This document shows positions 1 through 64,000 of a stretch of DNA of 64,000 bases, one piece after another (within the stretch, counting starts at the first letter, position 1; every line of letters starts with the position of its first letter). Source of the stretch: Deltaproteobacteria bacterium. Its GTDB lineage: Bacteria; Desulfobacterota; Binatia; UTPRO1. The notes under the pieces were generated by a model. It did not search any database. It was not told the origin of the DNA and saw only the letters and a program-made list of their open reading frames with translations. The stretch lies in contig JADLHM010000136.1 of NCBI GenBank assembly GCA_020848745.1, positions 1 through 64,000 of the forward strand. Direction: 5' to 3'. Made by a program: the position numbers and the translations under genes.

Positions 1-42
1 ATCCTTACCAAGGATGTGCTCTGCCGACTGAGCTACCTGGGC
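1..42 (-). tRNA. tRNA-Thr (GGT), 3' part cut off by window edge
   Basis: Reading the minus strand from 42, an acceptor arm GCCCAGG is followed by TA, the D arm and an anticodon stem-loop with loop TTGGTAA, giving anticodon GGT (Thr). The variable arm, T arm and 3' acceptor lie beyond position 1. It is the last member of a Thr-Tyr-Gly-Thr array, an order that in many bacteria immediately precedes tuf (elongation factor Tu), so tuf is expected off the left edge. Confidence 0.9.
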
Positions 43-70
43 ACCTCGAATGCCGTCGCCGACGCTGGAG

Positions 71-144
71 AGCGGGAAACGGGATTCGAACCCGCGACCC
101 TCAGCTTGGAAGGCTGATGCTCTAGCCCACTGAGCTATTCCCGC
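71..144 (-). tRNA. tRNA-Gly (TCC)
   Basis: Complete cloverleaf on the minus strand: acceptor GCGGGAA pairs with TTCCCGC, the T arm carries GGTTCGAATCC, and the anticodon loop CTTCCAA gives TCC (Gly). The discriminator base is T. CCA is not encoded. It is part of the Thr-Tyr-Gly-Thr operon. Confidence 0.95.
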
Positions 145-170
145 GTTGAAGTTGGTCACTTGGTGCTCAC

Positions 171-190
171 CACGAATCATCACGAATCAT
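171..190. repeat. 10-bp perfect tandem repeat in tRNA spacer
   Basis: The decamer CACGAATCAT occurs twice in direct succession between tRNA-Gly and tRNA-Tyr. It is probably a local duplication in the processed spacer. No function is visible. Confidence 0.8.
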
Positions 191-191
191 A

Positions 192-274
<83 letters not shown>

Positions 275-311
275 GCTGCCAACCATGAAGATTCCGCCGA
301 CCGATCCTCCA

Positions 312-383
312 AGCTGGCGATAGGAATCGAACCTACAACCGCCTGATTACAAATCAGGTGCTCTACCGTTGAGCTACGCCAGC
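312..383 (-). tRNA. tRNA-Thr (TGT)
   Basis: Acceptor GCTGGCG pairs with CGCCAGC. The anticodon loop TTTGTAA gives TGT (Thr), and the T arm is GGTTCGATTCC. It is the first gene of the tRNA operon, read leftwards from the promoter at 530-558. Confidence 0.95.
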
Positions 384-529
384 GGTCGATCTCTCGTGCT
401 GGGAACTCCCGACAGCCGAACGTTCGTCTCGATGATGATCGCTAGTACTCCGAGGCTCGCGCCTCCCGACGGCGCACAGGAAGCTTTCTCAGGATGCGTT
501 GGAATTCCGGATTGACGTGCGAACCTCCC

Positions 530-558
530 TACATAGCGATCGACCCCTGACGTGTCAA
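530..558 (-). promoter_or_regulatory. Sigma-70-like promoter of the tRNA operon, overlapping the rlmB stop codon
   Basis: On the minus strand, TTGACA (558-553) is followed by a 17-base spacer and TATGTA (535-530). This is a near-consensus housekeeping promoter about 150 bases upstream of tRNA-Thr(TGT). The TGA inside the -35 hexamer is the stop codon of rlmB (557-555). The stretch 384-529 holds only the predicted 5' leader; nothing else was seen there. Confidence 0.75.
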
Positions 559-1340
559 CGAATGGCGCCCCCCGAGGGATCCGGCAGGACTCGCGCCCCC
601 ATCTCGTAGAGCGCAATGGCGGCCGCGGTTGCCGCGTTGAGCGCCGCCACACGGCCCCGAACCGGGATGGCGACGGTGAAGTCGCAGGCGCGGCCGACGA
701 GCGGGCGGATACCCCGACCCTCGCCTCCCACGACCAGGACGGCCCGTTCGATCCGCGGAAGATCCCGGAATCGCGACGTTCCTCGAGCGTCGAGCCCCAC
801 GCTCCAGTAGCCGGCGGTCTTCAGGTCCTCGAGCGCGCGGACGAGGTTCACCACCTGGGCAATGGGCAGGTGGATCGCGGCGCCCGACGAGGCACGGATC
901 GCTGCCGCCGTGACACCCGCGCTCCGATCCTTCGGAAGGACCACCCCTCCGGCACCGAGGACCTCGGCGGCCCGGATGATCGCGCCGAGGTTCTGCGGAT
1001 CCTGGATACCGTCGAGCATCACCACCAACGCCGGCGCGCTGGCGACGATGTCTTCGACCGCGACGTGCGCGAGCGGTTTCGTTTGGATCGCGACACCCTG
1101 GTGATGACCACCCCTCGCCAGACCATCGAGCACCTGCCGCACGACGGTCTCAATGCCTACCCCCAGCGTGCGGGCCTCGGCGAGAATCGGCTCGACACCC
1201 TGCGCGCCCTCCGCAACGTAGAGCTTCTGAATTGCGGCCGCCGACCCGCGCATCATCTCCAGTACCGGGTTGCGGCCGAAGACCACCTCGTGGCTCGACG
1301 GAGCCCGGACCGTCCTGTGACGCGGCGAGTAGCGGGTCAT
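555..1340 (-). CDS. rlmB: 23S rRNA 2'-O-ribose methyltransferase, RlmB/TrmH family
   Basis: SpoU-family RNA methyltransferase of 261 residues that transfers a methyl group from S-adenosylmethionine to a ribose 2'-OH; RlmB modifies the guanosine at E. coli position 2251 of 23S rRNA. The N-terminal substrate-binding region begins with the VFGRNPVLEM motif. The C-terminal alpha/beta-knot SPOUT domain shows the three family motifs: LDGIQDPQNLGAIIRAAE, LVVGGEGRGIRPL and IPVRGRVAALNAATAAAIALYE. The ATG at 1340 is preferred; an in-frame TTG at 1364 would add eight residues but lacks support. It is divergent from lptF and directly upstream of the tRNA operon, a common arrangement. Confidence 0.93.
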   Translation of the reverse strand: MTRYSPRHRTVRAPSSHEVVFGRNPVLEMMRGSAAAIQKLYVAEGAQGVEPILAEARTLGVGIETVVRQVLDGLARGGHHQGVAIQTKPLAHVAVEDIVASAPALVVMLDGIQDPQNLGAIIRAAEVLGAGGVVLPKDRSAGVTAAAIRASSGAAIHLPIAQVVNLVRALEDLKTAGYWSVGLDARGTSRFRDLPRIERAVLVVGGEGRGIRPLVGRACDFTVAIPVRGRVAALNAATAAAIALYEMGARVLPDPSGGAIR

Positions 1341-1387
1341 GGTCGTTTCGAGTAGAGACAGCAACTCATAGCATGCCGCATTCAGGA

Positions 1388-2563
1388 ATGGGCCCTACGC
1401 TCCGGCACTACTTCCTGCGCGAGGTCGCGGCGCCCTTTCTGCTCGGTATCGGCGTCTTCACCTTCATCCTGCTGATCGCCCGCATGCTGAAGTTGGTCGA
1501 GCTGGTGGTCAATCGGAGCGTTCCGATCCTCGAGATCGCCAAGCTCTTCGCCTACATCCTGCCGACGTTCCTCGAGGTCACCGTGCCGATGGCGCTGCTC
1601 CTCGCGGTGCTCCTCGCCTTCGGAAGGCTCTCGGCCGACAGCGAGATCGTCGCGCTGAAGACGTCGGGCCTGAGTCTCTACCAAATGGTCGTACCGGTGG
1701 CGGGATTCACGCTCGTCGTGACCTTCCTCGCGATGCTGCTCGCGGTGTACGCGCGCCCGTGGGGCAACAGCAACTTGAAGGCGAGTCTCTACGAAATCGC
1801 GAAGACACGGGCGAGCGCCGGCCTCAAGGAGCGGGTATTCAACGACGATTTCGCCGGTCTGGTCATCTACGTCGAGCACATCGAGCCGCCCGGCGACAAG
1901 CTCGGGGGCATCCTCATCGCCGACGGCCGCGACCCGAACCAGCGCAACACGGTGCTCGCGAAGACCGGCTTCCTCGTCGGCAACGAGGAAGCCCATTCAG
2001 TGACGCTGCGCCTGCTCGACGGCAGCATCCACACCTTCCTGCCCGGCGAACGGAGCTACCACAAGACCGACTTCACGACGTACGACGTCAACTTGAACCT
2101 CGCGGTCGCGCTCGCGCGGTTCTCGCAGCGCGAGAAGGACGCGCAAGAGATGACGCTCACCGAGTTGCGCCGCGCGATCGCCGAGCGATCCGCTGCCGGA
2201 CGGTCCGTCAACGCGGAGCTCATCGAGCTGCATCGCAAGTTCTCGCTCCCCTTCGCGTGCCTGGTGTTCGGACTCGTCGGCGTTCCCCTCGGCGTGCAGC
2301 CGGTCCGCGCGGTCCGATCCCGCGGCTTCTCCGTGAGCCTGGCCCTGATCTTCCTCTACTATTTGATGCTGACGGCCGGCGAAGCGATGGCCGAGAAGGG
2401 ACGCGTCCCCGCGGTGATCGCGCTCTGGATTCCGAACGTCGCCTTCGCGGTGCTCGGCCTGACGCTCTTCGTGGCCGTCGCGCGTGAACGGACGCTCGCG
2501 GTGCGCATCCCGTGGCCGGGGCGGCTGCGGATGCGCGGCTCGAGCGTCGGCATCGTCGGATGA
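1388..2563 (+). CDS. lptF: LPS export ABC transporter permease LptF
   Basis: YjgP/YjgQ-family inner-membrane permease of about 391 residues. With LptG and the ATPase LptB it extracts lipopolysaccharide from the inner membrane and passes it to the periplasmic LptC/A bridge. The protein opens with TLRHYFLREVAAPFLLG and the first membrane helix. It has three N-terminal helices, a periplasmic beta-jellyroll-like region around residues 110-260, then three C-terminal helices including a LPFACLVFGLVGVPLG segment typical of the family. The ATG at 1388 matches the family start; an ATG at 1373 adds five residues. Its TGA overlaps the lptG ATG (ATGA), implying translational coupling. Confidence 0.92.
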   Translation: MGPTLRHYFLREVAAPFLLGIGVFTFILLIARMLKLVELVVNRSVPILEIAKLFAYILPTFLEVTVPMALLLAVLLAFGRLSADSEIVALKTSGLSLYQMVVPVAGFTLVVTFLAMLLAVYARPWGNSNLKASLYEIAKTRASAGLKERVFNDDFAGLVIYVEHIEPPGDKLGGILIADGRDPNQRNTVLAKTGFLVGNEEAHSVTLRLLDGSIHTFLPGERSYHKTDFTTYDVNLNLAVALARFSQREKDAQEMTLTELRRAIAERSAAGRSVNAELIELHRKFSLPFACLVFGLVGVPLGVQPVRAVRSRGFSVSLALIFLYYLMLTAGEAMAEKGRVPAVIALWIPNVAFAVLGLTLFVAVARERTLAVRIPWPGRLRMRGSSVGIVG

Positions 2564-3636
2564 AGGTCGTCGGCCGCTACGTACTGGTCGAGTTCCTCCG
2601 CGTGTTCGGCCTCTGCATGGTCGCATTCCTGATGATCTACGTCCTCGTGGACGTCTTCGATCGGATGGAGGGATTCCTCAAGTACCACGCCACGTTCGGC
2701 GAGGTGCTGCGGTATCTCTTCTTCAAGATCCCGCTAATCGTGACCCAGCTCGTCCCCGTCGCGACCCTCGCCTCGGTCCTGATCGCGCTCGGCACCATGG
2801 CGCGACACAACGAGCTGACCGCCCTCCGGGCATCGGGGGTGAGCACCATGCAGGTCGCGACGCCTCTCTTCGCGATCGCCACGGCGCTGAGCGTGGCGAT
2901 CCTGGCGTGGAACGAGACCGTCGTCCCTTACAGCACCGAGCGATCCCGCTACATCGAGATCGTCGAGATCCGCAACCGCCCCCTCAAGGCCCTCCTCAGC
3001 GAAGACGGCATCTGGTTCCACGGCCGAAACGGAATCTACAACATCGAGCACTTCGACTCGCGTACCGGCACGCTCGTCGGCCTCACGGTCTACGACCTGA
3101 ACGCCGACTTCACCCTCCGACGACTGGTGCAGATACCGACCGCCCAATGGAAGGACGACCGTTGGATCATCTCGACCGCCATCGAGCGAACCTTCGACGA
3201 CGGTACGGGCATCACGACTCGCACCATGGCGCCGGACGAGTTCGCGCTGCCCGAACGACCGCAGGACTTTCAGATGATCGAGAAGGATCCCGAGGAGCTC
3301 AATTTCCGCCGGCTGCAGCACCACATTCGAGAGCTCAGCCGCAAGGGCATCGACACGACCGAATCGCGCGTCGACCTGCACCTCAAGCTCGCTCTTCCGT
3401 TGGTGCCCCTGGTCATGGTGCTCGTCGGAGTGCCACTCGCGGGCCGCAACCCGCGACGCCGACCCCTCGCCACCAGCATCGGCATCGGCCTCGTCGTGGG
3501 CTTCAGCTACTGGGTGCTGCTCGCGCTCACGATCTCGCTGGGGCACGGCGGCGCCATTCCGCCCGCGATCGCAGCATGGAGCGCGAACGGCGTGTTTACG
3601 CTGCTCGGCGCGTTCCTGTTTCTCGGCCCGGAGTGA
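2560..3636 (+). CDS. lptG: LPS export ABC transporter permease LptG
   Basis: Second YjgP/YjgQ permease (358 residues), the heterodimer partner of LptF. It begins MKVVGRYVLVEFLRVF, followed by a membrane helix. The segment ALGTMARHNELTALRASGVS is the conserved cytoplasmic coupling region that contacts LptB. A periplasmic domain lies at about residues 120-265 and the C-terminal helices start at LALPLVPLVMVLVGVPL. The start overlaps the lptF stop by ATGA. lptB, lptC and lptA are not in the window. The gene runs convergently into argC with only 10 bases between stop codons. Confidence 0.92.
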   Translation: MKVVGRYVLVEFLRVFGLCMVAFLMIYVLVDVFDRMEGFLKYHATFGEVLRYLFFKIPLIVTQLVPVATLASVLIALGTMARHNELTALRASGVSTMQVATPLFAIATALSVAILAWNETVVPYSTERSRYIEIVEIRNRPLKALLSEDGIWFHGRNGIYNIEHFDSRTGTLVGLTVYDLNADFTLRRLVQIPTAQWKDDRWIISTAIERTFDDGTGITTRTMAPDEFALPERPQDFQMIEKDPEELNFRRLQHHIRELSRKGIDTTESRVDLHLKLALPLVPLVMVLVGVPLAGRNPRRRPLATSIGIGLVVGFSYWVLLALTISLGHGGAIPPAIAAWSANGVFTLLGAFLFLGPE

Positions 3637-3646
3637 AACCTCCGCG

Positions 3647-4699
3647 CTACGGCACGACCGCCAGGTGATCGAGGCCCGAGGCCTCGGGCCATCCCATCAT
3701 CGCGTTCAAGTTCTGAATCGCCTGACCCGCAGCCCCCTTCCCCAGGTTGTCGATCACCGAGACGACCACCGCGGTGCGGCTCCTGTCGTCCAACGCCCAC
3801 CCGATCGCGCAGTCGTTCGTGCCGACGACGTCCCGGATCTCGGGGGGGCGGCTCCCGGTCAACACGACGAAGCGCTCGCTTCCGTAGCGCGACTCGAACG
3901 CCTCCGCGAACGCACCGACGCCCACGCCGTCACGAGGCCGGACGTACACGGTCGAGAGGATGCCGCGGCGGATCGGCAGCAGGTGCGGTACGAACGTGAC
4001 GGCGACCTCGGCTCCCAGCGAGGGGCGGAGCTGCTGCTCGATCTCGGGCGCATGCCGATGCTGACCGATCTTGTAGGCGCGCAGGTTGTCGTCGACCTCC
4101 GCGAAGAGATACTCGGCGGCGACCGTGCGCCCGGCGCCGGTCACGCCCGACTTCGCGTCGATGACGATGCCCGTCGACTCCACGAGGCGCGCTTCGGCGA
4201 GCGGAACGAGCGCGAGCAGCGCCGCGGTCGGGTAACAACCGGGGTTCGCGACCAGGCGCGCCGCGCGCAGGGCCGCGCGCGCGTGCTCCGTCAGGCCGTA
4301 GACCGCTTCACCCAGCAACGCCGGAACGGGATGCACGCCATACACGCGCGCATGCTCCGCGGGGTCCCGGAAGCGAAAATCCGAACCGATGTCCACGACC
4401 CGCGCTCCACGATCGAGCAGCATCGCGATGCCTTCCGCGGACTTGCCGCTCGGCAACGCCGTGAAGGCGACGTCGCAGCGCGCGGCGACTCGCACCGCGT
4501 CGAACGCCTCGAGCCGCAGGTCGATCTTGCGGCGAAACGAAGGCAGAACGTCGGCCAGCGTCTTGCCGGCGCTTTGCTCGGAGGTCACCACCGTGAGGGC
4601 GACCTTCGGGTGGCGAGCGAGCAGTCGGACCAACTCGGCGCCCGCGTACCCGGTCGCTCCCACGACCGCGACGCGTACGGCGTCGGTTGGACCGGTCAT
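3647..4699 (-). CDS. argC: N-acetyl-gamma-glutamyl-phosphate reductase
   Basis: Third enzyme of arginine synthesis: reduces N-acetylglutamyl-5-phosphate to the semialdehyde using NADPH. At 350 residues it has the usual length. An N-terminal Rossmann motif VGATGYAGAELVRLL is present. The catalytic cysteine is in LVANPGCYPTAALLAL, and the downstream SGVTGAGR and HRHAPEIEQ segments are typical of the family. It starts 4 bases after the rpsI stop codon, so it is probably co-transcribed with rplM and rpsI, an arrangement known from several deltaproteobacteria. Confidence 0.95.
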   Translation of the reverse strand: MTGPTDAVRVAVVGATGYAGAELVRLLARHPKVALTVVTSEQSAGKTLADVLPSFRRKIDLRLEAFDAVRVAARCDVAFTALPSGKSAEGIAMLLDRGARVVDIGSDFRFRDPAEHARVYGVHPVPALLGEAVYGLTEHARAALRAARLVANPGCYPTAALLALVPLAEARLVESTGIVIDAKSGVTGAGRTVAAEYLFAEVDDNLRAYKIGQHRHAPEIEQQLRPSLGAEVAVTFVPHLLPIRRGILSTVYVRPRDGVGVGAFAEAFESRYGSERFVVLTGSRPPEIRDVVGTNDCAIGWALDDRSRTAVVVSVIDNLGKGAAGQAIQNLNAMMGWPEASGLDHLAVVP

Positions 4700-4703
4700 G
4701 GCG

Positions 4704-5102
4704 CTATCGCTTCGAGTACTGCGGACGCTTCCGTGCCTTGTGGCGGCCGTACTTCTTGCGCTCGACCTCGCGCGGATCGCGCGTCACGAATCCCGCCTTC
4801 TTCAGCACACCGCGGAACTCGGGATGCGCCAGCATCAACGCGCGCGTGATCCCGTGCCGAATCGCCGTCGCCTGTGCGGCCACGCCGCCGCCACCGACGT
4901 TCACACTGAGATCGTACTGACCGCGGGTGTTGGTCAGATCGAACGGCTGGTGCACGATCATCCGCGAGGTTTCACGCCCGAAGTAATCCTCCAGCGTGCG
5001 CTCGTTGACGACGAGTTTTCCCTCGCCGATCGACATCCTGACGCGCGCCACCGCGCTCTTGCGCTTGCCGGTGGCCACATGAACTTCTCGACGCTCTGCC
5101 AT
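4704..5102 (-). CDS. rpsI: 30S ribosomal protein S9
   Basis: Ribosomal protein uS9 of 132 residues. It begins with the conserved [17 protein letters not shown] segment, contains [18 protein letters not shown], and ends in the characteristic basic tail [17 protein letters not shown], whose terminal SKR reaches the ribosomal P site. It lies 22 bases downstream of rplM, the universal S9 partner, and just upstream of argC. Confidence 0.98.
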
Positions 5103-5124
5103 ACCTCTTCCTCGTGGGTTGCCG

Positions 5125-5547
5125 TCAGAAACTCAGCGTTTCGGGCTTCTGTGCCGCGTGGGGATGATCCGATCCGCGATAGATCTTCAGCTTGGTGGCC
5201 AATCGGCGACCCAGCCGATTCTTCGGAAGCATGCCCACGATCGCGGACCGCAGCACCCGCTCGGGTCGCTCGTTCATGAGACGCCCCGCGGTGGTCCGCC
5301 GCACGCCGCCCGGATACCCGGTATGGCGGTGGTAGATCTTGTCGGTAATCTTCGCGCCGGTGAGCTTCACCTTTGCCGCGTTCACGACGACGACGAAATC
5401 GCCGCTGTCGACGTGCGGAGTAAAGGTCGGCTTGTGCTTGCCGCGCAGGACGTTCGCGACTTGCGTCGCCACACGACCCACGACTCGCGCGTCCGCGTCG
5501 ACGAGGTACCATCGGCGAGCGTCGAGAGCGTCCTCTCGCGACGCCAT
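5125..5547 (-). CDS. rplM: 50S ribosomal protein L13
   Basis: Ribosomal protein uL13, about 140 residues, an early assembly protein of the large subunit. It shows [61 protein letters not shown] and the [10 protein letters not shown] motif near the C terminus. The ATG at 5547 has an AAGGA ribosome-binding site seven bases upstream and is chosen here. An in-frame GTG at 5565 would add MKKDTY, which also resembles some L13 N termini, so the start is not settled. Confidence 0.96.
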
Positions 5548-5589
5548 GTACGTATCCTTCTTCACCTCAGAGAGTACCTTTCCTAAGAG

Positions 5590-5663
5590 CGGGGCCGACG
5601 AGACTCGAACTCGCGACCTCCTGCGTGACAGGCAGGCGTTCTAACCGGCTGAACTACGACCCC
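5590..5663 (-). tRNA. tRNA-Asp (GTC)
   Basis: Cloverleaf on the minus strand: acceptor GGGGTCG pairs with CGGCCCC (one G-T pair), discriminator G. The anticodon loop CTGTCAC gives GTC (Asp), and the T arm is GAGTTCGAGTCTC. It lies between tRNA-Val and rplM. Confidence 0.95.
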
Positions 5664-5681
5664 AGAAACGTTGGTCGGGCT

Positions 5682-5710
5682 CTCCTATCAATCGCACCGC
5701 CGGAGTTCAA
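5682..5710 (-). promoter_or_regulatory. Possible weak promoter before tRNA-Asp
   Basis: On the minus strand TTGAAC, a 17-base spacer and TAGGAG lie in the 47-base spacer between the 3' end of tRNA-Val and tRNA-Asp. The -35 matches four of six bases and the -10 is poor, so this may be chance. Confidence 0.3.
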
Positions 5711-5782
5711 TGGGCGGTGCTGGCATCGAACCAGCGACCCTCGGCTTGTAAGGCCGATGCTCTACCGCTGAGCTAACCGCCC
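5711..5782 (-). tRNA. tRNA-Val (TAC)
   Basis: Acceptor GGGCGGT pairs with ACCGCCC, discriminator A. The anticodon loop CTTACAA gives TAC (Val), and the T arm is TGGTTCGATGCCA. It begins 20 bases after the hup stop codon, so it could be cut from a hup transcript. Confidence 0.95.
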
Positions 5783-5802
5783 GTCGCGAGGAGACGCTGG
5801 AC

Positions 5803-6075
5803 CTAGTTCAAGCTGTCCTTGAGCGTCTTTCCGGGTTTGAACTTCGCCGAGCGGGATGCCGAGATCTGAATCGCTTCTCCGGTCTTCGGATTGCGCCCCG
5901 TACGCGCCTTCCTGTCGGAGACCTGGAACGTACCGAAGCCGGAGATGTGAACCTTGTCGCCAGCCTTCAGCGCGGCGACGATGTCGTCGAAGATCGTCGC
6001 GACGACACGCTCCGCGGCGAGCTTGGGCAGATCGGTTTTGGTGGCGATCGAATCGACCAACTCGGCCTTGGTCAT
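5803..6075 (-). CDS. hup: HU family DNA-binding protein
   Basis: Small nucleoid protein of 90 residues that bends DNA as a dimer. It starts MTKAELVDSIA and carries GDKVHISGFGTFQVSDRKAR. The family signature GRNPKTGEAIQI forms the DNA-embracing beta arm with its intercalating proline, and the tail is FKPGKTLKDSLN. It follows lon, as hupB does in E. coli. An AAGGAG ribosome-binding site precedes the ATG, and a separate promoter is visible at 6108-6136. Confidence 0.96.
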   Translation of the reverse strand: MTKAELVDSIATKTDLPKLAAERVVATIFDDIVAALKAGDKVHISGFGTFQVSDRKARTGRNPKTGEAIQISASRSAKFKPGKTLKDSLN

Positions 6076-6107
6076 GCATGCTCCTTCGTCGGCTGAAAAG
6101 TGGGCCC

Positions 6108-6136
6108 GCCATACCAGCCGACATTCAGGGAGTCAA
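6108..6136 (-). promoter_or_regulatory. Sigma-70-like promoter of hup
   Basis: On the minus strand TTGACT (6136-6131), a 17-base spacer and TATGGC (6113-6108) lie in the 82-base gap between lon and hup, about 33 bases upstream of the hup ATG. It would allow hup, and perhaps the downstream tRNAs and ribosomal genes, to be expressed independently of lon. Confidence 0.65.
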
Positions 6137-6157
6137 TTCAACGCGTTGGCCGAGGGA

Positions 6158-8602
6158 TCAGTGCGTGATGATCTCCGGGGTCGCCGTCGCGGCTTGCGGG
6201 AACGGATGCGCCGCCGACTCGGGGGTCATGGCCTGCCGGAGAAAATTCTCCGGCTCGGCCAACACCAACGCCTTCCGCAACACGTCGTCCATGTGGTCCA
6301 CCAGCTCGAGCCGGATGCACTTCAGGATCGTGGCGGGAATGTCCTTGATGTCGCGGGCATTCTCGGTCGGGAGGAGGATCCGCTTGATGCCGGCACGATG
6401 CGCGGCCAGCACCTTCTCCTTGAGACCGCCGATCGGCAGCACGCGGCCGCGCAGCGTGATCTCCCCGGTCATCGCGATGTCGTGCCGGACGGGCGTCCGG
6501 GTGAGCGCCGACGTCAGCGCCGTCGCCATCGTGATGCCGGCCGACGGCCCGTCCTTCGGGATCGCGCCCTCGGGAACGTGAATGTGGATGTCGACCTTCT
6601 GATAGAAATCGCGATCCAGACCCAACGCCTCGGCGCGCGAACGCACGTAGCTCATCGCCGCCTGCGCCGACTCCTGCATGACGTCGCCGAGCTTGCCGGT
6701 AATGATGAGCTTGCCCTTCCCCGGCATGACCGTGACTTCGGTCCCGAGGAGCTCGCCGCCGAGATCGGTCCAGGCGAGCCCGGTCGCGACGCCGACCTTC
6801 TGCTCGTCGTCCGCCTTCCCGTAGCGATAGCGCGGCGGCCCGAGCAGCTTCTGCAACGCCTTCGGCGTCACCTTGACCTTGGCGTTCCGATCCTTCTTGA
6901 CGACCTCCACCGCGGCCTTCCGGCACACCGCGGCAACCTCGCGCTCGAGGTTCCGGACGCCGGCCTCCTTGGTGTAGTGGCGGATGATGCTCAGCAGCGC
7001 CGAGTCGGTGAACTCGATGTTGCTCTCCGCCAGGCCGTTCGCCTCGCGCTGCTTCTTCACCAGATAGCGCTTCGCGATGTTGAGCTTCTCGAGCTCCGTG
7101 TACCCAGCGATGCGGATGATCTCCATCCGGTCCTGGAGTGGACGCGGAATGCGTTCGAGCGCGTTCGCGGTGGTGATGAACATGATCTTCGAAAGATCGT
7201 AGTCGACGTCCAGGTAGTGATCGTTGAACGTGGTGTTCTGCTCGGGATCCAGGACCTCGAGCAGCGCCGACGACGGATCACCGCGGAAGTCGGTGGACAT
7301 CTTGTCGACCTCGTCGAGCAGGAAGACCGGGTTTCCGGAGCCGGCCTTCTTCATCGACTGGATGATCTTACCCGGCAGCGCTCCGATGTACGTTCGGCGA
7401 TGACCGCGGATCTCGGCCTCGTCGCGAACGCCGCCGAGCGACACGCGGACGAACTTCCGCCCGGTGGCCCGTGCGATCGACTTGCCGAGCGAGGTCTTGC
7501 CGACCCCGGGGGGCCCGACGAGGCAGAGGATCGGACCCTTGAGCTGACCGACCAGGCTCTGCACCGCCAGATACTCGAGGATGCGCTGCTTCACCTTCTC
7601 GAGCCCGTAGTGGTCCTCTTCGAGCACCTTCTCGGCGTCGGCGATGTCGAGCTTGTCCTCGGTGAACTCGTTCCACGGCAAGCTGATGAACCAGTCGATG
7701 TAGTTCCGCACGACCGTCGCCTCGGCGGACATCGGAGACATCATCTTGAGCTTCTTGAGCTCCTTCTCCGCCTTGTCCCGCGCCTCCGGCGACATCTTCT
7801 TCGCCTTGATCTTCTCTTCGAGCTCCTGGACCTCGTTCTTGAACTCGTCCTTCTCGCCGAGCTCCTTCTGGATCGCTCGCATCTGCTCGTTGAGGTAGTA
7901 CTCCTTCTGGGTCTTCTCCATCTGCTTCTTGACCCGGGTACGAATCCTCTTCTCGACCTCGAGGATCTCGATCTCCGATCGCATGTAGCCGAGGACCTTC
8001 TCGAGGCGCTCCGCGGGATCGAGCAGCTCCAGCAGGGACTGCTTGTCTTCGAGCTTGATGCCGAGGTGGGCGACGATCGTGTCGGCAAGGCGCGCCGGAT
8101 CCTCGATCGACGCCACCGACATGATCATCTCCGGCGGGATCTTCTTGTTGAGCTTGACGTAGTTCTCGAACGTCGAGTTCACGCTGCGAATCAGCGCCTC
8201 GAGCTCGGTCGTCTTGTCGTAGGTCTCGACGATCTCGTCGACCTCGACGAGGAAGAACTCGGGGTGATCGACGTACTGCGCGACGCGCGCCCGTTTCTTG
8301 CCCTCGATCAACACCTTGACGGTGCCGTCGGGCAGTCGGAGCAGCTGCACGACGCTGCCGAGCGTCCCGACCTGGTAAATGTCCTCCTCGGTCGGGTCGT
8401 TGGTCTTGGCGTCCTTCTGGGCGGCGAGCAAGATGAACTTCTGCTTGCCCATCGCCTCTTCGAGGGCGCGAATCGAACGCTGTCGGCCTACGAACAGCGG
8501 AACCACCATGTGCGGGAACACGATGATGTCCCGCAACGGCAGCAGTGGGACGCGGAGAGCTCCCGGCTTCGGTGGATCCTTCTTGTCGTTACGGAACAAC
8601 AT
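6158..8602 (-). CDS. lon: ATP-dependent protease Lon (LonA)
   Basis: LonA of 814 residues, a cytoplasmic AAA+ serine protease that degrades damaged and regulatory proteins. The N-terminal LON substrate-binding domain starts at [20 protein letters not shown] long coiled-coil region (about residues 190-270, [19 protein letters not shown]) precedes the AAA+ module with Walker [10 protein letters not shown] and Walker [11 protein letters not shown]. The C-terminal S16 protease domain has the catalytic Ser in PKDGPSAG (about residue 687) and Lys in GGLKEK (about residue 730). Spacing and length match E. coli Lon. It lies 17 bases after clpX in the conserved tig-clpP-clpX-lon order. Confidence 0.98.
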
Positions 8603-8619
8603 ACGTCAGCGTCCCCTCC

Positions 8620-9873
<1,254 letters not shown>

Positions 9874-9882
9874 GGCGTCTCC

Positions 9883-10488
9883 CTAGGGCCGTTTAGCCGG
9901 CCGATTGACGATCACCTCGTCGATCAGGCCGTACTCGACCGCCTGCTTCCCGGTCATGAACATATCGCGGTCGGTATCCTTCTCGATCTTCTTGATGCTC
10001 TGGCCCGTGTGCTTCACCAGCACGTTGTTGAGCTGCTCGCGGATCCGGAGGATCTCGCGAGCCTGGATGTCGATGTCGGCCGCCTGGCCCTGCACGCCTC
10101 CGAGCGGCTGATGGATCATGATCCGTGCGTGCGGCAGCGCATAGCGCTTACCCTTCGCACCGGCCGCCAACAGCCACGCCCCCATGCTCGCCGCCTGCCC
10201 GAGACACAGCGTTGACACCTCGGGCCTGATGTACTGCATGGTGTCGTAGATCGCGAGGCCGGCGGTGACCGAGCCACCGGGCGAGTTGATGTAGAAATGG
10301 ATGTCCTTCTCGGGATCCTCCGACTCGAGGAACAGGAACTGAGCCGTGATCAGGTTGGCGACGTCGTCGTCCACCTGGGAGCCGAGAAAGACGATGCGAT
10401 CTTTGAGAAGGCGGGAGTAGATGTCGTAGGCGCGCTCGCCTCGGCCGGTCTGCTCTACCACCATGGGGATGAGACTGGCTCTAGTCAT
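9883..10488 (-). CDS. clpP: ATP-dependent Clp protease proteolytic subunit ClpP
   Basis: Serine peptidase of 201 residues forming the barrel of ClpXP. The catalytic triad is visible: Ser101 in GQAASMGAW, His126 in [10 protein letters not shown] and Asp171 in EKDTDRD. The oxyanion-hole region [11 protein letters not shown] is intact. The N terminus ([22 protein letters not shown]) matches the mature family start, so only a very short propeptide exists. It sits between tig and clpX. Confidence 0.97.
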
Positions 10489-10526
10489 GTCAGGGCGAGC
10501 TTAACTGCTTTTCCGCCTCCCGGCAA

Positions 10527-11819
10527 TCAAGTTTGACGCGTCGGAGCGCGAACGTTCGCGCGCTCGACGACCCAGGAGAGTGCCTTCTCCTGCGCCAAGC
10601 GCTCCGCTACCTCACGGCGCGCTTCCGGATGGCGATAGAGGTCGGCAAGGCGCTCGCGTTCGCGCGGCGCGGAGCTCACCATCTCCGCGATCCGCTCGTC
10701 GATCTCGGCTTCGGTTGCCGCGAGGCCCTCCTGCGACGCGATGCGCTCCAGAACAAGCGCCGAATGCACCGACTCCCGCGCCCGCACGCGCAGCTCGGCG
10801 CGAATCTCGTCGAGCTTCGCCTCGAGCTCGGGGTTCCCGCTGCGCTGCGCGCCGAAGACACCGACCTCGCGCGTCATCGCGTCGAAGCGTTGCGCGGTGA
10901 GCGCGTCCGGAACGTCGAACGGGTTGCACTCGACGATCTGCTTCACGAGCGCCATCCGCACACGCTCGTCGGCGTCCCGCTCGGCGGCGGACGCCAGGCC
11001 CTGCCGGATCTTGTCGCGGAGCTCGCCCAGCGATCCGCACTCGCCGTGGTCCTTGGCGAACTCGTCGTCGAGAACGGGGAGCTCCTTGCGGCCGATGTCC
11101 TTGATCTCGACGCGAAACGTCACCGTCTTTCCGGCAACGTCGGCACTGTGGTGAGACGCCGGATAGTCGATGGCGATGTGGGCGCTCTCCCCGCGCTTCA
11201 TCCCGACCAGTTTCTCCTCGAAGGGCGGCGGGAACGTGCCGCCCCCGACCTCGACGACGCGGCTCTGCGGTCCGGAGCCCGTGAGCGCGCGGCCTTCGAC
11301 CACACCCGTGTACGCGATCGACGCCAGATCGCCTTGCGCGACCTCGTCGCGATCCGTGACCGGCACCATCTGCGCGAACGACTGCCGCGCCCGTTCGAGC
11401 TGTGCGTCGATCGCCTCGTCTCCGACCGGGTCCACGGTCCGATCGACTTCGAGGTTCGTGTACCCCGCGACGCGGACGTCGGGCTTGATCTCGATCGTGG
11501 CGGAGTAGCGCAGCCCCTCGGCCGGCCGAACCTCCTCGGCGACGATCTCCGGACGCGCCACCGCCTGCAGCCGTCGCTCCTCGAGCGCGTGCACGAAGGA
11601 ATGCTGGATCAGCTCGCCGATGACCTCGCTCTCGACCTGATTGCCGTAGTACTGCTCGAGCACCTTGCGCGGCACCTTGCCGGGGCGAAACCCCTTGATG
11701 CGCGCGCGCTGCGACAACCCGCGATACGCGGCATCGATCTTCGCCTGCACCTCCTCGGGCGGCAGGGCGATGCCGAGCTTCTTCTTGATCGGGCTCAGGT
11801 CTTCGACGGTGACTTCCAC
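10527..11819 (-). CDS. tig: Trigger factor
   Basis: Ribosome-associated chaperone and peptidyl-prolyl isomerase of 430 residues, which shields nascent chains at the exit tunnel. The ribosome-binding loop GFRPGKVPRKVLEQYYG is present near residue 45. An FKBP-like PPIase domain follows (about residues 150-240), and the C-terminal helical arms carry the chaperone cavity. The gene heads the tig-clpP-clpX-lon-hup order that also occurs in E. coli. No strong promoter was found in the 64 bases between it and tRNA-Leu. Confidence 0.95.
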   Translation of the reverse strand: MEVTVEDLSPIKKKLGIALPPEEVQAKIDAAYRGLSQRARIKGFRPGKVPRKVLEQYYGNQVESEVIGELIQHSFVHALEERRLQAVARPEIVAEEVRPAEGLRYSATIEIKPDVRVAGYTNLEVDRTVDPVGDEAIDAQLERARQSFAQMVPVTDRDEVAQGDLASIAYTGVVEGRALTGSGPQSRVVEVGGGTFPPPFEEKLVGMKRGESAHIAIDYPASHHSADVAGKTVTFRVEIKDIGRKELPVLDDEFAKDHGECGSLGELRDKIRQGLASAAERDADERVRMALVKQIVECNPFDVPDALTAQRFDAMTREVGVFGAQRSGNPELEAKLDEIRAELRVRARESVHSALVLERIASQEGLAATEAEIDERIAEMVSSAPRERERLADLYRHPEARREVAERLAQEKALSWVVERANVRAPTRQT

Positions 11820-11883
11820 GGCTATTCCTTACGCAGTCCGATCTGCCCTGACAAGTCGGACGCGATGATCACCGCGAGGCGAG

Positions 11884-11966
11884 TGCGAGAGGGGGGACTC
11901 GAACCCCCATCCGACGAGCGGGCTAGATTCTAAGTCTAGTGCGTCTACCAGTTCCGCCACTCTCGC
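11884..11966 (-). tRNA. tRNA-Leu (TAG)
   Basis: Class II tRNA of 83 nt with a long variable arm. Acceptor GCGAGAG pairs with CTCTCGC, discriminator A. Anticodon loop CTTAGAA gives TAG (Leu). It lies upstream of tig on the same strand. Its promoter must lie in the short region before the divergent TMTC-like gene or inside that gene's 5' end. Confidence 0.95.
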
Positions 11967-12003
11967 ACGCGGGATGCGGCCACGCGCCCGCAAAGGGCGC
12001 ACC

Positions 12004-13752
12004 ATGGCATCGGTGCTACACCAAAGCGTCGATCGCGCGCAAAGCCCGCTCGTGGCTTGCGGGCGCGCACGACCGGCGGTACGAGCCCCTCCCGTGCCCG
12101 ATCGCTACGCCGCCCGCGCGCACGGGCTCGCGCTCGTCGTGATCGCGACCGCGACGACCCTCGCATACGCCGGGAGCTTCGGCGGCACGTGGATCTCCGA
12201 CGACGTCACCGCGATCTTCCAGAACACGACGCTGCGCGCGCTGACGTCCGAAAACCTCCGGATCCTCGTCACCTCGCGCACCGACGGCACAAACTACATC
12301 CCGCTGAATTTCCTGTCGCTCGCTCTCGACTATCGCCTGTGGGGACCGGACCCTCGAGGCTTCCATCTGACCAATCTCCTGCTCCACCTCGCGAACGCCG
12401 CGGCGGTCTACTGGGCCGTGGCGAGGCTGCACGGGTCGCGCGGCCTCGCGACCGCGGCGGCGCTCCTCTGGTCGTTGCACCCGGTGCAGGTCGAGTCGGT
12501 CGCGTGGATCAGCGAACGAAAGAACCTGCTCTCGACGCTCTTCTTCCTCCTCGCGTTCCACATGCATCTCGGTCTGACGGACCGCCCGACCTCGGGGCGC
12601 TACCTCGGGCTGGTCACGCTCTACGTCGCCGCCTTGCTATCGAAGGTGAACACGATCGTCCTTCCCGCCCTGCTGCTCTGGTACGAGATCGTCATCCGGC
12701 GCCGTTTGCGGGCAGGCGATCTCGCGCGCGCGCTCCCGCTGCTCGCGTGCGGCGCCGTCGTCGCGTGGGCCAATCTGCACGACAACCCGAGCCACGGTGC
12801 CGCGTACCACGGCGGCAGCCTCGCGGTGACCATGCGCACGAGCGTGACCACCATCCCGCGCTATCTCTGGAACGTCGTCGCGCCCTTCGATCTCATGGCG
12901 TACTACCCGGTGCCCCTGCGCGCGTCGTGGCTCGATCCGACGGTTGTGACCGCGGTCGCCGTCATCGGGGCCCTGATGCTCGTCACGTGCTGGTGCGCGG
13001 CCCGCGGGTATGCCGAGGGGTTCTGGCTCGTATGGTTCGGGGTCACCTTGTCGCCGATGCTGAATCTGGTGCCGTTTCCGGCGCTGATGAACGACCGCTA
13101 CCTCTACCTGCCGTTGCTCGGCGCCCTGGTGCCGCTCCTGCGGCTCGGACAGCGGGCACTCGCTTCGGTCGGCGCCGCGCGCGGCGCGCCCTTCGCGGTC
13201 GGAGCCGCGGCCGTCGTGCTCGCGCTTCTCACGACCGCCCGCGTCGCCGTCTTCCACGATCCGCTCTCGCTCTGGGCGGACATGGGGCTCCGCACCCCGT
13301 ACATCACCGCGGATCAACCGTACGGTCCGGGCCCGCGGACGGAGGAGAAACGCCTCCTCGCCGACGCTCTCCGGTCGCACCCCGAACGCGCCGCGCTCCA
13401 CAACAACGTCGGGGGCCTCGCCTTCGAAGAGAATCGCCTGTCCGACGCGCTCGCGTCGCTCACCCGGGCGCAGGAGCTCGACCCGAACGATCCCGCGATC
13501 GCCCTGAATCTCGGCCGGACCCAGCTTCGCCTCGGCCTTACCGACGACGCGATCCGCACGCTCGAGCGCGCCGTCGCGCTCGAGCCGCCGTCGTTCTTCG
13601 CCCGCCTGAACCTCGCGCGCGCGTACCTCTCGAAGGGCGACCTCGCCGCGGCGCGCGCGGAGCTGACGCGCGCCAAGACGCTCAAATCGGACCCGTACTT
13701 CTGGAAGGGATTCGAACAGGCCCTGGCGCGCGCGGAGCAACGCGGCTCCTGA
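12004..13752 (+). CDS. TMTC-like GT-C membrane glycosyltransferase with C-terminal TPRs
   Basis: Integral membrane protein of 582 residues. After a short N-terminal tail, the first helix (LALVVIATATTLAYAGSF) is followed by a loop with the double aspartate WISDDVTAIF, as in GT-C lipid-sugar-dependent transferases. LHPVQVESVAWISERKNLLSTLFFLLAF is typical of the O-mannosyltransferase/TMTC group (DUF1736-like). About nine to eleven helices follow, and the last 130 residues form three tetratricopeptide repeats (NNVGGLAFEENRLSDALASL and following). It may glycosylate exported proteins or lipids; the substrate is unknown. The ATG at 12004 has AAAGGG six bases upstream; an upstream ATG (11974) and an internal GTG (12094) are alternatives. 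Confidence 0.75.
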   Translation: MASVLHQSVDRAQSPLVACGRARPAVRAPPVPDRYAARAHGLALVVIATATTLAYAGSFGGTWISDDVTAIFQNTTLRALTSENLRILVTSRTDGTNYIPLNFLSLALDYRLWGPDPRGFHLTNLLLHLANAAAVYWAVARLHGSRGLATAAALLWSLHPVQVESVAWISERKNLLSTLFFLLAFHMHLGLTDRPTSGRYLGLVTLYVAALLSKVNTIVLPALLLWYEIVIRRRLRAGDLARALPLLACGAVVAWANLHDNPSHGAAYHGGSLAVTMRTSVTTIPRYLWNVVAPFDLMAYYPVPLRASWLDPTVVTAVAVIGALMLVTCWCAARGYAEGFWLVWFGVTLSPMLNLVPFPALMNDRYLYLPLLGALVPLLRLGQRALASVGAARGAPFAVGAAAVVLALLTTARVAVFHDPLSLWADMGLRTPYITADQPYGPGPRTEEKRLLADALRSHPERAALHNNVGGLAFEENRLSDALASLTRAQELDPNDPAIALNLGRTQLRLGLTDDAIRTLERAVALEPPSFFARLNLARAYLSKGDLAAARAELTRAKTLKSDPYFWKGFEQALARAEQRGS

Positions 13753-13791
13753 GTGGCGGAGCCACGCGCGCCACGGCCAGCGGGGCGGAGA

Positions 13792-14766
13792 CTACGCGCC
13801 CGTGAAGAGCCGGCGCGGATTGTCGACGAGCATGGTCGCGATGTCCTCGTCGCCGAGACCGCCGGCCCGCAGTTGCGGCACGATCTTCTTCAGGATCGTC
13901 GTCGGCCGCCAATCAGGAAGCATCGCCAGGACGTCTTCGTGGCGGTTCGCGAAGGGCACGGGACGACCCTGCCAGCACGAGATCGAGTCGTGCGACAGCA
14001 GGACGTTCCGCGTGTAGCCGGCCTGCGCCAGCTTCAGCACGTTCTTCACCCGGACCTCGTCCGGAACGATGAGCGTGATGCCGAACCGGTCGAACCCGAC
14101 GAACGCTCCCCGCTCGGCGAGCGACCGGTGGTAGTCGTGGTCGTCGATGCCGTCGGAGTGCCCGACGACCAGACGGCTCGCCGGCACGCCCTCAGCCGCC
14201 ACGAGATCGATCTGCTCGTGCCCGCAGGACGCTTCCTGCGTGTGCGAGATCAGGGGCACGCCGGTCTCACGCGCCGCCCGCGCGCCGGCCTGGACGAGCT
14301 TCCGCTCGTACTCGGAAACCGTGTGTGCTCCGGTGGCGATCTTCACCGCCCCCGCCCGGATCCCGGTATCCCCGATCCCCTCGGTGATCTCCTTTATATA
14401 GATGGCGGTGATTTCCTCGAGCGGCAGGTGCCGAAACGTATGGGTAATCCCTTCGGCCTCGAAGTAGGCGCCGGTCGTGCAGACGATCTGCATTCCGCTC
14501 TTCCGGGCCAATTCAGCCAGGAACTCGACGTCACGTCCGAGATCCATGGGACAGGGGTCCACGAAGGTGCCGATCCCGAGCCCGCGCAGCTCATGCATCT
14601 GATCGACGGCGCGCGCCATCGCCTCCGCGCGCACGAACCGCGGCGCCAGAGCGTCGAGATTCCAGCCCGGAAACCCGACGAGCACGTGCTCGTGGATGAG
14701 CGTCCGCCCGAGGGCCTCGGGGGCGACCCCGCCGGTCACGGTCTGTACGGAGCGAACTCGGGTCAT
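13792..14766 (-). CDS. Phosphotriesterase-family metal-dependent hydrolase
   Basis: Amidohydrolase-superfamily protein of 324 residues, TIM-barrel fold with a binuclear metal site. Visible ligands are HEH in LIHEHVLVGF, the probable carboxylated lysine in GAVKIATG, His in LISHTQE, His in VVGHSDG and Asp in LLSHDS. Members include lactonases, phosphotriesterases and the E. coli Php homologue, so the substrate cannot be assigned; a lactonase is at least as likely as an organophosphatase. The MTRVRSVQTVTGGV start at 14766 is the family-typical N terminus; longer frames upstream overlap aat and are not credible. It converges with the TMTC-like gene. Confidence 0.85.
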   Translation of the reverse strand: MTRVRSVQTVTGGVAPEALGRTLIHEHVLVGFPGWNLDALAPRFVRAEAMARAVDQMHELRGLGIGTFVDPCPMDLGRDVEFLAELARKSGMQIVCTTGAYFEAEGITHTFRHLPLEEITAIYIKEITEGIGDTGIRAGAVKIATGAHTVSEYERKLVQAGARAARETGVPLISHTQEASCGHEQIDLVAAEGVPASRLVVGHSDGIDDHDYHRSLAERGAFVGFDRFGITLIVPDEVRVKNVLKLAQAGYTRNVLLSHDSISCWQGRPVPFANRHEDVLAMLPDWRPTTILKKIVPQLRAGGLGDEDIATMLVDNPRRLFTGA

Positions 14767-14845
14767 GGCGATACCTTTCGAACGCGGCGGAGCGCCGCTC
14801 GCGTCGACGTAGCAAGCCCCTCCCGGTGGAACAAGCATGCGGCGA

Positions 14846-15547
14846 TCACCGGTCCGCGGCCGACGCCGCCAGGCGACGCAGGTATTCGTCCCGGGAGATC
14901 TCGACGACGCCGAGCGATCGTAGATGCTCGGTCGCGAGCTGGACGTCGAGGAGCTCGAATCCCTCGTCGGCAAGCCCCTCCACGAGCTCCGCGAGCGCGA
15001 TCTTCGAGGCGTTTGGCGCGCGGTGGAACATCGACTCGGCGGCGAAGAACCGGCCGATGGCGACCCCGTAGACGCCCCCGACCAGCGATCCCTCCTCGTT
15101 CCACACCTCGATGCTGTGCACCCATCCGAGTCCGTGCAGCCGCTCGTACGCGCGGCGCATCGCCGGTGTGATCCAGGTCCCTTCGACGCGATCGGCGCAG
15201 CCGGCAATCACCCCGGCGCAATCCTGATCGCGCGTGACACGATGGCGCCCCTGGCGCCGCAACCGCGCGAGGCTGCGCGAGCCGCGGAACCCTGCGAGCG
15301 GCAGGACCGCCCGCGGGTCCGGCGACCACCAGAGGAGCCGACCGTCGGGATCCGGCCAGGGGAAGATGCCCTGGCGATAGGCGGCCAGGATCGTACCCGG
15401 CTCGAGATCGCCCCCCGCCGCGAGACAGCCGTGGCTCGGCGCCGAGGCGGCCGGCGGCATGACGTAGCGGCTCGGCGACGGCTCGATCGGCGACGGGCTC
15501 TTCACGGCAGGCTCGTGGGCGTCCGGAGGGCCGAACGCCGTGGACAC
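14846..15547 (-). CDS. aat: Leucyl/phenylalanyl-tRNA--protein transferase
   Basis: N-end-rule enzyme of up to 233 residues that adds Leu or Phe from aminoacyl-tRNA to N-terminal Arg or Lys of proteins, marking them for ClpAP-type degradation. The motifs LAAGGDLEPGTILAAYRQGIFPW, WWSPDPRAVLPL, TWITPAMRRAYERLH and GRFFAAESMFHRAPNASKIAL are all present. The GTG at 15547 directly follows the stop codon of the metallo-hydrolase gene, which suggests coupling; a shorter start within SRYVMPP is possible. ClpS and ClpA are not in the window. Confidence 0.93.
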   Translation of the reverse strand: MSTAFGPPDAHEPAVKSPSPIEPSPSRYVMPPAASAPSHGCLAAGGDLEPGTILAAYRQGIFPWPDPDGRLLWWSPDPRAVLPLAGFRGSRSLARLRRQGRHRVTRDQDCAGVIAGCADRVEGTWITPAMRRAYERLHGLGWVHSIEVWNEEGSLVGGVYGVAIGRFFAAESMFHRAPNASKIALAELVEGLADEGFELLDVQLATEHLRSLGVVEISRDEYLRRLAASAADR

Positions 15548-16492
15548 TCAGCGGGAGCGGCCGGCGAGGTGCGTCCGCAGCTCATGCATTCCACGGAACG
15601 TGGCGAGCGCGTCGATCGGCGCGTCGTACGGCATGCCGCGGAACTCACGGTACGCGCGCTCGACGTTGAAGAGCAGTCGCTCGGGCTCCGTCCACCCGGC
15701 GTACGGGCCGAGGTCGATGCGTTTGGCGGCCTCGATCTCCGACCGCCCCGCCTCGAAATGACGGCGCGACTCCTCGCGCACGTAGACGAGATAGGCGCGC
15801 ATCTCACGCGGCCCCTCGAGACCGGAGAGCGGCCCGTGTCCGGGCACGACGACCTCGGGTGCGAGCTCGATGAGGGTATCGAGCGCCGCGAGCCACCGGG
15901 CAAAGGTGCCTTCCCAACCGATCGGCGTGCAGAGCCGGAAGAGCACGTCCCCGGTGAAGACCACCCGCTCAGCCGGAAGGTGCACGATCACGTCGCCGAC
16001 GGTGTGCGCGGGTCCGACGTAGCGCAGTTCCACGCGCAGGCCGTCGAGGTCCAGGTCCAGGCGATCGTCGAACACGGTGGTCGGCGGCGTCAGCTCGATG
16101 CCGCTGAAATCCCAGTCGGCCAGCGCCGCGGCGAACGCCGCGATCGCGGGATCGGCGCTGTCGACGGCCCCGCGCAACATCTGCAATCCCGCCGGCGAGG
16201 AGTCCTTGCCGAACGCCTCGGCGCACCGGCGATGGCCGATGATCTCGGCCTCGTGGAACAGCTGGTTCCCCCAGCAGTGGTCGCCGTTGTGGTGCGTGTT
16301 GACCACGCGCCGCGCCGGGGTCGGCAGCACGCGCCGATAGAGATCCATGAGGGCGCGCGTGTGGGGGAGATCCCAGAACGTGTCGATGACGAGCCCGCCC
16401 GCGCGACGCACGAGACCCGAGTTGCTCCAGCCGAGACCACGGTCGGGCGTGACGCACGCGTAGACGTCCGCGGCGATCTCGCGAAGCTCCAT
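15548..16492 (-). CDS. MBL-fold metallo-hydrolase with HxNxDH motif
   Basis: Metallo-beta-lactamase-fold protein of 314 residues without a signal peptide. The metal motif reads NTHHNGDHCWGN (His67, Asn69, Asp71, His72), so the second His of the canonical HxHxDH is Asn, a variant seen in a distinct MBL subgroup. Downstream are GPAHTVGDVIVHLPAERVVFTGDVLF, supplying His and the bridging Asp, and VVPGHGPLSG with the last His. The C-terminal helical region (residues 230-314) could bind substrate. The function is unknown; quorum lactonase, glyoxalase-like or other hydrolase roles are possible. Its stop codon abuts the aat start. Confidence 0.85.
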   Translation of the reverse strand: MELREIAADVYACVTPDRGLGWSNSGLVRRAGGLVIDTFWDLPHTRALMDLYRRVLPTPARRVVNTHHNGDHCWGNQLFHEAEIIGHRRCAEAFGKDSSPAGLQMLRGAVDSADPAIAAFAAALADWDFSGIELTPPTTVFDDRLDLDLDGLRVELRYVGPAHTVGDVIVHLPAERVVFTGDVLFRLCTPIGWEGTFARWLAALDTLIELAPEVVVPGHGPLSGLEGPREMRAYLVYVREESRRHFEAGRSEIEAAKRIDLGPYAGWTEPERLLFNVERAYREFRGMPYDAPIDALATFRGMHELRTHLAGRSR

Positions 16493-16629
16493 ACGGGGGC
16501 CATACCATCCCCCCGCGACGCTGGCGATGCTCGGCGCTCGCCCTCGCCCCCTCGGCGCTGCGTCTCCCGAACCCAGGGACAACCTAGCGGGTGCCCGGCG
16601 CGGCTGTTACAGTTTCTCGCGACGCACGC

Positions 16630-18627
16630 ATGAGGGCGACGGGGAGCGAGGAAGCGGCGGTCGGATCGGACGTCGAGCCGCCGCGATTCGTGATCGAGCA
16701 CGTCGCACCGACGGCCGACGCCGGCCGCCATCCGATCAAGCGCATCCTCGGCGAGCCCTGCCCCGTGACGGTCGACATCCTGCGCGACGGCCACGACGTC
16801 CTGGCCGGCCGCATCGCGTTCCGCGGCCCCGGCGACACGGCCTGGCGGTACGCGTCGCTCGCCTACGACTACGACAGCGACCGCTGGCACGGGAGCTTCC
16901 TCCCGGATCGGCTCGGCCGCTGGACGTACACCATCGAGGCATGGACGGACCGCTTCGCCACGTGGCGGCGCGCGCTCGCGGCGCGGCTCGACGCGGGCCG
17001 CCCCCTCGAGGCGGATCTGCGCGAAGGCGCGGCGCTCCTTCGCGAAGCGGCGCCGCACGCGCCGGCCGCGGCGCTCGCACGCGCCGCCGCCGCGCTCGGC
17101 CGCGTCGACGTACCGTCCGCCGAGCGCGCGTTGACGGTGCTCCGCGACGACACGCTCGCCGAGCTCGTCGCACGCCATCTCCCCGCGCCCGACCGGACGC
17201 GCCACGCCGTCGACCTGGTCGTGATCGTCGATCGCGAGCGCGCCCGCTTCGCCGCCTGGTACGAGCTGTTCCCCCGCTCGTGCAGCCCGCTCCCCGGCCG
17301 GCACGGCACGCTGCGCGACGCCGCCGAGCGCTTGCCGGCCCTCGCGGCGCTCGGATTCGATGTCGCATACCTTCCGCCGATCCACCCGATCGGACGCACG
17401 CACCGCAAGGGTCCGAACGGCGCCCCGACCGCGGGTCCGGACGATCCGGGAAGCCCGTGGGCGATCGGAGGAGACGCCGGCGGCCACACCGCGATCGAGC
17501 CCGCGCTCGGCACACTCGCCGACTTCGACCACCTCGTCGCCGTGGCCGCGCGCCACGGGTTGGAGATCGCGCTCGACTTCGCGCCGCACTGCTCGCCGGA
17601 CCACCCGTGGATCCGCGAGCATCCCGACTGGTTCGTCCGACGCGCCGACGGGTCGATCCGGTGCGCCGAGAACCCGCCCTACACGTTCGAGGACATCGTG
17701 CCGGTCGACTTCTGGTGCGCCGACCGCGCGGCGCTCTGGGCGGCGTGGCGCGACGTCGTGCTCTTCTGGATCGAGCACGGCGTCCGCACCTTCCGCGTCG
17801 ACAACCCGCACACGAAGCCCTTCGCCTTCTGGGAGTGGCTGATCGCCGACGTCACCCGCGCGCACCCCGACGTGCTCTTCCTCGCCGAGGCCTTCACCCG
17901 TCCGAAGGCGGTCCGCGCGCTCGCCGCGCTCGGCTTCAGCCAGTCGTACACCTACTTCATCTGGCGGACGACGGCGGCGGAGCTGCGCGCGTACCTGACG
18001 GAGCTCACCCAGGGAGAGCTCGCCGAGATCCTGCGACCCGCCCTCTTCCCGACGACGCCCGACGTGCTGCACGCCTACCTCCAGACCGGCGGCCGCGCGG
18101 CCTTCCGGGTGCGCTTGCTGCTGGCCGCGACGCTCTCGCCGCTCTACGGCATCTACAGCGGCTACGAGCTCTGCGAAGCGACCCCGTTGCACGCGGGCGG
18201 TGAGGAGTACCTCGACTCGGAGAAGTTCCAGCTGCGCCGGCGCGACTACGACGCCGCGGGCAACCTGAACGACGACGTGCGCGCGCTGAACGACCTTCGG
18301 CGGCGCCATCGCGCGCTCCAGCTCGCCAACAATCTCGCCTTCCACGATGCGGGCGCCGAGCACCTGTTGTGGTACTCGAAGCGCGGTGATGCCCCGGAGG
18401 AGACCCTGCTCGTCGTCGTGAACCTCGACCCGCACCACGTGCGCGAGTCCATGGTCGAGGTCCCCCTCGAAATGCTCGGCCTCGGCGAGGACGCGTCCTT
18501 CGAAGTCGAGGAGTGCCTGAGCGGCGAGCGCTTCGCGTGGCGGGGCCGGCGCAACTACGTCCGGCTCGACCCCGCGGACCGGGTCGGCCAGATCTTCCGC
18601 CTCCGCGCGCCGAGCATTCCCGCATGA
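16630..18627 (+). CDS. glgE: Alpha-1,4-glucan:maltose-1-phosphate maltosyltransferase GlgE
   Basis: GH13 enzyme of about 665 residues that extends alpha-1,4-glucans with maltosyl units from maltose 1-phosphate. The N-terminal domain begins with the GlgE-specific FVIEHVAPTADAGRHPIKRILGE and includes a helical insert (about 100-165). The catalytic barrel shows YELFPRS, LPPIHPIGRTHRKGPNG, the nucleophile Asp391 in FRVDNPHTKPFAFWEW and the acid Glu420 in VLFLAEAF. The GTG at 16591 would add 13 residues. It is first of four coupled genes; the glgX ATG overlaps its TGA. No TreS, Pep2 maltokinase, GlgA or GlgC lies nearby, so the source of maltose 1-phosphate must be encoded elsewhere. Confidence 0.93.
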   Translation: MRATGSEEAAVGSDVEPPRFVIEHVAPTADAGRHPIKRILGEPCPVTVDILRDGHDVLAGRIAFRGPGDTAWRYASLAYDYDSDRWHGSFLPDRLGRWTYTIEAWTDRFATWRRALAARLDAGRPLEADLREGAALLREAAPHAPAAALARAAAALGRVDVPSAERALTVLRDDTLAELVARHLPAPDRTRHAVDLVVIVDRERARFAAWYELFPRSCSPLPGRHGTLRDAAERLPALAALGFDVAYLPPIHPIGRTHRKGPNGAPTAGPDDPGSPWAIGGDAGGHTAIEPALGTLADFDHLVAVAARHGLEIALDFAPHCSPDHPWIREHPDWFVRRADGSIRCAENPPYTFEDIVPVDFWCADRAALWAAWRDVVLFWIEHGVRTFRVDNPHTKPFAFWEWLIADVTRAHPDVLFLAEAFTRPKAVRALAALGFSQSYTYFIWRTTAAELRAYLTELTQGELAEILRPALFPTTPDVLHAYLQTGGRAAFRVRLLLAATLSPLYGIYSGYELCEATPLHAGGEEYLDSEKFQLRRRDYDAAGNLNDDVRALNDLRRRHRALQLANNLAFHDAGAEHLLWYSKRGDAPEETLLVVVNLDPHHVRESMVEVPLEMLGLGEDASFEVEECLSGERFAWRGRRNYVRLDPADRVGQIFRLRAPSIPA

Positions 18628-20747
18628 GCGCGAACGACGTGCGCGTCTGGCCGGGCGCCCCGCAGCCCCTCGGCGCCACCTGGGACGGCGAAGGCGTCAA
18701 CTTCGCGATCTTCTCCGCCCACGCGACGGCGATCGAGCTCTGCCTCTTCGACGACGCCGACCGCGAGGCCGCGCGCGTTCCGCTGGTCGAGCGCGACCAA
18801 GGGGTCTGGCACGCCTACCTGCCGGACGTCCGCCCCGGCCAGCGCTACGGCTACCGGGTCCACGGACCGTACGATCCGCAACGCGGTCATCGGTTCAATC
18901 CGCAGAAGCTCCTGGTCGATCCCTACGCGCGGGCGCTCAGCGACGGCGGCCGCTTCGGCCCCTCGCTCTTCGGCTTCGCTCCGGCCGAGCCGGAGGACGA
19001 CCTCGTCCCGAGCCCGCTCGACAGCGCCGACGCCGCGCCGAAGAGCGTCGTCGTCGAGTCCGCGTTCACGTGGGGCGACGACCGTCCGCCCCGCGTCTCG
19101 TGGAGCCGCACGGTGATCTACGAGTGCCACGTGAAGGGCCTGACCGCGCGCCACCCCGAGGTGCCGGCGCGCCTGCGCGGCACCTACCTCGGCCTCGCGA
19201 CCGACCCCGTGATCCAGCACCTCCAGAGCCTCGGCGTCACCACGATCGAGCTGCTGCCGATCCATCAGGCGATCGTCGATCGCCATCTCTTCGCGCGCGG
19301 CCTCACCAACTACTGGGGCTACAACACGCTGGCGTTCTTCGCCCCCGACGTGCGCTTCGCGACCGCCGGCGGCGGCGCCCAGGTCGCCGAGTTCAAGACG
19401 ATGGTGAAGCGGCTCCACCGCGCCGGCCTCGAGGTGATCCTCGACGTCGTCTACAATCACACCGGCGAGGGCGATCAGCGCGGGCCCACGCTCTCGCTGC
19501 GCGGCATCGACAACGCCGTCTACTACCGCCTCGACGCCGGCAACCCGCGCTCCTACGTCGACGTCACCGGCTGCGGCAACACCTTGAACCTCCCGCACCC
19601 GCGCACGACCCAACTGGTGCTCGATAGCCTGCGGTACTGGGTCGAGGAGATGCACGTGGACGGCTTCCGCTTCGATCTCGCGCCGGTGCTCGGCCGCGGC
19701 GCCGCCGTCGACGTGCGCAGCGACGCGTTTTTCGAGATGGTGCGCCAGGATCCGGTCCTCTCGCGCGTGAAGCTCGTCGCCGAGCCGTGGGACCTCGGAC
19801 CAGGCGGCGACTGGGGCGGCGCGTTCCCCGCCGGATGGTCGGAGTGGAACGGCCGCTTCCGCGACGGTGTCCGCCGCTTCTGGCGCGGCGATCCGGGCCG
19901 CGTCGCCGACCTCGCGTCGCGCCTCTCGGGCTCGAGTGAACTCTTCGGACCGAACGGTCGGAACGCCGATGCGAGCATCAACTTCGTCACCTGCCACGAT
20001 GGATTCACGCTGCGCGACCTCGTGAGCTACGACCAGAAGCACAACGAGGCCAACGGCGAAGACAATCGCGACGGCACCAACGACAACTGGAGCCGCAACT
20101 GGGGCGCCGAGGGGCCGACGGCGGCGGTCGAGGTCCTGCGCCAGCGCGCCAGCACCGAGCGCAATCTCCTCGCGACGCTCGCCTTCTCGCAGGGCGTCCC
20201 GATGCTCCTCGCGGGCGACGAGATGCACCATACCCAGCACGGCAACAACAATGCTTACTGCCAGGACTCGGAGCTGAGCTGGGTCGACTGGAACCTCGAC
20301 CAGCCCGCCCGCGACCTTCTCGCGTTCACGCGCCGCGTGTTCGCGATCCGCGCCGGCAACCCCGTGCTGCGGCGCCGGAGCTTCTTCCACGGCGGCGAGA
20401 TCTCGGGCACGGGGCTGAAGGACGTCGCATGGTTGCGTCCCGACGGTCAGGAGCTCACCGAGGCCGACTGGCACCATCCCGAGGCGCACGTGCTCGGCAT
20501 GCTCATCCACGGACGGGCGACCGACGAGAAGGACGATCGCGGCCGCCCGGTCGTCGGCCGGACCTTGCTGCTCCTCGCCAACGGCGGAACGCGACCGCGC
20601 GCCTTCAACCTGCCGCGCCTCGGCCGCCCCGGCGAATGGCACGAGCTCGTGCACACCGCCCGCAACACGACCCGTACGATCAAGGCCGACGTCGTGAATC
20701 TCGTCGGCCATTCGCTCGTGCTCCTGCGCTACGAGGATCGCGGGTGA
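18624..20747 (+). CDS. glgX: Glycogen debranching enzyme GlgX
   Basis: GH13 isoamylase-type enzyme of 707 residues that hydrolyses alpha-1,6 branches of glycogen. A CBM48 domain (GATWDGEGVNFAIFSAHATAIELCLFD) is followed by the barrel with YECHVKGLTARHPEVP, DVVYNHTGEG, the nucleophile Asp351 in GFRFDLAPVL, the acid Glu387 in LVAEPWDLG and NFVTCHDGFTLRDLVSY. The region KHNEANGEDNRDGTNDNWSRNWG is diagnostic for GlgX/TreX. Start and stop overlap the neighbours (ATGA with glgE, GTGA with glgB). Confidence 0.95.
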   Translation: MSANDVRVWPGAPQPLGATWDGEGVNFAIFSAHATAIELCLFDDADREAARVPLVERDQGVWHAYLPDVRPGQRYGYRVHGPYDPQRGHRFNPQKLLVDPYARALSDGGRFGPSLFGFAPAEPEDDLVPSPLDSADAAPKSVVVESAFTWGDDRPPRVSWSRTVIYECHVKGLTARHPEVPARLRGTYLGLATDPVIQHLQSLGVTTIELLPIHQAIVDRHLFARGLTNYWGYNTLAFFAPDVRFATAGGGAQVAEFKTMVKRLHRAGLEVILDVVYNHTGEGDQRGPTLSLRGIDNAVYYRLDAGNPRSYVDVTGCGNTLNLPHPRTTQLVLDSLRYWVEEMHVDGFRFDLAPVLGRGAAVDVRSDAFFEMVRQDPVLSRVKLVAEPWDLGPGGDWGGAFPAGWSEWNGRFRDGVRRFWRGDPGRVADLASRLSGSSELFGPNGRNADASINFVTCHDGFTLRDLVSYDQKHNEANGEDNRDGTNDNWSRNWGAEGPTAAVEVLRQRASTERNLLATLAFSQGVPMLLAGDEMHHTQHGNNNAYCQDSELSWVDWNLDQPARDLLAFTRRVFAIRAGNPVLRRRSFFHGGEISGTGLKDVAWLRPDGQELTEADWHHPEAHVLGMLIHGRATDEKDDRGRPVVGRTLLLLANGGTRPRAFNLPRLGRPGEWHELVHTARNTTRTIKADVVNLVGHSLVLLRYEDRG

Positions 20748-22933
20748 GCGACACGCTCACCGCGGCCGAGCGCCGCCTCGCCGCCGGTCGCCACCCGACC
20801 CCGCACGACGTCCTCGGCGCGCATCCCGCCACGGTCGGCGGCATCAGGGGCGCCGTGGTGCGCGCCTTCCATCCGGACACGACTGCGGTCGAGGTGCTCG
20901 GACCCGACGGCCGGGCGACGCCGGCGACGGCGCGCGGGAACGGCGTGTTCGCCGCCTTCCTCGCGGGCGCCGCTCCCCCCTTCTCCTATCGCCTCCGCTT
21001 CCATTTCCCAGACGGCCGCACCTGGGAGCGCGACGATCCGTATCGCTTCCTGCCGACGCTCGGCGACCTCGACCTCCACCTCTTCGGGGAGGGCACGCAC
21101 CGCCGCCTGTGGCGCCATCTCGGCGCCCATCGGCGCCGCGTCGAGGGCAGCGACGGCGTCGCCTTCGCCGTCTGGGCGCCGAGCGCCAAGCGCGTCTCGG
21201 TGGTCGGGGACTTCTGCGGCTGGGACGGCCGCCTCTTTCCGATGCGCCAGCTCGGCTCCTCCGGCGTCTTCGAGCTCTTCGTCCCCGGCGTGCAGCCCGG
21301 AGCGCTCTACAAGTACGAGATCGTCACCCCGCAAGGCGAGCTCCGTCTCAAGACGGATCCCTTCGCCGCGGCGATGGAGCGTGAGCCCGGCACGGCCTCG
21401 CGCGTCGTCGCCGACAGTGCCTATGCCTGGGGCGACGACGTCTGGATGCGGGCGCGGCGCGCCCACGATCCGACGCGCAGCCCGATGGCGATCTACGAGG
21501 TCCACCTCGGGTCGTGGGCGCGCGTGCCCCATGAAGGCAACCGCTCGCTCGGCTATCGCGAGATCGCCCCGCGTCTCGCGAGACACGCGCGCGAGCTCGG
21601 CTTCACGCACGTCGAGCTCCTGCCGATCATGGAGCATCCGTTCGAGGGCTCGTGGGGCTATCAGGTGACGGGCTACTACGCGCCGGCGGCGCGCTGGGGC
21701 GTACCGGACGACTTCCGCTTCTTCGTCGACATCTGCCACCAGCACGGCCTCGGCGTCATCCTCGACTGGGTTCCGGCGCACTTTCCGCGCGACGACTACG
21801 CACTCCGCCGCTTCGACGGGACGGCGCTCTACGAGCACGACGACCCGCGGCGCGGCGAGCACCCCGACTGGGGCACGCTCATCTTCAACTACGGCCGGCG
21901 CGAGGTCGCGAACTTCCTGGTCGCCAACGCCCTCTACTGGCTCGACGAGTTTCACGTCGACGGCCTCCGCATCGACGCCGTCGCCTCGATGCTCTATCTC
22001 GACTACAGCCGCCGCGAGGGCGAGTGGCTGCCGAACCAGTACGGCGGGCGCGAGAACCTCGACGCGGTGGCCTTCCTCCGCGACCTGAACGACACGATCG
22101 CCACGGAGCAGCCGGGCTGTTGCACGATCGCCGAGGAGTCGACGGCATGGCCCGGCGTCACGCACCCGACCAACGCCGGCGGTCTCGGGTTCTCGCTCAA
22201 GTGGAACATGGGCTGGATGCACGACACGCTCGGCTATTTCGCGCGCGAACCGATCCATCGCCGCTTCCACCACGACGAGCTCACCTTCGCAATGCTCTAC
22301 GAGCACCGCGAGCGCTTCGTGAACCCGCTCTCGCACGACGAGGTCGTGCACGGGAAGCAATCGTTGCTCGAGAAGATGCCCGGCGACGAGTGGCAGAAGC
22401 TCGCGAATCTTCGCGTGCTCCTCGCGTATCAGTACACCCGGCCCGGAAAGCAGCTGCTGTTCATGGGAACCGAGCTCGCGCCCCACCACGAATGGAATCA
22501 CGACGCGAGCCTCGACTGGCACCTCGGGGACCGGCCGTCCCGCCGCGGCCTCGCGCGTTTCCTCGCCGCGCTCGGCGCGCTCTACGTGGGCACCCCGTGC
22601 TTCTGGCGCGGCGACCCCGACGGCGCGTCGTTCGCCTGGATCGACTGTGCCGACCGCGAATCCTCGATCGTGAGCTATCAGCGCCGCGACGGCGACGCGC
22701 ACGCCGTCGTGGTGCTGAACCTGACGCCCATCCCCCGCCCGGGATATCGGCTCGGCGTGCCGAGCGCCGGCCGCTACGCGCTCCGACTCGACAGCGACGC
22801 CGCCTTCTTCGGCGGCTCGGGCCACCTCCACGCCGACGTCTTCGCCACCGAGCCGCTGCCCTGGCAGGACCAGCCGCAATCGATCCGACTGACGTTGCCA
22901 CCGCTCGCGGCGCTCGTCCTCACGCCGGCATGA
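20744..22933 (+). CDS. glgB: 1,4-alpha-glucan branching enzyme GlgB
   Basis: GH13 branching enzyme of 729 residues, forming alpha-1,6 branches. Two N-terminal CBM48-like modules are present (residues 1-105 and 115-220; GVAFAVWAPSAKRVSVVGDFCGWDGR). The barrel has YEVHLGSWAR, ELLPIMEHPFEGSWGYQVTGYYAP, nucleophile Asp411 in GLRIDAVASMLYLDYSR, acid Glu464 in TIAEESTAWP and NPLSHDEVVHGKQSLLEKMPGD. The GTG at 20744 overlaps the glgX stop, and the length fits the family; longer in-frame extensions are not needed. The stop overlaps the malQ ATG. Confidence 0.96.
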   Translation: MSDTLTAAERRLAAGRHPTPHDVLGAHPATVGGIRGAVVRAFHPDTTAVEVLGPDGRATPATARGNGVFAAFLAGAAPPFSYRLRFHFPDGRTWERDDPYRFLPTLGDLDLHLFGEGTHRRLWRHLGAHRRRVEGSDGVAFAVWAPSAKRVSVVGDFCGWDGRLFPMRQLGSSGVFELFVPGVQPGALYKYEIVTPQGELRLKTDPFAAAMEREPGTASRVVADSAYAWGDDVWMRARRAHDPTRSPMAIYEVHLGSWARVPHEGNRSLGYREIAPRLARHARELGFTHVELLPIMEHPFEGSWGYQVTGYYAPAARWGVPDDFRFFVDICHQHGLGVILDWVPAHFPRDDYALRRFDGTALYEHDDPRRGEHPDWGTLIFNYGRREVANFLVANALYWLDEFHVDGLRIDAVASMLYLDYSRREGEWLPNQYGGRENLDAVAFLRDLNDTIATEQPGCCTIAEESTAWPGVTHPTNAGGLGFSLKWNMGWMHDTLGYFAREPIHRRFHHDELTFAMLYEHRERFVNPLSHDEVVHGKQSLLEKMPGDEWQKLANLRVLLAYQYTRPGKQLLFMGTELAPHHEWNHDASLDWHLGDRPSRRGLARFLAALGALYVGTPCFWRGDPDGASFAWIDCADRESSIVSYQRRDGDAHAVVVLNLTPIPRPGYRLGVPSAGRYALRLDSDAAFFGGSGHLHADVFATEPLPWQDQPQSIRLTLPPLAALVLTPA

Positions 22934-25095
22934 CCGCGATGGCGACGCCGCGCCCCGCACTCCGACGACTCGCCGCGCGCCTCGGCGTCCTCCCGCGCTA
23001 CGTCGACACGAGCGGCCTCGTACGTCACACCTCGGATCGTACGGCCGAGGCGCTCGTCGCGGCCCTCGGCCACGATGCCTCGACCGAAGCGGAGGCCGTA
23101 CACGCCGCCCGGCTCCTCGCCGCGCGCGCCGCCGTGGCGCTCGCGCCGACTCGCGTCTGCGGGCCCACGGCGGCGCGCCGGCTGCCGGTGACGCTTCCCG
23201 CAGCGCATCAGCGGCGTCACGGGGAATGGCACGTCGAGCTCACCGACGAACGCGGCGACCGCACCACCGCGTCGGGATACGTCCGCGGACGTCGCGCCAA
23301 GGCATCGATGGGACTGCCCTTCACGCCGCCGCTCGGGTACCACCGCCTGCGCCTCACGCTCCGCGCGCGCGGCGCGCCCGACGTGACCGCCGCGCAGACG
23401 CTGATCGTCGTGCCGCCGCGCTGTCCGCTGCCGCGGGCGCGACTCGGCAGCCGCGGCGTATTCGGCCTGCTCGCGAATCTCTACGCGATCGAGAGCGCCC
23501 GCAACTGGGGCGCCGGCGACTTCGGCGACCTCGCGACGCTCGCCGACTTCGCCGGCGAGATCGGCGCCGCGTTCGTCGGCGTGAATCCGCTGCACGCCCT
23601 CCGCAACGCGCGCCGCGAGATCAGCCCGTACAACCCCGTGAGCCGACTCTACCGGAACCCGCTCTACCTCGACGTCGAGGCCGTGCCCGAGATCGCCGAC
23701 ACGCCGGGCGTCGCGCGCGCCCTCGGCGGCCGCGCGATGCGCGAGCGCCTCGATCACCTCCGCGGCGGGGCGCGCGTCGACTACGCGGGCGTGATGGCCG
23801 TGAAGGCCCCGGTGATCGCGGCGCTCTACCGCACCTTCGCGCGCCTCCACGGCGGGGCGGACACGGCGCGCGGACGCGCGTACCGCCGCTACTGCCGCGA
23901 GGAAGGTCCCGCCCTCCGCGACTTCGCTACGTACGTCGCGCTCGAGGAGCACCTCGCCGCGACCGCCGGCCGCGACTGGCGCCGCTGGCCCCGCGCCTAC
24001 CGCGACCCGGGGTCGCCGGCGGTCGAAGCGTTCCGGGTACGTCATGCCGCGGCGGTCGAGCGGGCACAGTGGGTGCAGTTCGAGCTCGACCGCCAGCTGG
24101 CCACGGTCGCCGCGCGCGCCCGGCGCGCGCGGCTCGCGATCGGCGTCTACCAGGACGTCGCGCTCGGCTCGGCGGCCCGCGGCGCGGACGCGTGGGCATT
24201 CCCCGGACGCTTCGTGCTCGACGGCACGAGCCTCGGCGCGCCGCCGGACGGCCTCGCGCCCGCCGGCCAGAACTGGGGCTTGCCGCCGCTCGATCCGCAC
24301 GCGCTCCGACGCGACGGCTACGCGTACTGGACGCGGCTCCTGCGGTCGGCGTTCCGCCACGCGGGCGCCCTCCGCATCGATCACGTCCTCGGCCTCTTCC
24401 GGCAGTTCTGGATCCCGCCGCGGCGCCCCGGCACGGAAGGTGCCTACGTGCGGTTCCCCGCCGATGATCTTCTCGGCATCCTCGCGCTCGAGAGCACCCG
24501 CGCCGGAGCGCTCGTGATCGGCGAGGATCTCGGCACCGTCCCGCCCGGTCTCCCGGAACGTCTCCACCGCGTCGGCGCGCTCTCGACCCGCGTCCTGCTC
24601 TTCTCGCGCGACCGGCGGGGCGCGTTCCTGCCGGCATCGAGATATCCCCGTCAGGCCCTTCTCGGCGCAAACACGCACGACATGGTGCCGCTCGCGGGCT
24701 GGACCGCGGGACGCGACCTCGTGCTCCGCCGCCGCCACGGTCAGCTGCGGAACGCGCGCGCGCTCGCAGTCGCGCGGCGCGAGCGGCGTGGAGCGGTCGC
24801 GGCGCTCCGGATGCTGCTCGTCGATGCCGGGCTCTGGCCGCCCGACCACCCCGCCGACGGGGCCGACCCGGCGTTCCGCGGCGCCGTCCATGCCTTCCTC
24901 TGTCGCACGCGGAGCGCGCTCGTCGGCATCGCGTTCGACGATCTGGCCGGAGCGGTCGATCCCGTGAACCTCCCCGGCGTCGACCTCGACCACTATCCGA
25001 GCTGGAGCCGCCGTCCGGGCCTCCCGCTCGAGCGCCTCGCGACGGAGCCCGCGGTCGCGCGGGCTTTGGCGGATACGGCGCGCCGCCGCCGCTGA
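22930..25095 (+). CDS. malQ: 4-alpha-glucanotransferase (amylomaltase) MalQ
   Basis: GH77 disproportionating enzyme of 721 residues that moves glucan chains between alpha-1,4 acceptors. The N-terminal 150-residue module (GVLPRYVDTSGLVRHTSDRTAEALVAALG) is the type found in E. coli-like MalQ. The core shows SARNWGAGDFGDL, ISPYNPVSRLYRNPLYLD, the nucleophile Asp484 in LRIDHVLGLFRQFWIP, the acid Glu532 in VIGEDLGTVP and LGANTHDMVPLAGW. It is last in the glgE-glgX-glgB-malQ operon; its ATG overlaps the glgB stop. A GC-rich hairpin follows at 25115. Confidence 0.95.
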   Translation: MTAMATPRPALRRLAARLGVLPRYVDTSGLVRHTSDRTAEALVAALGHDASTEAEAVHAARLLAARAAVALAPTRVCGPTAARRLPVTLPAAHQRRHGEWHVELTDERGDRTTASGYVRGRRAKASMGLPFTPPLGYHRLRLTLRARGAPDVTAAQTLIVVPPRCPLPRARLGSRGVFGLLANLYAIESARNWGAGDFGDLATLADFAGEIGAAFVGVNPLHALRNARREISPYNPVSRLYRNPLYLDVEAVPEIADTPGVARALGGRAMRERLDHLRGGARVDYAGVMAVKAPVIAALYRTFARLHGGADTARGRAYRRYCREEGPALRDFATYVALEEHLAATAGRDWRRWPRAYRDPGSPAVEAFRVRHAAAVERAQWVQFELDRQLATVAARARRARLAIGVYQDVALGSAARGADAWAFPGRFVLDGTSLGAPPDGLAPAGQNWGLPPLDPHALRRDGYAYWTRLLRSAFRHAGALRIDHVLGLFRQFWIPPRRPGTEGAYVRFPADDLLGILALESTRAGALVIGEDLGTVPPGLPERLHRVGALSTRVLLFSRDRRGAFLPASRYPRQALLGANTHDMVPLAGWTAGRDLVLRRRHGQLRNARALAVARRERRGAVAALRMLLVDAGLWPPDHPADGADPAFRGAVHAFLCRTRSALVGIAFDDLAGAVDPVNLPGVDLDHYPSWSRRPGLPLERLATEPAVARALADTARRRR

Positions 25096-25114
25096 CGGCG
25101 GTTCGGCGCTGGAC

Positions 25115-25133
25115 CCCCGCGCTTCGCGCGGGG
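25115..25133 (+). terminator. Hairpin after malQ, possible terminator
   Basis: A perfect 8-bp inverted repeat (CCCCGCGC, loop TTC, GCGCGGGG) starts 20 bases after the malQ stop codon. No T-run follows, so if it stops transcription it would be of the U-poor type common in GC-rich genomes. Confidence 0.45.
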
Positions 25134-25227
25134 TCGCCGGTCACCGAAACGCGAGCCTTGGCGGTGCGGGTCGCGTCGAGTACAGGGAGACGTGCGCGGG
25201 GAGCGATGACCCGCCTTCGAGGAGATC

Positions 25228-26955
25228 ATGGGAGACATCAGCGTCGGCGAGCTGCTCATTCGAAGCCTTGCGGCAGAAGGCATCGAATTGATGTGCGGCA
25301 TCATTGACGGCGCCCACATACCGATGGTCGTGCACACGGCCAAGTACGGAATCCGCTACGTGAACACGCGTCACGAAGAAGCCGCGGTCCACCTCGCCGA
25401 AGGCTATGCCAGGATCGCGCGCAAACCTTCGGTCGTGATCGGCAATCCCGCCTGCGGCACCGGCAACATGCTCGCGGGTCTGGTCAGTGCCCACGGCGAA
25501 GGCCATCCCGTGCTCGCCATCGGAACGTTGCGCAGCCGGGTGCGAACCGACCCCAACCGGGGTGGGGCGTGGCAGGCGGCCGACACCGAGGCGATGGCAC
25601 GTCCGATCACGAAGTACAGCGCCACCATCCGGCAGTGGGAGCGCGTCCCCGAGATGGTCCGCGCGGCCTTTCGTGCGGCGCTCACGGGTCGTCCGGGTCC
25701 CGCCTTTCTCGCGATCCCCGACGAGCTGCTCGCCACGATGATCGACGAAGCGCACGCGCCGGCCGTCTTCCCCGCCGCCCGCTATCGCGTGACCGACATG
25801 GGAGCGGGGGATCCCGCGCAGGTGGAGCGCGCCGCGGAAGCGCTGATGCATGCGAAACGGCCGTTCATCCATGCGGGCAAGGGGGTTCTCTGGTCCGATG
25901 GCGCCGCCGAGCTTCTGGCGCTCGCCGAACATCTCGCCGCGGGCATGAGCGCCACACTCGGCGCACGCGGCGTGGTGCCCGAGAATCATCCGCACTATTT
26001 CCACCCCTTCGATCTCGCCGGCGTGGGGAAGGCGCGCAGCGAGGCCGACGTGATTCTCGTCGTAGGCGCACGGCTCGGCGAATACGACTCGTGGGGCATG
26101 CCGCCGACGTGGGGGACGCCGGCGCGGCAGACGACGGTCCAGATCGATGCCGATCCGATGTCGATCGGGCTCAACCGCCCGGTGGACATCGCCGTGGTCG
26201 CGGACGCCAAGAAGGCGCTGGCGGCGCTGCTCGCCAGGATCCGGGACAAGGCTCCCGCGCGGCAAGAGATGGCGGGCCTCGCCGAGTATCGCGAGCAGTC
26301 CGCCACGACCATCATGAAGGGCATCGAGTACCTCGCACACCCCGGCGCGACCGGGCTCAACCCCGGACAGATGGTGCTCGCCATCCGCGAGTTCTTTCCG
26401 CCCGACGCCGTCACGGTCCTCGACGGCGGCAATACGACGCTGACCGGCGTCGCCTATCACCCGATCCTGACGCCCCACAGCTTTCTCTACTCGGTCAAGA
26501 TGGGATACCTCGGCACGGGCCTGCCTTTCGCGCTCGGCGCGAAGCTCGCGGCCCCGGACCGCCCGGTTTGTACGATCACCGGGGACGGCGCTTTCGGGTT
26601 CAACGTGATGGAGCTCGAGACGGCCGTTCGCGAGCAGTTGCCGATCATCGTGGTCGTCGCCGTCGACAACGCGTGGGGCATGGAGAAGACGGCCTTCAAC
26701 GCGCAGGGATTCGGTCCGAGCGATTGGGCCGAGCGCGGTATCGACATGGGGGCGGTGCGCTACGACGGCATCGCGGAGATGATGGGTTGCCACGGTGCAT
26801 ACGTCCGAACGCAGGACGAGCTCCGCCCGGCGCTCGAGCGCGCGCTGGCGGCGCGCAAGCCCGCCGTGCTGCACGTCGAGGTCGATCGCGATCTCAACAC
26901 GACGCCGCCCGGCTACGAGCAGTTCCGCAAGGCGAGAAACACGGCCGTGTACTGA
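25228..26955 (+). CDS. Thiamine diphosphate-dependent enzyme, acetolactate synthase-like
   Basis: Three-domain ThDP enzyme of 575 residues (pyrimidine-binding, central and PP-binding domains). The activating Glu50 lies in NTRHEEAAVHLAEGYAR. The ThDP/Mg2+ motif begins TGDGAFGFNVMELETAVRE and ends at VVVAVDNAWG. The central domain (about 205-340) resembles acetolactate synthase and related decarboxylases or lyases. The specific substrate is not recognisable: acetolactate synthase, 2-hydroxyacyl-CoA lyase, sulfoacetaldehyde acetyltransferase and benzoylformate decarboxylase share this plan. GAGGAG four bases before the ATG supports the start. It heads an apparent operon with an SDR and an epimerase; no small regulatory subunit (ilvH) is present, arguing against a biosynthetic acetolactate synthase. 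Confidence 0.82.
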   Translation: MGDISVGELLIRSLAAEGIELMCGIIDGAHIPMVVHTAKYGIRYVNTRHEEAAVHLAEGYARIARKPSVVIGNPACGTGNMLAGLVSAHGEGHPVLAIGTLRSRVRTDPNRGGAWQAADTEAMARPITKYSATIRQWERVPEMVRAAFRAALTGRPGPAFLAIPDELLATMIDEAHAPAVFPAARYRVTDMGAGDPAQVERAAEALMHAKRPFIHAGKGVLWSDGAAELLALAEHLAAGMSATLGARGVVPENHPHYFHPFDLAGVGKARSEADVILVVGARLGEYDSWGMPPTWGTPARQTTVQIDADPMSIGLNRPVDIAVVADAKKALAALLARIRDKAPARQEMAGLAEYREQSATTIMKGIEYLAHPGATGLNPGQMVLAIREFFPPDAVTVLDGGNTTLTGVAYHPILTPHSFLYSVKMGYLGTGLPFALGAKLAAPDRPVCTITGDGAFGFNVMELETAVREQLPIIVVVAVDNAWGMEKTAFNAQGFGPSDWAERGIDMGAVRYDGIAEMMGCHGAYVRTQDELRPALERALAARKPAVLHVEVDRDLNTTPPGYEQFRKARNTAVY

Positions 26956-26967
26956 GGGCGCGCGGCC

Positions 26968-27804
26968 GTGCTGCTCTCGAGCGCGAAGGTCTACGTCACG
27001 GGCGGTGCGAGCGGGATCGGCCTGCGCGTCGCCGAGCTGTTCGCGGAGCGCGGCGCCGACGTGGCGATCTTCGACGTCGCTCCCGGCGACACCGCCGCGC
27101 GCCGGATCGAGGGCGCGCGCCGAGCGACCTCCCAACGCGTCCACCACTACGCGCTCGACGTCACCGATCCCGTGGCGGCCGAGCGGATCTTCCGCGCCGC
27201 GTCGCTCCAGTCGGGGCCACCGGACGTCGTGTTTCACGCCGCGGGCGTCGGCGGCTTCTCGCGGCCGTTCGCGGAGTTTCCCGCCGAACGGTTCGAGCGC
27301 ATGATCCGGGTCAATCTCCTGGGGACCCGCAACGTCGCCGCGGCCGTGCTTCCGTTGATGCGGCCCGGATCGAAGCTCGCGCTCGTCGCATCGCTGGCCG
27401 GACTCATGGCCGCCTACGGCCAATCGGGGTACGCCGCCTCCAAGCACGGCGTCGTCGGACTCGCGGGCGTGCTGCGCGTCGAGTACGCGCAGCACGGGAT
27501 CGACGTGTGCGTCGTTTGTCCCCCGGAGATCGACACGCCCATGTCGCGTGAAGACGCGACGACTCGTCCCGTGGAGACGACGGCCATGAAGCTCTTCGCG
27601 GGAACGCTGGCGCTCGACCCCACGTGTCGCTACATGATCGAGGCGGTGATGCGCGGACGGTCCCTCGTCGTCCCGGGACGCCGCGCGCGCCTCGCGTGGG
27701 CGATGCAGAAGCTGCTGCCGCGCACGTTGCTCGACCGGTTGGCCGATCGCATGGTGGCGAAGGCACGCCGCGGCGATGCGCAACGCCGTACCGCCAGAGG
27801 ATGA
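26968..27804 (+). CDS. Short-chain dehydrogenase, 3-ketodihydrosphingosine reductase-like
   Basis: Classical SDR of 278 residues with Rossmann motif TGGASGIG (11-18), catalytic Ser142, Tyr155 and Lys159 (YAASK) and Asn116. The segment CPPEIDTPMSREDATTRP and the ending with a hydrophobic/basic helix (ARLAWAMQKLLPRTLLDRLADRMV) resemble 3-ketodihydrosphingosine reductases, which bind long-chain substrates at membranes; this is a suggestion from motif resemblance, not proof. The GTG start is 12 bases after the ThDP enzyme gene. Its TGA overlaps the next gene's ATG (ATGA). Confidence 0.8.
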   Translation: MLLSSAKVYVTGGASGIGLRVAELFAERGADVAIFDVAPGDTAARRIEGARRATSQRVHHYALDVTDPVAAERIFRAASLQSGPPDVVFHAAGVGGFSRPFAEFPAERFERMIRVNLLGTRNVAAAVLPLMRPGSKLALVASLAGLMAAYGQSGYAASKHGVVGLAGVLRVEYAQHGIDVCVVCPPEIDTPMSREDATTRPVETTAMKLFAGTLALDPTCRYMIEAVMRGRSLVVPGRRARLAWAMQKLLPRTLLDRLADRMVAKARRGDAQRRTARG

Positions 27805-28838
27805 CCATGCGAGTTCCGATCGGATCCGGCGGTCAGACGCCCGCGCTGCCGGGTCGGGTCTTCGTCACGGGCGCCAACGGATTCATCGGGCGCGCGCTGA
27901 TGACCCGCTACCGCGCGCTCGGCGTCGACGTGCGCGGCGTGGACGTGAGCGGGGACGCCGCGTGGAGCGTCGTCGCGGGCGACGTGGGCGAGGCCGGGGG
28001 CTGGCAAGCGCATGCCGCGGGGTGCGACCTCGTGATCAACACCGTCGCGGTGGTGTCGAATACCGCGCCGCGGCCGCTCTACTGGCGGATCAGCGTCAAC
28101 GGCGTGCGCAAAGCGCTCGATGCCGCCGTCGCGGGCGGCGCCGAGCGCTTCATCCAGATCTCCTCGTGCGCCGCCTTCGGGAAGCAGTTCCCGCCCGACG
28201 CCGATGAGACCTATCCGGTCGCGGCAGCGACCGGTCGCGCGTACGACGACGCCAAAGGCGGCAGCGAACATCCGGCGCTGGCGGCGCACGCGGCCGGTGA
28301 GATCGCCTGCACGATCGTTCGTCCGGGCGACGTCTACGGCCCCGGCTCGCGACCCTGGGTGCTTCTCCCTCTCGAGGTGATCCGCAAGGGAATGTTTCTG
28401 CTGCCGGCGTACGGCAAGGGAATCCTGAGCCCGACCTACATCGATGACCTCGTGGATGGGATCGTGCTCGCCGGGGGGACGAGTGCCGCGGCTGGACACA
28501 TCTTCTCGATCACGGGCGGCGTCGCCGTGACGTGCGAGGAATACTTCGCCCATCTCTGCCGTTGGGTGAAAAAGTCCGGACGGCCGCGAGCGTACTCGAC
28601 TGCGACCGTCGCGCGCCTGGCGCGCATCGCCGGCGTCCTGCGCCGGTTGACGGGCCAGAAGAGCGAAGCCGGACCCGAGGCGCTCGCGCTGCTCACGAAG
28701 CCGGCGACGGTCTCGATCGCGAAGGCGCGGCGCGTGCTCGGCTACGAGCCGAAGATCGATCTCGCCGAAGGCATGCGGCGTACGGAAGCGTGGCTACGGG
28801 AAAAAAATCTTCTCCCGCCCGAAAGCATCGGCCGGTGA
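27801..28838 (+). CDS. NAD-dependent epimerase/dehydratase, 3-beta-HSD-like
   Basis: Extended SDR of 345 residues. The N-terminal nucleotide motif VFVTGANGFIGRAL, the QISSCAAFG strand and the YDDAK catalytic YxxxK are present, followed by VRPGDVYGPGSRPWVLLP and PTYIDDLVDGIVLA. The C-terminal half (about 250-345) resembles 3-beta-hydroxysteroid dehydrogenase/isomerase-type and OleD-like proteins. Substrate unknown; the two partner genes suggest lipid or acyloin chemistry. The ATG overlaps the SDR stop codon, so the pair is likely co-translated. It ends convergently 27 bases from the APC permease gene. Confidence 0.82.
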   Translation: MTMRVPIGSGGQTPALPGRVFVTGANGFIGRALMTRYRALGVDVRGVDVSGDAAWSVVAGDVGEAGGWQAHAAGCDLVINTVAVVSNTAPRPLYWRISVNGVRKALDAAVAGGAERFIQISSCAAFGKQFPPDADETYPVAAATGRAYDDAKGGSEHPALAAHAAGEIACTIVRPGDVYGPGSRPWVLLPLEVIRKGMFLLPAYGKGILSPTYIDDLVDGIVLAGGTSAAAGHIFSITGGVAVTCEEYFAHLCRWVKKSGRPRAYSTATVARLARIAGVLRRLTGQKSEAGPEALALLTKPATVSIAKARRVLGYEPKIDLAEGMRRTEAWLREKNLLPPESIGR

Positions 28839-28865
28839 CCTCACCACCCGCCGCCGGGAGCGGGA

Positions 28866-30233
28866 TCAGCGCTGGCGCCCCGCCCGCCGTAGCCAGACGT
28901 AGAACGGCCACCCCACGAGCAGCACGCCGAGGCCGATGGCGCACTCGAGCGGCCGCCCGAGAAGCATCGCCACCGCGATGCCGCCGTTCGCGACGAGGTA
29001 GAGCGCCGGCACCCAGGGATACCCCCAGGCGCGGTACGGGCGGCGGAGATCGGGACGACGGCGGCGCAAGCGGTACAACACGGCGGTGTCGGCCATGGTG
29101 GCGAGCACGATCGCGAAGGTCGTGTAGTCGAGGACGCGCGGAAACCGGCGCAGCACGAGCAGCAGGACGATTGCGACCAGCGCCTGCGCGATGATCGCGC
29201 GATGCGGCGTCCGGTACTCCGGGTGCACCTCGTGCGCGCCGCCGACGAAGAGCCCGTCGAGCGCCATGGCGTAGGCGATGCGCGGGCCGACGAGGATCGT
29301 CGCGTGCAGCGTCCCGAGGATCGAGGCGACCACGAACGCGCCCATGAAGCGGCCGGCCGCCGCGCCGAAGAGCGCCTGCGCGCTCGCCGCGCCGACGTTC
29401 GGCTCGACCGCGAGCGCCGCGAGGGGCAGCGCATAGAGGTAGACGACGTTCAGCGCCATGTACGCCAGCATGCAGAGGCCGAGCCCGAGGAAGAGCGCGC
29501 GCGGCAGCGTGCGCGCGGGATCGTGGATCTCGCTCGCGACGTACACGGGCGCGTTCCATCCGAGATAGGTGAAGAGCACCGGCGACAGGGCGAGACCGAA
29601 GGCGGAGAGCGGCGCCGCCGATGCGGCGCCCACGACGAGCGGTCGCAAGCGGCCGACGTCGCCGCCGCCCGCGGCCAGCGCGGCGCCCACGAAGAGCGCC
29701 GCGCCGCCGAGCTTGAGCCAGCTGCCGAGGTTGTTGACCTGCACGCCGCGCCGGACTCCGACGTAGTTGATGGCCGACGTGCCGACCGTCGCGGCGACCG
29801 CGAGCGCAAGCGCGCCCGTCGACCCGAGCCCGACCTGCGGCGCGACCGCCTCGCCGAAGGCGGCGGCGAGCGACGCCACGGTGCCGGCGTAGATCACGAA
29901 GAAGCTCAGCCACCCGACGAGAAACCCCGCCGCGGGATGCCAGCCCTCGCGCAGGTACACGTAGTCGCCGCCCGCACGCGGGTACATCGCGCCGAGCTCC
30001 GCGTTGGCAAGCGCGCCCGCGAGCGAGAGCAGGCCGCCGACGAGCCAGGCGGCGAGCACGAGGCCGGGGTGCGGCAGCAGCGCGGCGATCGCGGCCGGCG
30101 TGAGGAAGATGCCCGAGCCGATCACCGACGACACGACCAGCATGACGGTGTCGAGCGTCCCGAGCTCGCGCGCGAGTCGATCCCGAGGATCGGCGCCGTG
30201 CGGCTCCGCCTCGAAGCCCGTCGTCACCGCCAC
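28866..30233 (-). CDS. APC-superfamily amino acid permease
   Basis: Integral inner-membrane transporter of 455 residues with about 12 helices. The first helix carries the LeuT-fold unwound motif SSVIGSGIFLTP, and helix 2/3 has GGDYVYLREGWHPAAGFLVGW, both typical of APC (LAT/APA-like) proteins. A FTYLGWNAPVYVASEIHDPARTLPRAL segment corresponds to helix 6 and the following loop. It probably exchanges or imports amino acids; the substrate cannot be read from the sequence. The start is GTG. It is a single gene, divergent from the desaturase. Confidence 0.88.
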   Translation of the reverse strand: MAVTTGFEAEPHGADPRDRLARELGTLDTVMLVVSSVIGSGIFLTPAAIAALLPHPGLVLAAWLVGGLLSLAGALANAELGAMYPRAGGDYVYLREGWHPAAGFLVGWLSFFVIYAGTVASLAAAFGEAVAPQVGLGSTGALALAVAATVGTSAINYVGVRRGVQVNNLGSWLKLGGAALFVGAALAAGGGDVGRLRPLVVGAASAAPLSAFGLALSPVLFTYLGWNAPVYVASEIHDPARTLPRALFLGLGLCMLAYMALNVVYLYALPLAALAVEPNVGAASAQALFGAAAGRFMGAFVVASILGTLHATILVGPRIAYAMALDGLFVGGAHEVHPEYRTPHRAIIAQALVAIVLLLVLRRFPRVLDYTTFAIVLATMADTAVLYRLRRRRPDLRRPYRAWGYPWVPALYLVANGGIAVAMLLGRPLECAIGLGVLLVGWPFYVWLRRAGRQR

Positions 30234-30352
30234 ACCCGCCCCGTAGCACGAACCGGCCGTCGGGTGTCGCGGGATGGACTCGCGGCCGCAATCGAGTAGA
30301 TTGCGCGCTCGCGCCGCGGGACGTGTCGACGGCGGCGTGGCAAGGGGGAACG

Positions 30353-31531
30353 GTGACGGCGACGACGGTCGGCATGCTCCGCAGGATCAACTGGGTCACG
30401 ACGATCTTCTTGGTATCGACGCCGCTCGTCGCGGTGGTGTGGGGCGCCCTGCACATCAGCGCGATGGGCATCGGCGCGAGCGAGCTCGCGGTCTTCGCCT
30501 TCTACGTCTGCGCGACCGGGTTCAGCATCACGACCGGCTACCATCGTCACTTCGCCCACGGGGCCTACGAGTGCTCGCGGATCGTCAAGGTGTTCTACCT
30601 GATCTTCGGGGCGGCGGCGTTCCAGCACTCGGTGCTCTCCTGGTGCTCCGATCATCGGCGCCACCACAAGCACCTCGACCGCGACGAGGATCCGTACAGC
30701 ATCACCCGCGGCTTCTTCTGGGCCCACATCGGCTGGCTCCTCGTCACGGACCACAGGAAGGCCGAGGACTTCTCGAACATCCCGGACCTGGTCGCCGACC
30801 CATGGATCCGCTGGCAGCACGCCTGGTACCTGCCGATCGCGGTCGTCATGGGCTTCGCCGTCCCCTTTGCGCTCGGCTGGGCGGTGGGCCACCCCTGGGG
30901 CTTCGTGCTCTGGGCGGGCGTGTTCCGCGTCGTGCTCGTGCACCACTCGACCTTCCTCGTGAACTCGCTCGCGCACCGCATCGGCCGGCGGCCGTACCTG
31001 CGGGCGATCTCGGCCCGCGACAGCATCGTGACCGCGCTCCTCACCTTCGGCGAGGGCTACCACAACTTCCATCACCGCTTCGCGACCGACTATCGGAACG
31101 GCGTCGGCCGCGCCTCCTGGGACCCGACGAAGTGGCTGATCCGCGGCCTCGAGATGGTCGGGCTCGCCTGGGATCTGCGCCGCGTCCCGACCGAGCGCAT
31201 CGTGGCGGCCGAGCTCGACTGCGACTCCGAGCGGCTTTCCGAGCGCCTGGAGCGGCGGCGCGGCGGCTCCGAGCAGGCGGGCGCGCACGTCCGGGAACGC
31301 TTCTCCGAGATGGCCGCGAGCGTGCAACGCGCCGCCGCCGCGCTCACGACGCGCGAGCGCGAGCTCGCCCTCGCCCGTCGCCACTGGGGCCGCAACCGCG
31401 CCGAACAGCTTCGCCACCTGCGCGCCGAGCTGCGGGCCGCCCGGCTCGAGATGCGCGCGGCCCGCGTCCGCTGGCAGGCGATCCTCGCCGATCTGCTCGA
31501 GGGGCCCGTCGCGGCGCCATCCTCCTCCTGA
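30353..31531 (+). CDS. Membrane fatty acid (acyl-CoA) desaturase with coiled-coil tail
   Basis: Delta-9-type desaturase of 392 residues. Four membrane helices and the three diiron histidine clusters are visible: HRHFAH (64-69), HRRHH (101-105) and FGEGYHNFHH (about 233-242). It introduces a cis double bond in long acyl chains with O2 and electrons from a ferredoxin/cytochrome. The last 110-120 residues are Arg/Glu/Ala-rich and predicted helical, an extension that ordinary desaturases lack. The GTG at 30353 has GGGGGA just upstream and is preferred; a GTG at 30323 adds ten residues. The LolA-like gene follows 50 bases later. Confidence 0.9.
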   Translation: MTATTVGMLRRINWVTTIFLVSTPLVAVVWGALHISAMGIGASELAVFAFYVCATGFSITTGYHRHFAHGAYECSRIVKVFYLIFGAAAFQHSVLSWCSDHRRHHKHLDRDEDPYSITRGFFWAHIGWLLVTDHRKAEDFSNIPDLVADPWIRWQHAWYLPIAVVMGFAVPFALGWAVGHPWGFVLWAGVFRVVLVHHSTFLVNSLAHRIGRRPYLRAISARDSIVTALLTFGEGYHNFHHRFATDYRNGVGRASWDPTKWLIRGLEMVGLAWDLRRVPTERIVAAELDCDSERLSERLERRRGGSEQAGAHVRERFSEMAASVQRAAAALTTRERELALARRHWGRNRAEQLRHLRAELRAARLEMRAARVRWQAILADLLEGPVAAPSSS

Positions 31532-31581
31532 GCCTGCCCGAGCCGCCCGAGCCTGGCGCGGAGGTTGCACCACAGCCGCGC

Positions 31582-32430
31582 ATGGGCTCCTCGACGCGAA
31601 GAAACCCGAGATCCGGCAAGGGGGAGGCCGGACGCGTTCTCGTTCCCGAGAAGGGCCGGCGCCGGGCATTCGCGGCCCTGGCAATGCTCGCGCTCGCCGC
31701 CTGGGGCCCGGCGCCGGCCGGGGCGATCTCCGGCGACGAAGTGATGCGGCGCTCGCTCGAGGCACGCAACCTCGGCGACGAGGCGTATCGCGCCTACCGG
31801 GTCGAGCTCACCGCGCGCGACGGCAGCACCGTCACCCGCACCGTGTCCACCTATCGCAAGAACTGCGACGGCGCCTCCAAGCAGCTCGTCGTGTTCCGTG
31901 AGCCGTCCGACATCGCCGGCGCGGCGTTCCTGAGCTGGATCCATCCCCACCGGATGCCCGACATGTGGCTCTATCTGCCCGAGCTCGGGCGGCCCCGGCA
32001 GGTGAACGCCGCCACGCGCGGCGAGAGCTTCCTCGGCTCCGATTTCACGTACGAGGATCTCGGCGCGCCGACGCAGGACGAGCGGACGCACCTCCTCGTC
32101 GACGAGCCGGTCGTCGAGAGCGAGCCGACGTACCGGATCGAGAGCCGGCCGCGCGCCATCGACCACTACGCCCGCATCCTCACCTGGGTGCGGCAGACCA
32201 GCTTCCTGCCGGTCCGCGTCGAGTACTTCGACGCCCGCGACGCGCTCGAGAAGGTGGGCCGCTACTTCGATGTCCGGGTCGTGAACGGCATCCCGACGCT
32301 CGCCGCGCTCGAGATGGCGAACGTCCGCACGGGGCACCGGACCGCCGTCACGCTGCTCGACGCGGAGTACGATCGCCCGGTCGACTGCGCGATCTTCAGC
32401 GAGCGCTGGCTCTCGCGTGCCCGGCCGTGA
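31582..32430 (+). CDS. Outer-membrane lipoprotein-sorting protein (LolA-like fold)
   Basis: Periplasmic protein of 282 residues with an N-terminal signal region (RRAFAALAMLALAAWGPAPAGA). The mature part starts SGDEVMRRSLEARNLGDEAYRAYRVEL and contains FLSWIHPHRMPDMWLYLPELGRPRQV and FLGSDFTYEDLG, hallmarks of the LolA-like 'outer membrane lipoprotein-sorting' family (PF17131-type). The half-barrel fold is thought to carry lipids. These proteins usually neighbour an RND/MMPL lipid exporter and a DUF1302 barrel; here the barrel is present (next gene, 14-base overlap) but no RND gene is in the window. Confidence 0.8.
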   Translation: MGSSTRRNPRSGKGEAGRVLVPEKGRRRAFAALAMLALAAWGPAPAGAISGDEVMRRSLEARNLGDEAYRAYRVELTARDGSTVTRTVSTYRKNCDGASKQLVVFREPSDIAGAAFLSWIHPHRMPDMWLYLPELGRPRQVNAATRGESFLGSDFTYEDLGAPTQDERTHLLVDEPVVESEPTYRIESRPRAIDHYARILTWVRQTSFLPVRVEYFDARDALEKVGRYFDVRVVNGIPTLAALEMANVRTGHRTAVTLLDAEYDRPVDCAIFSERWLSRARP

Positions 32431-33955
32431 CCCGTCGCGGCGACCGCGCGCGCTCCTCGCGCTCGTCCTGATCGTCGGGGCCGCGTCCCGTCCCGCCTCG
32501 GCCGCCGAGCTCCGCTCGCCCGACGGCCGCATGAGCCTCGCCGGCTCGCTCGCGACCTGGGACGTGATCCGTCTGCACGACGACACGCCGAGCGAGCGCC
32601 CCACGGGCCTTCTCGACCTCCGCCTCGACGCCACGACGACCGATCGCTGGCGCGTCTTCACCTCGCTCCGCGCCGGCTACGACGGCAAGATCGGCCATCC
32701 GCGCGGCGGCAACCCCTTCCTCGCGCTCGACGAGGTCTACCAGTCGAAGGACCTCTTCCTGAACCTCGACGAAGCCTACGTCGACCTCTACTTCGAGACC
32801 TTCGAGCTCCGGATCGGCAAACAGAAGATCTCGTGGGGACAGCTCGACGACATCCAGCCGACCGATCACTTCAATCCCCAGGACCTGACCGAGTTCTACT
32901 TCCGGCCCGAGCTCGAGCGGAAGATGGGCGTACCCGCGATCCGCTGGACGGGTTACGTCGGCGCGACCACGCTCGACGTCGCGTGGAATCCGATCTTCAC
33001 GAGCTCGCGCCTCGCGGCGCCCGAGGACCGCTGGTTCGCGCCGCTGCTCCGCGTTCCCGAGACCTTCGACACGCCCTTCGGCCCGGTCCCCGTCGCCACG
33101 CGCTATCCCGACGTCGACCCGCCTCCGCACACGCTCGCGAGCTCCGACGTGGCGATCCGCCTCAAGCACTTCCACGAGGGCGTCGAGATGTCGCTCACCG
33201 GCTTCCACGGCTGGGACAAATGGGGCCAGACCTACGAGGGTCGCAGCGCGGCGACCGTCGCACCGACCGGCGACGCCGCGAACCCGCTCGCGACCAGCGT
33301 CGACGTGGACGTCGTACCGTCGACGCGCCGGATCACCGTCCTCGGCGCCGACCTCGCGATGCCGCTCCTCTGGTTCGCCCTCCGCGCCGAGGCGGCCTGG
33401 ATCCACGGCCGCGGCTTCCCGCTGCGCGTGCAGGAGACGCTGGCGAGCGACCCGCAGCTCTTCCAGGTGGTCGGCGAGGCGGCAGAGCGCGTGGCGCAAA
33501 CCGGCACGGCCGAGACGGTCGCGCTGCCGATCCCGCCCGCGGCACTCGAGCGCGAGTGCCTGCAGTGGGGCATCGGCCTCGACTGGTTCGTCACCGAGCG
33601 CGTCTCGCGCCGCCTCGTCGGCCGCGAATGGCTCGCGGGCACCTTCTTTCTCGCGCAGCTCCTCCAGACCGTCATCTTCGACCACGACGCCGCCTTCATC
33701 GACGATTCGGTCGAGAGCCTTCTCGCCGCGACGATCCGCCAGAGCTTTCTCGACGAGCGCCTCGGGATCGAGCTCAAGACCGTCTACAACCCGAACCACG
33801 GCGACTGGTTCGTCTGGCCGCAGACGTCCTACCGCCTGACCGAGAGCCTCTCCGCCCTCGCCGAGGCCCGGCTCATCGGCGGCTCACCCAGACAAACGAT
33901 CGGCCAGTACCACGATCACGACGGCATCAAGCTCGGCATGCGCTGGTCGTTCTGA
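32417..33955 (+). CDS. DUF1302-family outer-membrane beta-barrel protein
   Basis: Predicted outer-membrane protein of 512 residues with a signal peptide (ALLALVLIVGAASRPASA) and a C-terminal aromatic residue (MRWSF), the signature recognised by the BAM complex. The pattern of alternating strands, and IGKQKISWGQLDDIQPTDHFNPQDLTEF in the first third, match the DUF1302 family. These are porin-like barrels often linked to lipid or steroid uptake or export. It begins with GTG and overlaps the LolA-like gene by 14 bases, so translation is probably coupled. It converges with the diheme protein gene. Confidence 0.82.
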   Translation: MPGRDPSRRPRALLALVLIVGAASRPASAAELRSPDGRMSLAGSLATWDVIRLHDDTPSERPTGLLDLRLDATTTDRWRVFTSLRAGYDGKIGHPRGGNPFLALDEVYQSKDLFLNLDEAYVDLYFETFELRIGKQKISWGQLDDIQPTDHFNPQDLTEFYFRPELERKMGVPAIRWTGYVGATTLDVAWNPIFTSSRLAAPEDRWFAPLLRVPETFDTPFGPVPVATRYPDVDPPPHTLASSDVAIRLKHFHEGVEMSLTGFHGWDKWGQTYEGRSAATVAPTGDAANPLATSVDVDVVPSTRRITVLGADLAMPLLWFALRAEAAWIHGRGFPLRVQETLASDPQLFQVVGEAAERVAQTGTAETVALPIPPAALERECLQWGIGLDWFVTERVSRRLVGREWLAGTFFLAQLLQTVIFDHDAAFIDDSVESLLAATIRQSFLDERLGIELKTVYNPNHGDWFVWPQTSYRLTESLSALAEARLIGGSPRQTIGQYHDHDGIKLGMRWSF

Positions 33956-33968
33956 GTCGTGACCGCCC

Positions 33969-36900
33969 TCACCGGTCGTTGTCGTCGTGCACCTCGAGAG
34001 CGAGCGTCGCGACGTCGTCGGCGGGCGTCGGGTCGGTCCCGGGACCGGCCGCGCGGATCGCGAGCTGGCAGCGCGCGGGCGTCGCGGCCGGCGAGAAGAA
34101 GTCGGCGGCGGCGATCGTGAGCGCGAGCGTCGCCGTCTTGCGCTTGCCGGCGCCGACGACGAGGCGGTCCTGCGCGCCCGCGACCCGCGGCGCGAAGTCG
34201 GGACCGGCCGTCACGATCCCGGCCGGGCAGTTGCCGGTCTCGACCACGACGCGGATCTCGTGGCCGGGCGTGCCGCGGTCGGCGACAACGTCCTCGTTCC
34301 GGACCTTCACGCGCAAGCGCAGCGTCTTCGCGGCGACGCCGTCGCGCAGGTGCACGCGCTTCGGGCGGCGGTAGCCGGTGATGCCGGAGTCGTGACCGCC
34401 GCCCCCCGGCCCGGGCGTGGCGGTCGGCTGCGGAAAGACGAAGGTCGGCGTCGGCGCCGGGCCGTCGCCGACCGAGAAGCGGCGGTCGACGCGCGTGACG
34501 TTGCCCTGCCGATCGGCGACCGCGACCCGCAGATGCGCGGTCGCAACGTCGATGAGCGGCGGTGTGAACGCGACCGACCAGATGCCGTCGCCGACGACGG
34601 TCGCGAGGTCCGCGAGCTCCGTGCCGGGACCGCGCCCCGCGATCGGCACGTCGGCGGTGATCGAGAGCGAGCCCGCCTCGAGTCCGGAGTCGGCGTCGGC
34701 GGCGCCGATCAGGAGCGAGCCGAGCGCCCCGCTGTTCCAGCCGGGCCGCGGCAGCGTCACCGCGAGCGCGGGGCGGAGGTCGTCGAGGAACCAGCCGTAG
34801 CCGTTGGTGGTGAGGTCGATCGGACAGCCGAGGTCGACCCAGCGCGCGATCGTGCGCTTCTCGTCCTCGCCGAGCGCCGGGACGCCGCTTCCGGGCGGCG
34901 GCATGATCGTGCCGGTGTAGTCGAGGTCGGCGGCGTTCGGATCGGCGCCGCCCGGCAGCGTCGCGCGCACGCCGGGCGTCGACTCGGTCGGGTGGTCGGC
35001 GTTGGTCCAGCCGTCGAGGCGTGCGCCGAAGATCTTCCAGACGAGCAGCGAGCGCCGGCTCTGGAAGCTCCGCACGTAGCGGCTCGCGTTCGTCTGCCGC
35101 CAGCTCGTGGGCCCGACCGGCGGATACCCCCAGCGCGCCGAGCGGTCGTCGGCGAGCCGCGCGTAGTCGCCGGGCACGCCGCCGACGGCGGCGAGGTCAT
35201 CGAGCACGAGATTCCCCGGCGGGCTCGCCGCGTTCTTGGTGTGGCACGGCACGCAGCTCCGCTGCAGGAGCGGCCGCACGTCGCGCAGGAACTCGACGGT
35301 CACGGCGGGCACCGGCTCCGTGCGCGTCGTCGGGGAGCCGTCGGGCGCAGCCGCGAGCAGCGGCGTCTCGTGCACGAGGTCGGCGACCGGGAAGCCGGGC
35401 TGCCCCGCGGCGGTCGCATGGAAGTCGAGCGGCAGCTGGCTGTGCGCGTGGCAGCCGCCGCAGTCGTAGCGCGCCTCGCCCGGTCGCACCTGGTGCCACG
35501 TCTGCGCCATGTTGAGCACGAGCCCGCGCCGGTCGAGCGTCTGGAACGTGAACGGCGTGTCGGCGGGAATGCGCGCCACGAAGCTCGTGTCGGGATTGCC
35601 CTCGGGATCCAGGAGCGGCGCCCCACCCGGTCCCGTCTTCCGCACCGGGATCTCGCCGAGGATGCGCAGGCGCTCCATCGCGTGGCTCGCGAACAGCGGC
35701 CCGCCGCTCGGCCCGCCGTGCGGGCCGTAGCTCCGGTGCGTGTTCGGCTCCATCGCGAGGAGGCGGATCGCCCAGACGTCGTCGTCGTCGTAGCGGCCGG
35801 CGTCGGCGCCCTGCCATTCCCAGTTGCTGCTCTGGCCGTTCTCGGCGGTATTGAACGCGTCGAGCCCGTCGAAGGTGTTCGACCACGAGGGCACGAACCC
35901 GGGGAAGCTCTCGCGCTTCAGGAGGCTGCTCGTGCCGACCAGACCCGTCGCCGTACCGGCCGGCAGCTCGGCGTGCTCCGTGCCGTCGTTCGGGAGCCAC
36001 GGCAGGACGTCCGGCTGGTCGACGCCGTGCACGGCGCGGTACGGCACCACCGCACGCGGCCACGCCTCATTGTAGCTCGGGTCGTTCTTCACGAGCACAA
36101 GGTCGCCCGGCGCGTGCACGACGTCACCGTTCGGCACGACGTAGATGCCGCCGTCGTACTCGGGCGTCGAGATCGGACGGTCGAGGTCGTTGGCGGGCCC
36201 CGGCGTCCACACCACGAGGAGATCGTTCGCGGGCGCCGCCGAGGGGTGCGTGAACTTGCCGACGCGTCCCCCGCCCGATCCCACCGGCGCGGCCTCGTCG
36301 TTGCCGTGCGTGAACGGCGTGATCGAGAACAGGCCGAAGGGCGTGAACGCCATCCGGAAGTCGTAGCGGAAGCCGCCGCCGACGGTCTGCGCGATCGCGG
36401 GATTGTCCTCGGGGAAGGCGCTGAAGAACGACGGCGTCCCCGCGGGCGCCGCCGGCGGCAGGCGATAGAGCGCGCCGAAGCCGTTGTTGTTGAGGTTGTA
36501 ATAGTCCACGACGACGAGGTCGCCGTTCCCGAGCTGGGTCAGGAAGTGGAACGCCTGCCCGCTCCGGAACGCGCTCACGACCGGCCGCCACGCGCGGCCG
36601 TCGGGCTGGATCGACCAGACACCCCACATGCGGCCGTCGCGGAGCCCCTGGCTCTCGAGCGTGGAGTACGCGAGCCGGCCGTCGCGCAGGGGTGTGGGGT
36701 GGAGCGCGCTCCCGATGCTCATCGGCGCGATCGGCGTCACGTTGGCGCCGTCCTCGTCCATCACGAAGAGCTGGAGCGTCGGGTTGGTGAGGCCGCGCGG
36801 GGGCACGAAGCCGTTCCGGTTGCTGGTGAACGCGACCTTCCCGCCCGCGACCGGCGCCGGCCCGAGATTCAGGATGCCGTAGCCGAGGGAGTCGTGACCG

Positions 36901-37388
36901 GCGGCGGGATCCACCGGGTTCGACTCGTCGAAGGTTCCGGCGCCGGTGTTCGGGGTGAACTCGCCGAACGTCAGACGGGTGATCGCGCGGGTCGCAAGCT
37001 CCAGCCGGTAGATGTCGGCGCCGCCGTACGGCAGCCCACGTTGGGAGTTGTAGGCCTGCGGGCGGACGTCGGGGAACAGGCTGTAGTAGACGAAGCGGCC
37101 ATCGAACGAGACGAAGGGATCGGTGACGGCGCCGTTGCCGCCCGCGACGAGCAGCGCCTCGCTGCCGTCGGGGTGCAGCACCATCAAGTCAGCGCCGGGC
37201 TCGAGGCTCGCCGGGTGCGCGACTTCCGGCCAGGTCGCCCCGGTGGTGTCGCCGTAACGCGGCTGGCGGACATAGACGATGTCATAGTCTCGCGCCGCCG
37301 CCCCCACGTCGCGCGACGCCACCATGACGGCGAGCGTACAAAATGCGGCAGCGAGCCCGCGGAGCGTCCGTCGCTTTCGTCCGGTCAT
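33969..37388 (-). CDS. Diheme cytochrome c protein with beta-propeller, hydrazine synthase alpha-like
   Basis: Secreted protein of 1139 residues with a signal peptide (LRGLAAAFCTLAVMVASRDVGA). The N-terminal ~480 residues contain TolB/PD40-like propeller blades (DIVYVRQPR, LMVLHPDGSEALLV, DPFVSFDGRFVYYS, QLFVMDEDGANVTPI). Two c-type heme motifs follow: CGGCH (about residue 641) and CVPCH (about 711), with a possible axial Met in TIMPPP (about 828). This layout resembles hydrazine synthase subunit alpha and its many non-anammox relatives in heterotrophs. The C-terminal ~260 residues hold an Ig/cadherin-like segment, a Pro/Thr/Gly-rich linker and a beta-rich domain. The function is unknown; periplasmic redox activity is likely. 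The ATG is preceded by GGGGAAGG. Confidence 0.75.
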   Translation of the reverse strand: MTGRKRRTLRGLAAAFCTLAVMVASRDVGAAARDYDIVYVRQPRYGDTTGATWPEVAHPASLEPGADLMVLHPDGSEALLVAGGNGAVTDPFVSFDGRFVYYSLFPDVRPQAYNSQRGLPYGGADIYRLELATRAITRLTFGEFTPNTGAGTFDESNPVDPAAGHDSLGYGILNLGPAPVAGGKVAFTSNRNGFVPPRGLTNPTLQLFVMDEDGANVTPIAPMSIGSALHPTPLRDGRLAYSTLESQGLRDGRMWGVWSIQPDGRAWRPVVSAFRSGQAFHFLTQLGNGDLVVVDYYNLNNNGFGALYRLPPAAPAGTPSFFSAFPEDNPAIAQTVGGGFRYDFRMAFTPFGLFSITPFTHGNDEAAPVGSGGGRVGKFTHPSAAPANDLLVVWTPGPANDLDRPISTPEYDGGIYVVPNGDVVHAPGDLVLVKNDPSYNEAWPRAVVPYRAVHGVDQPDVLPWLPNDGTEHAELPAGTATGLVGTSSLLKRESFPGFVPSWSNTFDGLDAFNTAENGQSSNWEWQGADAGRYDDDDVWAIRLLAMEPNTHRSYGPHGGPSGGPLFASHAMERLRILGEIPVRKTGPGGAPLLDPEGNPDTSFVARIPADTPFTFQTLDRRGLVLNMAQTWHQVRPGEARYDCGGCHAHSQLPLDFHATAAGQPGFPVADLVHETPLLAAAPDGSPTTRTEPVPAVTVEFLRDVRPLLQRSCVPCHTKNAASPPGNLVLDDLAAVGGVPGDYARLADDRSARWGYPPVGPTSWRQTNASRYVRSFQSRRSLLVWKIFGARLDGWTNADHPTESTPGVRATLPGGADPNAADLDYTGTIMPPPGSGVPALGEDEKRTIARWVDLGCPIDLTTNGYGWFLDDLRPALAVTLPRPGWNSGALGSLLIGAADADSGLEAGSLSITADVPIAGRGPGTELADLATVVGDGIWSVAFTPPLIDVATAHLRVAVADRQGNVTRVDRRFSVGDGPAPTPTFVFPQPTATPGPGGGGHDSGITGYRRPKRVHLRDGVAAKTLRLRVKVRNEDVVADRGTPGHEIRVVVETGNCPAGIVTAGPDFAPRVAGAQDRLVVGAGKRKTATLALTIAAADFFSPAATPARCQLAIRAAGPGTDPTPADDVATLALEVHDDNDR

Positions 37389-37600
37389 CGCCTTCCCCCC
37401 TTCGCGGTACCCCGCAGCGGGAACGGGAGCAAATGCGACGCCAACCGTCGAAGGCTGGCCCGCAGACCTGCCTGACCAAGGTCATGGACATCATTCCAGT
37501 GAAATGCCTCCGGTAGTCGGACCTGAGCTTCGACCAGCACGCACGCTCCGAGTGACGAGGTTCCCTGCTCCGGCAGGGCTCGCGGCCTAGAGGGAATCCC

Positions 37601-40600
37601 ATGGACACTGATTCGTCGCACGTACCGCGTCGGACACCGTGGCGTATCGTGGCTGCTGTTGCCGTAGCCACGGTTGCCCTGGTCACCGCGCCAGCCGCCC
37701 GCTGGAACGCGGAGGCGCAGGAACTCTCGGAAGCGGACGCGAAGCTTGCCGAGAAGTGTCAGAAGAGCCTTGCCAAAGCGGCGGCGACGTTCACGGGCAA
37801 GAGGCTCGGACTGGCCGGGACTTGCACCGAAACGATCTTCGCGTGCCTCCAGACCAAGCCGGACGGAGCGAAGCGGGACGCGTGCGTCGCGAAGGCGGCC
37901 ACGAAATGCCGCGGGGCGTTCGCAAAGATCGATGCGGCGACCGGCAAGCTGCACACCGCGATCATGAAGCAATGCGCGTCCTTGGGAGTCGCCGGGTTGA
38001 CCGCGCCGGATGGCCTGGGTTTCGCCGGGCACCCGCCCGCCTGCGAAGAAGCGCTCGGCCGTCCCGTCGGCTCGGTCGCGGATCTGGCGACGTGCCTGAC
38101 CGCGACCCACGCGTGCGCGATCGATGCGATGCTGGGCGTCGCGGCCCCGCGCGCCAAGGCCCTGCTCCGCCACGCGGGCGCGCTCGACGGCCTCGCCGAC
38201 CCCTTCCTCTGCCTTCCCGATCGTGGGGGCACCGACGAGGCGGTCGCGGACCGCCGCGGTACCGGGAAAGCTCTCACCAAGTGTGCGCGGGCGATCCGCA
38301 CCAAGGCCAGCGCGCTCGGCGCGAAGCGGCTGAAGGCGCTCGGGCGCTGCGCTACGGCGCTCTTCGCGTGCGAGCAACGCGACGACCAGGCCTGTCGCAC
38401 CAAGGCGGCCACGTCGTGCGAGAAAGCCTTCGCGGCCGTCGCCGCGGCGGCGGACGACCTCCCCTCCGACCTCGCCGCCAAATGCGCCTCGCCGCTCCAG
38501 GCCGAAGCCCTGCAGCTCGCGGGCCTCCACCTCGGTGCAGTCACCGACGTATGCGCCGCCGTGGGAGTGCCGGTCGTTGCGAGCTTCGGCCAGCATGCAA
38601 CCTGCCTGATCCGGCAGCAGGCATGCGCCGTCGAGGAGCTGGCGCAAGCAGCCGTTCCCCGCGCCGCCGGACTCCTCGCCGCGCAGGGGCTCTCGCTGTA
38701 CAGCCCGTTCTGTCCCGGAGCGCCGCCGCTGCCGACGCCGACCCCCGTGACGACGCCGGTCCGCACCGCGACCCCCACCGCCAGCCCGACGCCGGGTCCG
38801 GGGAGCTGTGGCAACGGCCTCATCGATGGCGCCAAGGAAGTCTGCGACGGCGCCGCGCTCGCCGGTGCGACCTGCGCCACGCTCCGCTTCGCCGGCGGCA
38901 CGGTGGCATGCGCGGCCTCGTGCCGCGGCTTCGACAGCACCGGCTGCACCCTGCCGGGAGAGCCGCCGCCCGATCCGGCCACCGTGGCGCCGCCCCCGGA
39001 CCTCAGCGTGGTCAGCGGGTTCGGCGCCACGGTGGACTTCCTCTTCCGCGGCGATCCACCGATCCAGTACGGAGTGGTGGCCGGCACCATCGACCCCGTG
39101 ACCGCGGCCGTCGTGCGCGGCAAGGTGCTCGACGCCGGGGGCGCGGCGCTCGTGGGCGTCGAGATCCGCATTCTCGAGCGTCCCGAGTTCGGCGCCACGC
39201 AGAGCCGTGCCGACGGGGCATTCGATCTCGTCGTGAACGGCGGCGGGAAGCTGATCGTGCGCTACGAGAAGAGCGGCTTTCTCCCGGCGCAGCGTCAAAT
39301 CGACGTGCCCTGGCAGGACTACGTCGCCACCCCCGAGGTGCGGCTCTGTCCCCTGGATGCGCAGGCGACCGCGGTCGACCTCGCCACCGCGACCGGAATC
39401 ACGGTGGCGCGCGGCAGCCAGAAGACCGACGCCGACGGCACGCGCCGGGCGACCTTACTGATCGAGCCCGGCACGGCGGCCGAGATGCTGCTGCCCGACG
39501 GCTCGACGGAGCCGCTGACGCAGATGACCGTGCGTGCCACCGAGTACACCGTCGGCGCCTCCGGACCGGCACGGATGCCGGCGGTCCTGCCGCCGACCAG
39601 CGGCTACACCTACGCCGTCGAGTTCTCGCTCGACGAGGCGATGGCGGCGGGCGCGCCGATGGTGCAGTTCGACCGCCCGATCCCGACCTACGTCGAGAAC
39701 TTCCCGGGCTTTCCGGCCGGGACGGCCGTACCGGCGGGCTATTACGATCACCTTCGCGGCGCCTGGGTCGCGGCGCCGAACGGCCGGGTCATCGACGTCG
39801 TCGGCATCACGAGCGACCGGGTCGATCTCGACGTGACCGGCGACGGCGTCGCCGACACCGGCACGGCGCTCGCGGATCTCGGCATCGACGACGGCGAGCG
39901 GGCGACCCTCGCCACCCTGTACGGCCCCGGCACGAGCCTCTGGCGCGTCCCCGTCGATCACTTCTCGACCTGGGACTACAACTGGCCGTACGGACCGCCG
40001 GGGGACGCCGAGTCGCCCGCCGACTCGGGTGCGGGGGCGCAGAGCGACGACGAGCCGATCGACGGGTCGTGTGAAGCCCGGGGTAGCGTCATCGAGTGCG
40101 AGAACCAGGTGCTCGGCGAGGACCTCGTCGTCGCCGGCACGCCCTACACGCTCCACTACCGGAGCGATCGCGTTCCCGGCCGCCTCGATTCGCTCGACCT
40201 CCGGCTCTCCGGCGCCGCGGTGCCGGCGAGCCTGCAGTCGATCCGGGTGCGGGCGACGGTGGCCGGCAATACCACCGAGCAGAGCTTCGCGCCCGGGCCC
40301 AACCAGTCGCTGGTGATGACCTGGAACGGCAGGGATGCCTACGGGCGGCCGGTCCAGGGCGGGCAGCGCGTCACGGGGTCGATCGACTACGTCTACCCTG
40401 CGGTCTACCGCTCGCCCGCGCAGCTCAACGAGGCCTTCGCCAACTTCGGCGGCACGGCCCTCACGGCCAATCGCGCGGCGGCGACGATCGCGGCCTCGAT
40501 GCCGTTCGAGGTGGTGTTGCGCGAGGGCATCACCGACGCTCGCGGTCTCGGGCTCGGCGGCTGGACGCTCGGCGTGCACCACTTCTACGACCCGACCACG

Positions 40601-43600
40601 CGCGTGCTCCATCTCGGCAGCGGCGAGCGGCGGCGGGCGGAGTCGGTGGCGCGGGTGATCGACCGCGTCCTCGAGTCCACCGGTCCCTTCGGCGGCAGCG
40701 GCACCCTGACGAGCGTCGCGATCGCGTCCGACGGCAGCATCTACTTCGCGCGTCTCGACAAGCGCATCCGCCGTCTGGCGCCCGACGGCACGGAGACGAT
40801 CGTGGCCGGCACCGGCAAGTCCAACGTCGGTCCGCCGGACGCCCCCTTCGGCGACGGCGGGCCCGCGACGCAGGCGAAGCTCATCACCTCGCCCACGACG
40901 CTCCGGTTCGGCGCCGACGGCTCGCTCTACTTCGTCGACCTCAGCGTGCTTCGACGGATCCGGCCCGACGGCATCATCGAGCGGGCGGCCGGCATCTACA
41001 ACTTCGGCGTCAGCCCCTGCCACGAGGCCAGCGTCACACCCGACGGCGCGGTCGCCCTGGAGTCGACGATCTGCATTGACGATTTCACCGTCGCCCCGGA
41101 CGGCACGCTCTATCTCGCCGTGTTCTATCCCTTCCCGGACGACAGCCGCATCCGCCGTGTCGGTCGGGATGGGACGCTGGTCACGGTTGCCGGCAGTGGT
41201 CCGTGCCCCCCCTTCCACAGCGGCACCTGCGGCGACGGCGGCCCCGCGGTCGCGGCAAAGCTCCTCGCCGGCAACCGCAAGATCGCGCTCGCTCCCGACG
41301 GCACACTCTATCTCACGGACGGCAATCGCATCCGCAAAGTCACCAGCGACGGCATCATCACGAGCGTCGCGGGTGTAGATTTCCAGAATGGGTTTGCGGG
41401 GGACGGCTTCCCCGCCAGTTCGGCCACGCGGTTTTGTGGCCCGACGGGCTTCGCCTTCACTCCAGACGGCGCGGTCATCATCGTCGACGGCAACAACAAC
41501 CGCGTGCGCCGCATCGCGGCCGATGGCCTGGTCTCCACGATCGTCGGCTCGGGCACGGCGTGCGGGGTTGCCAACATCGGCCAGGCCGGGGACGGCGGAC
41601 CGGCGCTGCAGGCGATCATCGCCTGGCCGCAGCAGTTGGCGCTCGCACCGGACGGCGACGTCTTCGTGGTCGCCGGCCTACCGCGCCGCATCCGACGCAT
41701 TGGAAAGCCGCTTCCCGGCTTCAGCGCCGCCGACATCCTGGTCGCCTCAGAAGACGGCCGCCTGCTCTACGCCTTCGATCCCAACGGCAAGCACCTCGCG
41801 ACCTTCGACGCGCTCACCGGGGCGCTGCGGCGCGCGTTCGCGTACGACGCGGCGGGGCGCCTGGCGCAGGTGATCGAGAAGACCGGCGCCACCGACAACG
41901 TCACCACCATCCAGCGCGACGGCGCCGGCCACCCGACCGCGATCGTGGGCCCGTTCGGGAAAGCGACCGCGCTCGGCGTCGACGGTAACGGCTTTCTCGC
42001 CTCGATCACGAATCCCGCGGGCGAGACCACCGCGCTCGGCTCGACGGCGAGCGGGCTCCTCACGACGCTCACCGCCCCGGGCGGACGCACCGGCAGCTTC
42101 ACTTACGACGCCGCCGGCCGGCTGCTCACGGACGAGGACCCGGGACCCGGCTCGCAGACCCTCGACCGCAGCGGGCCGCCCGAGGCCTTCACCGTGATCC
42201 GCACCACCGCCCTCGGACGCGCCACGACCTACGAGGTCGAGCGCCTGCCGGACCGCGTCGAACGGCGGACCATCACGGCGCCCGACGGCACCGCCGCGAT
42301 CGTGACCGACAACAGAGACGCGGCGACCCGCACCACCTCCGCGCCCTCCGGTACCGTGCATACGATCACCGCGGGCGGCGATCCCCGCTTCGGCATCCAG
42401 GCGCCGGTGGCGACCAGCGTCTCGCTCCAGTTCCCGGGCGGGCTCACCGCGCTCACCACCAACGCGCGCACCGCGACCGTCGCGAACGTTCTCGATCCGT
42501 TGAGCCTGGTCACCCTGACGGAGACGTCGACGGTCGCGAGCCACACGTGGACGACCACGTACACCGCGGCGACGCGCACGCTGCTCACCACCAGTCCGCT
42601 CGGGCGCACGCGCACGCTCACGCTCGACGCGCTCGGCCGCCCCGCCACGTTGCAAGCCTCGGGCGGTGCCGCCACCGCCGCGACCTACGACGGCCGCGGC
42701 CGCCTGGCGACGGTCACGACCGGCACGCCACCGGCGGAGCGGGTGGTCACCTTCGGCTACGATGCCCAGGGGATCGTGGCGACCGTCACCGACCCGATCG
42801 GGAGGACGGTCACCATGGAGCGCGACGGGGCGGGCCGGCTCATCCGCAAGATCCTGCCCAGCGGGGACGAGATCCACGTCGACTTCGCCGCCAACGGCGA
42901 TTTCGCGGGCATCACGCCGCCCGGACGCCCCGCGCACGCGTTCGCCTACGACGCGCGGGGGATGCTCGCGAGCATCACGCCGCCGGCAGTGGCCGGCACG
43001 GGAGCGACGACGTTCGCCTACGACGACGACGGAGCGCTCACCACCGTCACGCGTCCCGGCGAGAGCGTCGTCTTCGCGTACGATGCGGCGGGGCGACTCG
43101 CCACGCTGGATCTCGACGTCGACGACGGGCCTCAGGGCGCCTACACGGTCGGGTACGACGCCACGACCGGCCAGGTCGCCACCGCAACCGGCCCGGGCGG
43201 CGCCACGCTCGCCTATGGTTACGACGGTGCCCTCGTCGCCGGCGTCACCTGGAGCGGTCCGGTCACCGGCAGCCTGACGCTCGAGCACGACGCCCGCCTG
43301 GCCATCACGACCGAGTCCGTGAACGGCGGCGCATCCATCACCTTCACGCACGACGACGACGATCACCTGATCGCGGCCGGTGCGCTCGCGATCAGCCGCG
43401 ATGCCGCGACCGGCCTCCCCGCGACGACCACGCTCGGGGTGGTGAGCGACACCTGGACCTACGACGGCTTCGGCGACCTCACCGACTACGCGGCCACGGC
43501 CAACGGCGCGCCGCTCTACGCGGAGAGCTGCGACCACGACGGGCTCGGCCGCATCACGCGCCGGGTCGAGACGATCGCCGGCGGCACCGACACCTACGAC

Positions 43601-44959
43601 TACGCCTACGACGCGAAGGGCCAGCTCACCGAGGTGCGGCGCGACGACGCCGTGGTCGAGAGCTACACCTACGATCCGAACGGCAACCGCACGGCGGCCA
43701 CGGTGGGCGGCAGCAGCGTCACCGCCACGTACGACGATCAGGACCGCGTGCTGACCTACGGCACCGCGACGTTCACCCACACGCCGAGCGGGCGCCGCGC
43801 CGAACGCACGACGCCCGGCGGGACGACCGCCTACACGTACGACGCCGTCGGGAATCTTCTCGCCGTGAACCTCCCGAGCGCTACGGACGTCACCTACGCC
43901 CTCGATCCGGGCATGCGGCGGGTCGCGCGCGACGTGGACGGGGTGGCGGCGGAGCGTTTCCTCTATTCGGGCAACCGGCCCATCGCCGAGCTCGACGCCG
44001 GCGGCGCACTGGTGACGCGCTTCGTGTACGCGGGCGGGCCGGCCCCGGCGTATTTCGTGCGCGGCGGCACGGCTCACCGGCTGCTCACCGACCACGCCGG
44101 CAGCGTGCGCCTGGTGGTGAACGCGGCGACGGGCGCAGTCGTCCAGCGGCTCGACTATGACGGCTTCGGCCGCGTGACGCTCGACACCAATCCCGGCTTC
44201 CAGCCCTTCGGCTTCGCGGGCGGACTCTACGATCCGGCGACCGGGCTGGTGCACTTCGACGCGCGCGACTACGATGCCGCGACCGGCCGCTGGACGGCCA
44301 AGGACCCGATCGGCTTCGCCGGCCTCGACACCAACCTCTACCGCTACGCCGGCAACGATCCGGTGAACTTGCACGACCCGAGCGGGCTCACGGTCGGCGA
44401 GATCATCACCGGCGTCATGGCCGGCCTGGTGGACATCGCCATGTTCCCGGTGAGCTTCTCGCACGGAATGGCGGTCTTGAACGCCAACTTGACCGGACAG
44501 CCCGTGCCCCCCGATCCCAACCCGATCGTGGGATTCTTGAATGCGCTGAACGAGATCGCCGCCAACTTCTTCGACGCCGAGCCGCTGGTCGAGACCGATG
44601 GTACGGCCTTCACCGCGACCCGAATCTGCAGCTCCATCGTGGGAACGCTCGGCGCGGGCGCCGCGGCCGGCGCGGGGCGCGCCGCCGGCGCGAGCGGGGG
44701 CATCCGACCGGCCATGCAGGCGGCGGGGAGAGGCATCGCGCAGACGGCCGACGACGCCTATCGACCGCTGGTGTCCGGACAGGCCGCGCGCGCCGAGCGG
44801 CTCGCGGCGGAGAACGCCAAGCGCATCGCCGAGCAAGAGGCCAAACAAGCCGCGCAGCAGGCAAGCGAGCGCGAGCTATGGCTGATTCGTCCCGAGGGTG
44901 GCGGCGCCGGCACCCATGGAGTTGGCAAACCGGCAGGGGGATTCGGCATCGGGCGGTAA
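37601..44959 (+). CDS. Teneurin-like RHS/YD-repeat secreted protein
   Basis: Very large protein (2452 residues). In order: signal/transmembrane segment (15-35), two related Cys-rich helical repeats (about 47-200 and 215-370), a Pro/Thr linker (375-400), a CGNGLIDGAKEVCDG Cys-rich repeat (403-450), a carboxypeptidase-regulatory-like domain (505-580), a beta-rich part, NHL/teneurin-type propeller blades (about 1025-1370, VAIASDGSIYFA and LALAPDGDVFVVAG), dozens of YD repeats (1390-2180) and the RHS core ending DPIGFAGLDTNLYRYAGNDPVNLHDPSG (about 2235-2262). The core would form a hollow beta shell. The last ~190 residues show hydrophobic stretches and an Ala/Glu/Lys helix but no recognisable toxin. 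AGAGGGA precedes the ATG. Confidence 0.88.
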   Translation: MDTDSSHVPRRTPWRIVAAVAVATVALVTAPAARWNAEAQELSEADAKLAEKCQKSLAKAAATFTGKRLGLAGTCTETIFACLQTKPDGAKRDACVAKAATKCRGAFAKIDAATGKLHTAIMKQCASLGVAGLTAPDGLGFAGHPPACEEALGRPVGSVADLATCLTATHACAIDAMLGVAAPRAKALLRHAGALDGLADPFLCLPDRGGTDEAVADRRGTGKALTKCARAIRTKASALGAKRLKALGRCATALFACEQRDDQACRTKAATSCEKAFAAVAAAADDLPSDLAAKCASPLQAEALQLAGLHLGAVTDVCAAVGVPVVASFGQHATCLIRQQACAVEELAQAAVPRAAGLLAAQGLSLYSPFCPGAPPLPTPTPVTTPVRTATPTASPTPGPGSCGNGLIDGAKEVCDGAALAGATCATLRFAGGTVACAASCRGFDSTGCTLPGEPPPDPATVAPPPDLSVVSGFGATVDFLFRGDPPIQYGVVAGTIDPVTAAVVRGKVLDAGGAALVGVEIRILERPEFGATQSRADGAFDLVVNGGGKLIVRYEKSGFLPAQRQIDVPWQDYVATPEVRLCPLDAQATAVDLATATGITVARGSQKTDADGTRRATLLIEPGTAAEMLLPDGSTEPLTQMTVRATEYTVGASGPARMPAVLPPTSGYTYAVEFSLDEAMAAGAPMVQFDRPIPTYVENFPGFPAGTAVPAGYYDHLRGAWVAAPNGRVIDVVGITSDRVDLDVTGDGVADTGTALADLGIDDGERATLATLYGPGTSLWRVPVDHFSTWDYNWPYGPPGDAESPADSGAGAQSDDEPIDGSCEARGSVIECENQVLGEDLVVAGTPYTLHYRSDRVPGRLDSLDLRLSGAAVPASLQSIRVRATVAGNTTEQSFAPGPNQSLVMTWNGRDAYGRPVQGGQRVTGSIDYVYPAVYRSPAQLNEAFANFGGTALTANRAAATIAASMPFEVVLREGITDARGLGLGGWTLGVHHFYDPTTRVLHLGSGERRRAESVARVIDRVLESTGPFGGSGTLTSVAIASDGSIYFARLDKRIRRLAPDGTETIVAGTGKSNVGPPDAPFGDGGPATQAKLITSPTTLRFGADGSLYFVDLSVLRRIRPDGIIERAAGIYNFGVSPCHEASVTPDGAVALESTICIDDFTVAPDGTLYLAVFYPFPDDSRIRRVGRDGTLVTVAGSGPCPPFHSGTCGDGGPAVAAKLLAGNRKIALAPDGTLYLTDGNRIRKVTSDGIITSVAGVDFQNGFAGDGFPASSATRFCGPTGFAFTPDGAVIIVDGNNNRVRRIAADGLVSTIVGSGTACGVANIGQAGDGGPALQAIIAWPQQLALAPDGDVFVVAGLPRRIRRIGKPLPGFSAADILVASEDGRLLYAFDPNGKHLATFDALTGALRRAFAYDAAGRLAQVIEKTGATDNVTTIQRDGAGHPTAIVGPFGKATALGVDGNGFLASITNPAGETTALGSTASGLLTTLTAPGGRTGSFTYDAAGRLLTDEDPGPGSQTLDRSGPPEAFTVIRTTALGRATTYEVERLPDRVERRTITAPDGTAAIVTDNRDAATRTTSAPSGTVHTITAGGDPRFGIQAPVATSVSLQFPGGLTALTTNARTATVANVLDPLSLVTLTETSTVASHTWTTTYTAATRTLLTTSPLGRTRTLTLDALGRPATLQASGGAATAATYDGRGRLATVTTGTPPAERVVTFGYDAQGIVATVTDPIGRTVTMERDGAGRLIRKILPSGDEIHVDFAANGDFAGITPPGRPAHAFAYDARGMLASITPPAVAGTGATTFAYDDDGALTTVTRPGESVVFAYDAAGRLATLDLDVDDGPQGAYTVGYDATTGQVATATGPGGATLAYGYDGALVAGVTWSGPVTGSLTLEHDARLAITTESVNGGASITFTHDDDDHLIAAGALAISRDAATGLPATTTLGVVSDTWTYDGFGDLTDYAATANGAPLYAESCDHDGLGRITRRVETIAGGTDTYDYAYDAKGQLTEVRRDDAVVESYTYDPNGNRTAATVGGSSVTATYDDQDRVLTYGTATFTHTPSGRRAERTTPGGTTAYTYDAVGNLLAVNLPSATDVTYALDPGMRRVARDVDGVAAERFLYSGNRPIAELDAGGALVTRFVYAGGPAPAYFVRGGTAHRLLTDHAGSVRLVVNAATGAVVQRLDYDGFGRVTLDTNPGFQPFGFAGGLYDPATGLVHFDARDYDAATGRWTAKDPIGFAGLDTNLYRYAGNDPVNLHDPSGLTVGEIITGVMAGLVDIAMFPVSFSHGMAVLNANLTGQPVPPDPNPIVGFLNALNEIAANFFDAEPLVETDGTAFTATRICSSIVGTLGAGAAAGAGRAAGASGGIRPAMQAAGRGIAQTADDAYRPLVSGQAARAERLAAENAKRIAEQEAKQAAQQASERELWLIRPEGGGAGTHGVGKPAGGFGIGR

Positions 44960-44990
44960 TGCCGGAGACGGGTCGCGCGCGAGTCGCCGG

Positions 44991-45410
44991 CTAGAGGTTG
45001 TAGATGCCCGCGGCTTCGGGTTGGAAGCTGACCTCCGTCAGGCGCAATCGCCGCTTGCCGCCCGGAGCCGGCCATTCGACTTCCGCCCCTTCAGCGCAGC
45101 CGAGGAGCGCGAGGCCGATCGGCGCGAGGACCGAGACGTGCCGGGCGGCCGGATCGGCGGCGGCCGGAAACACCACCTTCACCGTCAGTTTCTCGCCGCT
45201 GTCGAGGTCCGAGAGCATCACTTCGGAGTTCATCGTGACCACGCCGGGCGACACCTCCTCGGGCCCGACGATGCGCGCGCGCTCGAGCTTCTCCGCGAGC
45301 GCGTCCAGGCCTTCGACCTCGTCCGGTCGTTCGCGCAAGAGCTTCATGAGGCCCTCGAGACGCATCTTGTCGAACCAACTGATCACGTCGTGATTCCCTA
45401 CCGATTGCAT
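44991..45410 (-). CDS. rnk: Rnk-like regulator with GreA/GreB C-terminal domain
   Basis: Protein of 139 residues combining a short N-terminal helical part (LEGLMKLLRERPDEVEGLDALAEKLERARIV) with a GreA/GreB-type FKBP-like domain (SPGVVTMNSEVMLSDLDSGEKLTVKVVFP, VLAPIGLALLGCAEGAEVEWPAPGG). This matches Rnk (regulator of nucleoside diphosphate kinase), which binds RNA polymerase through the secondary-channel-facing fold but lacks the cleavage-stimulating coiled coil of GreA. GAGGAG lies upstream of the ATG at 45410. It stands alone between the RHS gene and pilT. Confidence 0.85.
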   Translation of the reverse strand: MQSVGNHDVISWFDKMRLEGLMKLLRERPDEVEGLDALAEKLERARIVGPEEVSPGVVTMNSEVMLSDLDSGEKLTVKVVFPAAADPAARHVSVLAPIGLALLGCAEGAEVEWPAPGGKRRLRLTEVSFQPEAAGIYNL

Positions 45411-45508
45411 GCGGGCTCCTCTCGAGAACGCGGGCAGGCTCCTGGCACATTGCCTGAAATCTCGGAGGTCTGGAATGACGTCGGCGACGATTCGCGTCGT
45501 GCTCCGCC

Positions 45509-46561
45509 TCAGTGCGCGCCGCCGGCGGCCATGCCCTCGCCCGCCGGCTTCAGCATCGCCGCCGGCCGGTCGAGAATGCCCTTCTTCGTCAACTCCGCGA
45601 TCGCCGCGTCCATCGTCTGCATGCCGTGCTGCTGGCCGGTCTGCATCGCGGAGGGGATCTGGTGCAGCTTCGCCTCGCGGATGAGGTTCCGGACGGCGGG
45701 AATGCCGACCAGGACCTCGTGCGCCGCCACGCGCCCTCCGCCCTTCTTCTTGAGGAGCTTCTGCGCGATCACCGCCTCCAGCGACTCGGAGAGCATGGTC
45801 CGGATCTGGCCCTGTTGCCCGGAGGGGAACACGTCGATGATGCGGTCGACCGTCTTCGCCGCGCTCGAGGTGTGCAGCGTCCCGAACACCAGATGGCCGG
45901 TCTCGGCCGCCGTCAGCGCCAGCGAGATCGTCTCGAGGTCGCGCATCTCGCCGACCAGGATCACGTCGGGATCCTCGCGGAGCGCGCTCTTGAGTGCCGC
46001 CGAGAAGGAGCCGGTGTGCGGTCCGACCTCGCGCTGGTTCACGAGACAGCGCTTCGACGGGTGCACGAACTCGATCGGATCCTCGACGGTCAGGATGTGC
46101 GCGTCCCAGGTGTCGTTGATGTGGTCGACCATGGCGGCGAGCGTGGTCGACTTGCCGGAGCCGGTCGGCCCGGTCACGAGCACGAGGCCGCGCTCTTTCT
46201 CGCAGAGCTGCTGGAAGATCGGCGGCAGGCCGAGCTGCTGCATCGAGGGAATCACCGTCGGGATGCGGCGCAGCACGGCGCCCGGGCCGCGACTCTGCAG
46301 GAAGACGTTCACGCGGAAGCGCCCGACGCCCTCGAGCTCGTACGCGAGGTCGAGCTCGTGCTCCTGCGCGAAGCGCGCCTTCTGCTCCGGGGTGAGCGTG
46401 GTCTCGACGCACGCCATGACCTCCTCGGGACCCTGCGCCGGATGGTCGAGCGGGGCCAGATCGCCGTCGATCCGGAGGCGCGGCGGCTGACCGGCGCTCA
46501 GGTGCAGGTCGGAGGCGTTCTTGTCGACGACTTCGCGGAGGAGCTGCTCCATGGTCGGCAT
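45509..46561 (-). CDS. pilT: Type IV pilus twitching motility ATPase PilT
   Basis: Hexameric secretion-type ATPase of 350 residues that powers pilus retraction. An N-terminal PAS-like domain (KNASDLHLSAGQPPRLRIDGD) precedes the RecA-like core with Walker A GPTGSGKST (131-139), the Asp box around TVEDPIEFVH, Walker B REDPDVILVGEMRD and the His box GTLHTSSAAKTVDRIID. The retraction-specific motif VRNLIREAKLHQIPSAMQTG is intact and distinguishes it from PilB. AAGGGG precedes the ATG at 46561. No other pilus gene adjoins, though a pilin-like gene starts at 63891. The 251 bases between pilT and the kinase gene contain no recognised element. Confidence 0.95.
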   Translation of the reverse strand: MPTMEQLLREVVDKNASDLHLSAGQPPRLRIDGDLAPLDHPAQGPEEVMACVETTLTPEQKARFAQEHELDLAYELEGVGRFRVNVFLQSRGPGAVLRRIPTVIPSMQQLGLPPIFQQLCEKERGLVLVTGPTGSGKSTTLAAMVDHINDTWDAHILTVEDPIEFVHPSKRCLVNQREVGPHTGSFSAALKSALREDPDVILVGEMRDLETISLALTAAETGHLVFGTLHTSSAAKTVDRIIDVFPSGQQGQIRTMLSESLEAVIAQKLLKKKGGGRVAAHEVLVGIPAVRNLIREAKLHQIPSAMQTGQQHGMQTMDAAIAELTKKGILDRPAAMLKPAGEGMAAGGAH

Positions 46562-46812
46562 GCGGAATCCCCTTTCGTGCGGCACGCCGACCTTCGCGGC
46601 GCGCGCGGCGACGCGGCGTTCGCGCCGCGGTCGGCACACGCTGTTGCAAGACACACGCCATCCGCCCCACCCGCGCTGCGTCGCGTCGAGCAGGCTCCCC
46701 AGCGACGCGCCGCCGTCGGCGCCGTCGATCGGATGGCGGCAGGCGGGCGGCCGATGCTAGGAGAGCCGCCGATGCCGCATGCCACCTGCTCTGCGGGGTG
46801 CCGGGAAGCCGC

Positions 46813-47643
46813 ATGAGCGCCCGCCGCTTGCGCGTCGCCGTCGTCGGACACGCGCAATACGTGACGCTCGCCGCGGCGCCGGCGTTGCCGGGACCCGGCG
46901 CGATCCTCCATCTCGCGCACCCGACCTACGTCGCGGGCGGCGGCGGCGCGATCACGTTCTTCCAGCTCGTCCGCAGCCCGGCCGAGGTCCACTTCTTCAC
47001 GGCGCTCGGCACGGACGGCGCCGGCGTGGAGGTCGAGGGTGCGCTCCGTGCGTCGCGCGCGACGATCCACGTCGCCCACCGGGCCCGCGCGCACCCTCGC
47101 GACCTCGTCCTCGTCACCCCCGACGGCGAGCGTACGATCGTCGTCATGCAACCGCCACTGCACCCGAAGATCGGCGATGCGCTGCCGTGGGGCATCTTCG
47201 CGGACTGCGACGCGGTCTTCTTCACCGGCGACGACGCCGCCGTGCTGCGGACGGCGCGCGCCGCGCGTCTCCTGGTGGCGACGGCCCGGCGGGCCGCGAT
47301 CATCGCGGCGGCCGGCGTCGAGGTGGACGTCGTCGTCGGTAGCCTGAACGACCCGCGCGAGTCGACGAACGACTATCCCCTGCCGCCGCGCGCGCTCGTG
47401 CTCACCGACGGCCCGCGCGGCGGCCGCATCGTGACCGCGTCCGGGAGCGAGCCGTTCGCCGCCCCGCCCGCGCCACCCCGCATCGTCGGCTCCTACGGCG
47501 CAGGCGACAGCTTCGCTGGCGCTCTCACGTGGCACCTGGTCGCCGGTCTCTCATTGAAGGAGGCGTGCGAGCGCGCCGGGCCCTACGGCGCCGCCGTGTT
47601 GGCGGGGACGAACCCGCTCGAGCACCAGCGCCCGCTCGCGTGA
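46813..47643 (+). CDS. PfkB-family carbohydrate kinase
   Basis: Ribokinase-fold sugar or nucleoside kinase of 276 residues, at the short end of the family. The C-terminal anion-hole motif GSYGAGDSFAGAL holds the catalytic Asp. The N-terminal sugar-binding Gly motif is degenerate (YVAGGGGAITFFQL) but in the expected place, and ALVLTDGPRGGRIV is typical. The substrate is unknown. Its position beside a glucan-processing region would suit phosphorylation of a released sugar, but it converges on opgH and may be unrelated. The ATG at 46813 is chosen; a GTG at 46798 adds five residues. Confidence 0.82.
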   Translation: MSARRLRVAVVGHAQYVTLAAAPALPGPGAILHLAHPTYVAGGGGAITFFQLVRSPAEVHFFTALGTDGAGVEVEGALRASRATIHVAHRARAHPRDLVLVTPDGERTIVVMQPPLHPKIGDALPWGIFADCDAVFFTGDDAAVLRTARAARLLVATARRAAIIAAAGVEVDVVVGSLNDPRESTNDYPLPPRALVLTDGPRGGRIVTASGSEPFAAPPAPPRIVGSYGAGDSFAGALTWHLVAGLSLKEACERAGPYGAAVLAGTNPLEHQRPLA

Positions 47644-47690
47644 ACGCGCGGTCCGGCGGCTCGAGAGGCGCCTGGTCGGTCGCGAGGGCG

Positions 47691-50381
47691 CTAGACTCGC
47701 CTGGCGGCGCCGCGGCCGCTCGGCGGCGCGACCGGCAGGTCCCAGAGCGCGGCGACCTCGGGGTCGTCCTCGTCCCAGACCCGCCGGTGCAGCTCGGCGA
47801 CCAGGTCCGGGTGGCGGAGCAACTGCTTGCGCTGCTCCGGGACGATCTCGTCGGGCCCCTTGTGCACGAGCTCGTCGAGCAGCGCGGCGTACGCGGCGCG
47901 GATGCTGGCGCGGAGCATCCGGCCGGGACGGAGGAGCGCCTTGTGGAGGGCGTTCACGTACGGATCGACCGCCGTCGCGACGAACACGTCTTCGCGGGCG
48001 GGCGGCATCGCGGCGAGGCGCGCCGCGACCGCGCGGATCTCGGGTGGCGGGTCGGTCTCCTCGGGCGTCAGGAACAAGCCGAGGCCGCGGGCGCGCGTCC
48101 CGGCCGCCACGCGGCTCGCGTGCACCGAGACCGGGATCGCCAGCACGAGCGCGCCGATGATCGGGAGGATCCACCAGAAGTAGGCGGGATTCAGCCAGAA
48201 GAGCATCACGCCCCACGCGCTCGCGAACACGGTGTCGAAGCCGTGGGCGCGGACCGCGTCGCGCCACGACGTCTCGGCGTCCTCGCGCGTCTGCGAGCGC
48301 CACACGACCGTCCGCCCGATGAGGTTGGTGAAGACGAAACGGCTGTGGAAGGCCATGCGGATCGGCGCGAGGAGGCTCGAGAGCAGCACGTCGAGCACGA
48401 CGCTCGCGAGCAGGCGCAGCACGCCCCCGAAGGCGCGCGCCTGGCCGTGCACGGTGATCAGCAGCACGCTCAAGATCTTCGGGACGAAGAGGATCATGCC
48501 GGTCACGGCCAGCAGCGCGAGCGCCCAGTTCGGACGCCAGACCGGCCACTCGGGAAAGAGGCTCGGCCCGGACGGGAAGTAGTCGGGCTCGAAGAACACG
48601 TTGGCGACCGCCTCCCAGGTGGAGAGCAGGAGGAACGTTGCCCACAGGAGCGCCGACACGTACGAGAGCGCACCGTTCAGGAAGAGCGTGCGGTGGGCGC
48701 CGAAGAGCCCCTCGGTGAAGAGGAGGCGCAGGTGCTGGAGGTTCCCCTGGCACCAGCGGCGGTCGCGGCTCATCTCCTCGAGCAGGGTCGACGGCACCTC
48801 CTCCCACGAGCCCCCGAGGTCGTAGGCGAGCCAGGTGGTCCATCCGGCCCGCCCCATGAGCGCCGCCTCGACGAAATCGTGGCTCAGGATCTCGCCGCCG
48901 AGCGGCGGCTTCCCGGGCAAGCGCGGCAGCGCGCAGTGCTTGATGAAGGGCGCGGTCCGGATGATGGCGTTGTGGCCCCAGTACTGCCCGTCGCCGAGCT
49001 GCCAGAAGTGCAGCCCCGCCGAGAACATCGGCCCGTACACGCGGCTCGAGAACTGCTGCACGCGCGCGAAGAGCGAGCGTCGCTGGACCGCGATCGGCAC
49101 GGTCTGGATGACGCCGACGTCGGCGTGGCGCCGCATGAGCTCGACGAGGCGGACGAGGGTCGCGCCCTGCATCACGCTGTCGGCGTCGAGCATCACCATG
49201 AACGGGTAGCGCGCGCCCCAGCGCCGGCAGAAGTCGGCGACGTTGCCGCTCTTGCGCCGTAGCCGCACCCGGCGGCGGCGGTAGAAGATGCGATCGAAGC
49301 CGTCAACGTCGCGCGCCCACGCCGCCCACGCCTCTTCCTCGCGGACGATCGTCTGCGCATCGGCGGTGTCGCTCAGGACGAAGAAGTGGAACTGGCCGGC
49401 GGCACCGATCTTCGCGAGCGACTCCTCGATCGCGCGCAGGCCGGCGAAGACGCGATCCACCGGCTCGTTGCAGATCGGCATGACGATCGCGGTCGGACGC
49501 CCCTCGGCGTCGGGATCGGGCGCCGCTCCCGGAAACGGCACGCTCGCGCCGGGCGCGCGCGTGATCGCGAAGCGGTCGCCGCGCACGAGGCACCAGAAGC
49601 CCATGAGGGCCGCCCAGAACCCGATCGAGATCCACCCGAAGAGGACGCCGAACACGACCACGATCGCGAGCTCGAGCGAAGTGCCGCCGCCGCGCGGCAG
49701 TACGTTCACCATGAAGCCGCTCGCAACGACGGTCGGCAGCAGCACCAGGGTCGCGAGCAGCAGCCGGCGGCGGAAGGCGACCCGCGTCCACGCGAGCGCG
49801 CGCCGGCGCCGCCGAAACGCCTTGCGCGCCTCGGCGCCCGAGGCGCGCCCCCGCAGCCGGCCGAACCACCGATAGAGGAGGCGGCGCTCCATCGGCTCGG
49901 GCGCCATCGACGTGCGCTGGAGCGGCGGCATCGAGTCGAAGCGGCCGCCGCTGACCGGCGCCGTGCTGAGCGCGCCGCGCGCGCCGATGGCCGGCCCGTC
50001 GCCCGCCGGCGCCGCCACGACGCCCGTCCCGAGCCGCCACGCGAGAAAGGGCTCCATGCGTCCGTCCCACGGCCGCGGCGGCACCGGGTGCCGTTGCAGG
50101 AGGAGCGCCCGGAGCTGGGCCAGCGTCACGTCGACCGCGTCGTTGCCCTCCTCCCATGGCTCGCTCATCGCGAGCGCGACGGCCTCGCGCGCGAGGCCGT
50201 CGCGCTCGCCCGCGGCGACGCCGAGCGCCACGAGGTACGCCACCGCCCGCACGTGCGCGAGACGCCAGTCCTGGATGAGGCGGTGCCCCGGACCTTCGAG
50301 GCGCAGGCGGCCGGAATCGGTCGGGCCGTCGACGGTCACGCGCGGGGCCGGGTCGGCCAGTGGCTCGAGACGTTTGTCCAT
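47691..50381 (-). CDS. opgH: Glucans biosynthesis glucosyltransferase OpgH (MdoH)
   Basis: Inner-membrane GT2 synthase of 896 residues that polymerises the beta-1,2-linked glucose backbone of osmoregulated periplasmic glucans from UDP-glucose and exports it. A cytosolic N-terminal region (1-215) precedes the first helices (LLLATLVLLPTVVASGFMV). The catalytic loop shows AIVMPICNEPVDRVFAGL, MLDADSVMQG (DxD), ILSHDFVEAALMGRAGW and DRRWCQGNLQHLRLL (the QxxRW-type motif as RRWCQGN). C-terminal helices follow. It lies 27 bases downstream of the GH1 gene on the same strand, so the two probably share a transcript. opgG is 10 kb away on the other strand. Confidence 0.94.
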   Translation of the reverse strand: MDKRLEPLADPAPRVTVDGPTDSGRLRLEGPGHRLIQDWRLAHVRAVAYLVALGVAAGERDGLAREAVALAMSEPWEEGNDAVDVTLAQLRALLLQRHPVPPRPWDGRMEPFLAWRLGTGVVAAPAGDGPAIGARGALSTAPVSGGRFDSMPPLQRTSMAPEPMERRLLYRWFGRLRGRASGAEARKAFRRRRRALAWTRVAFRRRLLLATLVLLPTVVASGFMVNVLPRGGGTSLELAIVVVFGVLFGWISIGFWAALMGFWCLVRGDRFAITRAPGASVPFPGAAPDPDAEGRPTAIVMPICNEPVDRVFAGLRAIEESLAKIGAAGQFHFFVLSDTADAQTIVREEEAWAAWARDVDGFDRIFYRRRRVRLRRKSGNVADFCRRWGARYPFMVMLDADSVMQGATLVRLVELMRRHADVGVIQTVPIAVQRRSLFARVQQFSSRVYGPMFSAGLHFWQLGDGQYWGHNAIIRTAPFIKHCALPRLPGKPPLGGEILSHDFVEAALMGRAGWTTWLAYDLGGSWEEVPSTLLEEMSRDRRWCQGNLQHLRLLFTEGLFGAHRTLFLNGALSYVSALLWATFLLLSTWEAVANVFFEPDYFPSGPSLFPEWPVWRPNWALALLAVTGMILFVPKILSVLLITVHGQARAFGGVLRLLASVVLDVLLSSLLAPIRMAFHSRFVFTNLIGRTVVWRSQTREDAETSWRDAVRAHGFDTVFASAWGVMLFWLNPAYFWWILPIIGALVLAIPVSVHASRVAAGTRARGLGLFLTPEETDPPPEIRAVAARLAAMPPAREDVFVATAVDPYVNALHKALLRPGRMLRASIRAAYAALLDELVHKGPDEIVPEQRKQLLRHPDLVAELHRRVWDEDDPEVAALWDLPVAPPSGRGAARRV

Positions 50382-50408
50382 CGGCTCAACGAGGGTGGCG
50401 GAGGCCGA

Positions 50409-51605
50409 TCATGGCACGGGAAGCAGGCGATTGGCACGCGCCACCGATCCGAGCCAATGGGCGCTCGGCCGGAGGGTCCGGCGCTGGGTCGCCCGGTCGA
50501 CCTCCACGATTCCGAACCGCGGGGCGTACCCGAAGGCCCATTCGAAGTTGTCGAGCAGGCTCCAATACAGGTAGCCGAGGACCGGGAGCCCGTCGCCGAG
50601 GCACGCGAGCACGCCGCGGAGCGCCTGCGCGACGTACTCGATGCGCTCGCGGTCCTCGTCGACCGCGACGCCGTTCTCGGTCACGACGATCGGCGCGCCG
50701 GTGAGCGCGTGCGCGCGCCGGATGCAGGCTTCGAGCGCGTCGGGGTAGAACTCCCACCCCATCTGGGTCAGGCGCGCGTCCGGCGCGGGCCGCCGCGGCC
50801 CGTCCGGACCGACCAGCGTCCGCGTGTAGGTCTGGACCCCGAGGAAGTCGTCGCCACGCGCGGCTTCCAGAAACACGTCCTCCATGTCGCGACGCTCCCG
50901 GTCGCGGAGCGCCTCGCCGCCGTCGAGCGCCTGCCAGTCCTGCATCGCGAGCGTGAGCCCGATCGGCGCCCGACCGGGGCCGCTCCGGATCGCGTCGACC
51001 GCGAGCCCGTGCGCGGCGATCAGCACCGCGTTGGCGCGCAGGCGGAGCTCGGGGTCGCGCGCGCCGGGCGGAAAGAGCCCCCAGCGATGTCCGACGTCGG
51101 CCACGATGTTCGGCTCGTTGATCGTGCAGACGCGGCTCACGACGTCGCCGAGCCGCGCCGCCGCACGCGCCGCGAAGCGCGCGAAGAGGTCGGCGGTCGC
51201 GGGCTCCGTCCAGCCGCCGCGCGCCGTCACCCAGCGCGGCGTCGTGAAATGATGGAAGGTGACGATCGGCGCGAGGCCGCGCACCAGGCACGCGTCGCAC
51301 ACGCGCCGGTAGTGGTCGAGCGCGGCCGCGGAGAACTCGCCGTCTTCCGGCTCGATCCGGCTCCACTCGAGCGAGAAGCGATACGCGCCGAACCCGAGCC
51401 CGGCGAGCAGGTCGAGGTCGTCGGGATAGCGGTGATAGTGATCGCAGGCGTCGCCGCTCGGCTCGCGGCAGGGCGTGTCGATCCCGTGCTCCCAGGCCCA
51501 CCAGTCGTTGTTCCAGTTGCCGCCCTCCACCTGGTGGGCGGCGGTGGCGGCGCCCCAGACGAAGCCGTCGGGAAAGGCGTCGCCGGAGCTTGGACGCTCG
51601 GTCAC
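50409..51605 (-). CDS. GH1 family beta-glucosidase
   Basis: Cytoplasmic glycoside hydrolase of 398 residues without a signal peptide. It opens FPDGFVWGAATAAHQVEGGNWNNDWWAWE, the GH1 substrate-binding segment. The acid/base Glu164 is in TINEPN and the nucleophile Glu310 in VVTENG; YLYWSLLDNFEWAFGY closes the aglycone site. GH1 enzymes cleave terminal beta-glucosides and some act on sophorose-type beta-1,2 disaccharides. The GTG at 51605 is the only start that keeps the usual N terminus. It sits upstream of opgH and is divergent from the GH144-like gene (112 bases between starts). Confidence 0.92.
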   Translation of the reverse strand: MTERPSSGDAFPDGFVWGAATAAHQVEGGNWNNDWWAWEHGIDTPCREPSGDACDHYHRYPDDLDLLAGLGFGAYRFSLEWSRIEPEDGEFSAAALDHYRRVCDACLVRGLAPIVTFHHFTTPRWVTARGGWTEPATADLFARFAARAAARLGDVVSRVCTINEPNIVADVGHRWGLFPPGARDPELRLRANAVLIAAHGLAVDAIRSGPGRAPIGLTLAMQDWQALDGGEALRDRERRDMEDVFLEAARGDDFLGVQTYTRTLVGPDGPRRPAPDARLTQMGWEFYPDALEACIRRAHALTGAPIVVTENGVAVDEDRERIEYVAQALRGVLACLGDGLPVLGYLYWSLLDNFEWAFGYAPRFGIVEVDRATQRRTLRPSAHWLGSVARANRLLPVP

Positions 51606-51717
51606 GCGGCAGGTATGGGAGGCGGCGCACGCGGCGTCAAGCGCTCGCCGCCACCCCGCAGGATGGAGCGATGAGCGAGCAGACGCTTCGACGGCTTTCT
51701 GGCACAATGACCGACGC

Positions 51718-53298
51718 ATGCCTTCGCGGCCCGCGCGCACTCCGGCCACGCCGCTGCTCGCGGTCCTCGTGGCGAGCGTCCTGATGGCCGCGACCCCCGA
51801 GGGGAGCCGCGCCGACGCGCCGGCGGCGGAGCCGCCCCGGCCCGCCTGCCCCCTCGAGTCCAGCCTGCGCGTCGAAAGCGCCACGCCCGTCTGGGAGGAC
51901 GATCCGGTCCCGACGCCGAAGAAGAAGGCGTGGGAGGACGCTCTCGGCGGGCAGCTCGCCGCCCGCCCCATCGTGCGGGCGCGCATGAAGGGCTGGCCGA
52001 CCGCCGCCCTCGTCGACCGCGCGGCCCTGCCCCACGACGACCGCGCCTTCCTCGGGCGGCTCGCGCGCGACACCTGGCGCGGGCTCGACGCGTTCACCGA
52101 CCGTGAGAACGGCCTCCCGGTCGACCACGTGCGCATCGAGGACGACGGCGACGGCGCGCCCGGCGGCGTCGTCGGCGACTACACCAACGTCACCAACGTC
52201 GGGATGCACCTGATCGCGGTGGTCGCGGCGCGGGCGCTCGACCTCGTCCCGGAGCGCGACGCGATCGCCGCGATCGAGCGCACCCTCGACACCCTCGACC
52301 GCCTCGAGACGCACGCGGGCTTCTTCTTCAACTACTACGACACGACGTCGCTCGAGCGGACCAGCAACTTCGTCTCGTTCGTCGACTCGTCGTGGCTGAT
52401 CGCCGGGCTCATGGTCGCGCGCGCCGCGTTCCCGATCCTCGCCGCGCGCACCACGCCGCTCATCGACCGGATGGACTACCGCTTCTTCTACGACGAGAAG
52501 CTCGGCCTGCTGTCGCACGGCTACTTCGTCCACCGGCGCGCGCGCTCCCGCTACCACTACGGGGTGCTCTACACCGAGGCGCGGCTCGGCGCGCTGCTCG
52601 CGGTCGGCAAGGGCGAGGTTCCCGAAGCGACGTGGTTCCGCATGGTGCGGACCTACCCCGCCGACTGCCTCGGCCAGACCCAGACCCCGGTCGCCGCCAC
52701 GCGCAAGGTCGTCCGCGGCCACGAGGTCTGGGGCGGCTGGTACGAGTGGCAGGGCGAGCGCTACGTGCCGTCCTGGGGCGGCAGCATGTTCGAGGCGCTC
52801 ATGCCGCTGCTCGTCGTCGACGAGCAGCGCGCCGCCCCGACGAGTCTCGGCCCGAACGACGTCGCGCACGCCGTCGTGCAGCGCCGCTACGCGCTCGAGA
52901 CGCTCGGGTATCCCGTCTGGGGCCTGTCGCCGGCGGCGATCCCGAGCGACGGCTATCGCGAGTTCGGCGTGCGCCCCCTCGGCGCGCGCGGCTACGGCGC
53001 GGGCATCGTGACCCCGCACGCGAGCGCGCTCGCTCTCGCCGTCACGCCGGTCGAGGCGACGGCCAACCTCCGCCGCCTCGCCGAACGCTACGACCTCTAC
53101 GGCGACTACGGGCTCTACGACGCCGTCGATCCCGCCAGCGGGAACGTCGCGCGCGCCTACCTCGCGCTCGACCAGGCGATGACGCTCGTGGCCATCGCCA
53201 ATCATCTCCGGGGCGGCGTCATTCCCGAGCTCTTCGCGACCGATCCGATCGCCAAGCGCGCCCTCGCGATCCTCGGCGACGAGCGCTTCTTCGAGTAG
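51718..53298 (+). CDS. Secreted PF10091/GH144-type predicted beta-1,2-glucanase
   Basis: Exported protein of 526 residues with a signal peptide (TPLLAVLVASVLMAATPEGSRADA). The (alpha/alpha)6 domain shows FFFNYYDTTSLERTSNFVSFVDSSWLIAGL, HYGVLYTEARLGALLAVGKGEVP and SWGGSMFEALMPLLVVDE, the signature blocks of the family often named 'glucoamylase' (PF10091). Characterised members in family GH144 are endo-beta-1,2-glucanases rather than true glucoamylases. In the neighbourhood of opgH and opgG a role in trimming periplasmic beta-1,2-glucan is the favoured inference. The ABC ATPase gene follows 11 bases later on the same strand. Confidence 0.82.
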   Translation: MPSRPARTPATPLLAVLVASVLMAATPEGSRADAPAAEPPRPACPLESSLRVESATPVWEDDPVPTPKKKAWEDALGGQLAARPIVRARMKGWPTAALVDRAALPHDDRAFLGRLARDTWRGLDAFTDRENGLPVDHVRIEDDGDGAPGGVVGDYTNVTNVGMHLIAVVAARALDLVPERDAIAAIERTLDTLDRLETHAGFFFNYYDTTSLERTSNFVSFVDSSWLIAGLMVARAAFPILAARTTPLIDRMDYRFFYDEKLGLLSHGYFVHRRARSRYHYGVLYTEARLGALLAVGKGEVPEATWFRMVRTYPADCLGQTQTPVAATRKVVRGHEVWGGWYEWQGERYVPSWGGSMFEALMPLLVVDEQRAAPTSLGPNDVAHAVVQRRYALETLGYPVWGLSPAAIPSDGYREFGVRPLGARGYGAGIVTPHASALALAVTPVEATANLRRLAERYDLYGDYGLYDAVDPASGNVARAYLALDQAMTLVAIANHLRGGVIPELFATDPIAKRALAILGDERFFE

Positions 53299-53309
53299 AA
53301 GACCTCGCG

Positions 53310-54455
53310 ATGGCTCGGGTCGCCCTCGTCCACCTCGGGAAGATCTATCCGACGGGCGCGCCGGGGCGCGACCCGAACGGCGTGCGGGCGCTCGACGACG
53401 TCACGCTCGAGGTCGCCGACGGCGAGCTCCTCGTACTGGTCGGCCCCTCGGGCTGCGGCAAGTCGACGGTGCTGCGTCTGGTCGCCGGCCTCGAAGCCGC
53501 GACGAGCGGTGAGATCCGCATCGGCGACGCCGTCGTGAACGATCTCCCGCCGCAGGCGCGGAACGTCGCCATGGTCTTCCAGGACTACGCGCTCTATCCG
53601 CACATGACCGTGCGGCGGAACCTCGAGTTCCCCCTCCGCATGCGCGGCACGGGACGCGCGGAGATCGCCCGCCGCGTGGAGACGGTCGCGGGCCAGCTCG
53701 ATCTCGCGGCCCTGCTGGATCGCCTGCCGAAGCAGCTCTCCGGCGGCCAGCGCCAGCGGGTCGCGATGGGGCGCGCGCTCGTGCGCGAGCCCGCCGTGTC
53801 GCTCCTCGACGAGCCGCTCTCGAATCTCGACGCCAAGCTCCGGGTCGAGGTGCGCGCGGAGATCGCCGCCCTCCAGGAGCGCACGCGCACGACCATGCTC
53901 TACGTGACGCACGATCAGGTCGAGGCGATGACGCTCGGCGAGCGGGTCGCCGTCCTGCACGCGGGCCGCCTCCAGCAGATCGCGACGCCGCGCGAGCTCT
54001 ACGCCCGGCCCGCGAGCGCGTTCGTCGCCGGCTTCATCGGGAACCCGCCGATGAACCTCCTGCCGGGGCGCCTCGCCGCGGACGGCGCCGGCGTGCGCGT
54101 TGCGGTCGCGGGCGGCACGCTGCGGGTCGCGCCGGAGGCGGTCGCGCACCGGCCGGCGGGCGGCGCCGCCGAGATCACCGTCGGCATCCGCCCCGAGGCG
54201 CTCGTGCGCGTCGACCCCGGCGCCGCGAACGCGCTCCGGCTCACGGTCGCGCACGTCGAGTGGCTCGGCCACGAGACGCTCGCGCACCTGCGGGCGACGG
54301 AGCCCCCGGGCGCCGGCCGCGACGAGGAGCGGGACGACGGCATGGTGGCGCGTCTTCCCGGCATGCACCAGCTCGCCCCCGGCGAGCCGCTCGCTCTCGG
54401 CGTCGACCCGGCGTCCGTCTACCTGTTCGACCGGAACGGACGCGCGCTCGGGTAG
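53310..54455 (+). CDS. Carbohydrate ABC transporter ATPase, MalK/UgpC/MsmK type
   Basis: ABC ATPase of 381 residues, family CUT1. Walker A GPSGCGKST (45-53), Q-loop FQDYALYPHMTV, signature LSGGQRQRVAMGRAL (143-157), Walker B VSLLDEPLSNLD and the H-loop TMLYVTHDQVEAMTL are complete. The C-terminal TOBE/OB domain (about 245-381) is the regulatory module of MalK-like subunits. It should energise the two permeases encoded at 57695-59415, although it is on the opposite strand and coupled to the GH144-type gene (11-base spacing). Confidence 0.93.
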   Translation: MARVALVHLGKIYPTGAPGRDPNGVRALDDVTLEVADGELLVLVGPSGCGKSTVLRLVAGLEAATSGEIRIGDAVVNDLPPQARNVAMVFQDYALYPHMTVRRNLEFPLRMRGTGRAEIARRVETVAGQLDLAALLDRLPKQLSGGQRQRVAMGRALVREPAVSLLDEPLSNLDAKLRVEVRAEIAALQERTRTTMLYVTHDQVEAMTLGERVAVLHAGRLQQIATPRELYARPASAFVAGFIGNPPMNLLPGRLAADGAGVRVAVAGGTLRVAPEAVAHRPAGGAAEITVGIRPEALVRVDPGAANALRLTVAHVEWLGHETLAHLRATEPPGAGRDEERDDGMVARLPGMHQLAPGEPLALGVDPASVYLFDRNGRALG

Positions 54456-54457
54456 GA

Positions 54458-54479
54458 GCCGCCGCACCCCGTCGGCGGC
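54458..54479. terminator. Bidirectional hairpin between convergent genes
   Basis: A perfect 7-bp stem (GCCGCCG/CGGCGGC, 8-base loop) lies in the 30-base gap between the convergent ATPase and glycosidase stop codons. There is no T-run on either strand, so termination activity is uncertain. Confidence 0.4.
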
Positions 54480-54485
54480 GGTGGA

Positions 54486-57400
54486 CTAGGGCGCCATCTG
54501 TGCAGAGCTTCCCTGGAACTCCAGCCGCACGTCGGCGGGAAAGGCGCGGATCGTGACTTCCCGCTCACCGAAGCCTTCGACCGGCGTGCCGTTCACCGTG
54601 ACCCGCGCGAGCGGACCCGCGAGCGGCGGCTGCAGCACGATGCCGCCCGCCGGAACGGTCAGGTCGCCGTCGAGGTGGAGCACGAGCGCGCGCTCGCCGT
54701 CGGTCCCGAGCGTGTAGGAGAGCACGCCCCAGTAGGTCGGCAGGCGCTTCACGCCGACGCCGGGCGCGGCGAGCCAGTCCGACGGCACGCCGGCGGCGAG
54801 GACCAGCGCCTGGTCGCTCTCGCGCTCGTAGGCGAGCATCGTCCGGAGCGCGCGCACGTAGCTCGAGCCGACCCACGTGTGCGGCATGTCGCCGATGAAG
54901 CGCGGCGCGTTGGGGTCGTGCCAGACGATCTCGGCCCACTGGTTCCACGCCGCCGGCCGCTGGTCGCGGAGCAGCGCATCGAGGATGTCGTGGGCCCGCT
55001 GGCGGTGCCCGAGCCGCACCATGGCCTCGACGTTGCGGAGCTCGTAGGGGCTGTAGCCGCTGCTGGCGCCCCGCCCCTCGACGCGGTCCTCGACGGTCTC
55101 CCAGTAGCGCTCGAACGTGCGCTCGATCGCCGCGCGCGGCAGGAAGGGCGCGAGGTCGGCGATCGTGATCGCGATCGCGCTCGACGTGGGGTCGAAGTCG
55201 GCGAGCTCGACCGACGCCGGCAGGTAGTCGGTCGCGCGCGTCTCCATGACCCGCGTGATCGACGCGACGATGTCCGTCCGGAACGCGTCGCGAAGCGCCG
55301 CGAAGCGCGCGGCGCGCTCGCCGTCGCCGACGACCCGCGCCAGCTCGGCCGCGTCGGTGACGCCGCGGAGCGCGAAGAAGTCGTCCCAGTACGAGTGTAC
55401 CGGGTGCGAGCTGTACCCTTCGTGGCTGATCGACTCGGGGAGGAGGCCGAAGAACACCTGGCGTCCGGGCTCGCGGTACGCGTCGGTCGTGCGGGAGGCG
55501 CGCGCGTTCGCGATCCAGTCGACGGCGCGCGTGAGGACCGGCCAGAGCGCGTGCACGAAGCCGACGTCGCGCGTGAAGCGATAGTATTCGGCGATCGCGT
55601 AGATCAGCTCGCCGTTGCTGTCGTGTTCGGGGACCGGGTCGGGGCCGCGCCGGTCGACGCAGCACGGCACGCGGCCGTCCGGCAGCTGATACGACGCATA
55701 CCAGGCGAGGAACTGTCGCACCTCCTCGACGTGCCCGGTCTTCAACAGCACGTCGGACGTGAGGGCGCCGTCGCGGATCCACGAGCGCGCGTAGGTGCGG
55801 GAGCCCGGCTGGATCGCGGGGCCGTCGCGATTGATCAGGATGTGCGCGATGGTCGTGCGGAGCGTGTCAACGAGGCCGCGCGTCTCCTCCGGCAGCGTCA
55901 CGTCGACGCGGCTCGTCTGCTCGATCCATTCGCGCGCCACACGGGCGCGCTCCGCGTCGAGGTCCGCGAGCGACATCGTCGCGGCACGCGCGATCGTCGG
56001 AGCGGGATCGTGGAACGGAACCGCGAGGGCGACGACGCCCGGCTTGCCCGGCTCGACCGTCAGCCGATACGCGAGTGCGCCCGACGCCCACCCGAGCGGG
56101 TCGGCGACGTTGGTGTCGGGCGGCACCTTGCCCTTGAGGAGATACGGACCGACGAGCCCCTGCTCGAAGGTCGCGCCACCGAAGCGGTCGGGCGTCGTCA
56201 GCGACACGACGGCGCGCTCGCCGTTCACCCACACGGTGCGGCCGTCGAGCGTCAGGCTGCGGATCGGGGTGACGCCCCCCACCATGTTCAACGACTGCCA
56301 CGGCGGCAGGACCTGGAACGGCCGGAGCGCGAGGAAGAGATCGACGTCGCGGAGGCGGTCACCGAGGTTCTCGAGATCGTAGCGCAGGTACAGCACCGAC
56401 GCGCCCGCGGGCCCGCCGACGAACGTCTCGATGCGCAGCCGCAGGCCGCCCTGCTGCCACGTGACCAACGGGATCGGCAGCGTGCGGTCCGCGAGGGCCT
56501 GCGTCGGCTGAGCGTCGCTCCAGGTCACGAGGGCGCCGTCGACGTAGAGGAACGGCTCGATCGTGAAGGCGCCCTTGTCGACCTCGACGATGCCCTCCTC
56601 GCTGACGAGCGCCTCCCGGTCGTCGTCGAGCGCCCCGACGACGGTCCAGTACGATTGCCGGCCCGTGAAGTACTTCGGATAGGTGCCGCGGAAGGCGCCG
56701 GCGGCGACGGCCTCGAAGAACTGGTTCGGCGAGGTCGAGAAGGCGATCGGCTGCACCGCCAGGCTGCGGATCTCGTAGCCCTTGCCCTGGCTGCTCTGCA
56801 CGAGCGCGAGCCGGACGTACCGCGACTCGCCGTCCGGCAGGTAGACGTAGCTCCGCCCGCCGCTCCCCGCCGTGCTGGCGTAGGCGACGGTCCACGTCTC
56901 GGCGTCGTCGGAGACCTCGACGCGATAGCTCGTCGCGTAGTGCTCGGGGTCCCAGTCGACGACGAGGCCGCCGTACTCGCGGGGTTTCGCGAAGTCGAGC
57001 TGGAGCCATTGCTCGGCGGCGAGCTCGCCGCTCCGCCAGCTCGTCTGCGGATCCTGGTCGAGCACGAGGCGCGGCTCGTGACCCGGCGCGAACGTCGACG
57101 CCGTCACGACGGGCGGGAGGTCGGCGCGGCTCGCCGTCGCCCGCTCCTCGAGGCGGAGGTCGTCGATCCAGACCGAGCCCTTTCCGCCCTCGCCGGTCGT
57201 GATCGCGATCTCGACGAACGCGACCTTCTTCGGCGACGCGGGCCGCTTCTGTCCCCAGGCGTACTCGAGGCGCGACTTCTTCACCACCACGTGCTGCCAG
57301 TCCTTCTGGAAGACGTAGTCGCGCTGCACGCGCCACCAGACGTTGTCGTTGGTGGGCTCGATGAGCTTGAGCTCGAGGGTGTTCGGCGGGGCGTCGCCGC

Positions 57401-57698
57401 GGACGTCGAAGGTGAACGCGAAGTTCCCGGGCAGCGTGATCGGAAACGCCTTGCGCGCGATGACGAACCCGCCGCCGCCGCGGAAGTCGAAGTCGAGACG
57501 CATGGCGTTCCCGGCGCGGCCGGCGTCCTGGGCGATCTCGAGGCTCGCGCCGGGCGACGCCTGGGCGCTCCAGCCCTGCACGCTCTCGAACTCGTCGAGC
57601 ACCTGGGTGGCCGCCCGCACCGTCCCGGGCACGAGGTACGCGAGCGCGAGCATCGCCCCGACCGCCCACCTCCGCATGCCCGCTCGCGTCTCCCTCAC
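54486..57698 (-). CDS. F5/8 type C plus six-hairpin glycosidase-like exported protein
   Basis: Large secreted protein (1070 residues from GTG at 57698; an ATG at 57677 gives a cleaner signal peptide RRWAVGAMLALAYLVPGTVRA). A carbohydrate-binding-like beta domain comes first (33-190: LDEFESVQGWSAQ, GSVWIDDLRLEE). A discoidin/F5-8 type C domain follows (about 198-320: PQTSWRSGELAAEQWLQLDF). A beta-sandwich and an (alpha/alpha)6 domain complete it, with SWIRDGALTSDVLLKTGHVEEVRQFLAWYA and NGELIYAIAEYYRFTRD. This plan resembles GH15/GH63-like six-hairpin enzymes, but no family is assigned and catalytic acids cannot be named safely. The GTG overlaps the permease stop (GTGA). Confidence 0.75.
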   Translation of the reverse strand: MRETRAGMRRWAVGAMLALAYLVPGTVRAATQVLDEFESVQGWSAQASPGASLEIAQDAGRAGNAMRLDFDFRGGGGFVIARKAFPITLPGNFAFTFDVRGDAPPNTLELKLIEPTNDNVWWRVQRDYVFQKDWQHVVVKKSRLEYAWGQKRPASPKKVAFVEIAITTGEGGKGSVWIDDLRLEERATASRADLPPVVTASTFAPGHEPRLVLDQDPQTSWRSGELAAEQWLQLDFAKPREYGGLVVDWDPEHYATSYRVEVSDDAETWTVAYASTAGSGGRSYVYLPDGESRYVRLALVQSSQGKGYEIRSLAVQPIAFSTSPNQFFEAVAAGAFRGTYPKYFTGRQSYWTVVGALDDDREALVSEEGIVEVDKGAFTIEPFLYVDGALVTWSDAQPTQALADRTLPIPLVTWQQGGLRLRIETFVGGPAGASVLYLRYDLENLGDRLRDVDLFLALRPFQVLPPWQSLNMVGGVTPIRSLTLDGRTVWVNGERAVVSLTTPDRFGGATFEQGLVGPYLLKGKVPPDTNVADPLGWASGALAYRLTVEPGKPGVVALAVPFHDPAPTIARAATMSLADLDAERARVAREWIEQTSRVDVTLPEETRGLVDTLRTTIAHILINRDGPAIQPGSRTYARSWIRDGALTSDVLLKTGHVEEVRQFLAWYASYQLPDGRVPCCVDRRGPDPVPEHDSNGELIYAIAEYYRFTRDVGFVHALWPVLTRAVDWIANARASRTTDAYREPGRQVFFGLLPESISHEGYSSHPVHSYWDDFFALRGVTDAAELARVVGDGERAARFAALRDAFRTDIVASITRVMETRATDYLPASVELADFDPTSSAIAITIADLAPFLPRAAIERTFERYWETVEDRVEGRGASSGYSPYELRNVEAMVRLGHRQRAHDILDALLRDQRPAAWNQWAEIVWHDPNAPRFIGDMPHTWVGSSYVRALRTMLAYERESDQALVLAAGVPSDWLAAPGVGVKRLPTYWGVLSYTLGTDGERALVLHLDGDLTVPAGGIVLQPPLAGPLARVTVNGTPVEGFGEREVTIRAFPADVRLEFQGSSAQMAP

Positions 57699-58516
57699 TG
57701 TTTGACGCTCCCGCTCGCGATGCCCTCGATGTACGAGCGCTGGAGCGCCAGGAACACCCCGATCACGGGTAGCACGGTGAGGACGGCTCCGGCCATCATC
57801 AATTCGGTGTCCTGCACGTGCTCGCCGAGGAGGTTCGCGAGCGCGACCGGGAGGGTCTGGAGACGGCTGTCGCTCAGCACCACCAGGGGCCAGAGGAAGT
57901 CGTTCCAGGTCCCCATGAACGTGAAGAGGGCGAGCGTCACCAGGACGGGCCGGCAGAGCGGCACCACCACCGACCAGAAGACGCGGAGCTCCCCCGCGCC
58001 ATCGACGCGGGCGGCGTCGAGGAGGCTCTGCGGTATCCCGAGCGCGTATTGCCGTACGAGGAAGATCCCGAAGATGCTCGCCAGCCCCGGCACGACGACG
58101 CCGAGGTAGGTGTTCACGAGCCCGAGGCCGCGCAGCATGAGGAAGAGCGGCAGCATGCCGAGCTGCCCCGGGATCACGAGCGCCAGGAGCAGCACGGCGA
58201 AGATGCGGTCGCGACCCGGGAACCGGAAGCGCGCGAATGCGTAGCCGGCGAGCGCGTTCAGCGTCACCGACACGACCGTCGTGACGATCGCGATCCCGAG
58301 GCTGTTCGCGAAGGCGCGCGCGAGGTCGAGCCGCGTGAAGAGCTCGCGGTAGTGCTCGAGCGTCGGCGCGCTCGGGATCCAGCGCGGCGGCACCGTGCTC
58401 GCCTCTCCGGTCGGCATGAGCGACGCCGACGCCATCCAGAGGAGCGGCAGCACGGTGAGGAGCGCGCCCGCGGCGAGCGCCGCGTGCACGACGACGGCCG
58501 CGCCGCGCCGGCTCAC
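57695..58516 (-). CDS. Carbohydrate ABC transporter permease, MalG type
   Basis: Inner-membrane permease of 273 residues with six helices. The EAA loop, contact point for the ATPase, is LDAARVDGAGELRVFWSVVVPLCRPVL. PRWIPSAPTLEHYRELF is a typical MalG-family periplasmic stretch. The GTG at 58516 overlaps the stop of the upstream permease (GTGA), and its own stop overlaps the start of the glycosidase gene. It forms the importer core with the next entry. Confidence 0.92.
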   Translation of the reverse strand: MSRRGAAVVVHAALAAGALLTVLPLLWMASASLMPTGEASTVPPRWIPSAPTLEHYRELFTRLDLARAFANSLGIAIVTTVVSVTLNALAGYAFARFRFPGRDRIFAVLLLALVIPGQLGMLPLFLMLRGLGLVNTYLGVVVPGLASIFGIFLVRQYALGIPQSLLDAARVDGAGELRVFWSVVVPLCRPVLVTLALFTFMGTWNDFLWPLVVLSDSRLQTLPVALANLLGEHVQDTELMMAGAVLTVLPVIGVFLALQRSYIEGIASGSVKQ

Positions 58517-59415
58517 GCGACCTCCGCCCGCGTCCCGAGCGCGCGCGCGACGAGGCTCGGCACCAGCATCGCGACGAAGAGCACGAACGCGATGGCCGCG
58601 GCGTAGCCCATGTTCCACCAGCGAAACCCCTCGAGGTACATCAGCAGCACGACCGAGAGCGTCGCGTGCGCCGGTCCGCCCTGGGTCATGACGTAGGGCT
58701 CGGCGAAGAGCTGGAGGTCGCCGATCAGCGTCATCACCGTCACGAAGACGAGCGTCGGACGGAGCGCGGGGAGCGTGACGTGGACGAAGCGCGCGAGTGC
58801 CGACGCTCCGTCGACGCGCGCCGCCTCGTACAGGCGCTCCGGGACGGCCTGGAGGCCCGCGACCAGGATCACCATGTTGAAGCCGAAGGTCTTCCAGATC
58901 GTCATGAGGACGATCGCGGGCATCGCGAAGCGCGGCTCTCCGAGCCAGTCGACGGGTCCGATGCCGAAGGGCGCGACGAGCGCGTTCAGGAGCCCGATGC
59001 GCGGGTGGAAGGCGTAGCGCCACACCACCGCCACCGCGACGAGCGTCGTCACCACCGGCAGGAAGAGCGCGACGCGGAACGCCGGCTTCCAGCGCGTGAG
59101 CGGCGCGCTCAGGAGGAGCGCCGCCCCGAACGAGACGGCGATCGAGAGCGGCGCCGCGACGACGACGAAATAGAGCGTGTTGCGGATCGCGGTCCGGAAG
59201 AGCGCGTCGCCGGCGAGGCGGGCATAGTTCCCGAGCCCGATCACCCGCAGATTGGCGCGGCTCGCGACCGCGTAGATGTCGAAGTCGGTGAAGCTGAGCG
59301 CGATCGACGCCGCGACCGGCACGAAGAAGAAGATCGCGATCGCCGCGAGCGCCGGCGCCGCGAAGAGGAGCCCCGGCGCGGCGCCCGCTGGCGCGCCGCG
59401 TACGGCGCACCTCAC
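58513..59415 (-). CDS. Carbohydrate ABC transporter permease, MalF/UgpA type
   Basis: Permease of 300 residues with six predicted helices, starting with LLFAAPALAAIAIFFFVPVAASIALSFTDFDI. The EAA loop YEAARVDGASALARFVHVTLPALRPTL marks it as the MalF-like partner. YVMTQGGPAHATLSVVLLMYLEGFRWWNMGYAAAIAFVLF is typical of CUT1 permeases. The GTG at 59415 overlaps the stop codon of the binding-protein gene, and the end overlaps the MalG-type gene. Confidence 0.92.
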   Translation of the reverse strand: MRCAVRGAPAGAAPGLLFAAPALAAIAIFFFVPVAASIALSFTDFDIYAVASRANLRVIGLGNYARLAGDALFRTAIRNTLYFVVVAAPLSIAVSFGAALLLSAPLTRWKPAFRVALFLPVVTTLVAVAVVWRYAFHPRIGLLNALVAPFGIGPVDWLGEPRFAMPAIVLMTIWKTFGFNMVILVAGLQAVPERLYEAARVDGASALARFVHVTLPALRPTLVFVTVMTLIGDLQLFAEPYVMTQGGPAHATLSVVLLMYLEGFRWWNMGYAAAIAFVLFVAMLVPSLVARALGTRAEVA

Positions 59416-60860
59416 GAGCGTCCCCCGCCCACCGGGTCGCCCGCGGGGCCGGGTCGCGCGCGCGCCGACGCATCACCGGCCGCCGCCGTACGGCCGCGCA
59501 CCGGGGCGGCCGCCGCACCGCGCGCGGCGGCGCGGTCGAGCATCCAGCGGCGCTTCTCGAGCATCGCGTCGACGTCGCGGTCGAGCGCGGTGAGCGCGTC
59601 GTCGAGCGCGACGGCGCCGCGCACGACGTCCTCGGCGTGCTCGGTGATCTTGGCAGCGATGCGCTCCCACTCGGGAACCGTCGGCGGCGCCTGGACGCGG
59701 GCGAGCTGCCGCCAGAAGGCGGCCGTCCGCGGCGCGTCCGCGAGGCCGGCCTCGCGCCACGCGCTCGGCCGCGCCGGCAGGTCGCCGGTGAGGCGCCAGA
59801 ACGCGAGCTGCTGCGCCGGCTCGGCGAGAAACGCGATCCAGCGCCAGGCGAGCTCGGCGTGCGGGCTCGTGCGGACGACCGCGAGGCTCGCCCCACCGGC
59901 GAGCGACACGCCGGGCCCCTCGCCCGCGAAGGTCGGGAGCGGCGCCGTCGCCCACGCGTCGGCGAGCGCCGGCAGGCGGCGGGTCATCTCGCCGAGGTTC
60001 CACGGGCCGCTGATGAGGATCGAGAACCACCCCGACGCGAAGTCCTGGTAGACGTTCGCCGACCGGGCGGCGCCGGCGCGGGGCGCGAGCCCGCGCTGGA
60101 AGAGCGATCGATAGAAGTCGAGGGCGGCGCGGAACGCCGGGCTCCGGAAGTCGCCGAAGCGGTCTCCGTCGCGCAGCAGGGTCGCGCCCCGCTGCATGGC
60201 GAAGATCACCGGCGGCTCCCACTCGGTCATCGGCAGGAGCACGGCATAGCGCTCGCCGCCGCGCGCGAGCCGCTCCATGGCTGCGACCCAGCCGTCCCAG
60301 GTCGCGGGCGGCGCGTCGACGCCCGCCGCCCGCAGCAGATCGCGGCGATAGAAGAGGACGCGCGTGTCGACGTACCAGGGTACGCCGAAGCGCTCGCCGT
60401 CGATCGCGGTCGCGGCGACGACGCCCGGGAACTCGTCGCTACCCGCGGCGAGGTCCGCAGCGACCGACGCGCGGGCGTCATCGCGCGCCGCGAGCGCGTC
60501 ATCGCGCACCGCGAGCGCATCCTCGACCGGCGCCAGCGCCCCGAGCGCCGCGAGCTCCGCGAGCCACGTGTTCCCGACCTGCACGACGTCGGGCATCGCG
60601 CCGCCGACGTAGGCCGTGAGGAGCTTCTCGTGCGCGGCGCTCCAGGGAATCTGCTGCACCCGGACGCGCGCCCCGGGGTGGCGCCGCTCGAACTCCGGCA
60701 CGAGCCGCTGCACGACTTCACCCTCGCGGCCCATCGCCCAGAACTCGAGCACGTCCGCATCGCCGCCGCGCCGGCAGCCGGCGATCACGCCTGCCGCGAC
60801 GATCCCCGCCATGAGGGCGGCCCAGGTGGGAATGCCGCCACGGTCCGCGCGCGGTCGCAT
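59412..60860 (-). CDS. ABC transporter sugar-binding lipoprotein
   Basis: Extracellular solute-binding protein family 1 member of 482 residues. The signal ends in lipobox VIAGC (Cys29). The mature part starts with VLEFWAMGREGEVVQRLVPEFERRHPGARVRV and has GAMPDVVQVGNTWLAELAALGAL, GVPWYVDTRVLFYRRDLLRAAGV and WFSILISGPWNLGEM, all typical of CUT1 sugar receptors. The C-terminal 60 residues are Arg/Ala-rich and longer than usual. The ATG at 60860 has GGAGG upstream. It heads an operon with both permeases and the glycosidase, and is divergent from opgG. Confidence 0.92.
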   Translation of the reverse strand: MRPRADRGGIPTWAALMAGIVAAGVIAGCRRGGDADVLEFWAMGREGEVVQRLVPEFERRHPGARVRVQQIPWSAAHEKLLTAYVGGAMPDVVQVGNTWLAELAALGALAPVEDALAVRDDALAARDDARASVAADLAAGSDEFPGVVAATAIDGERFGVPWYVDTRVLFYRRDLLRAAGVDAPPATWDGWVAAMERLARGGERYAVLLPMTEWEPPVIFAMQRGATLLRDGDRFGDFRSPAFRAALDFYRSLFQRGLAPRAGAARSANVYQDFASGWFSILISGPWNLGEMTRRLPALADAWATAPLPTFAGEGPGVSLAGGASLAVVRTSPHAELAWRWIAFLAEPAQQLAFWRLTGDLPARPSAWREAGLADAPRTAAFWRQLARVQAPPTVPEWERIAAKITEHAEDVVRGAVALDDALTALDRDVDAMLEKRRWMLDRAAARGAAAAPVRGRTAAAGDASARARPGPAGDPVGGGRS

Positions 60861-60916
60861 GCGGCCTCCACTGTAGCGGTGATCGCGCCGCTGACCCACC
60901 CCGATACGCCGACCTC

Positions 60917-60948
60917 CCCGGACTCCACGACATCCCGGACTCCGCGAC
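60917..60948. repeat. 15-bp direct repeat between the divergent binding-protein and opgG genes
   Basis: CCCGGACTCCACGAC (60917-60931) and CCCGGACTCCGCGAC (60934-60948) match at 14 of 15 positions with a 17-base period. They lie in the 128-base intergenic region shared by both start regions and could be operator half-sites; no regulator gene is nearby. Confidence 0.55.
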
Positions 60949-60988
60949 TTGACCGATCTGGCGCCCTGTACCAATAGGAGCGCTCAAC

Positions 60989-62566
60989 GTGTCCGCCGAC
61001 AGATCCGCGACGGCCCCCGCCCGCCGTCGTCGCGCCGCCGCGACGACCGCGCTCGTGTTCTTGACGCTCGTGACGACGCCCGCGCTCGCCACGCGCGCGC
61101 CGAAGGCCTCCCCGAAGGCCTCCCCGCCGCCGACCTTCGGGTTCGACAACGTCGCCGGCAAGGCGAAGCAGCTCGCGGCCGAGCCGTTCAAGGCGCCGCC
61201 GCAGGTCCCTGAGTGGCTCGGAAAGATCAACTACGACCAGTGGCGCGATATCCGCTTCCGGACCGACCAGACGCTCTGGCGCGAGCCCGCCGGACCGTTC
61301 CAGGTGCAGTTCTTCCATCCCGGCCTCTTCTACGATCGTACGGTGGCCGTGAACGTCGTCACCGCGAACAAGTCGAAGCCCCTCACCTTCTCGCCGAGCC
61401 AGTTCGACTACGGGCGCAACGATTTCGCGAGCCGCGTGCCGCAGAGCCTCGGCTACGCGGGCCTGCGCCTGCACGCGCCGTTCAAGACGCCGAAATACTA
61501 CGACGAGGTGATCGTGTTCCTCGGCGCCACGTACTTCCGCGCGGTCGGCCGCGACCAGGTCTTCGGCCTCTCGGCGCGCGGCATCGCGATCGACACCGGC
61601 CTCTCGTCGGGCGAGGAGTTCCCCTACTTCCGGGAGTTCTGGCTCGAGACGCCGACCGGCAAGGACCCCAAGTCGGCCGTCGTCTACGCCCTCCTCGACA
61701 GCCCGAGCCTGACCGGCGCCTACAAGTTCACGATCACGCCGGGCGAGAAGACGGTGGTGGAGACCCAGGGCCGCCTCTACCTTCGCAAGGCGCCGCAGAA
61801 GATCGGGTTCGCGCCGCTCACCTCGATGTTCTTCCACGGTGAGAACACGACCCGGTCCTTCAACGACTTCCGTCCCGAGGTGCACGACTCGGACGGCCTC
61901 CTCATCTCGAGCGGCAACGGCGAGTGGCTGTGGCGGCCGCTCGACAACCCGGTGAAGCTCGAGATCAGCTCGTTCCGGACGCCGGCGCTCCGCGGCTTCG
62001 GCCTCGTCCAGCGCGACCGCGACTTCCGGAGCTACGAGGACCTCGAGACGCGCCCCGACCTCCGGCCGAGCACCTGGGTCGTGCCCTCCGGCGACTGGGG
62101 CAACGGCCACGTCGAGCTGATCGAGATCCCCACCAAGTCCGACGCGAACGACAACGTCGTCGCGATGTGGGTGCCCGACCAGCAGCCGAAGGTCGGGACG
62201 CCGTACGACTTCGCCTACACGCTCTCGTGGTTCGGCGAGGACGCCGGGCTGCCGCCGCACGGCCGCGTCGCGGCCACGCGGCGCGACGACTTCGAAGGCA
62301 CGAAGCGCTTCGTCGTCGACTTCGCCGGCAAGCTCCTCGAGGACGTGCCGGGCGACCAGATCCTGCGCGGCGACGTGACGGTCGCGAGCGGCGACGACGC
62401 GGCCGAGATCGTCGATCAGCACGTCGTGAAGAACCCGGTGACCGGCGGCTGGCGCCTCACCTTCCGCCTGCGTCCGAAGACGAGCGGGCCGATCGAGCTG
62501 CGCGCCTATCTCGACAAGGCGAGCGAGACCCTCACCGAGACCTGGTCGTATCTGCTGCGGGAATAG
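60989..62566 (+). CDS. opgG: Glucans biosynthesis protein OpgG/OpgD
   Basis: Periplasmic protein of 525 residues with a signal region (AAATTALVFLTLVTTPALA). It shows FQVQFFHPGLFYDRTVAVNVV, GYAGLRLHAPFKTPKYYDEVIVFLGATYFRAVG, GLSARGIAIDTG, EEFPYFREFWLE and DSDGLLISSGNGEWLWRPLDNP, conserved along the OpgG/OpgD family. In E. coli the homologues are needed for periplasmic glucan production and have been shown to be endo-beta-1,2-glucanases (family GH186). The C-terminal Ig-like domain begins about residue 400. The GTG start has TAGGAG upstream. It is split from opgH by the importer genes, unlike the E. coli opgGH operon. Confidence 0.93.
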   Translation: MSADRSATAPARRRRAAATTALVFLTLVTTPALATRAPKASPKASPPPTFGFDNVAGKAKQLAAEPFKAPPQVPEWLGKINYDQWRDIRFRTDQTLWREPAGPFQVQFFHPGLFYDRTVAVNVVTANKSKPLTFSPSQFDYGRNDFASRVPQSLGYAGLRLHAPFKTPKYYDEVIVFLGATYFRAVGRDQVFGLSARGIAIDTGLSSGEEFPYFREFWLETPTGKDPKSAVVYALLDSPSLTGAYKFTITPGEKTVVETQGRLYLRKAPQKIGFAPLTSMFFHGENTTRSFNDFRPEVHDSDGLLISSGNGEWLWRPLDNPVKLEISSFRTPALRGFGLVQRDRDFRSYEDLETRPDLRPSTWVVPSGDWGNGHVELIEIPTKSDANDNVVAMWVPDQQPKVGTPYDFAYTLSWFGEDAGLPPHGRVAATRRDDFEGTKRFVVDFAGKLLEDVPGDQILRGDVTVASGDDAAEIVDQHVVKNPVTGGWRLTFRLRPKTSGPIELRAYLDKASETLTETWSYLLRE

Positions 62567-62581
62567 CGCGAGGAGGATTCC

Positions 62582-63664
62582 ATGAAGTACGCCCAGCACA
62601 ATCCGCTCCCGATCCCCGACATCGGTCCCCTCGAGCCGGTCGAGGTCTCGATGACGTCCATCTTCGACTGGGAGTACGCCCTCAAGCGCGAGAACCTGCT
62701 CGCGCTGTACGAGAAGGGCAAAGCCAGCACCTGGAACGCGACCGACCTCGATTGGTCGGCCGACGTGAACCTCGAGAAGATCCAGCGCGACTACATGGGC
62801 ATGGGGTCGCAGGACGTCTTCAACCAGATGCTGAACCCGCCCCGGCCGCTCGATCAGCAGGAAGCGATCGACCTGAATCTCAACATCAACGCCTGGATGC
62901 TCTCGCAGTTCCTGCACGGCGAGCAGGGGGCGTTGCTCGCCACCGCCAAGATCGTGCAGGGCGTGCCGTGGGAGGAAGCGAAGTGGTACGCGGCCAATCA
63001 GGTCGCCGACGAGGCGCGCCACGTCGAGGTCTATCACCGCTACCTCACCGAGAAGCTCGGGATCTCGTTCGGAGTGAACCGCCACCTCCGCACGCTCCTC
63101 GACGAGATCATCTCCGACTCGCGCTGGGACATGACCTACCTCGGCATGCAGATCATGGTGGAAGGTCTCGCGCTCGCGGCCTTCGGCATGATGCGCCTGC
63201 AGTGGCCGGACGAGCCGCTCATCCAGGACATCACCACGCGCATCATGGGCGACGAGTCGCGCCACGTCGCCTTCGGCGTGCTCTCGCTCGAGCACCTCTA
63301 CGCCGGGGAGCTCGGCGCAACGGAGATGAAGGAGCGCGAGGACTTCGTGATCGAGGCGACGCACCTCATGCGCGACCGCCTGCTCATGGAGGACGTCTAC
63401 GAGCGCATGGGGTTCGACGTGAAGACGTGGGTCGAGTGGTCGATCAACACGCCGTTCATGTCCGGCTTCCGGCAGATGCTGTTCTCGAAGATCGTTCCCA
63501 ACCTGAAACGTCTCGGCCTCCTCACGCCGCGCGTCCGCGAGGCGTACGCCAAGCTCGATCTCCTGCGCTTCGAGCACATGAAGGACTCGAGCGAGGATCC
63601 GGAGGTCGCGTCGCCGGCGGAGCTCGTCGAGGCGCTCGCCAAGATCCGCGCCGGCACCGTCTGA
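62582..63664 (+). CDS. Ferritin-like diiron protein (R2-like oxygenase)
   Basis: All-helical protein of 360 residues. Candidate diiron ligands are Glu114 (HGEQGA), Glu144/His147 (DEARHVEVYHRY), Glu194 (VEGLALAAFG) and Glu225/His228 (DESRHVAFG), the E...ExxH...E...ExxH pattern of ribonucleotide-reductase-R2-like and related oxygenases. No radical-generating neighbour (NrdA-like) is present, so ribonucleotide reductase is unlikely; an N- or C-oxygenase or a lipid-modifying enzyme is possible. GAGGAGG lies upstream of the ATG. It is 15 bases after opgG and may be co-transcribed, though functional linkage is unknown. Confidence 0.82.
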   Translation: MKYAQHNPLPIPDIGPLEPVEVSMTSIFDWEYALKRENLLALYEKGKASTWNATDLDWSADVNLEKIQRDYMGMGSQDVFNQMLNPPRPLDQQEAIDLNLNINAWMLSQFLHGEQGALLATAKIVQGVPWEEAKWYAANQVADEARHVEVYHRYLTEKLGISFGVNRHLRTLLDEIISDSRWDMTYLGMQIMVEGLALAAFGMMRLQWPDEPLIQDITTRIMGDESRHVAFGVLSLEHLYAGELGATEMKEREDFVIEATHLMRDRLLMEDVYERMGFDVKTWVEWSINTPFMSGFRQMLFSKIVPNLKRLGLLTPRVREAYAKLDLLRFEHMKDSSEDPEVASPAELVEALAKIRAGTV

Positions 63665-63679
63665 GCGGACGCGATCGGG

Positions 63680-63716
63680 CGGCGCTGCGCGACCTGCCCG
63701 GGGTCGCGCAGCGCCG
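63680..63716 (+). terminator. 15-bp perfect hairpin after the diiron gene
   Basis: The arms 63680-63694 and 63702-63716 are exact inverted complements with a 7-base loop, beginning 16 bases after the stop codon. It is a strong stem without a T-run, a likely terminator for opgG and the diiron gene. Confidence 0.6.
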
Positions 63717-63751
63717 CAAGGCGACTCCGGGCGCGCGAACCGTTCAGCGCG

Positions 63752-63847
63752 TGGCGGGCCACCCGCCATGGCGCTCGCGACCACAGCGCCGGCCGAAGTG
63801 CGCGATCGGCCGACGCGCCGTCACAGGGCGTCGCGATTCCGACGCCC
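63752..63847. repeat. Two further perfect stem-loops in the same gap
   Basis: A 7-bp stem with 3-base loop (63752-63768, TGGCGGG/CCCGCCA) and an 8-bp stem with 6-base loop (63826-63847, GGGCGTCG/CGACGCCC) follow the larger hairpin within the 226-base space before the pilin-like gene. Function unknown. Confidence 0.5.
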
Positions 63848-63890
63848 CGGCCCGTCGGCAGTGGCATTTCGGTTGCTGAGCCGACCCGCC

Positions 63891-64000
63891 ATGCGTGACC
63901 ACCGAGGCTTCACCCTGATCGAAGTGCTGATCGTGCTCGTGCTCGTCGGCGTCCTCGCCGGCCTCGCCATCTCGCAGTACGCGGGCTTTCGCCGGCGCGG
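63891..64000 (+). CDS. Type IV pilin/pseudopilin-like protein, cut off by window edge
   Basis: The first 36 residues are visible. The short basic leader MRDHRG is followed by the prepilin peptidase motif (G)FTLIEVLIVLVLVGVLAG, with the conserved Phe at +1 and Glu at +5, and the hydrophobic N-terminal helix ending SQYAGFRRR. PilD would cleave between Gly6 and Phe7 and methylate Phe. It could be the major pilin or a minor/pseudopilin; the rest lies beyond position 64000. No clear ribosome-binding site was found. Confidence 0.88.
   Translation, partial: MRDHRGFTLIEVLIVLVLVGVLAGLAISQYAGFRRR

Follow-up and report, generated by a model that had tools for sequence, protein, structure and literature searches.

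A solitary HzsA-like diheme c-type protein encoded outside the anammox bacteria

The window, i.e., the whole stretch of 64,000 nucleotides analysed here (Deltaproteobacteria bacterium, contig JADLHM010000136.1), encodes a large protein that is a near full-length relative of HzsA, the alpha subunit of hydrazine synthase. The protein lacks the key tyrosine of HzsA and is not a hydrazine synthase. It is probably a secreted, stand-alone diheme c-type oxidoreductase which has retained the ancestry and overall fold of HzsA, and an uncharacterised periplasmic redox enzyme, as suggested in an earlier note on this DNA, remains the best reading; homology, the lack of a partner gene and the absence of the HzsA tyrosine ligand all support it. 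Uncharacterised HZS_alpha proteins make up a known superfamily, and as a member of it the window protein is ordinary; its relatives form a well-bounded, conserved, single-gene variant of that superfamily, hereafter the solitary clade.

Hydrazine synthase long appeared to be an enzyme without relatives. HzsA homologues outside anammox bacteria are already in print. In the passages cited here, a 2025 survey describes over 600 structural matches, the majority of which carry HZS_alpha or cytochrome c names, and HZS-alpha homologues of clades I–IV in non-anammox bacteria, with co-located beta-gamma genes and loss of key residues; homologues outside anammox are judged there to be without them (Hagglund et al. 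2025, PMC12758564). Like the window protein, these clades are HzsA-like, occur in non-anammox bacteria and lack key HzsA residues. In contrast to the solitary clade, in which a beta-gamma gene was found at 0 of 80 loci, they were selected for a co-located beta-gamma gene, and clades I–III are described as having a two-residue gap at Ser590/Tyr591 (PMC12758564), where hhalign sets a Gln of the solitary clade opposite the Tyr and shows no gap, a comparison made by description. From hzs-like genes in metagenome-assembled genomes (MAGs) of the Oslofjord, it was proposed in 2023 that hydrazine synthase-like enzymes belong to a broader family acting on other substrates (PMC10732223), which is the same proposal as drawn here for the solitary clade; in the parts of that study cited here, the focus is on hzsABC-like operons in Phycisphaerae and the solitary clade is not set apart. 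Seven of our 80 loci (L004, L009, L010, L023, L030, L032, L059) stem from OFTM-numbered MAGs like those of the Oslofjord study. A literature search of partial coverage, without supplements, returned no paper on the solitary clade, its CGGCHAHSQ signature or the exopolysaccharide (EPS) link discussed below.

Gene and domain architecture

The gene is an open reading frame of 1139 aa on the minus strand, with an ATG start and no internal stops. Its features are as follows.

33969..37388, minus strand: HzsA-like diheme c-type protein, 1139 aa (ORF, Pfam, PDB search, profile-profile comparison, structural match)
37293..37388, minus strand: N-terminal hydrophobic segment, probable signal peptide, residues 1-32 (sequence; helix 8-26 in the model)
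36033..37292, minus strand: TolB/HzsA-like beta-propeller, residues 33-452 (model, structural matches)
35448..35597, minus strand: HZS_alpha middle domain, residues 598-647, with the heme I motif CGGCH (643-647) at its end (Pfam PF18582)
35436..35462, minus strand: clade signature CGGCHAHSQ, residues 643-651 (alignment A1, hhalign)
34779..35306, minus strand: cytochrome c-like domain with the heme II motif CVPCH (712-716) and the candidate ligand Met829 (sequence, profile, alignment)
34902..34904, minus strand: Met829 in IMPPP, candidate distal ligand of heme II (Met in 63 of 74 A1 rows)
34467..34778, minus strand: Ig-like beta-sandwich, residues 871-974 (strands in the model; Ig-like name given by eye)
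34329..34466, minus strand: Pro/Thr/Gly linker, residues 975-1020 (sequence; pLDDT < 50)
33972..34328, minus strand: lineage-specific C-terminal domain, residues 1021-1139 (also in L003, partly in L004)

An antisense open reading frame of near-equal length overlaps the gene (33987-37475, plus strand). Codon scoring favoured the minus strand over this frame, and the minus-strand protein is encoded at the 80 homologous loci that were retained from the 142 relatives found; in L003 it matches from residue 1 at 90% identity. Among 2000 shuffles of the window protein, the mean number of CxxCH motifs was 0.001 and none contained two, so the pair present, CGGCH and CVPCH, is far above chance for this composition. 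An artefact, a chance motif and the antisense frame were ruled out by the homologous loci, the codon scoring and the shuffles. Alignment A1, to which we refer throughout, comprises 74 rows, namely the window protein and 73 of the 80 loci; L024, L025, L040, L052, L071, L072 and L074, being cut or of unsure extent, were omitted. Two pairs of loci, L012 with L027 and L055 with L080, each come from one genome.

The AlphaFold2 model, folded without hemes, has a mean pLDDT of 82.5, with residues ~975-1139 mostly below 50. The next matches of the model after HzsA are TolB propellers, which cover residues 28-452 (Z ~26), the N-terminal domain only, and an extended middle region lies between the propeller (~33-452) and the HZS_alpha domain. 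The order of propeller, CGGCH, CVPCH and possible distal Met that had been noticed from the sequence was thus borne out by the TolB match and by the frequency of Met829.

The Ig-like sandwich is common to the family, and the homology of the relatives stops near residue 973. The linker and the added C-terminal domain pointed out in the earlier note are both real; they differ from one lineage to the next and do not characterise the family as a whole. Other relatives carry long added tails, while many Planctomycetota members stop right after the Ig-like domain; an FxxxFE-type tail ends 11 targets and is also found on three other proteins of those loci. These tails appear to be lineage-specific surface or export modules. 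The C-terminal domain of the window protein was rejected as a shared sorting domain of its own genome, in which no second copy was found.

Relationship to HzsA and heme ligation

Likeness to HzsA, which had been suspected from the sequence, goes beyond CxxCH motifs and propeller repeats: Pfam, hhalign and structure comparison all match HzsA. The proposed search for the HZS alpha middle domain gave 46.9 bits for PF18582 against a cut-off of 26.6, with the match spanning only profile positions 49-97 of 98. In the PDB, HzsA was the sole match both for the single window sequence (E 4.8e-8) and for the A1 family profile (E 7.1e-18). Alignment of A1 with 23 HzsA sequences (alignment A3, 23 of 27 HzsA loci, with L140, L144, L148 and L151 left out) by hhalign reached a probability of 99.7% over 641 columns at 24% identity. 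With the AlphaFold2 model as query, HzsA ranked first in Foldseek (E 1.8e-27) and was the best solved structure in VIA (Z 32.8, rmsd 3.2, 598 residues, 33..870 on 55..800), the three-domain fold of HzsA being present in the model. Homology extends over the propeller, the HZS_alpha domain and the heme II domain, which follow in the same order in HzsA (5c2v; NF052339).

The NCBIfam equivalog NF052339 scored only 40.1 bits on the window protein against its cut-off of 800. Among 392 sampled Planctomycetota genomes, 27 encode an HzsA above this cut-off, and intact full-length copies score 1351-1642 bits. In HzsA, Tyr591 is the heme alpha-I ligand, His587 is Zn-bound, and heme alpha-II is bis-His ligated by His689 and His772 (PMC12607021, PMC12758564). 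A value of about -360 mV is given for HzsA alpha-II in redox terms (PMC12607021). The heme I motif of Planctomycetota HzsA reads CxGCH-[YDW]-G-S-Y, and both Tyr591 and His772 are invariant in the 23 HzsA of A3. In the solitary family, Gln651 aligns opposite Tyr591, gap-free in hhalign; His716 is retained, and the segment before the last helix has IMPPP in the region where HzsA has His772, so that the window protein combines Gln651 with a Met motif in place of the Tyr591 and bis-His heme alpha-II of HzsA. The HzsA Zn-site residue Cys303, reported as not common to all anammox bacteria (PMC12758564), falls opposite Leu299 of the window protein in a gapped stretch of the hhalign alignment. The heme motifs are spaced by 69 residues in the window protein versus 102 in HzsA, from which the Ig-like domain is absent.

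Invariant across the 74 rows of A1, which are 48-90% identical to the window protein, are CGGCH, His632, His649 (74/74), the second CxxCH and Trp784/850, and both CxxCH motifs are present in every aligned relative. The position of Met829 is occupied by Met in 63 rows, by Cys in seven and by other residues or gaps in four. In the tree set described below, a small number of rows have Lys or another residue at the position of Gln651, or Ser at the Ala position.

Because of the score of 40 bits, the Gln651 in place of Tyr591, the Met motif and the search of its genome, in which no hzsC relative was found, the window protein is not a hydrazine synthase. Since the tyrosine is gone, His647 of CxxCH is likely the proximal ligand of heme I, which would correspond to ordinary His ligation as judged from the sequence.

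That the protein nevertheless kept an HzsA-like nitrogen chemistry, acting on hydroxylamine, NO or hydrazine at heme I without a gamma subunit, is in our view very improbable. The homology does cover the heme alpha-I domain, at which the hydrazine-forming step of HzsA is proposed to occur (PMC12607021); yet the invariant Tyr591 is replaced by Gln651, an HzsC relative is absent from six of 11 carrier genomes, including that of the window, and published non-anammox homologues are judged to be without key residues (PMC12758564).

Genomic context and distribution

Next to the window gene, the DUF1302 barrel and RHS protein named in the earlier note are present as described, the barrel scoring below the Pfam cut-off (21.6 versus 23.2 bits) and the other neighbour being an RHS/YD protein. 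Equally, the absence of hzsB and hzsC held at the locus, where none was found. The neighbour survey of homologues proposed there used HzsC and a fused beta-gamma protein as BLAST queries; a beta-gamma relative was found at 0 of the 80 solitary loci, whose flanks are of unequal length and reach at least 5 kb on both sides in 36 of them. By the identical test, such a partner was detected at 25 of 27 HzsA loci and at five of 17 CHE-type loci, one being the locus of the query itself.

The setting outside anammox was likewise upheld. In the genome of the window (99.5% complete, 155 contigs), the HzsC query had no match, and the match of the fused beta-gamma query is confined to query residues 10-228, outside its heme half; neither anammox nor hzsBC was found in this genome. 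Across 11 carrier genomes, HzsC had no match in six (including the window's own) and matched in five, where the matches are partial and fall within frames at least 1299 aa long. Cytochrome c maturation genes are present in the window's own genome (PF01578, three matches).

No conserved operon partner emerged across the clade: among 68 adjacent genes (set A2, covering 68 of the 70 neighbours that share the strand and lie no more than 700 bp away), none of 130 Pfam families occurred in more than two members. The RHS gene was also dismissed as a partner, considering that the nearest relative, L003, has a T2SSE ATPase adjacent upstream and no RHS gene between.

The solitary clade is conserved and patchy, with 44-90% identity and the signature CGGCHAHSQ, and occurs in at least seven phyla. 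According to submitters' titles, the 80 relatives comprise Planctomycetota (36), Pseudomonadota (19), Acidobacteriota (13), Myxococcota (4) and one each of Binatota, Chloroflexota, Hydrogenedentota and Verrucomicrobiota, with four unplaced. Matches to A1 were obtained in 24 of 145 genomes of the window's class at E <= 0.001 (six of them weak), in five of 369 genomes of the class of Hahella at 1e-100 (three of them distant), and in 11 of 396 Acidobacteriota genomes.

A tree of 22 of the 74 solitary rows plus L125, eight of 27 HzsA, 22 CHE-type segments and two others separated blocks on long branches, with support by a quick method of 93 for the solitary clade, 100 for HzsA and 99 for the CHE-type; the tree program flagged long branches that meet. 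Phylum labels on the solitary tree need 13 changes versus a minimum of seven; transfer could explain the excess, as could paralogy or errors in binning.

HZS_alpha domain matches alone do not mark anammox. A large, conserved clade with the alpha fold, without the Tyr ligand or partners, may show what this fold does without nitrogen chemistry, and as a single-gene system in culturable Lysobacter, Marinicella, Hahella and Wenzhouxiangella it makes that question testable; carriers include Lysobacter sp. CAU 1642, Marinicella sediminis and Hahella ganghwensis (L037).

Possible function and the exopolysaccharide link

Substrate and mechanism can be sketched from conserved residues. Either a small molecule or the terminus of a bigger substrate would reach heme I in the middle domain via a funnel lined by the invariant His230, His281, His632, His649, Trp255 and Trp631, with His647 of CxxCH as the likely proximal ligand. 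The putative His/Met heme II would then pass electrons to or from a soluble carrier. For the second alpha heme of HzsA, a distance from the remaining hemes too large for efficient electron transfer has been reported (PMC12607021); were the same true of the window protein, heme I might not be served by heme II. Exposure at the cell surface is suggested by the variable C-terminal tails, and some lineages might use the enzyme together with an XrtA-type exopolysaccharide system.

The same tails, together with two CxxCH motifs and a typical cytochrome c domain, would also suit a non-catalytic surface cytochrome, whose hemes store electrons or relay them to outside acceptors and whose propeller is a binding scaffold; with His632 and His649 conserved close to heme I in the sequence, that heme could become six-coordinate. 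We consider this unlikely, given that the invariance of many propeller residues and of the HZS_alpha site from phylum to phylum speaks for a specific substrate, that the protein has two hemes only, and that CxxCH occurs in just two of 141 genes adjacent to those of the 80 relatives.

A narrower form of the preferred explanation of a stand-alone oxidoreductase, namely one that modifies the exopolysaccharide matrix or couples to it, comes from five of the 80 loci, at which XrtA/PEP-CTERM exopolysaccharide clusters enclose the gene: L034 and L037 (Hahella), L039 (Paraglaciecola), and L027 and L030 (Acidobacteriota). NCBIfam names among the scanned neighbours include XrtA deacetylase, XrtA glycosyltransferases, O-glycosylation ligase, export protein, exosortase and PepA. 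TIGR03087 scored above its cut-off in seven of 42 carrier genomes, and in five of these seven (those of the same five loci) the gene lies within ~6 kb.

This link was first noticed after the fact among many families, and a follow-up of 15 stretches from 14 genomes, 12 of them new, was therefore made. It added a sixth locus, L180 in genome G714, where deacetylase, exosortase, glycosyltransferase and beta-helix genes adjoin a relative that keeps the link and CGGCHAHS at only 30% identity to the window protein (P0001). Against this, no such cluster was seen at the window gene, at 75 of the initial 80 loci or in the other 14 stretches of the follow-up, and the Hahella, Paraglaciecola and G714 loci may go back to a single event. 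As an account of the protein, a role in the matrix is unlikely; we read the EPS association as real in some lineages and not as the function of the whole clade.

Only as a speculation, and one we hold to be rather improbable, the CGGCHxH clade could represent extracellular heme enzymes of a new class, stand-alone descendants of the fold from which hydrazine synthase arose, in which heme I is re-ligated, a second His follows two residues after the CxxCH, the His/Met heme II is its own electron outlet, and the target is the EPS matrix or its redox chemistry. A beta-helix gene is found nearby in the four EPS loci outside the Acidobacteriota, i.e., the two from Hahella and those from Paraglaciecola and G714.

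Genes flanking the HzsA-like gene

In the window, the HzsA-like diheme protein gene (33969-37388, minus strand) is flanked by the following genes:

31684-33955, plus strand: LolA_like protein, then a DUF1302-like barrel
37601-44959, plus strand: RHS/YD protein of 2452 aa

The LolA_like and DUF1302-like pair is convergent with the HzsA-like gene. In the RHS/YD protein, the Pfam matches follow the order TTR-like, FN-plug (weak), NHL and YD-shell, which is teneurin-like; in the nearest relative (locus L003), the RHS/YD gene does not adjoin the HzsA-like gene.

In ten planctomycete loci (L049, L050, L053, L054, L055, L060, L064, L065, L069 and L070), a family of small proteins is encoded directly upstream of the HzsA-like gene. 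These proteins carry a CYVC motif wherever the N-terminus was called (e.g., L055:9231-9737) and, judged by eye, appear thioredoxin-like; the single member scanned against Pfam gave no match.

HZS_alpha proteins beyond the window protein

The genome to which the window belongs encodes another HZS_alpha protein, which scores above the Pfam cut-off and contains a single CxxCH motif, CGSCHGVN:

L113:6775-9489 (contig C89), minus strand: second HZS_alpha protein, ~900 aa, 38.2 bits

One-heme HZS_alpha types resembling this protein are also found in loci L122 and L124.

Among the 392 sampled genomes of Planctomycetota, 75 contain HZS_alpha above the cut-off, and seven of these (G193, G301, G314, G316, G433, G446 and G476) hold at least 12 copies each. 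The copies retrieved from three of these seven genomes, including G301 and G314, and from other genomes are of the CxGCHE/D type. These copies represent a major, uncharacterised expansion of HZS_alpha.

Motifs within and beyond the solitary clade

More distant relatives (loci L181, L182 and L183) carry CxGCHVHT, which retains a His two residues past CxxCH; CHxH therefore extends beyond the clade marked by CGGCHAHSQ.

At the C-terminus, a tail of the type IFADGFE/LIFADDFE recurs in 11 of the HzsA-like proteins (including those of L011, L018, L020 and L058), and is perhaps an export or anchoring signal; it is also present on three other proteins encoded at the same loci as the tailed ones.

What the first reader, a model, noticed from the sequence alone, without database searches (positions are those of the whole stretch)
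54486..57698. F5/8-type six-hairpin protein translationally coupled to sugar permeases
The binding protein, MalF-type, MalG-type and glycosidase genes overlap successively by GTGA, so the glycosidase is made with the importer. Its domain chain (carbohydrate-binding-like, F5/8 type C, beta-sandwich, (alpha/alpha)6) does not point to one characterised family. It could supply the imported sugar and may be a new activity.
Basis: partly seen in the sequence, partly recalled or inferred. Interest (0 to 1): 0.6.

Follow-up and report, generated by a model that had tools for sequence, protein, structure and literature searches.

The report
Uncharacterised enzyme for bacterial beta-1,2-glucans
A large secreted sugar-cutting enzyme, not assigned to any described family, sits in a conserved operon with a sugar importer and other enzymes that make or break down beta-1,2-glucan (a sugar polymer of bacteria), which points to its likely substrate and makes its activity testable.

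Summary
In detail: a 1070-aa gene on the minus strand (57698..54486) follows binding-protein, MalF and MalG genes through three 4-bp GTGA overlaps. Its chain is signal peptide, CBM11-like domain, F5/8 type C (CBM32-like) domain, supersandwich, (alpha/alpha)6 barrel, C-terminal beta domain (model pLDDT 91). It passes no curated catalytic-family cut-off. Its nearest folds and profiles are GH15, and two strictly invariant glutamates (E760, E923) lie in the a5-a6 and a11-a12 loops that hold the GH15 acid and base.

New here is the context. The locus encodes OpgH, OpgG (GH186), a stand-alone GH189-like protein, a GH1 with the residues of the beta-1,2-specific SGR_2426, and a Lin1841-like binding protein. 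The family is large (593+ matches). Of 89 sampled loci, 67 carry GH144, GH94/SOGP, GH35, OpgG or GH189-like genes. A cytosolic clade sits instead beside an SbmA-like transporter and often SOGP; the genome's second copy is one of these, next to its only SOGP gene.

Best reading: an uncharacterised GH15-like hydrolase family of beta-1,2-glucan utilisation. The bond cleaved is unknown. My leading guess (about 0.3) is the alpha-1,6 closure of alpha-1,6-cyclised beta-1,2-glucans; beta-1,2 cleavage is about as likely.

The parts
54486..57698 (-). Six-hairpin glycosidase (GHx), 1070 aa, GTG start, stop 54486-54488
   Evidence: homologues
57612..57698 (-). Residues 1-29: signal-peptide-like segment (MRRWAVGAMLALAYLVPGTVRA)
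   Evidence: hydropathy scan of the family; no dedicated signal-peptide program was available
57138..57611 (-). Residues 30-187: CBM11-like jelly roll
   Evidence: model pLDDT 92.6; CtCBM11 Z 19.2, 159 residues, 3.2 A
56748..57122 (-). Residues 193-317: F5/8 type C (CBM32-like) domain
   Evidence: PF00754 E 5.6e-17; chitosanase/glucanase CBM32 Z 19.0, 1.7 A
55899..56678 (-). Residues 341-600: beta-supersandwich domain
   Evidence: DSSP of model; GH15 and GH94 alignments start at about residue 347
54810..55898 (-). Residues 601-963: (alpha/alpha)6 catalytic barrel
   Evidence: twelve helices in the model; GH15 Z 28-31
54489..54809 (-). Residues 964-1070: C-terminal beta domain
55770..55772 (-). 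D643 of the W-I-R-D-G motif, putative -1 subsite
   Evidence: 73/73 invariant; same motif in GH15 alignment A5
55419..55421 (-). E760, proposed general acid, a5-a6 loop
   Evidence: 73/73 invariant; loop position; GH15 rule PMC12446779
54930..54932 (-). E923, proposed general base, a11-a12 loop
   Evidence: 73/73 invariant; EIVWHD aligns with GH15 EQVWD
57695..58516 (-). MalG-type permease
   Evidence: PF00528, UgpE/GlcU/MalG-like
58513..59415 (-). MalF-type permease
   Evidence: PF00528
59412..60860 (-). Solute-binding lipoprotein; best solved relatives X. citri 3uor and the Lin1841 sophorooligosaccharide-binding protein
53310..54455 (+). MalK/UgpC-type ATPase, convergent with GHx
51718..53298 (+). 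[quoted passage not shown] only PF10091 gene of the genome
   Evidence: 8wy1 E 1.4e-41
50409..51605 (-). GH1 beta-glucosidase of SGR_2426 type; Q229 and W291 equivalents kept
   Evidence: criteria from PMC12369401
47691..50381 (-). OpgH/MdoH glucan glucosyltransferase
   Evidence: NCBIfam NF003958 862.9 bits against cut-off 419
60989..62566 (+). OpgG (GH186), divergent from the binding-protein gene
   Evidence: PF04349 E 7.4e-186; catalytic Asp pair kept

Best explanation
[quoted passage not shown] In this genome it is exported to the periplasm, holds the glucan with a CBM11-like and a CBM32-like domain, and cleaves it or its oligosaccharides; the products pass to the co-translated binding protein and permeases, with MalK, and are finished by the GH1 beta-1,2-glucosidase. 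Catalysis is most likely single-displacement (inverting), with E760 protonating the leaving oxygen and E923 activating water. Shown: anatomy, invariance and loop position of the two glutamates, GH15-like fold, operon conservation, beta-1,2-glucan context. Inferred: that it is a hydrolase, inversion, export, direction of the pathway. Guessed: the bond. Because all GH15 activities described in the paper read here are on alpha-glucosides, and the alpha-bond known from this glucan class is the alpha-1,6 closure of alpha-1,6-cyclised beta-1,2-glucans, opening that ring is my leading bond-level guess (about 0.3); beta-1,2 cleavage is about equally likely.
For: Model pLDDT 91.3; best folds GH15 dextran dextrinase Z 31.0 (561 residues, 3.6 A), bacterial glucoamylase 28.5, glucodextranase 28.1. 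Profile-profile: GH15 (oligosaccharide-amylase type) 97%, E 1e-10; second GH15 set 94%, 8.6e-8; GH94 91%, 1.2e-6; SOGP 64%; GH144 none. 30 of 31 members hit NCBIfam TIGR01577, far below its cut-off. E760 and E923 invariant in 73 of 73, in a5-a6 and a11-a12 loops, the GH15 positions (PMC12446779). Context: OpgH, OpgG, GH189-like, SGR_2426-type GH1, Lin1841-like binding protein; 67 of 89 related loci carry a beta-1,2-glucan marker gene, 35 carry SBP, MalF or MalG, 38 carry GH144-type genes, 47 carry GH94 or SOGP. The genome's only PF10091 gene lies beside this GHx, and its only SOGP gene about 2 kb from its other GHx.
Against: No activity data exist, and neighbourhood does not prove substrate. 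The specificity of the neighbouring GH94 cluster was not tested. The closest solved relative of the binding protein is X. citri MalE (3uor), not Lin1841, and its ligand is unverified here. The RD motif is shared by alpha-acting GH15 and beta-acting GH94, so the anomer cannot be read from sequence, and dextran dextrinase shows that a GH15 pair can also run a retaining reaction (PMC12446779). hhalign aligns the GH15 acid with E755, which is not invariant (57 of 73 Glu), rather than with E760. The local OpgG lacks the residues that mark alpha-1,6-cyclised glucan synthases.
Confidence: 0.7

Rival explanations
1. GHx cleaves the beta-1,2 backbone itself, as an exo- or endo-acting inverting hydrolase on beta-1,2-glucan or sophorooligosaccharides, with the GH15-like scaffold adapted to a beta-linkage as in GH94.
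For: Beta-1,2-glucan context; GH94 and SOGP, which act on beta-glucans, share the fold (SOGP Z 26.5) and 91%/64% profile similarity; CBM11-like domain of a beta-glucan-binding type.
Against: GH144, GH189-like, GH1, GH3 and GH94/SOGP in the same loci already cover endo and exo beta-1,2 cleavage, so it would be redundant; the closest profiles are alpha-acting GH15.
Confidence: 0.33
2. GHx removes branches or substituents of periplasmic glucans, for example the beta-1,6 glucose branches of E. coli-type glucans, so that GH144 enzymes and phosphorylases can proceed.
For: Natural OPGs carry beta-1,6 branches (PMC11842490); beta-1,2-glucanases of the SGL clan need substrate at subsites -3 and +2 (PMC12102758); GHx directly follows GH144 genes in Bacteroidota and Ignavibacteriota.
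Against: No GH15-like enzyme is known to me to act on beta-1,6 bonds; no direct evidence.
Confidence: 0.12
3. GHx acts on an ordinary alpha-glucoside (trehalose, maltodextrin, isomaltose), and the importer is an ordinary maltose/trehalose system.
For: Weak hits to TIGR01577 and TreH1; binding protein closest to X. citri 3uor, deposited as a sugar-binding protein.
Against: Scores are hundreds of bits below cut-off (28.8 against 820.7); the loci hold beta-1,2-glucan enzymes, and no alpha-glucan enzyme family appeared among the recurrent neighbour clusters examined.
Confidence: 0.08
4. Retaining transglycosylase rather than hydrolase, remodelling glucans as dextran dextrinase does.
For: Top structural match is the retaining GH15-type dextran dextrinase; sequence alone does not separate the mechanisms (PMC12446779).
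Against: The dextran-dextrinase marker Gly-Glu dyad in the a11-a12 loop is not seen in GHx: in alignment A1 the base is preceded by Ala or Pro (W[AP]E923).
Confidence: 0.07

Closest known systems
GH15 (glucoamylase, glucodextranase, dextran dextrinase; clan GH-L)
   Same: Supersandwich plus (alpha/alpha)6 barrel, W-x-RD motif, invariant Glu in a5-a6 and a11-a12 loops, Z 28-31
   Different: Sequence far below curated GH15-type cut-offs, CBM11-like and CBM32-like N-terminal domains, beta-1,2-glucan loci instead of alpha-glucan loci
[quoted passage not shown]
   Same: Same superfold (Z 26), same pathway and loci
   Different: No member matches GH94 Pfam models; GHx keeps an invariant Glu in the loop that holds the base of GH15 hydrolases
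SGL clan: GH144, GH162, GH189, GH192-194
   Same: (alpha/alpha)6 barrels, same loci, beta-1,2-glucan
   Different: No profile similarity to GH144 (E 0.11); GHx adds a supersandwich and binding domains
Listeria innocua and Streptomyces griseus sophorooligosaccharide clusters (Lin1839-1841, SGR_2422-2427)
   Same: Sophorooligosaccharide-binding protein, permeases and a beta-glucosidase or phosphorylase
   Different: Their published gene descriptions name no GHx-type enzyme; there GH94, GH3, GH1 and GH193 do the cutting (PMC12369401)

Membership tests
GH15 | Supersandwich plus (alpha/alpha)6 catalytic barrel | tested here: met
GH15 | Two catalytic Glu in a5-a6 and a11-a12 loops | tested here: met
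GH15 | Match to curated GH15-type sequence models over cut-off | tested here: not met
   TIGR01577 28.8 bits against 820.7; PF00723 not hit by any member scanned
GH15 | Inverting hydrolysis of alpha-glucosides | not testable with these tools
   needs assay
GH94 | Match to PF06165 and PF17167 | tested here: not met
   no member of A3 matches
GH94 | Phosphate-dependent reaction | not testable with these tools
   needs assay; invariant E923 argues against
SGL clan (GH144/GH162/GH189/GH192-194) | Sequence-profile similarity to the clan | tested here: not met
   hhalign against GH144 only: prob 0.5%, E 0.11
SGL clan (GH144/GH162/GH189/GH192-194) | Conserved Glu/Tyr/Phe triad (XcSGL E239, Y367, F286) | not tested
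   no residue-level structural superposition available
GH78 / GH133 (PF17389, PF06202) | Pfam match over gathering score | tested here: not met
   17.6 and 17.8 bits against 24.5 and 21 for the window protein; weak hits in 13 and 2 of 31 members
Beta-1,2-glucan utilisation locus | Beta-1,2-glucan glucanase, phosphorylase or transferase genes adjacent | tested here: met
   67 of 89 loci; 51 of 62 loci of 12 kb or more
Beta-1,2-glucan utilisation locus | Sophorooligosaccharide-specific GH1 residues Gln229 and Trp291 | tested here: met
   kept in window GH1, Met171 replaced by Ile (with PMC12369401)
Beta-1,2-glucan utilisation locus | Binding protein that binds sophorooligosaccharides | tested here: inconclusive
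   similar to Lin1841 (E 1.8e-59) but closer to X. citri 3uor (4.5e-105)

The most novel reading that the evidence does not exclude
GHx would be the first known enzyme that opens the single alpha-1,6 bond of alpha-1,6-cyclised beta-1,2-glucans (rings made for example by Xanthomonas, Ralstonia and Cereibacter). It would found a new GH family in which a GH15-type active site accepts a 2-O-substituted glucose, and it would supply the missing first step in the use or turnover of these rings.
Probability: 0.28. Interest if true: 0.78.

Novelty: new variant of a known kind. Interest (0 to 1): 0.55.

Why it matters
Five beta-1,2-glucan-related GH families (GH186, GH189, GH192-194) were described between 2023 and 2025, yet the enzyme that most consistently sits with the importer, or directly after the glucanase, in hundreds of genomes of many phyla has not been described in the papers found. 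If it opens or debranches natural periplasmic glucans, it explains how complex OPGs, several of them symbiosis or virulence factors, are recycled in the environment. It would also give a tool enzyme for analysing them.

Tried and rejected
Viral contigs hold no relative. GH144-clan membership was tested by profile comparison and rejected. GH15 membership by curated cut-off was rejected; the small glucodextranase-type GH15 set gave only 11% by hhalign. A profile search of PDB sequences with the catalytic domain gave nothing significant (best E 0.021), so the GH15 link rests on structure and profile-profile comparison. E755 was considered as acid and set aside because it varies. [quoted passage not shown] Paper searches found no description of the family, and 'GH195' turned up only in a diatom-mannan paper that was not opened. 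CAZy itself could not be searched. The eight 27%-identity relatives (L043-L050) have no recognisable beta-1,2-glucan neighbours and served as a small control.
Full report
Observation. The gene lies on the minus strand, 57698..54486, GTG start, 1070 aa. The 4-bp GTGA overlaps between binding protein, MalF, MalG and this gene are exact. I call the protein GHx. Seventy-three full-length homologues align with 45% mean column identity, so the gene is real. Among same-phylum genomes, L035 and L038 carry MalF and MalG directly upstream of GHx, L032 carries OpgH, SBP, MalF and MalG a few kb upstream, and these transporter proteins are 53-70% identical to those of the window.

Anatomy. A signal-peptide-like segment comes first. 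It is followed by a CBM11-like jelly roll (Z 19.2 to CtCBM11, a mixed-linkage beta-glucan binder), then an F5/8 type C domain (Pfam E 5.6e-17; Z 19.0 to chitosanase/glucanase CBM32). Then come a supersandwich, an (alpha/alpha)6 barrel and a C-terminal beta domain. The full-length model has mean pLDDT 91.3. The best solved structures are GH15 enzymes: dextran dextrinase Z 31.0 over 561 residues, bacterial glucoamylase 28.5, glucodextranase 28.1. GH65, GH63, GH78, GH116, invertases and GH94 follow closely, so the fold alone says only 'six-hairpin superfamily, nearest GH15'.

Catalytic residues. In 73 sequences the strictly invariant acidic residues of the catalytic part are D643, D682, E691, D693, D711, E760, D772, E923 and D937. 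Counting barrel helices in the model puts E760 in the a5-a6 loop, E923 in the a11-a12 loop and D643 at the start of a2, in a W-I-R-D-G motif. GH15 places its general acid and base in exactly those two loops (PMC12446779). hhalign ranks GH15 first (97%, E 1e-10, and 94%, E 8.6e-8), then GH94 (91%, 1.2e-6) and SOGP (64%); GH144 shows nothing. Around E923 the GHx motif EIVWHD...PHTW aligns with the GH15 base motif EQVWD...PLVW. At the acid, hhalign pairs the GH15 Glu with E755, which is not invariant; I favour E760 because it never varies. Thirty of 31 catalytic domains touch TIGR01577 but far below its cut-off, and none matches PF00723, PF17167 or PF06165. So it works like a GH15 enzyme, most likely inverting, but is not filed as GH15.

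Local context. In the window the neighbours are OpgH (47691-50381), GH1 (50409-51605), a PF10091/DUF3131 protein (51718-53298), MalK (53310-54455), and OpgG (60989-62566), divergent from the binding protein. The GH1 is among the closest in the whole PDB to SGR_2426, the beta-1,2-glucan-associated GH1, and keeps its Gln229 and Trp291 (Met171 is Ile) (PMC12369401). [quoted passage not shown] The binding protein hits Lin1841, the Listeria sophorooligosaccharide-binding protein, at E 1.8e-59, second only to X. citri 3uor. OpgG keeps both catalytic Asp residues of GH186 but not the residues that mark alpha-1,6-cyclised glucan synthases (PMC11228985).

Context across genomes. A scan of genome contigs gave at least 593 relatives; 80 loci were kept. 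Unsupervised clustering of neighbouring ORFs in about 90 loci found, next to GHx: GH144-type genes in 38 loci, GH94 in 35, SOGP-type phosphorylase in 12, SBP/MalF/MalG in up to 26 each, MalK in 16, GH1 in 14, GH35 of the beta-1,2-glucosyltransferase type in 8, GH3 in 6 and OpgG in 3 (Pfam of representatives). Of 89 loci, 67 hold at least one beta-1,2-glucan marker (51 of 62 with 12 kb or more). Eight loci of 27%-identical relatives hold none. Loci were chosen by similarity and are not independent, and GH94 specificity was not tested, so these are descriptions, not probabilities.

Two settings. Fifteen GHx proteins in the tree lack a signal peptide; fourteen form one fully supported clade, L039 being the exception. 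Of the eighteen no-signal loci (some too broken for the tree), fourteen carried an SbmA/BacA-like ABC transporter in the clustering and two more by tblastn (L037, L040). Seven carry SOGP, and none carries the MalFG importer or GH144. The genome of the window has one GHx of each kind: this one, and a second (C55, L040) with an SbmA-like gene and the only SOGP gene of the genome. The same chemistry therefore seems to be run in the periplasm before import by the MalFGK-type importer, and in the cytosol before phosphorolysis.

Mechanism. The supported chain is: glucan made by OpgH, or taken from neighbours; trimmed by OpgG, GH144 or GH189-like enzymes; acted on by GHx; imported; finished by GH1 or phosphorylases. 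The bond GHx cuts is not shown. The loci already contain endo- and exo-beta-1,2 enzymes, and GH15 enzymes act on alpha-glucosides. The alpha-bond reported in this glucan class is the alpha-1,6 closure of rings made by Xanthomonas, Ralstonia and Cereibacter (PMC11842490). A GH15-like -1 subsite that recognises O4 and O6 (RD motif, from general knowledge) would tolerate a 2-O-substituted glucose, because O4 and O6 are free in beta-1,2-glucan. I put ring opening at about 0.3, beta-1,2 cleavage at about 0.33, debranching at 0.12. The overall role in beta-1,2-glucan metabolism with a GH15-like hydrolytic site I put at 0.7.

Novelty. The papers found on beta-1,2-glucan enzymes do not, in the parts read, mention such a protein. 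The published Ignavibacterium album cluster has GH94, GH144, GH35 and SBP genes, as do the loci here from relatives such as L096, L103, L116 and L122 in various combinations, where GHx sits among them. CAZy could not be searched, so a very recent family number is possible.

Noticed in passing
[quoted passage not shown] in the alignment the acid/base Glu (GSMFE) is kept and the nucleophile position is Asp, as in the Agrobacterium enzyme. With OpgH nearby it might cyclise or cut OpgH product.
   Followed up: partly
L040 8733-17525 (G000 C55); also L033, L036, L037, L079, L084, L113, L115: A second module: cytosolic GHx with an SbmA/BacA-like ABC transporter and, in seven loci, 1,2-beta-oligoglucan phosphorylase. 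This suggests that some SbmA-like transporters import beta-1,2-glucans.
   Followed up: partly
59412..60860 -: The binding protein is most similar to X. citri MalE (3uor), ahead of Lin1841; the X. citri protein may be a sophorooligosaccharide binder rather than a maltose or trehalose binder.
   Followed up: no
60989..62566 + and L132 (G000 C45): Two GH186 (OpgG/D) proteins with the catalytic Asp pair but Y, L/A and H/N at the W76, D343, R477 positions that define alpha-1,6-cyclised glucohexadecaose synthases.
   Followed up: yes
L043-L050: A distant group (27-29% identity, about 750-1120 aa) of six-hairpin proteins; the seven scanned have no Pfam match, and the loci show no beta-1,2-glucan neighbours.
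   Followed up: partly
L130 2290-8544: An Ignavibacteriae MAG holds tandem GHx copies, the second broken in two frames.
   Followed up: no
62582..63664 +: A ferritin-like, AurF/ribonucleotide-reductase-like diiron protein follows OpgG; its link to the locus is unknown.
   Followed up: no
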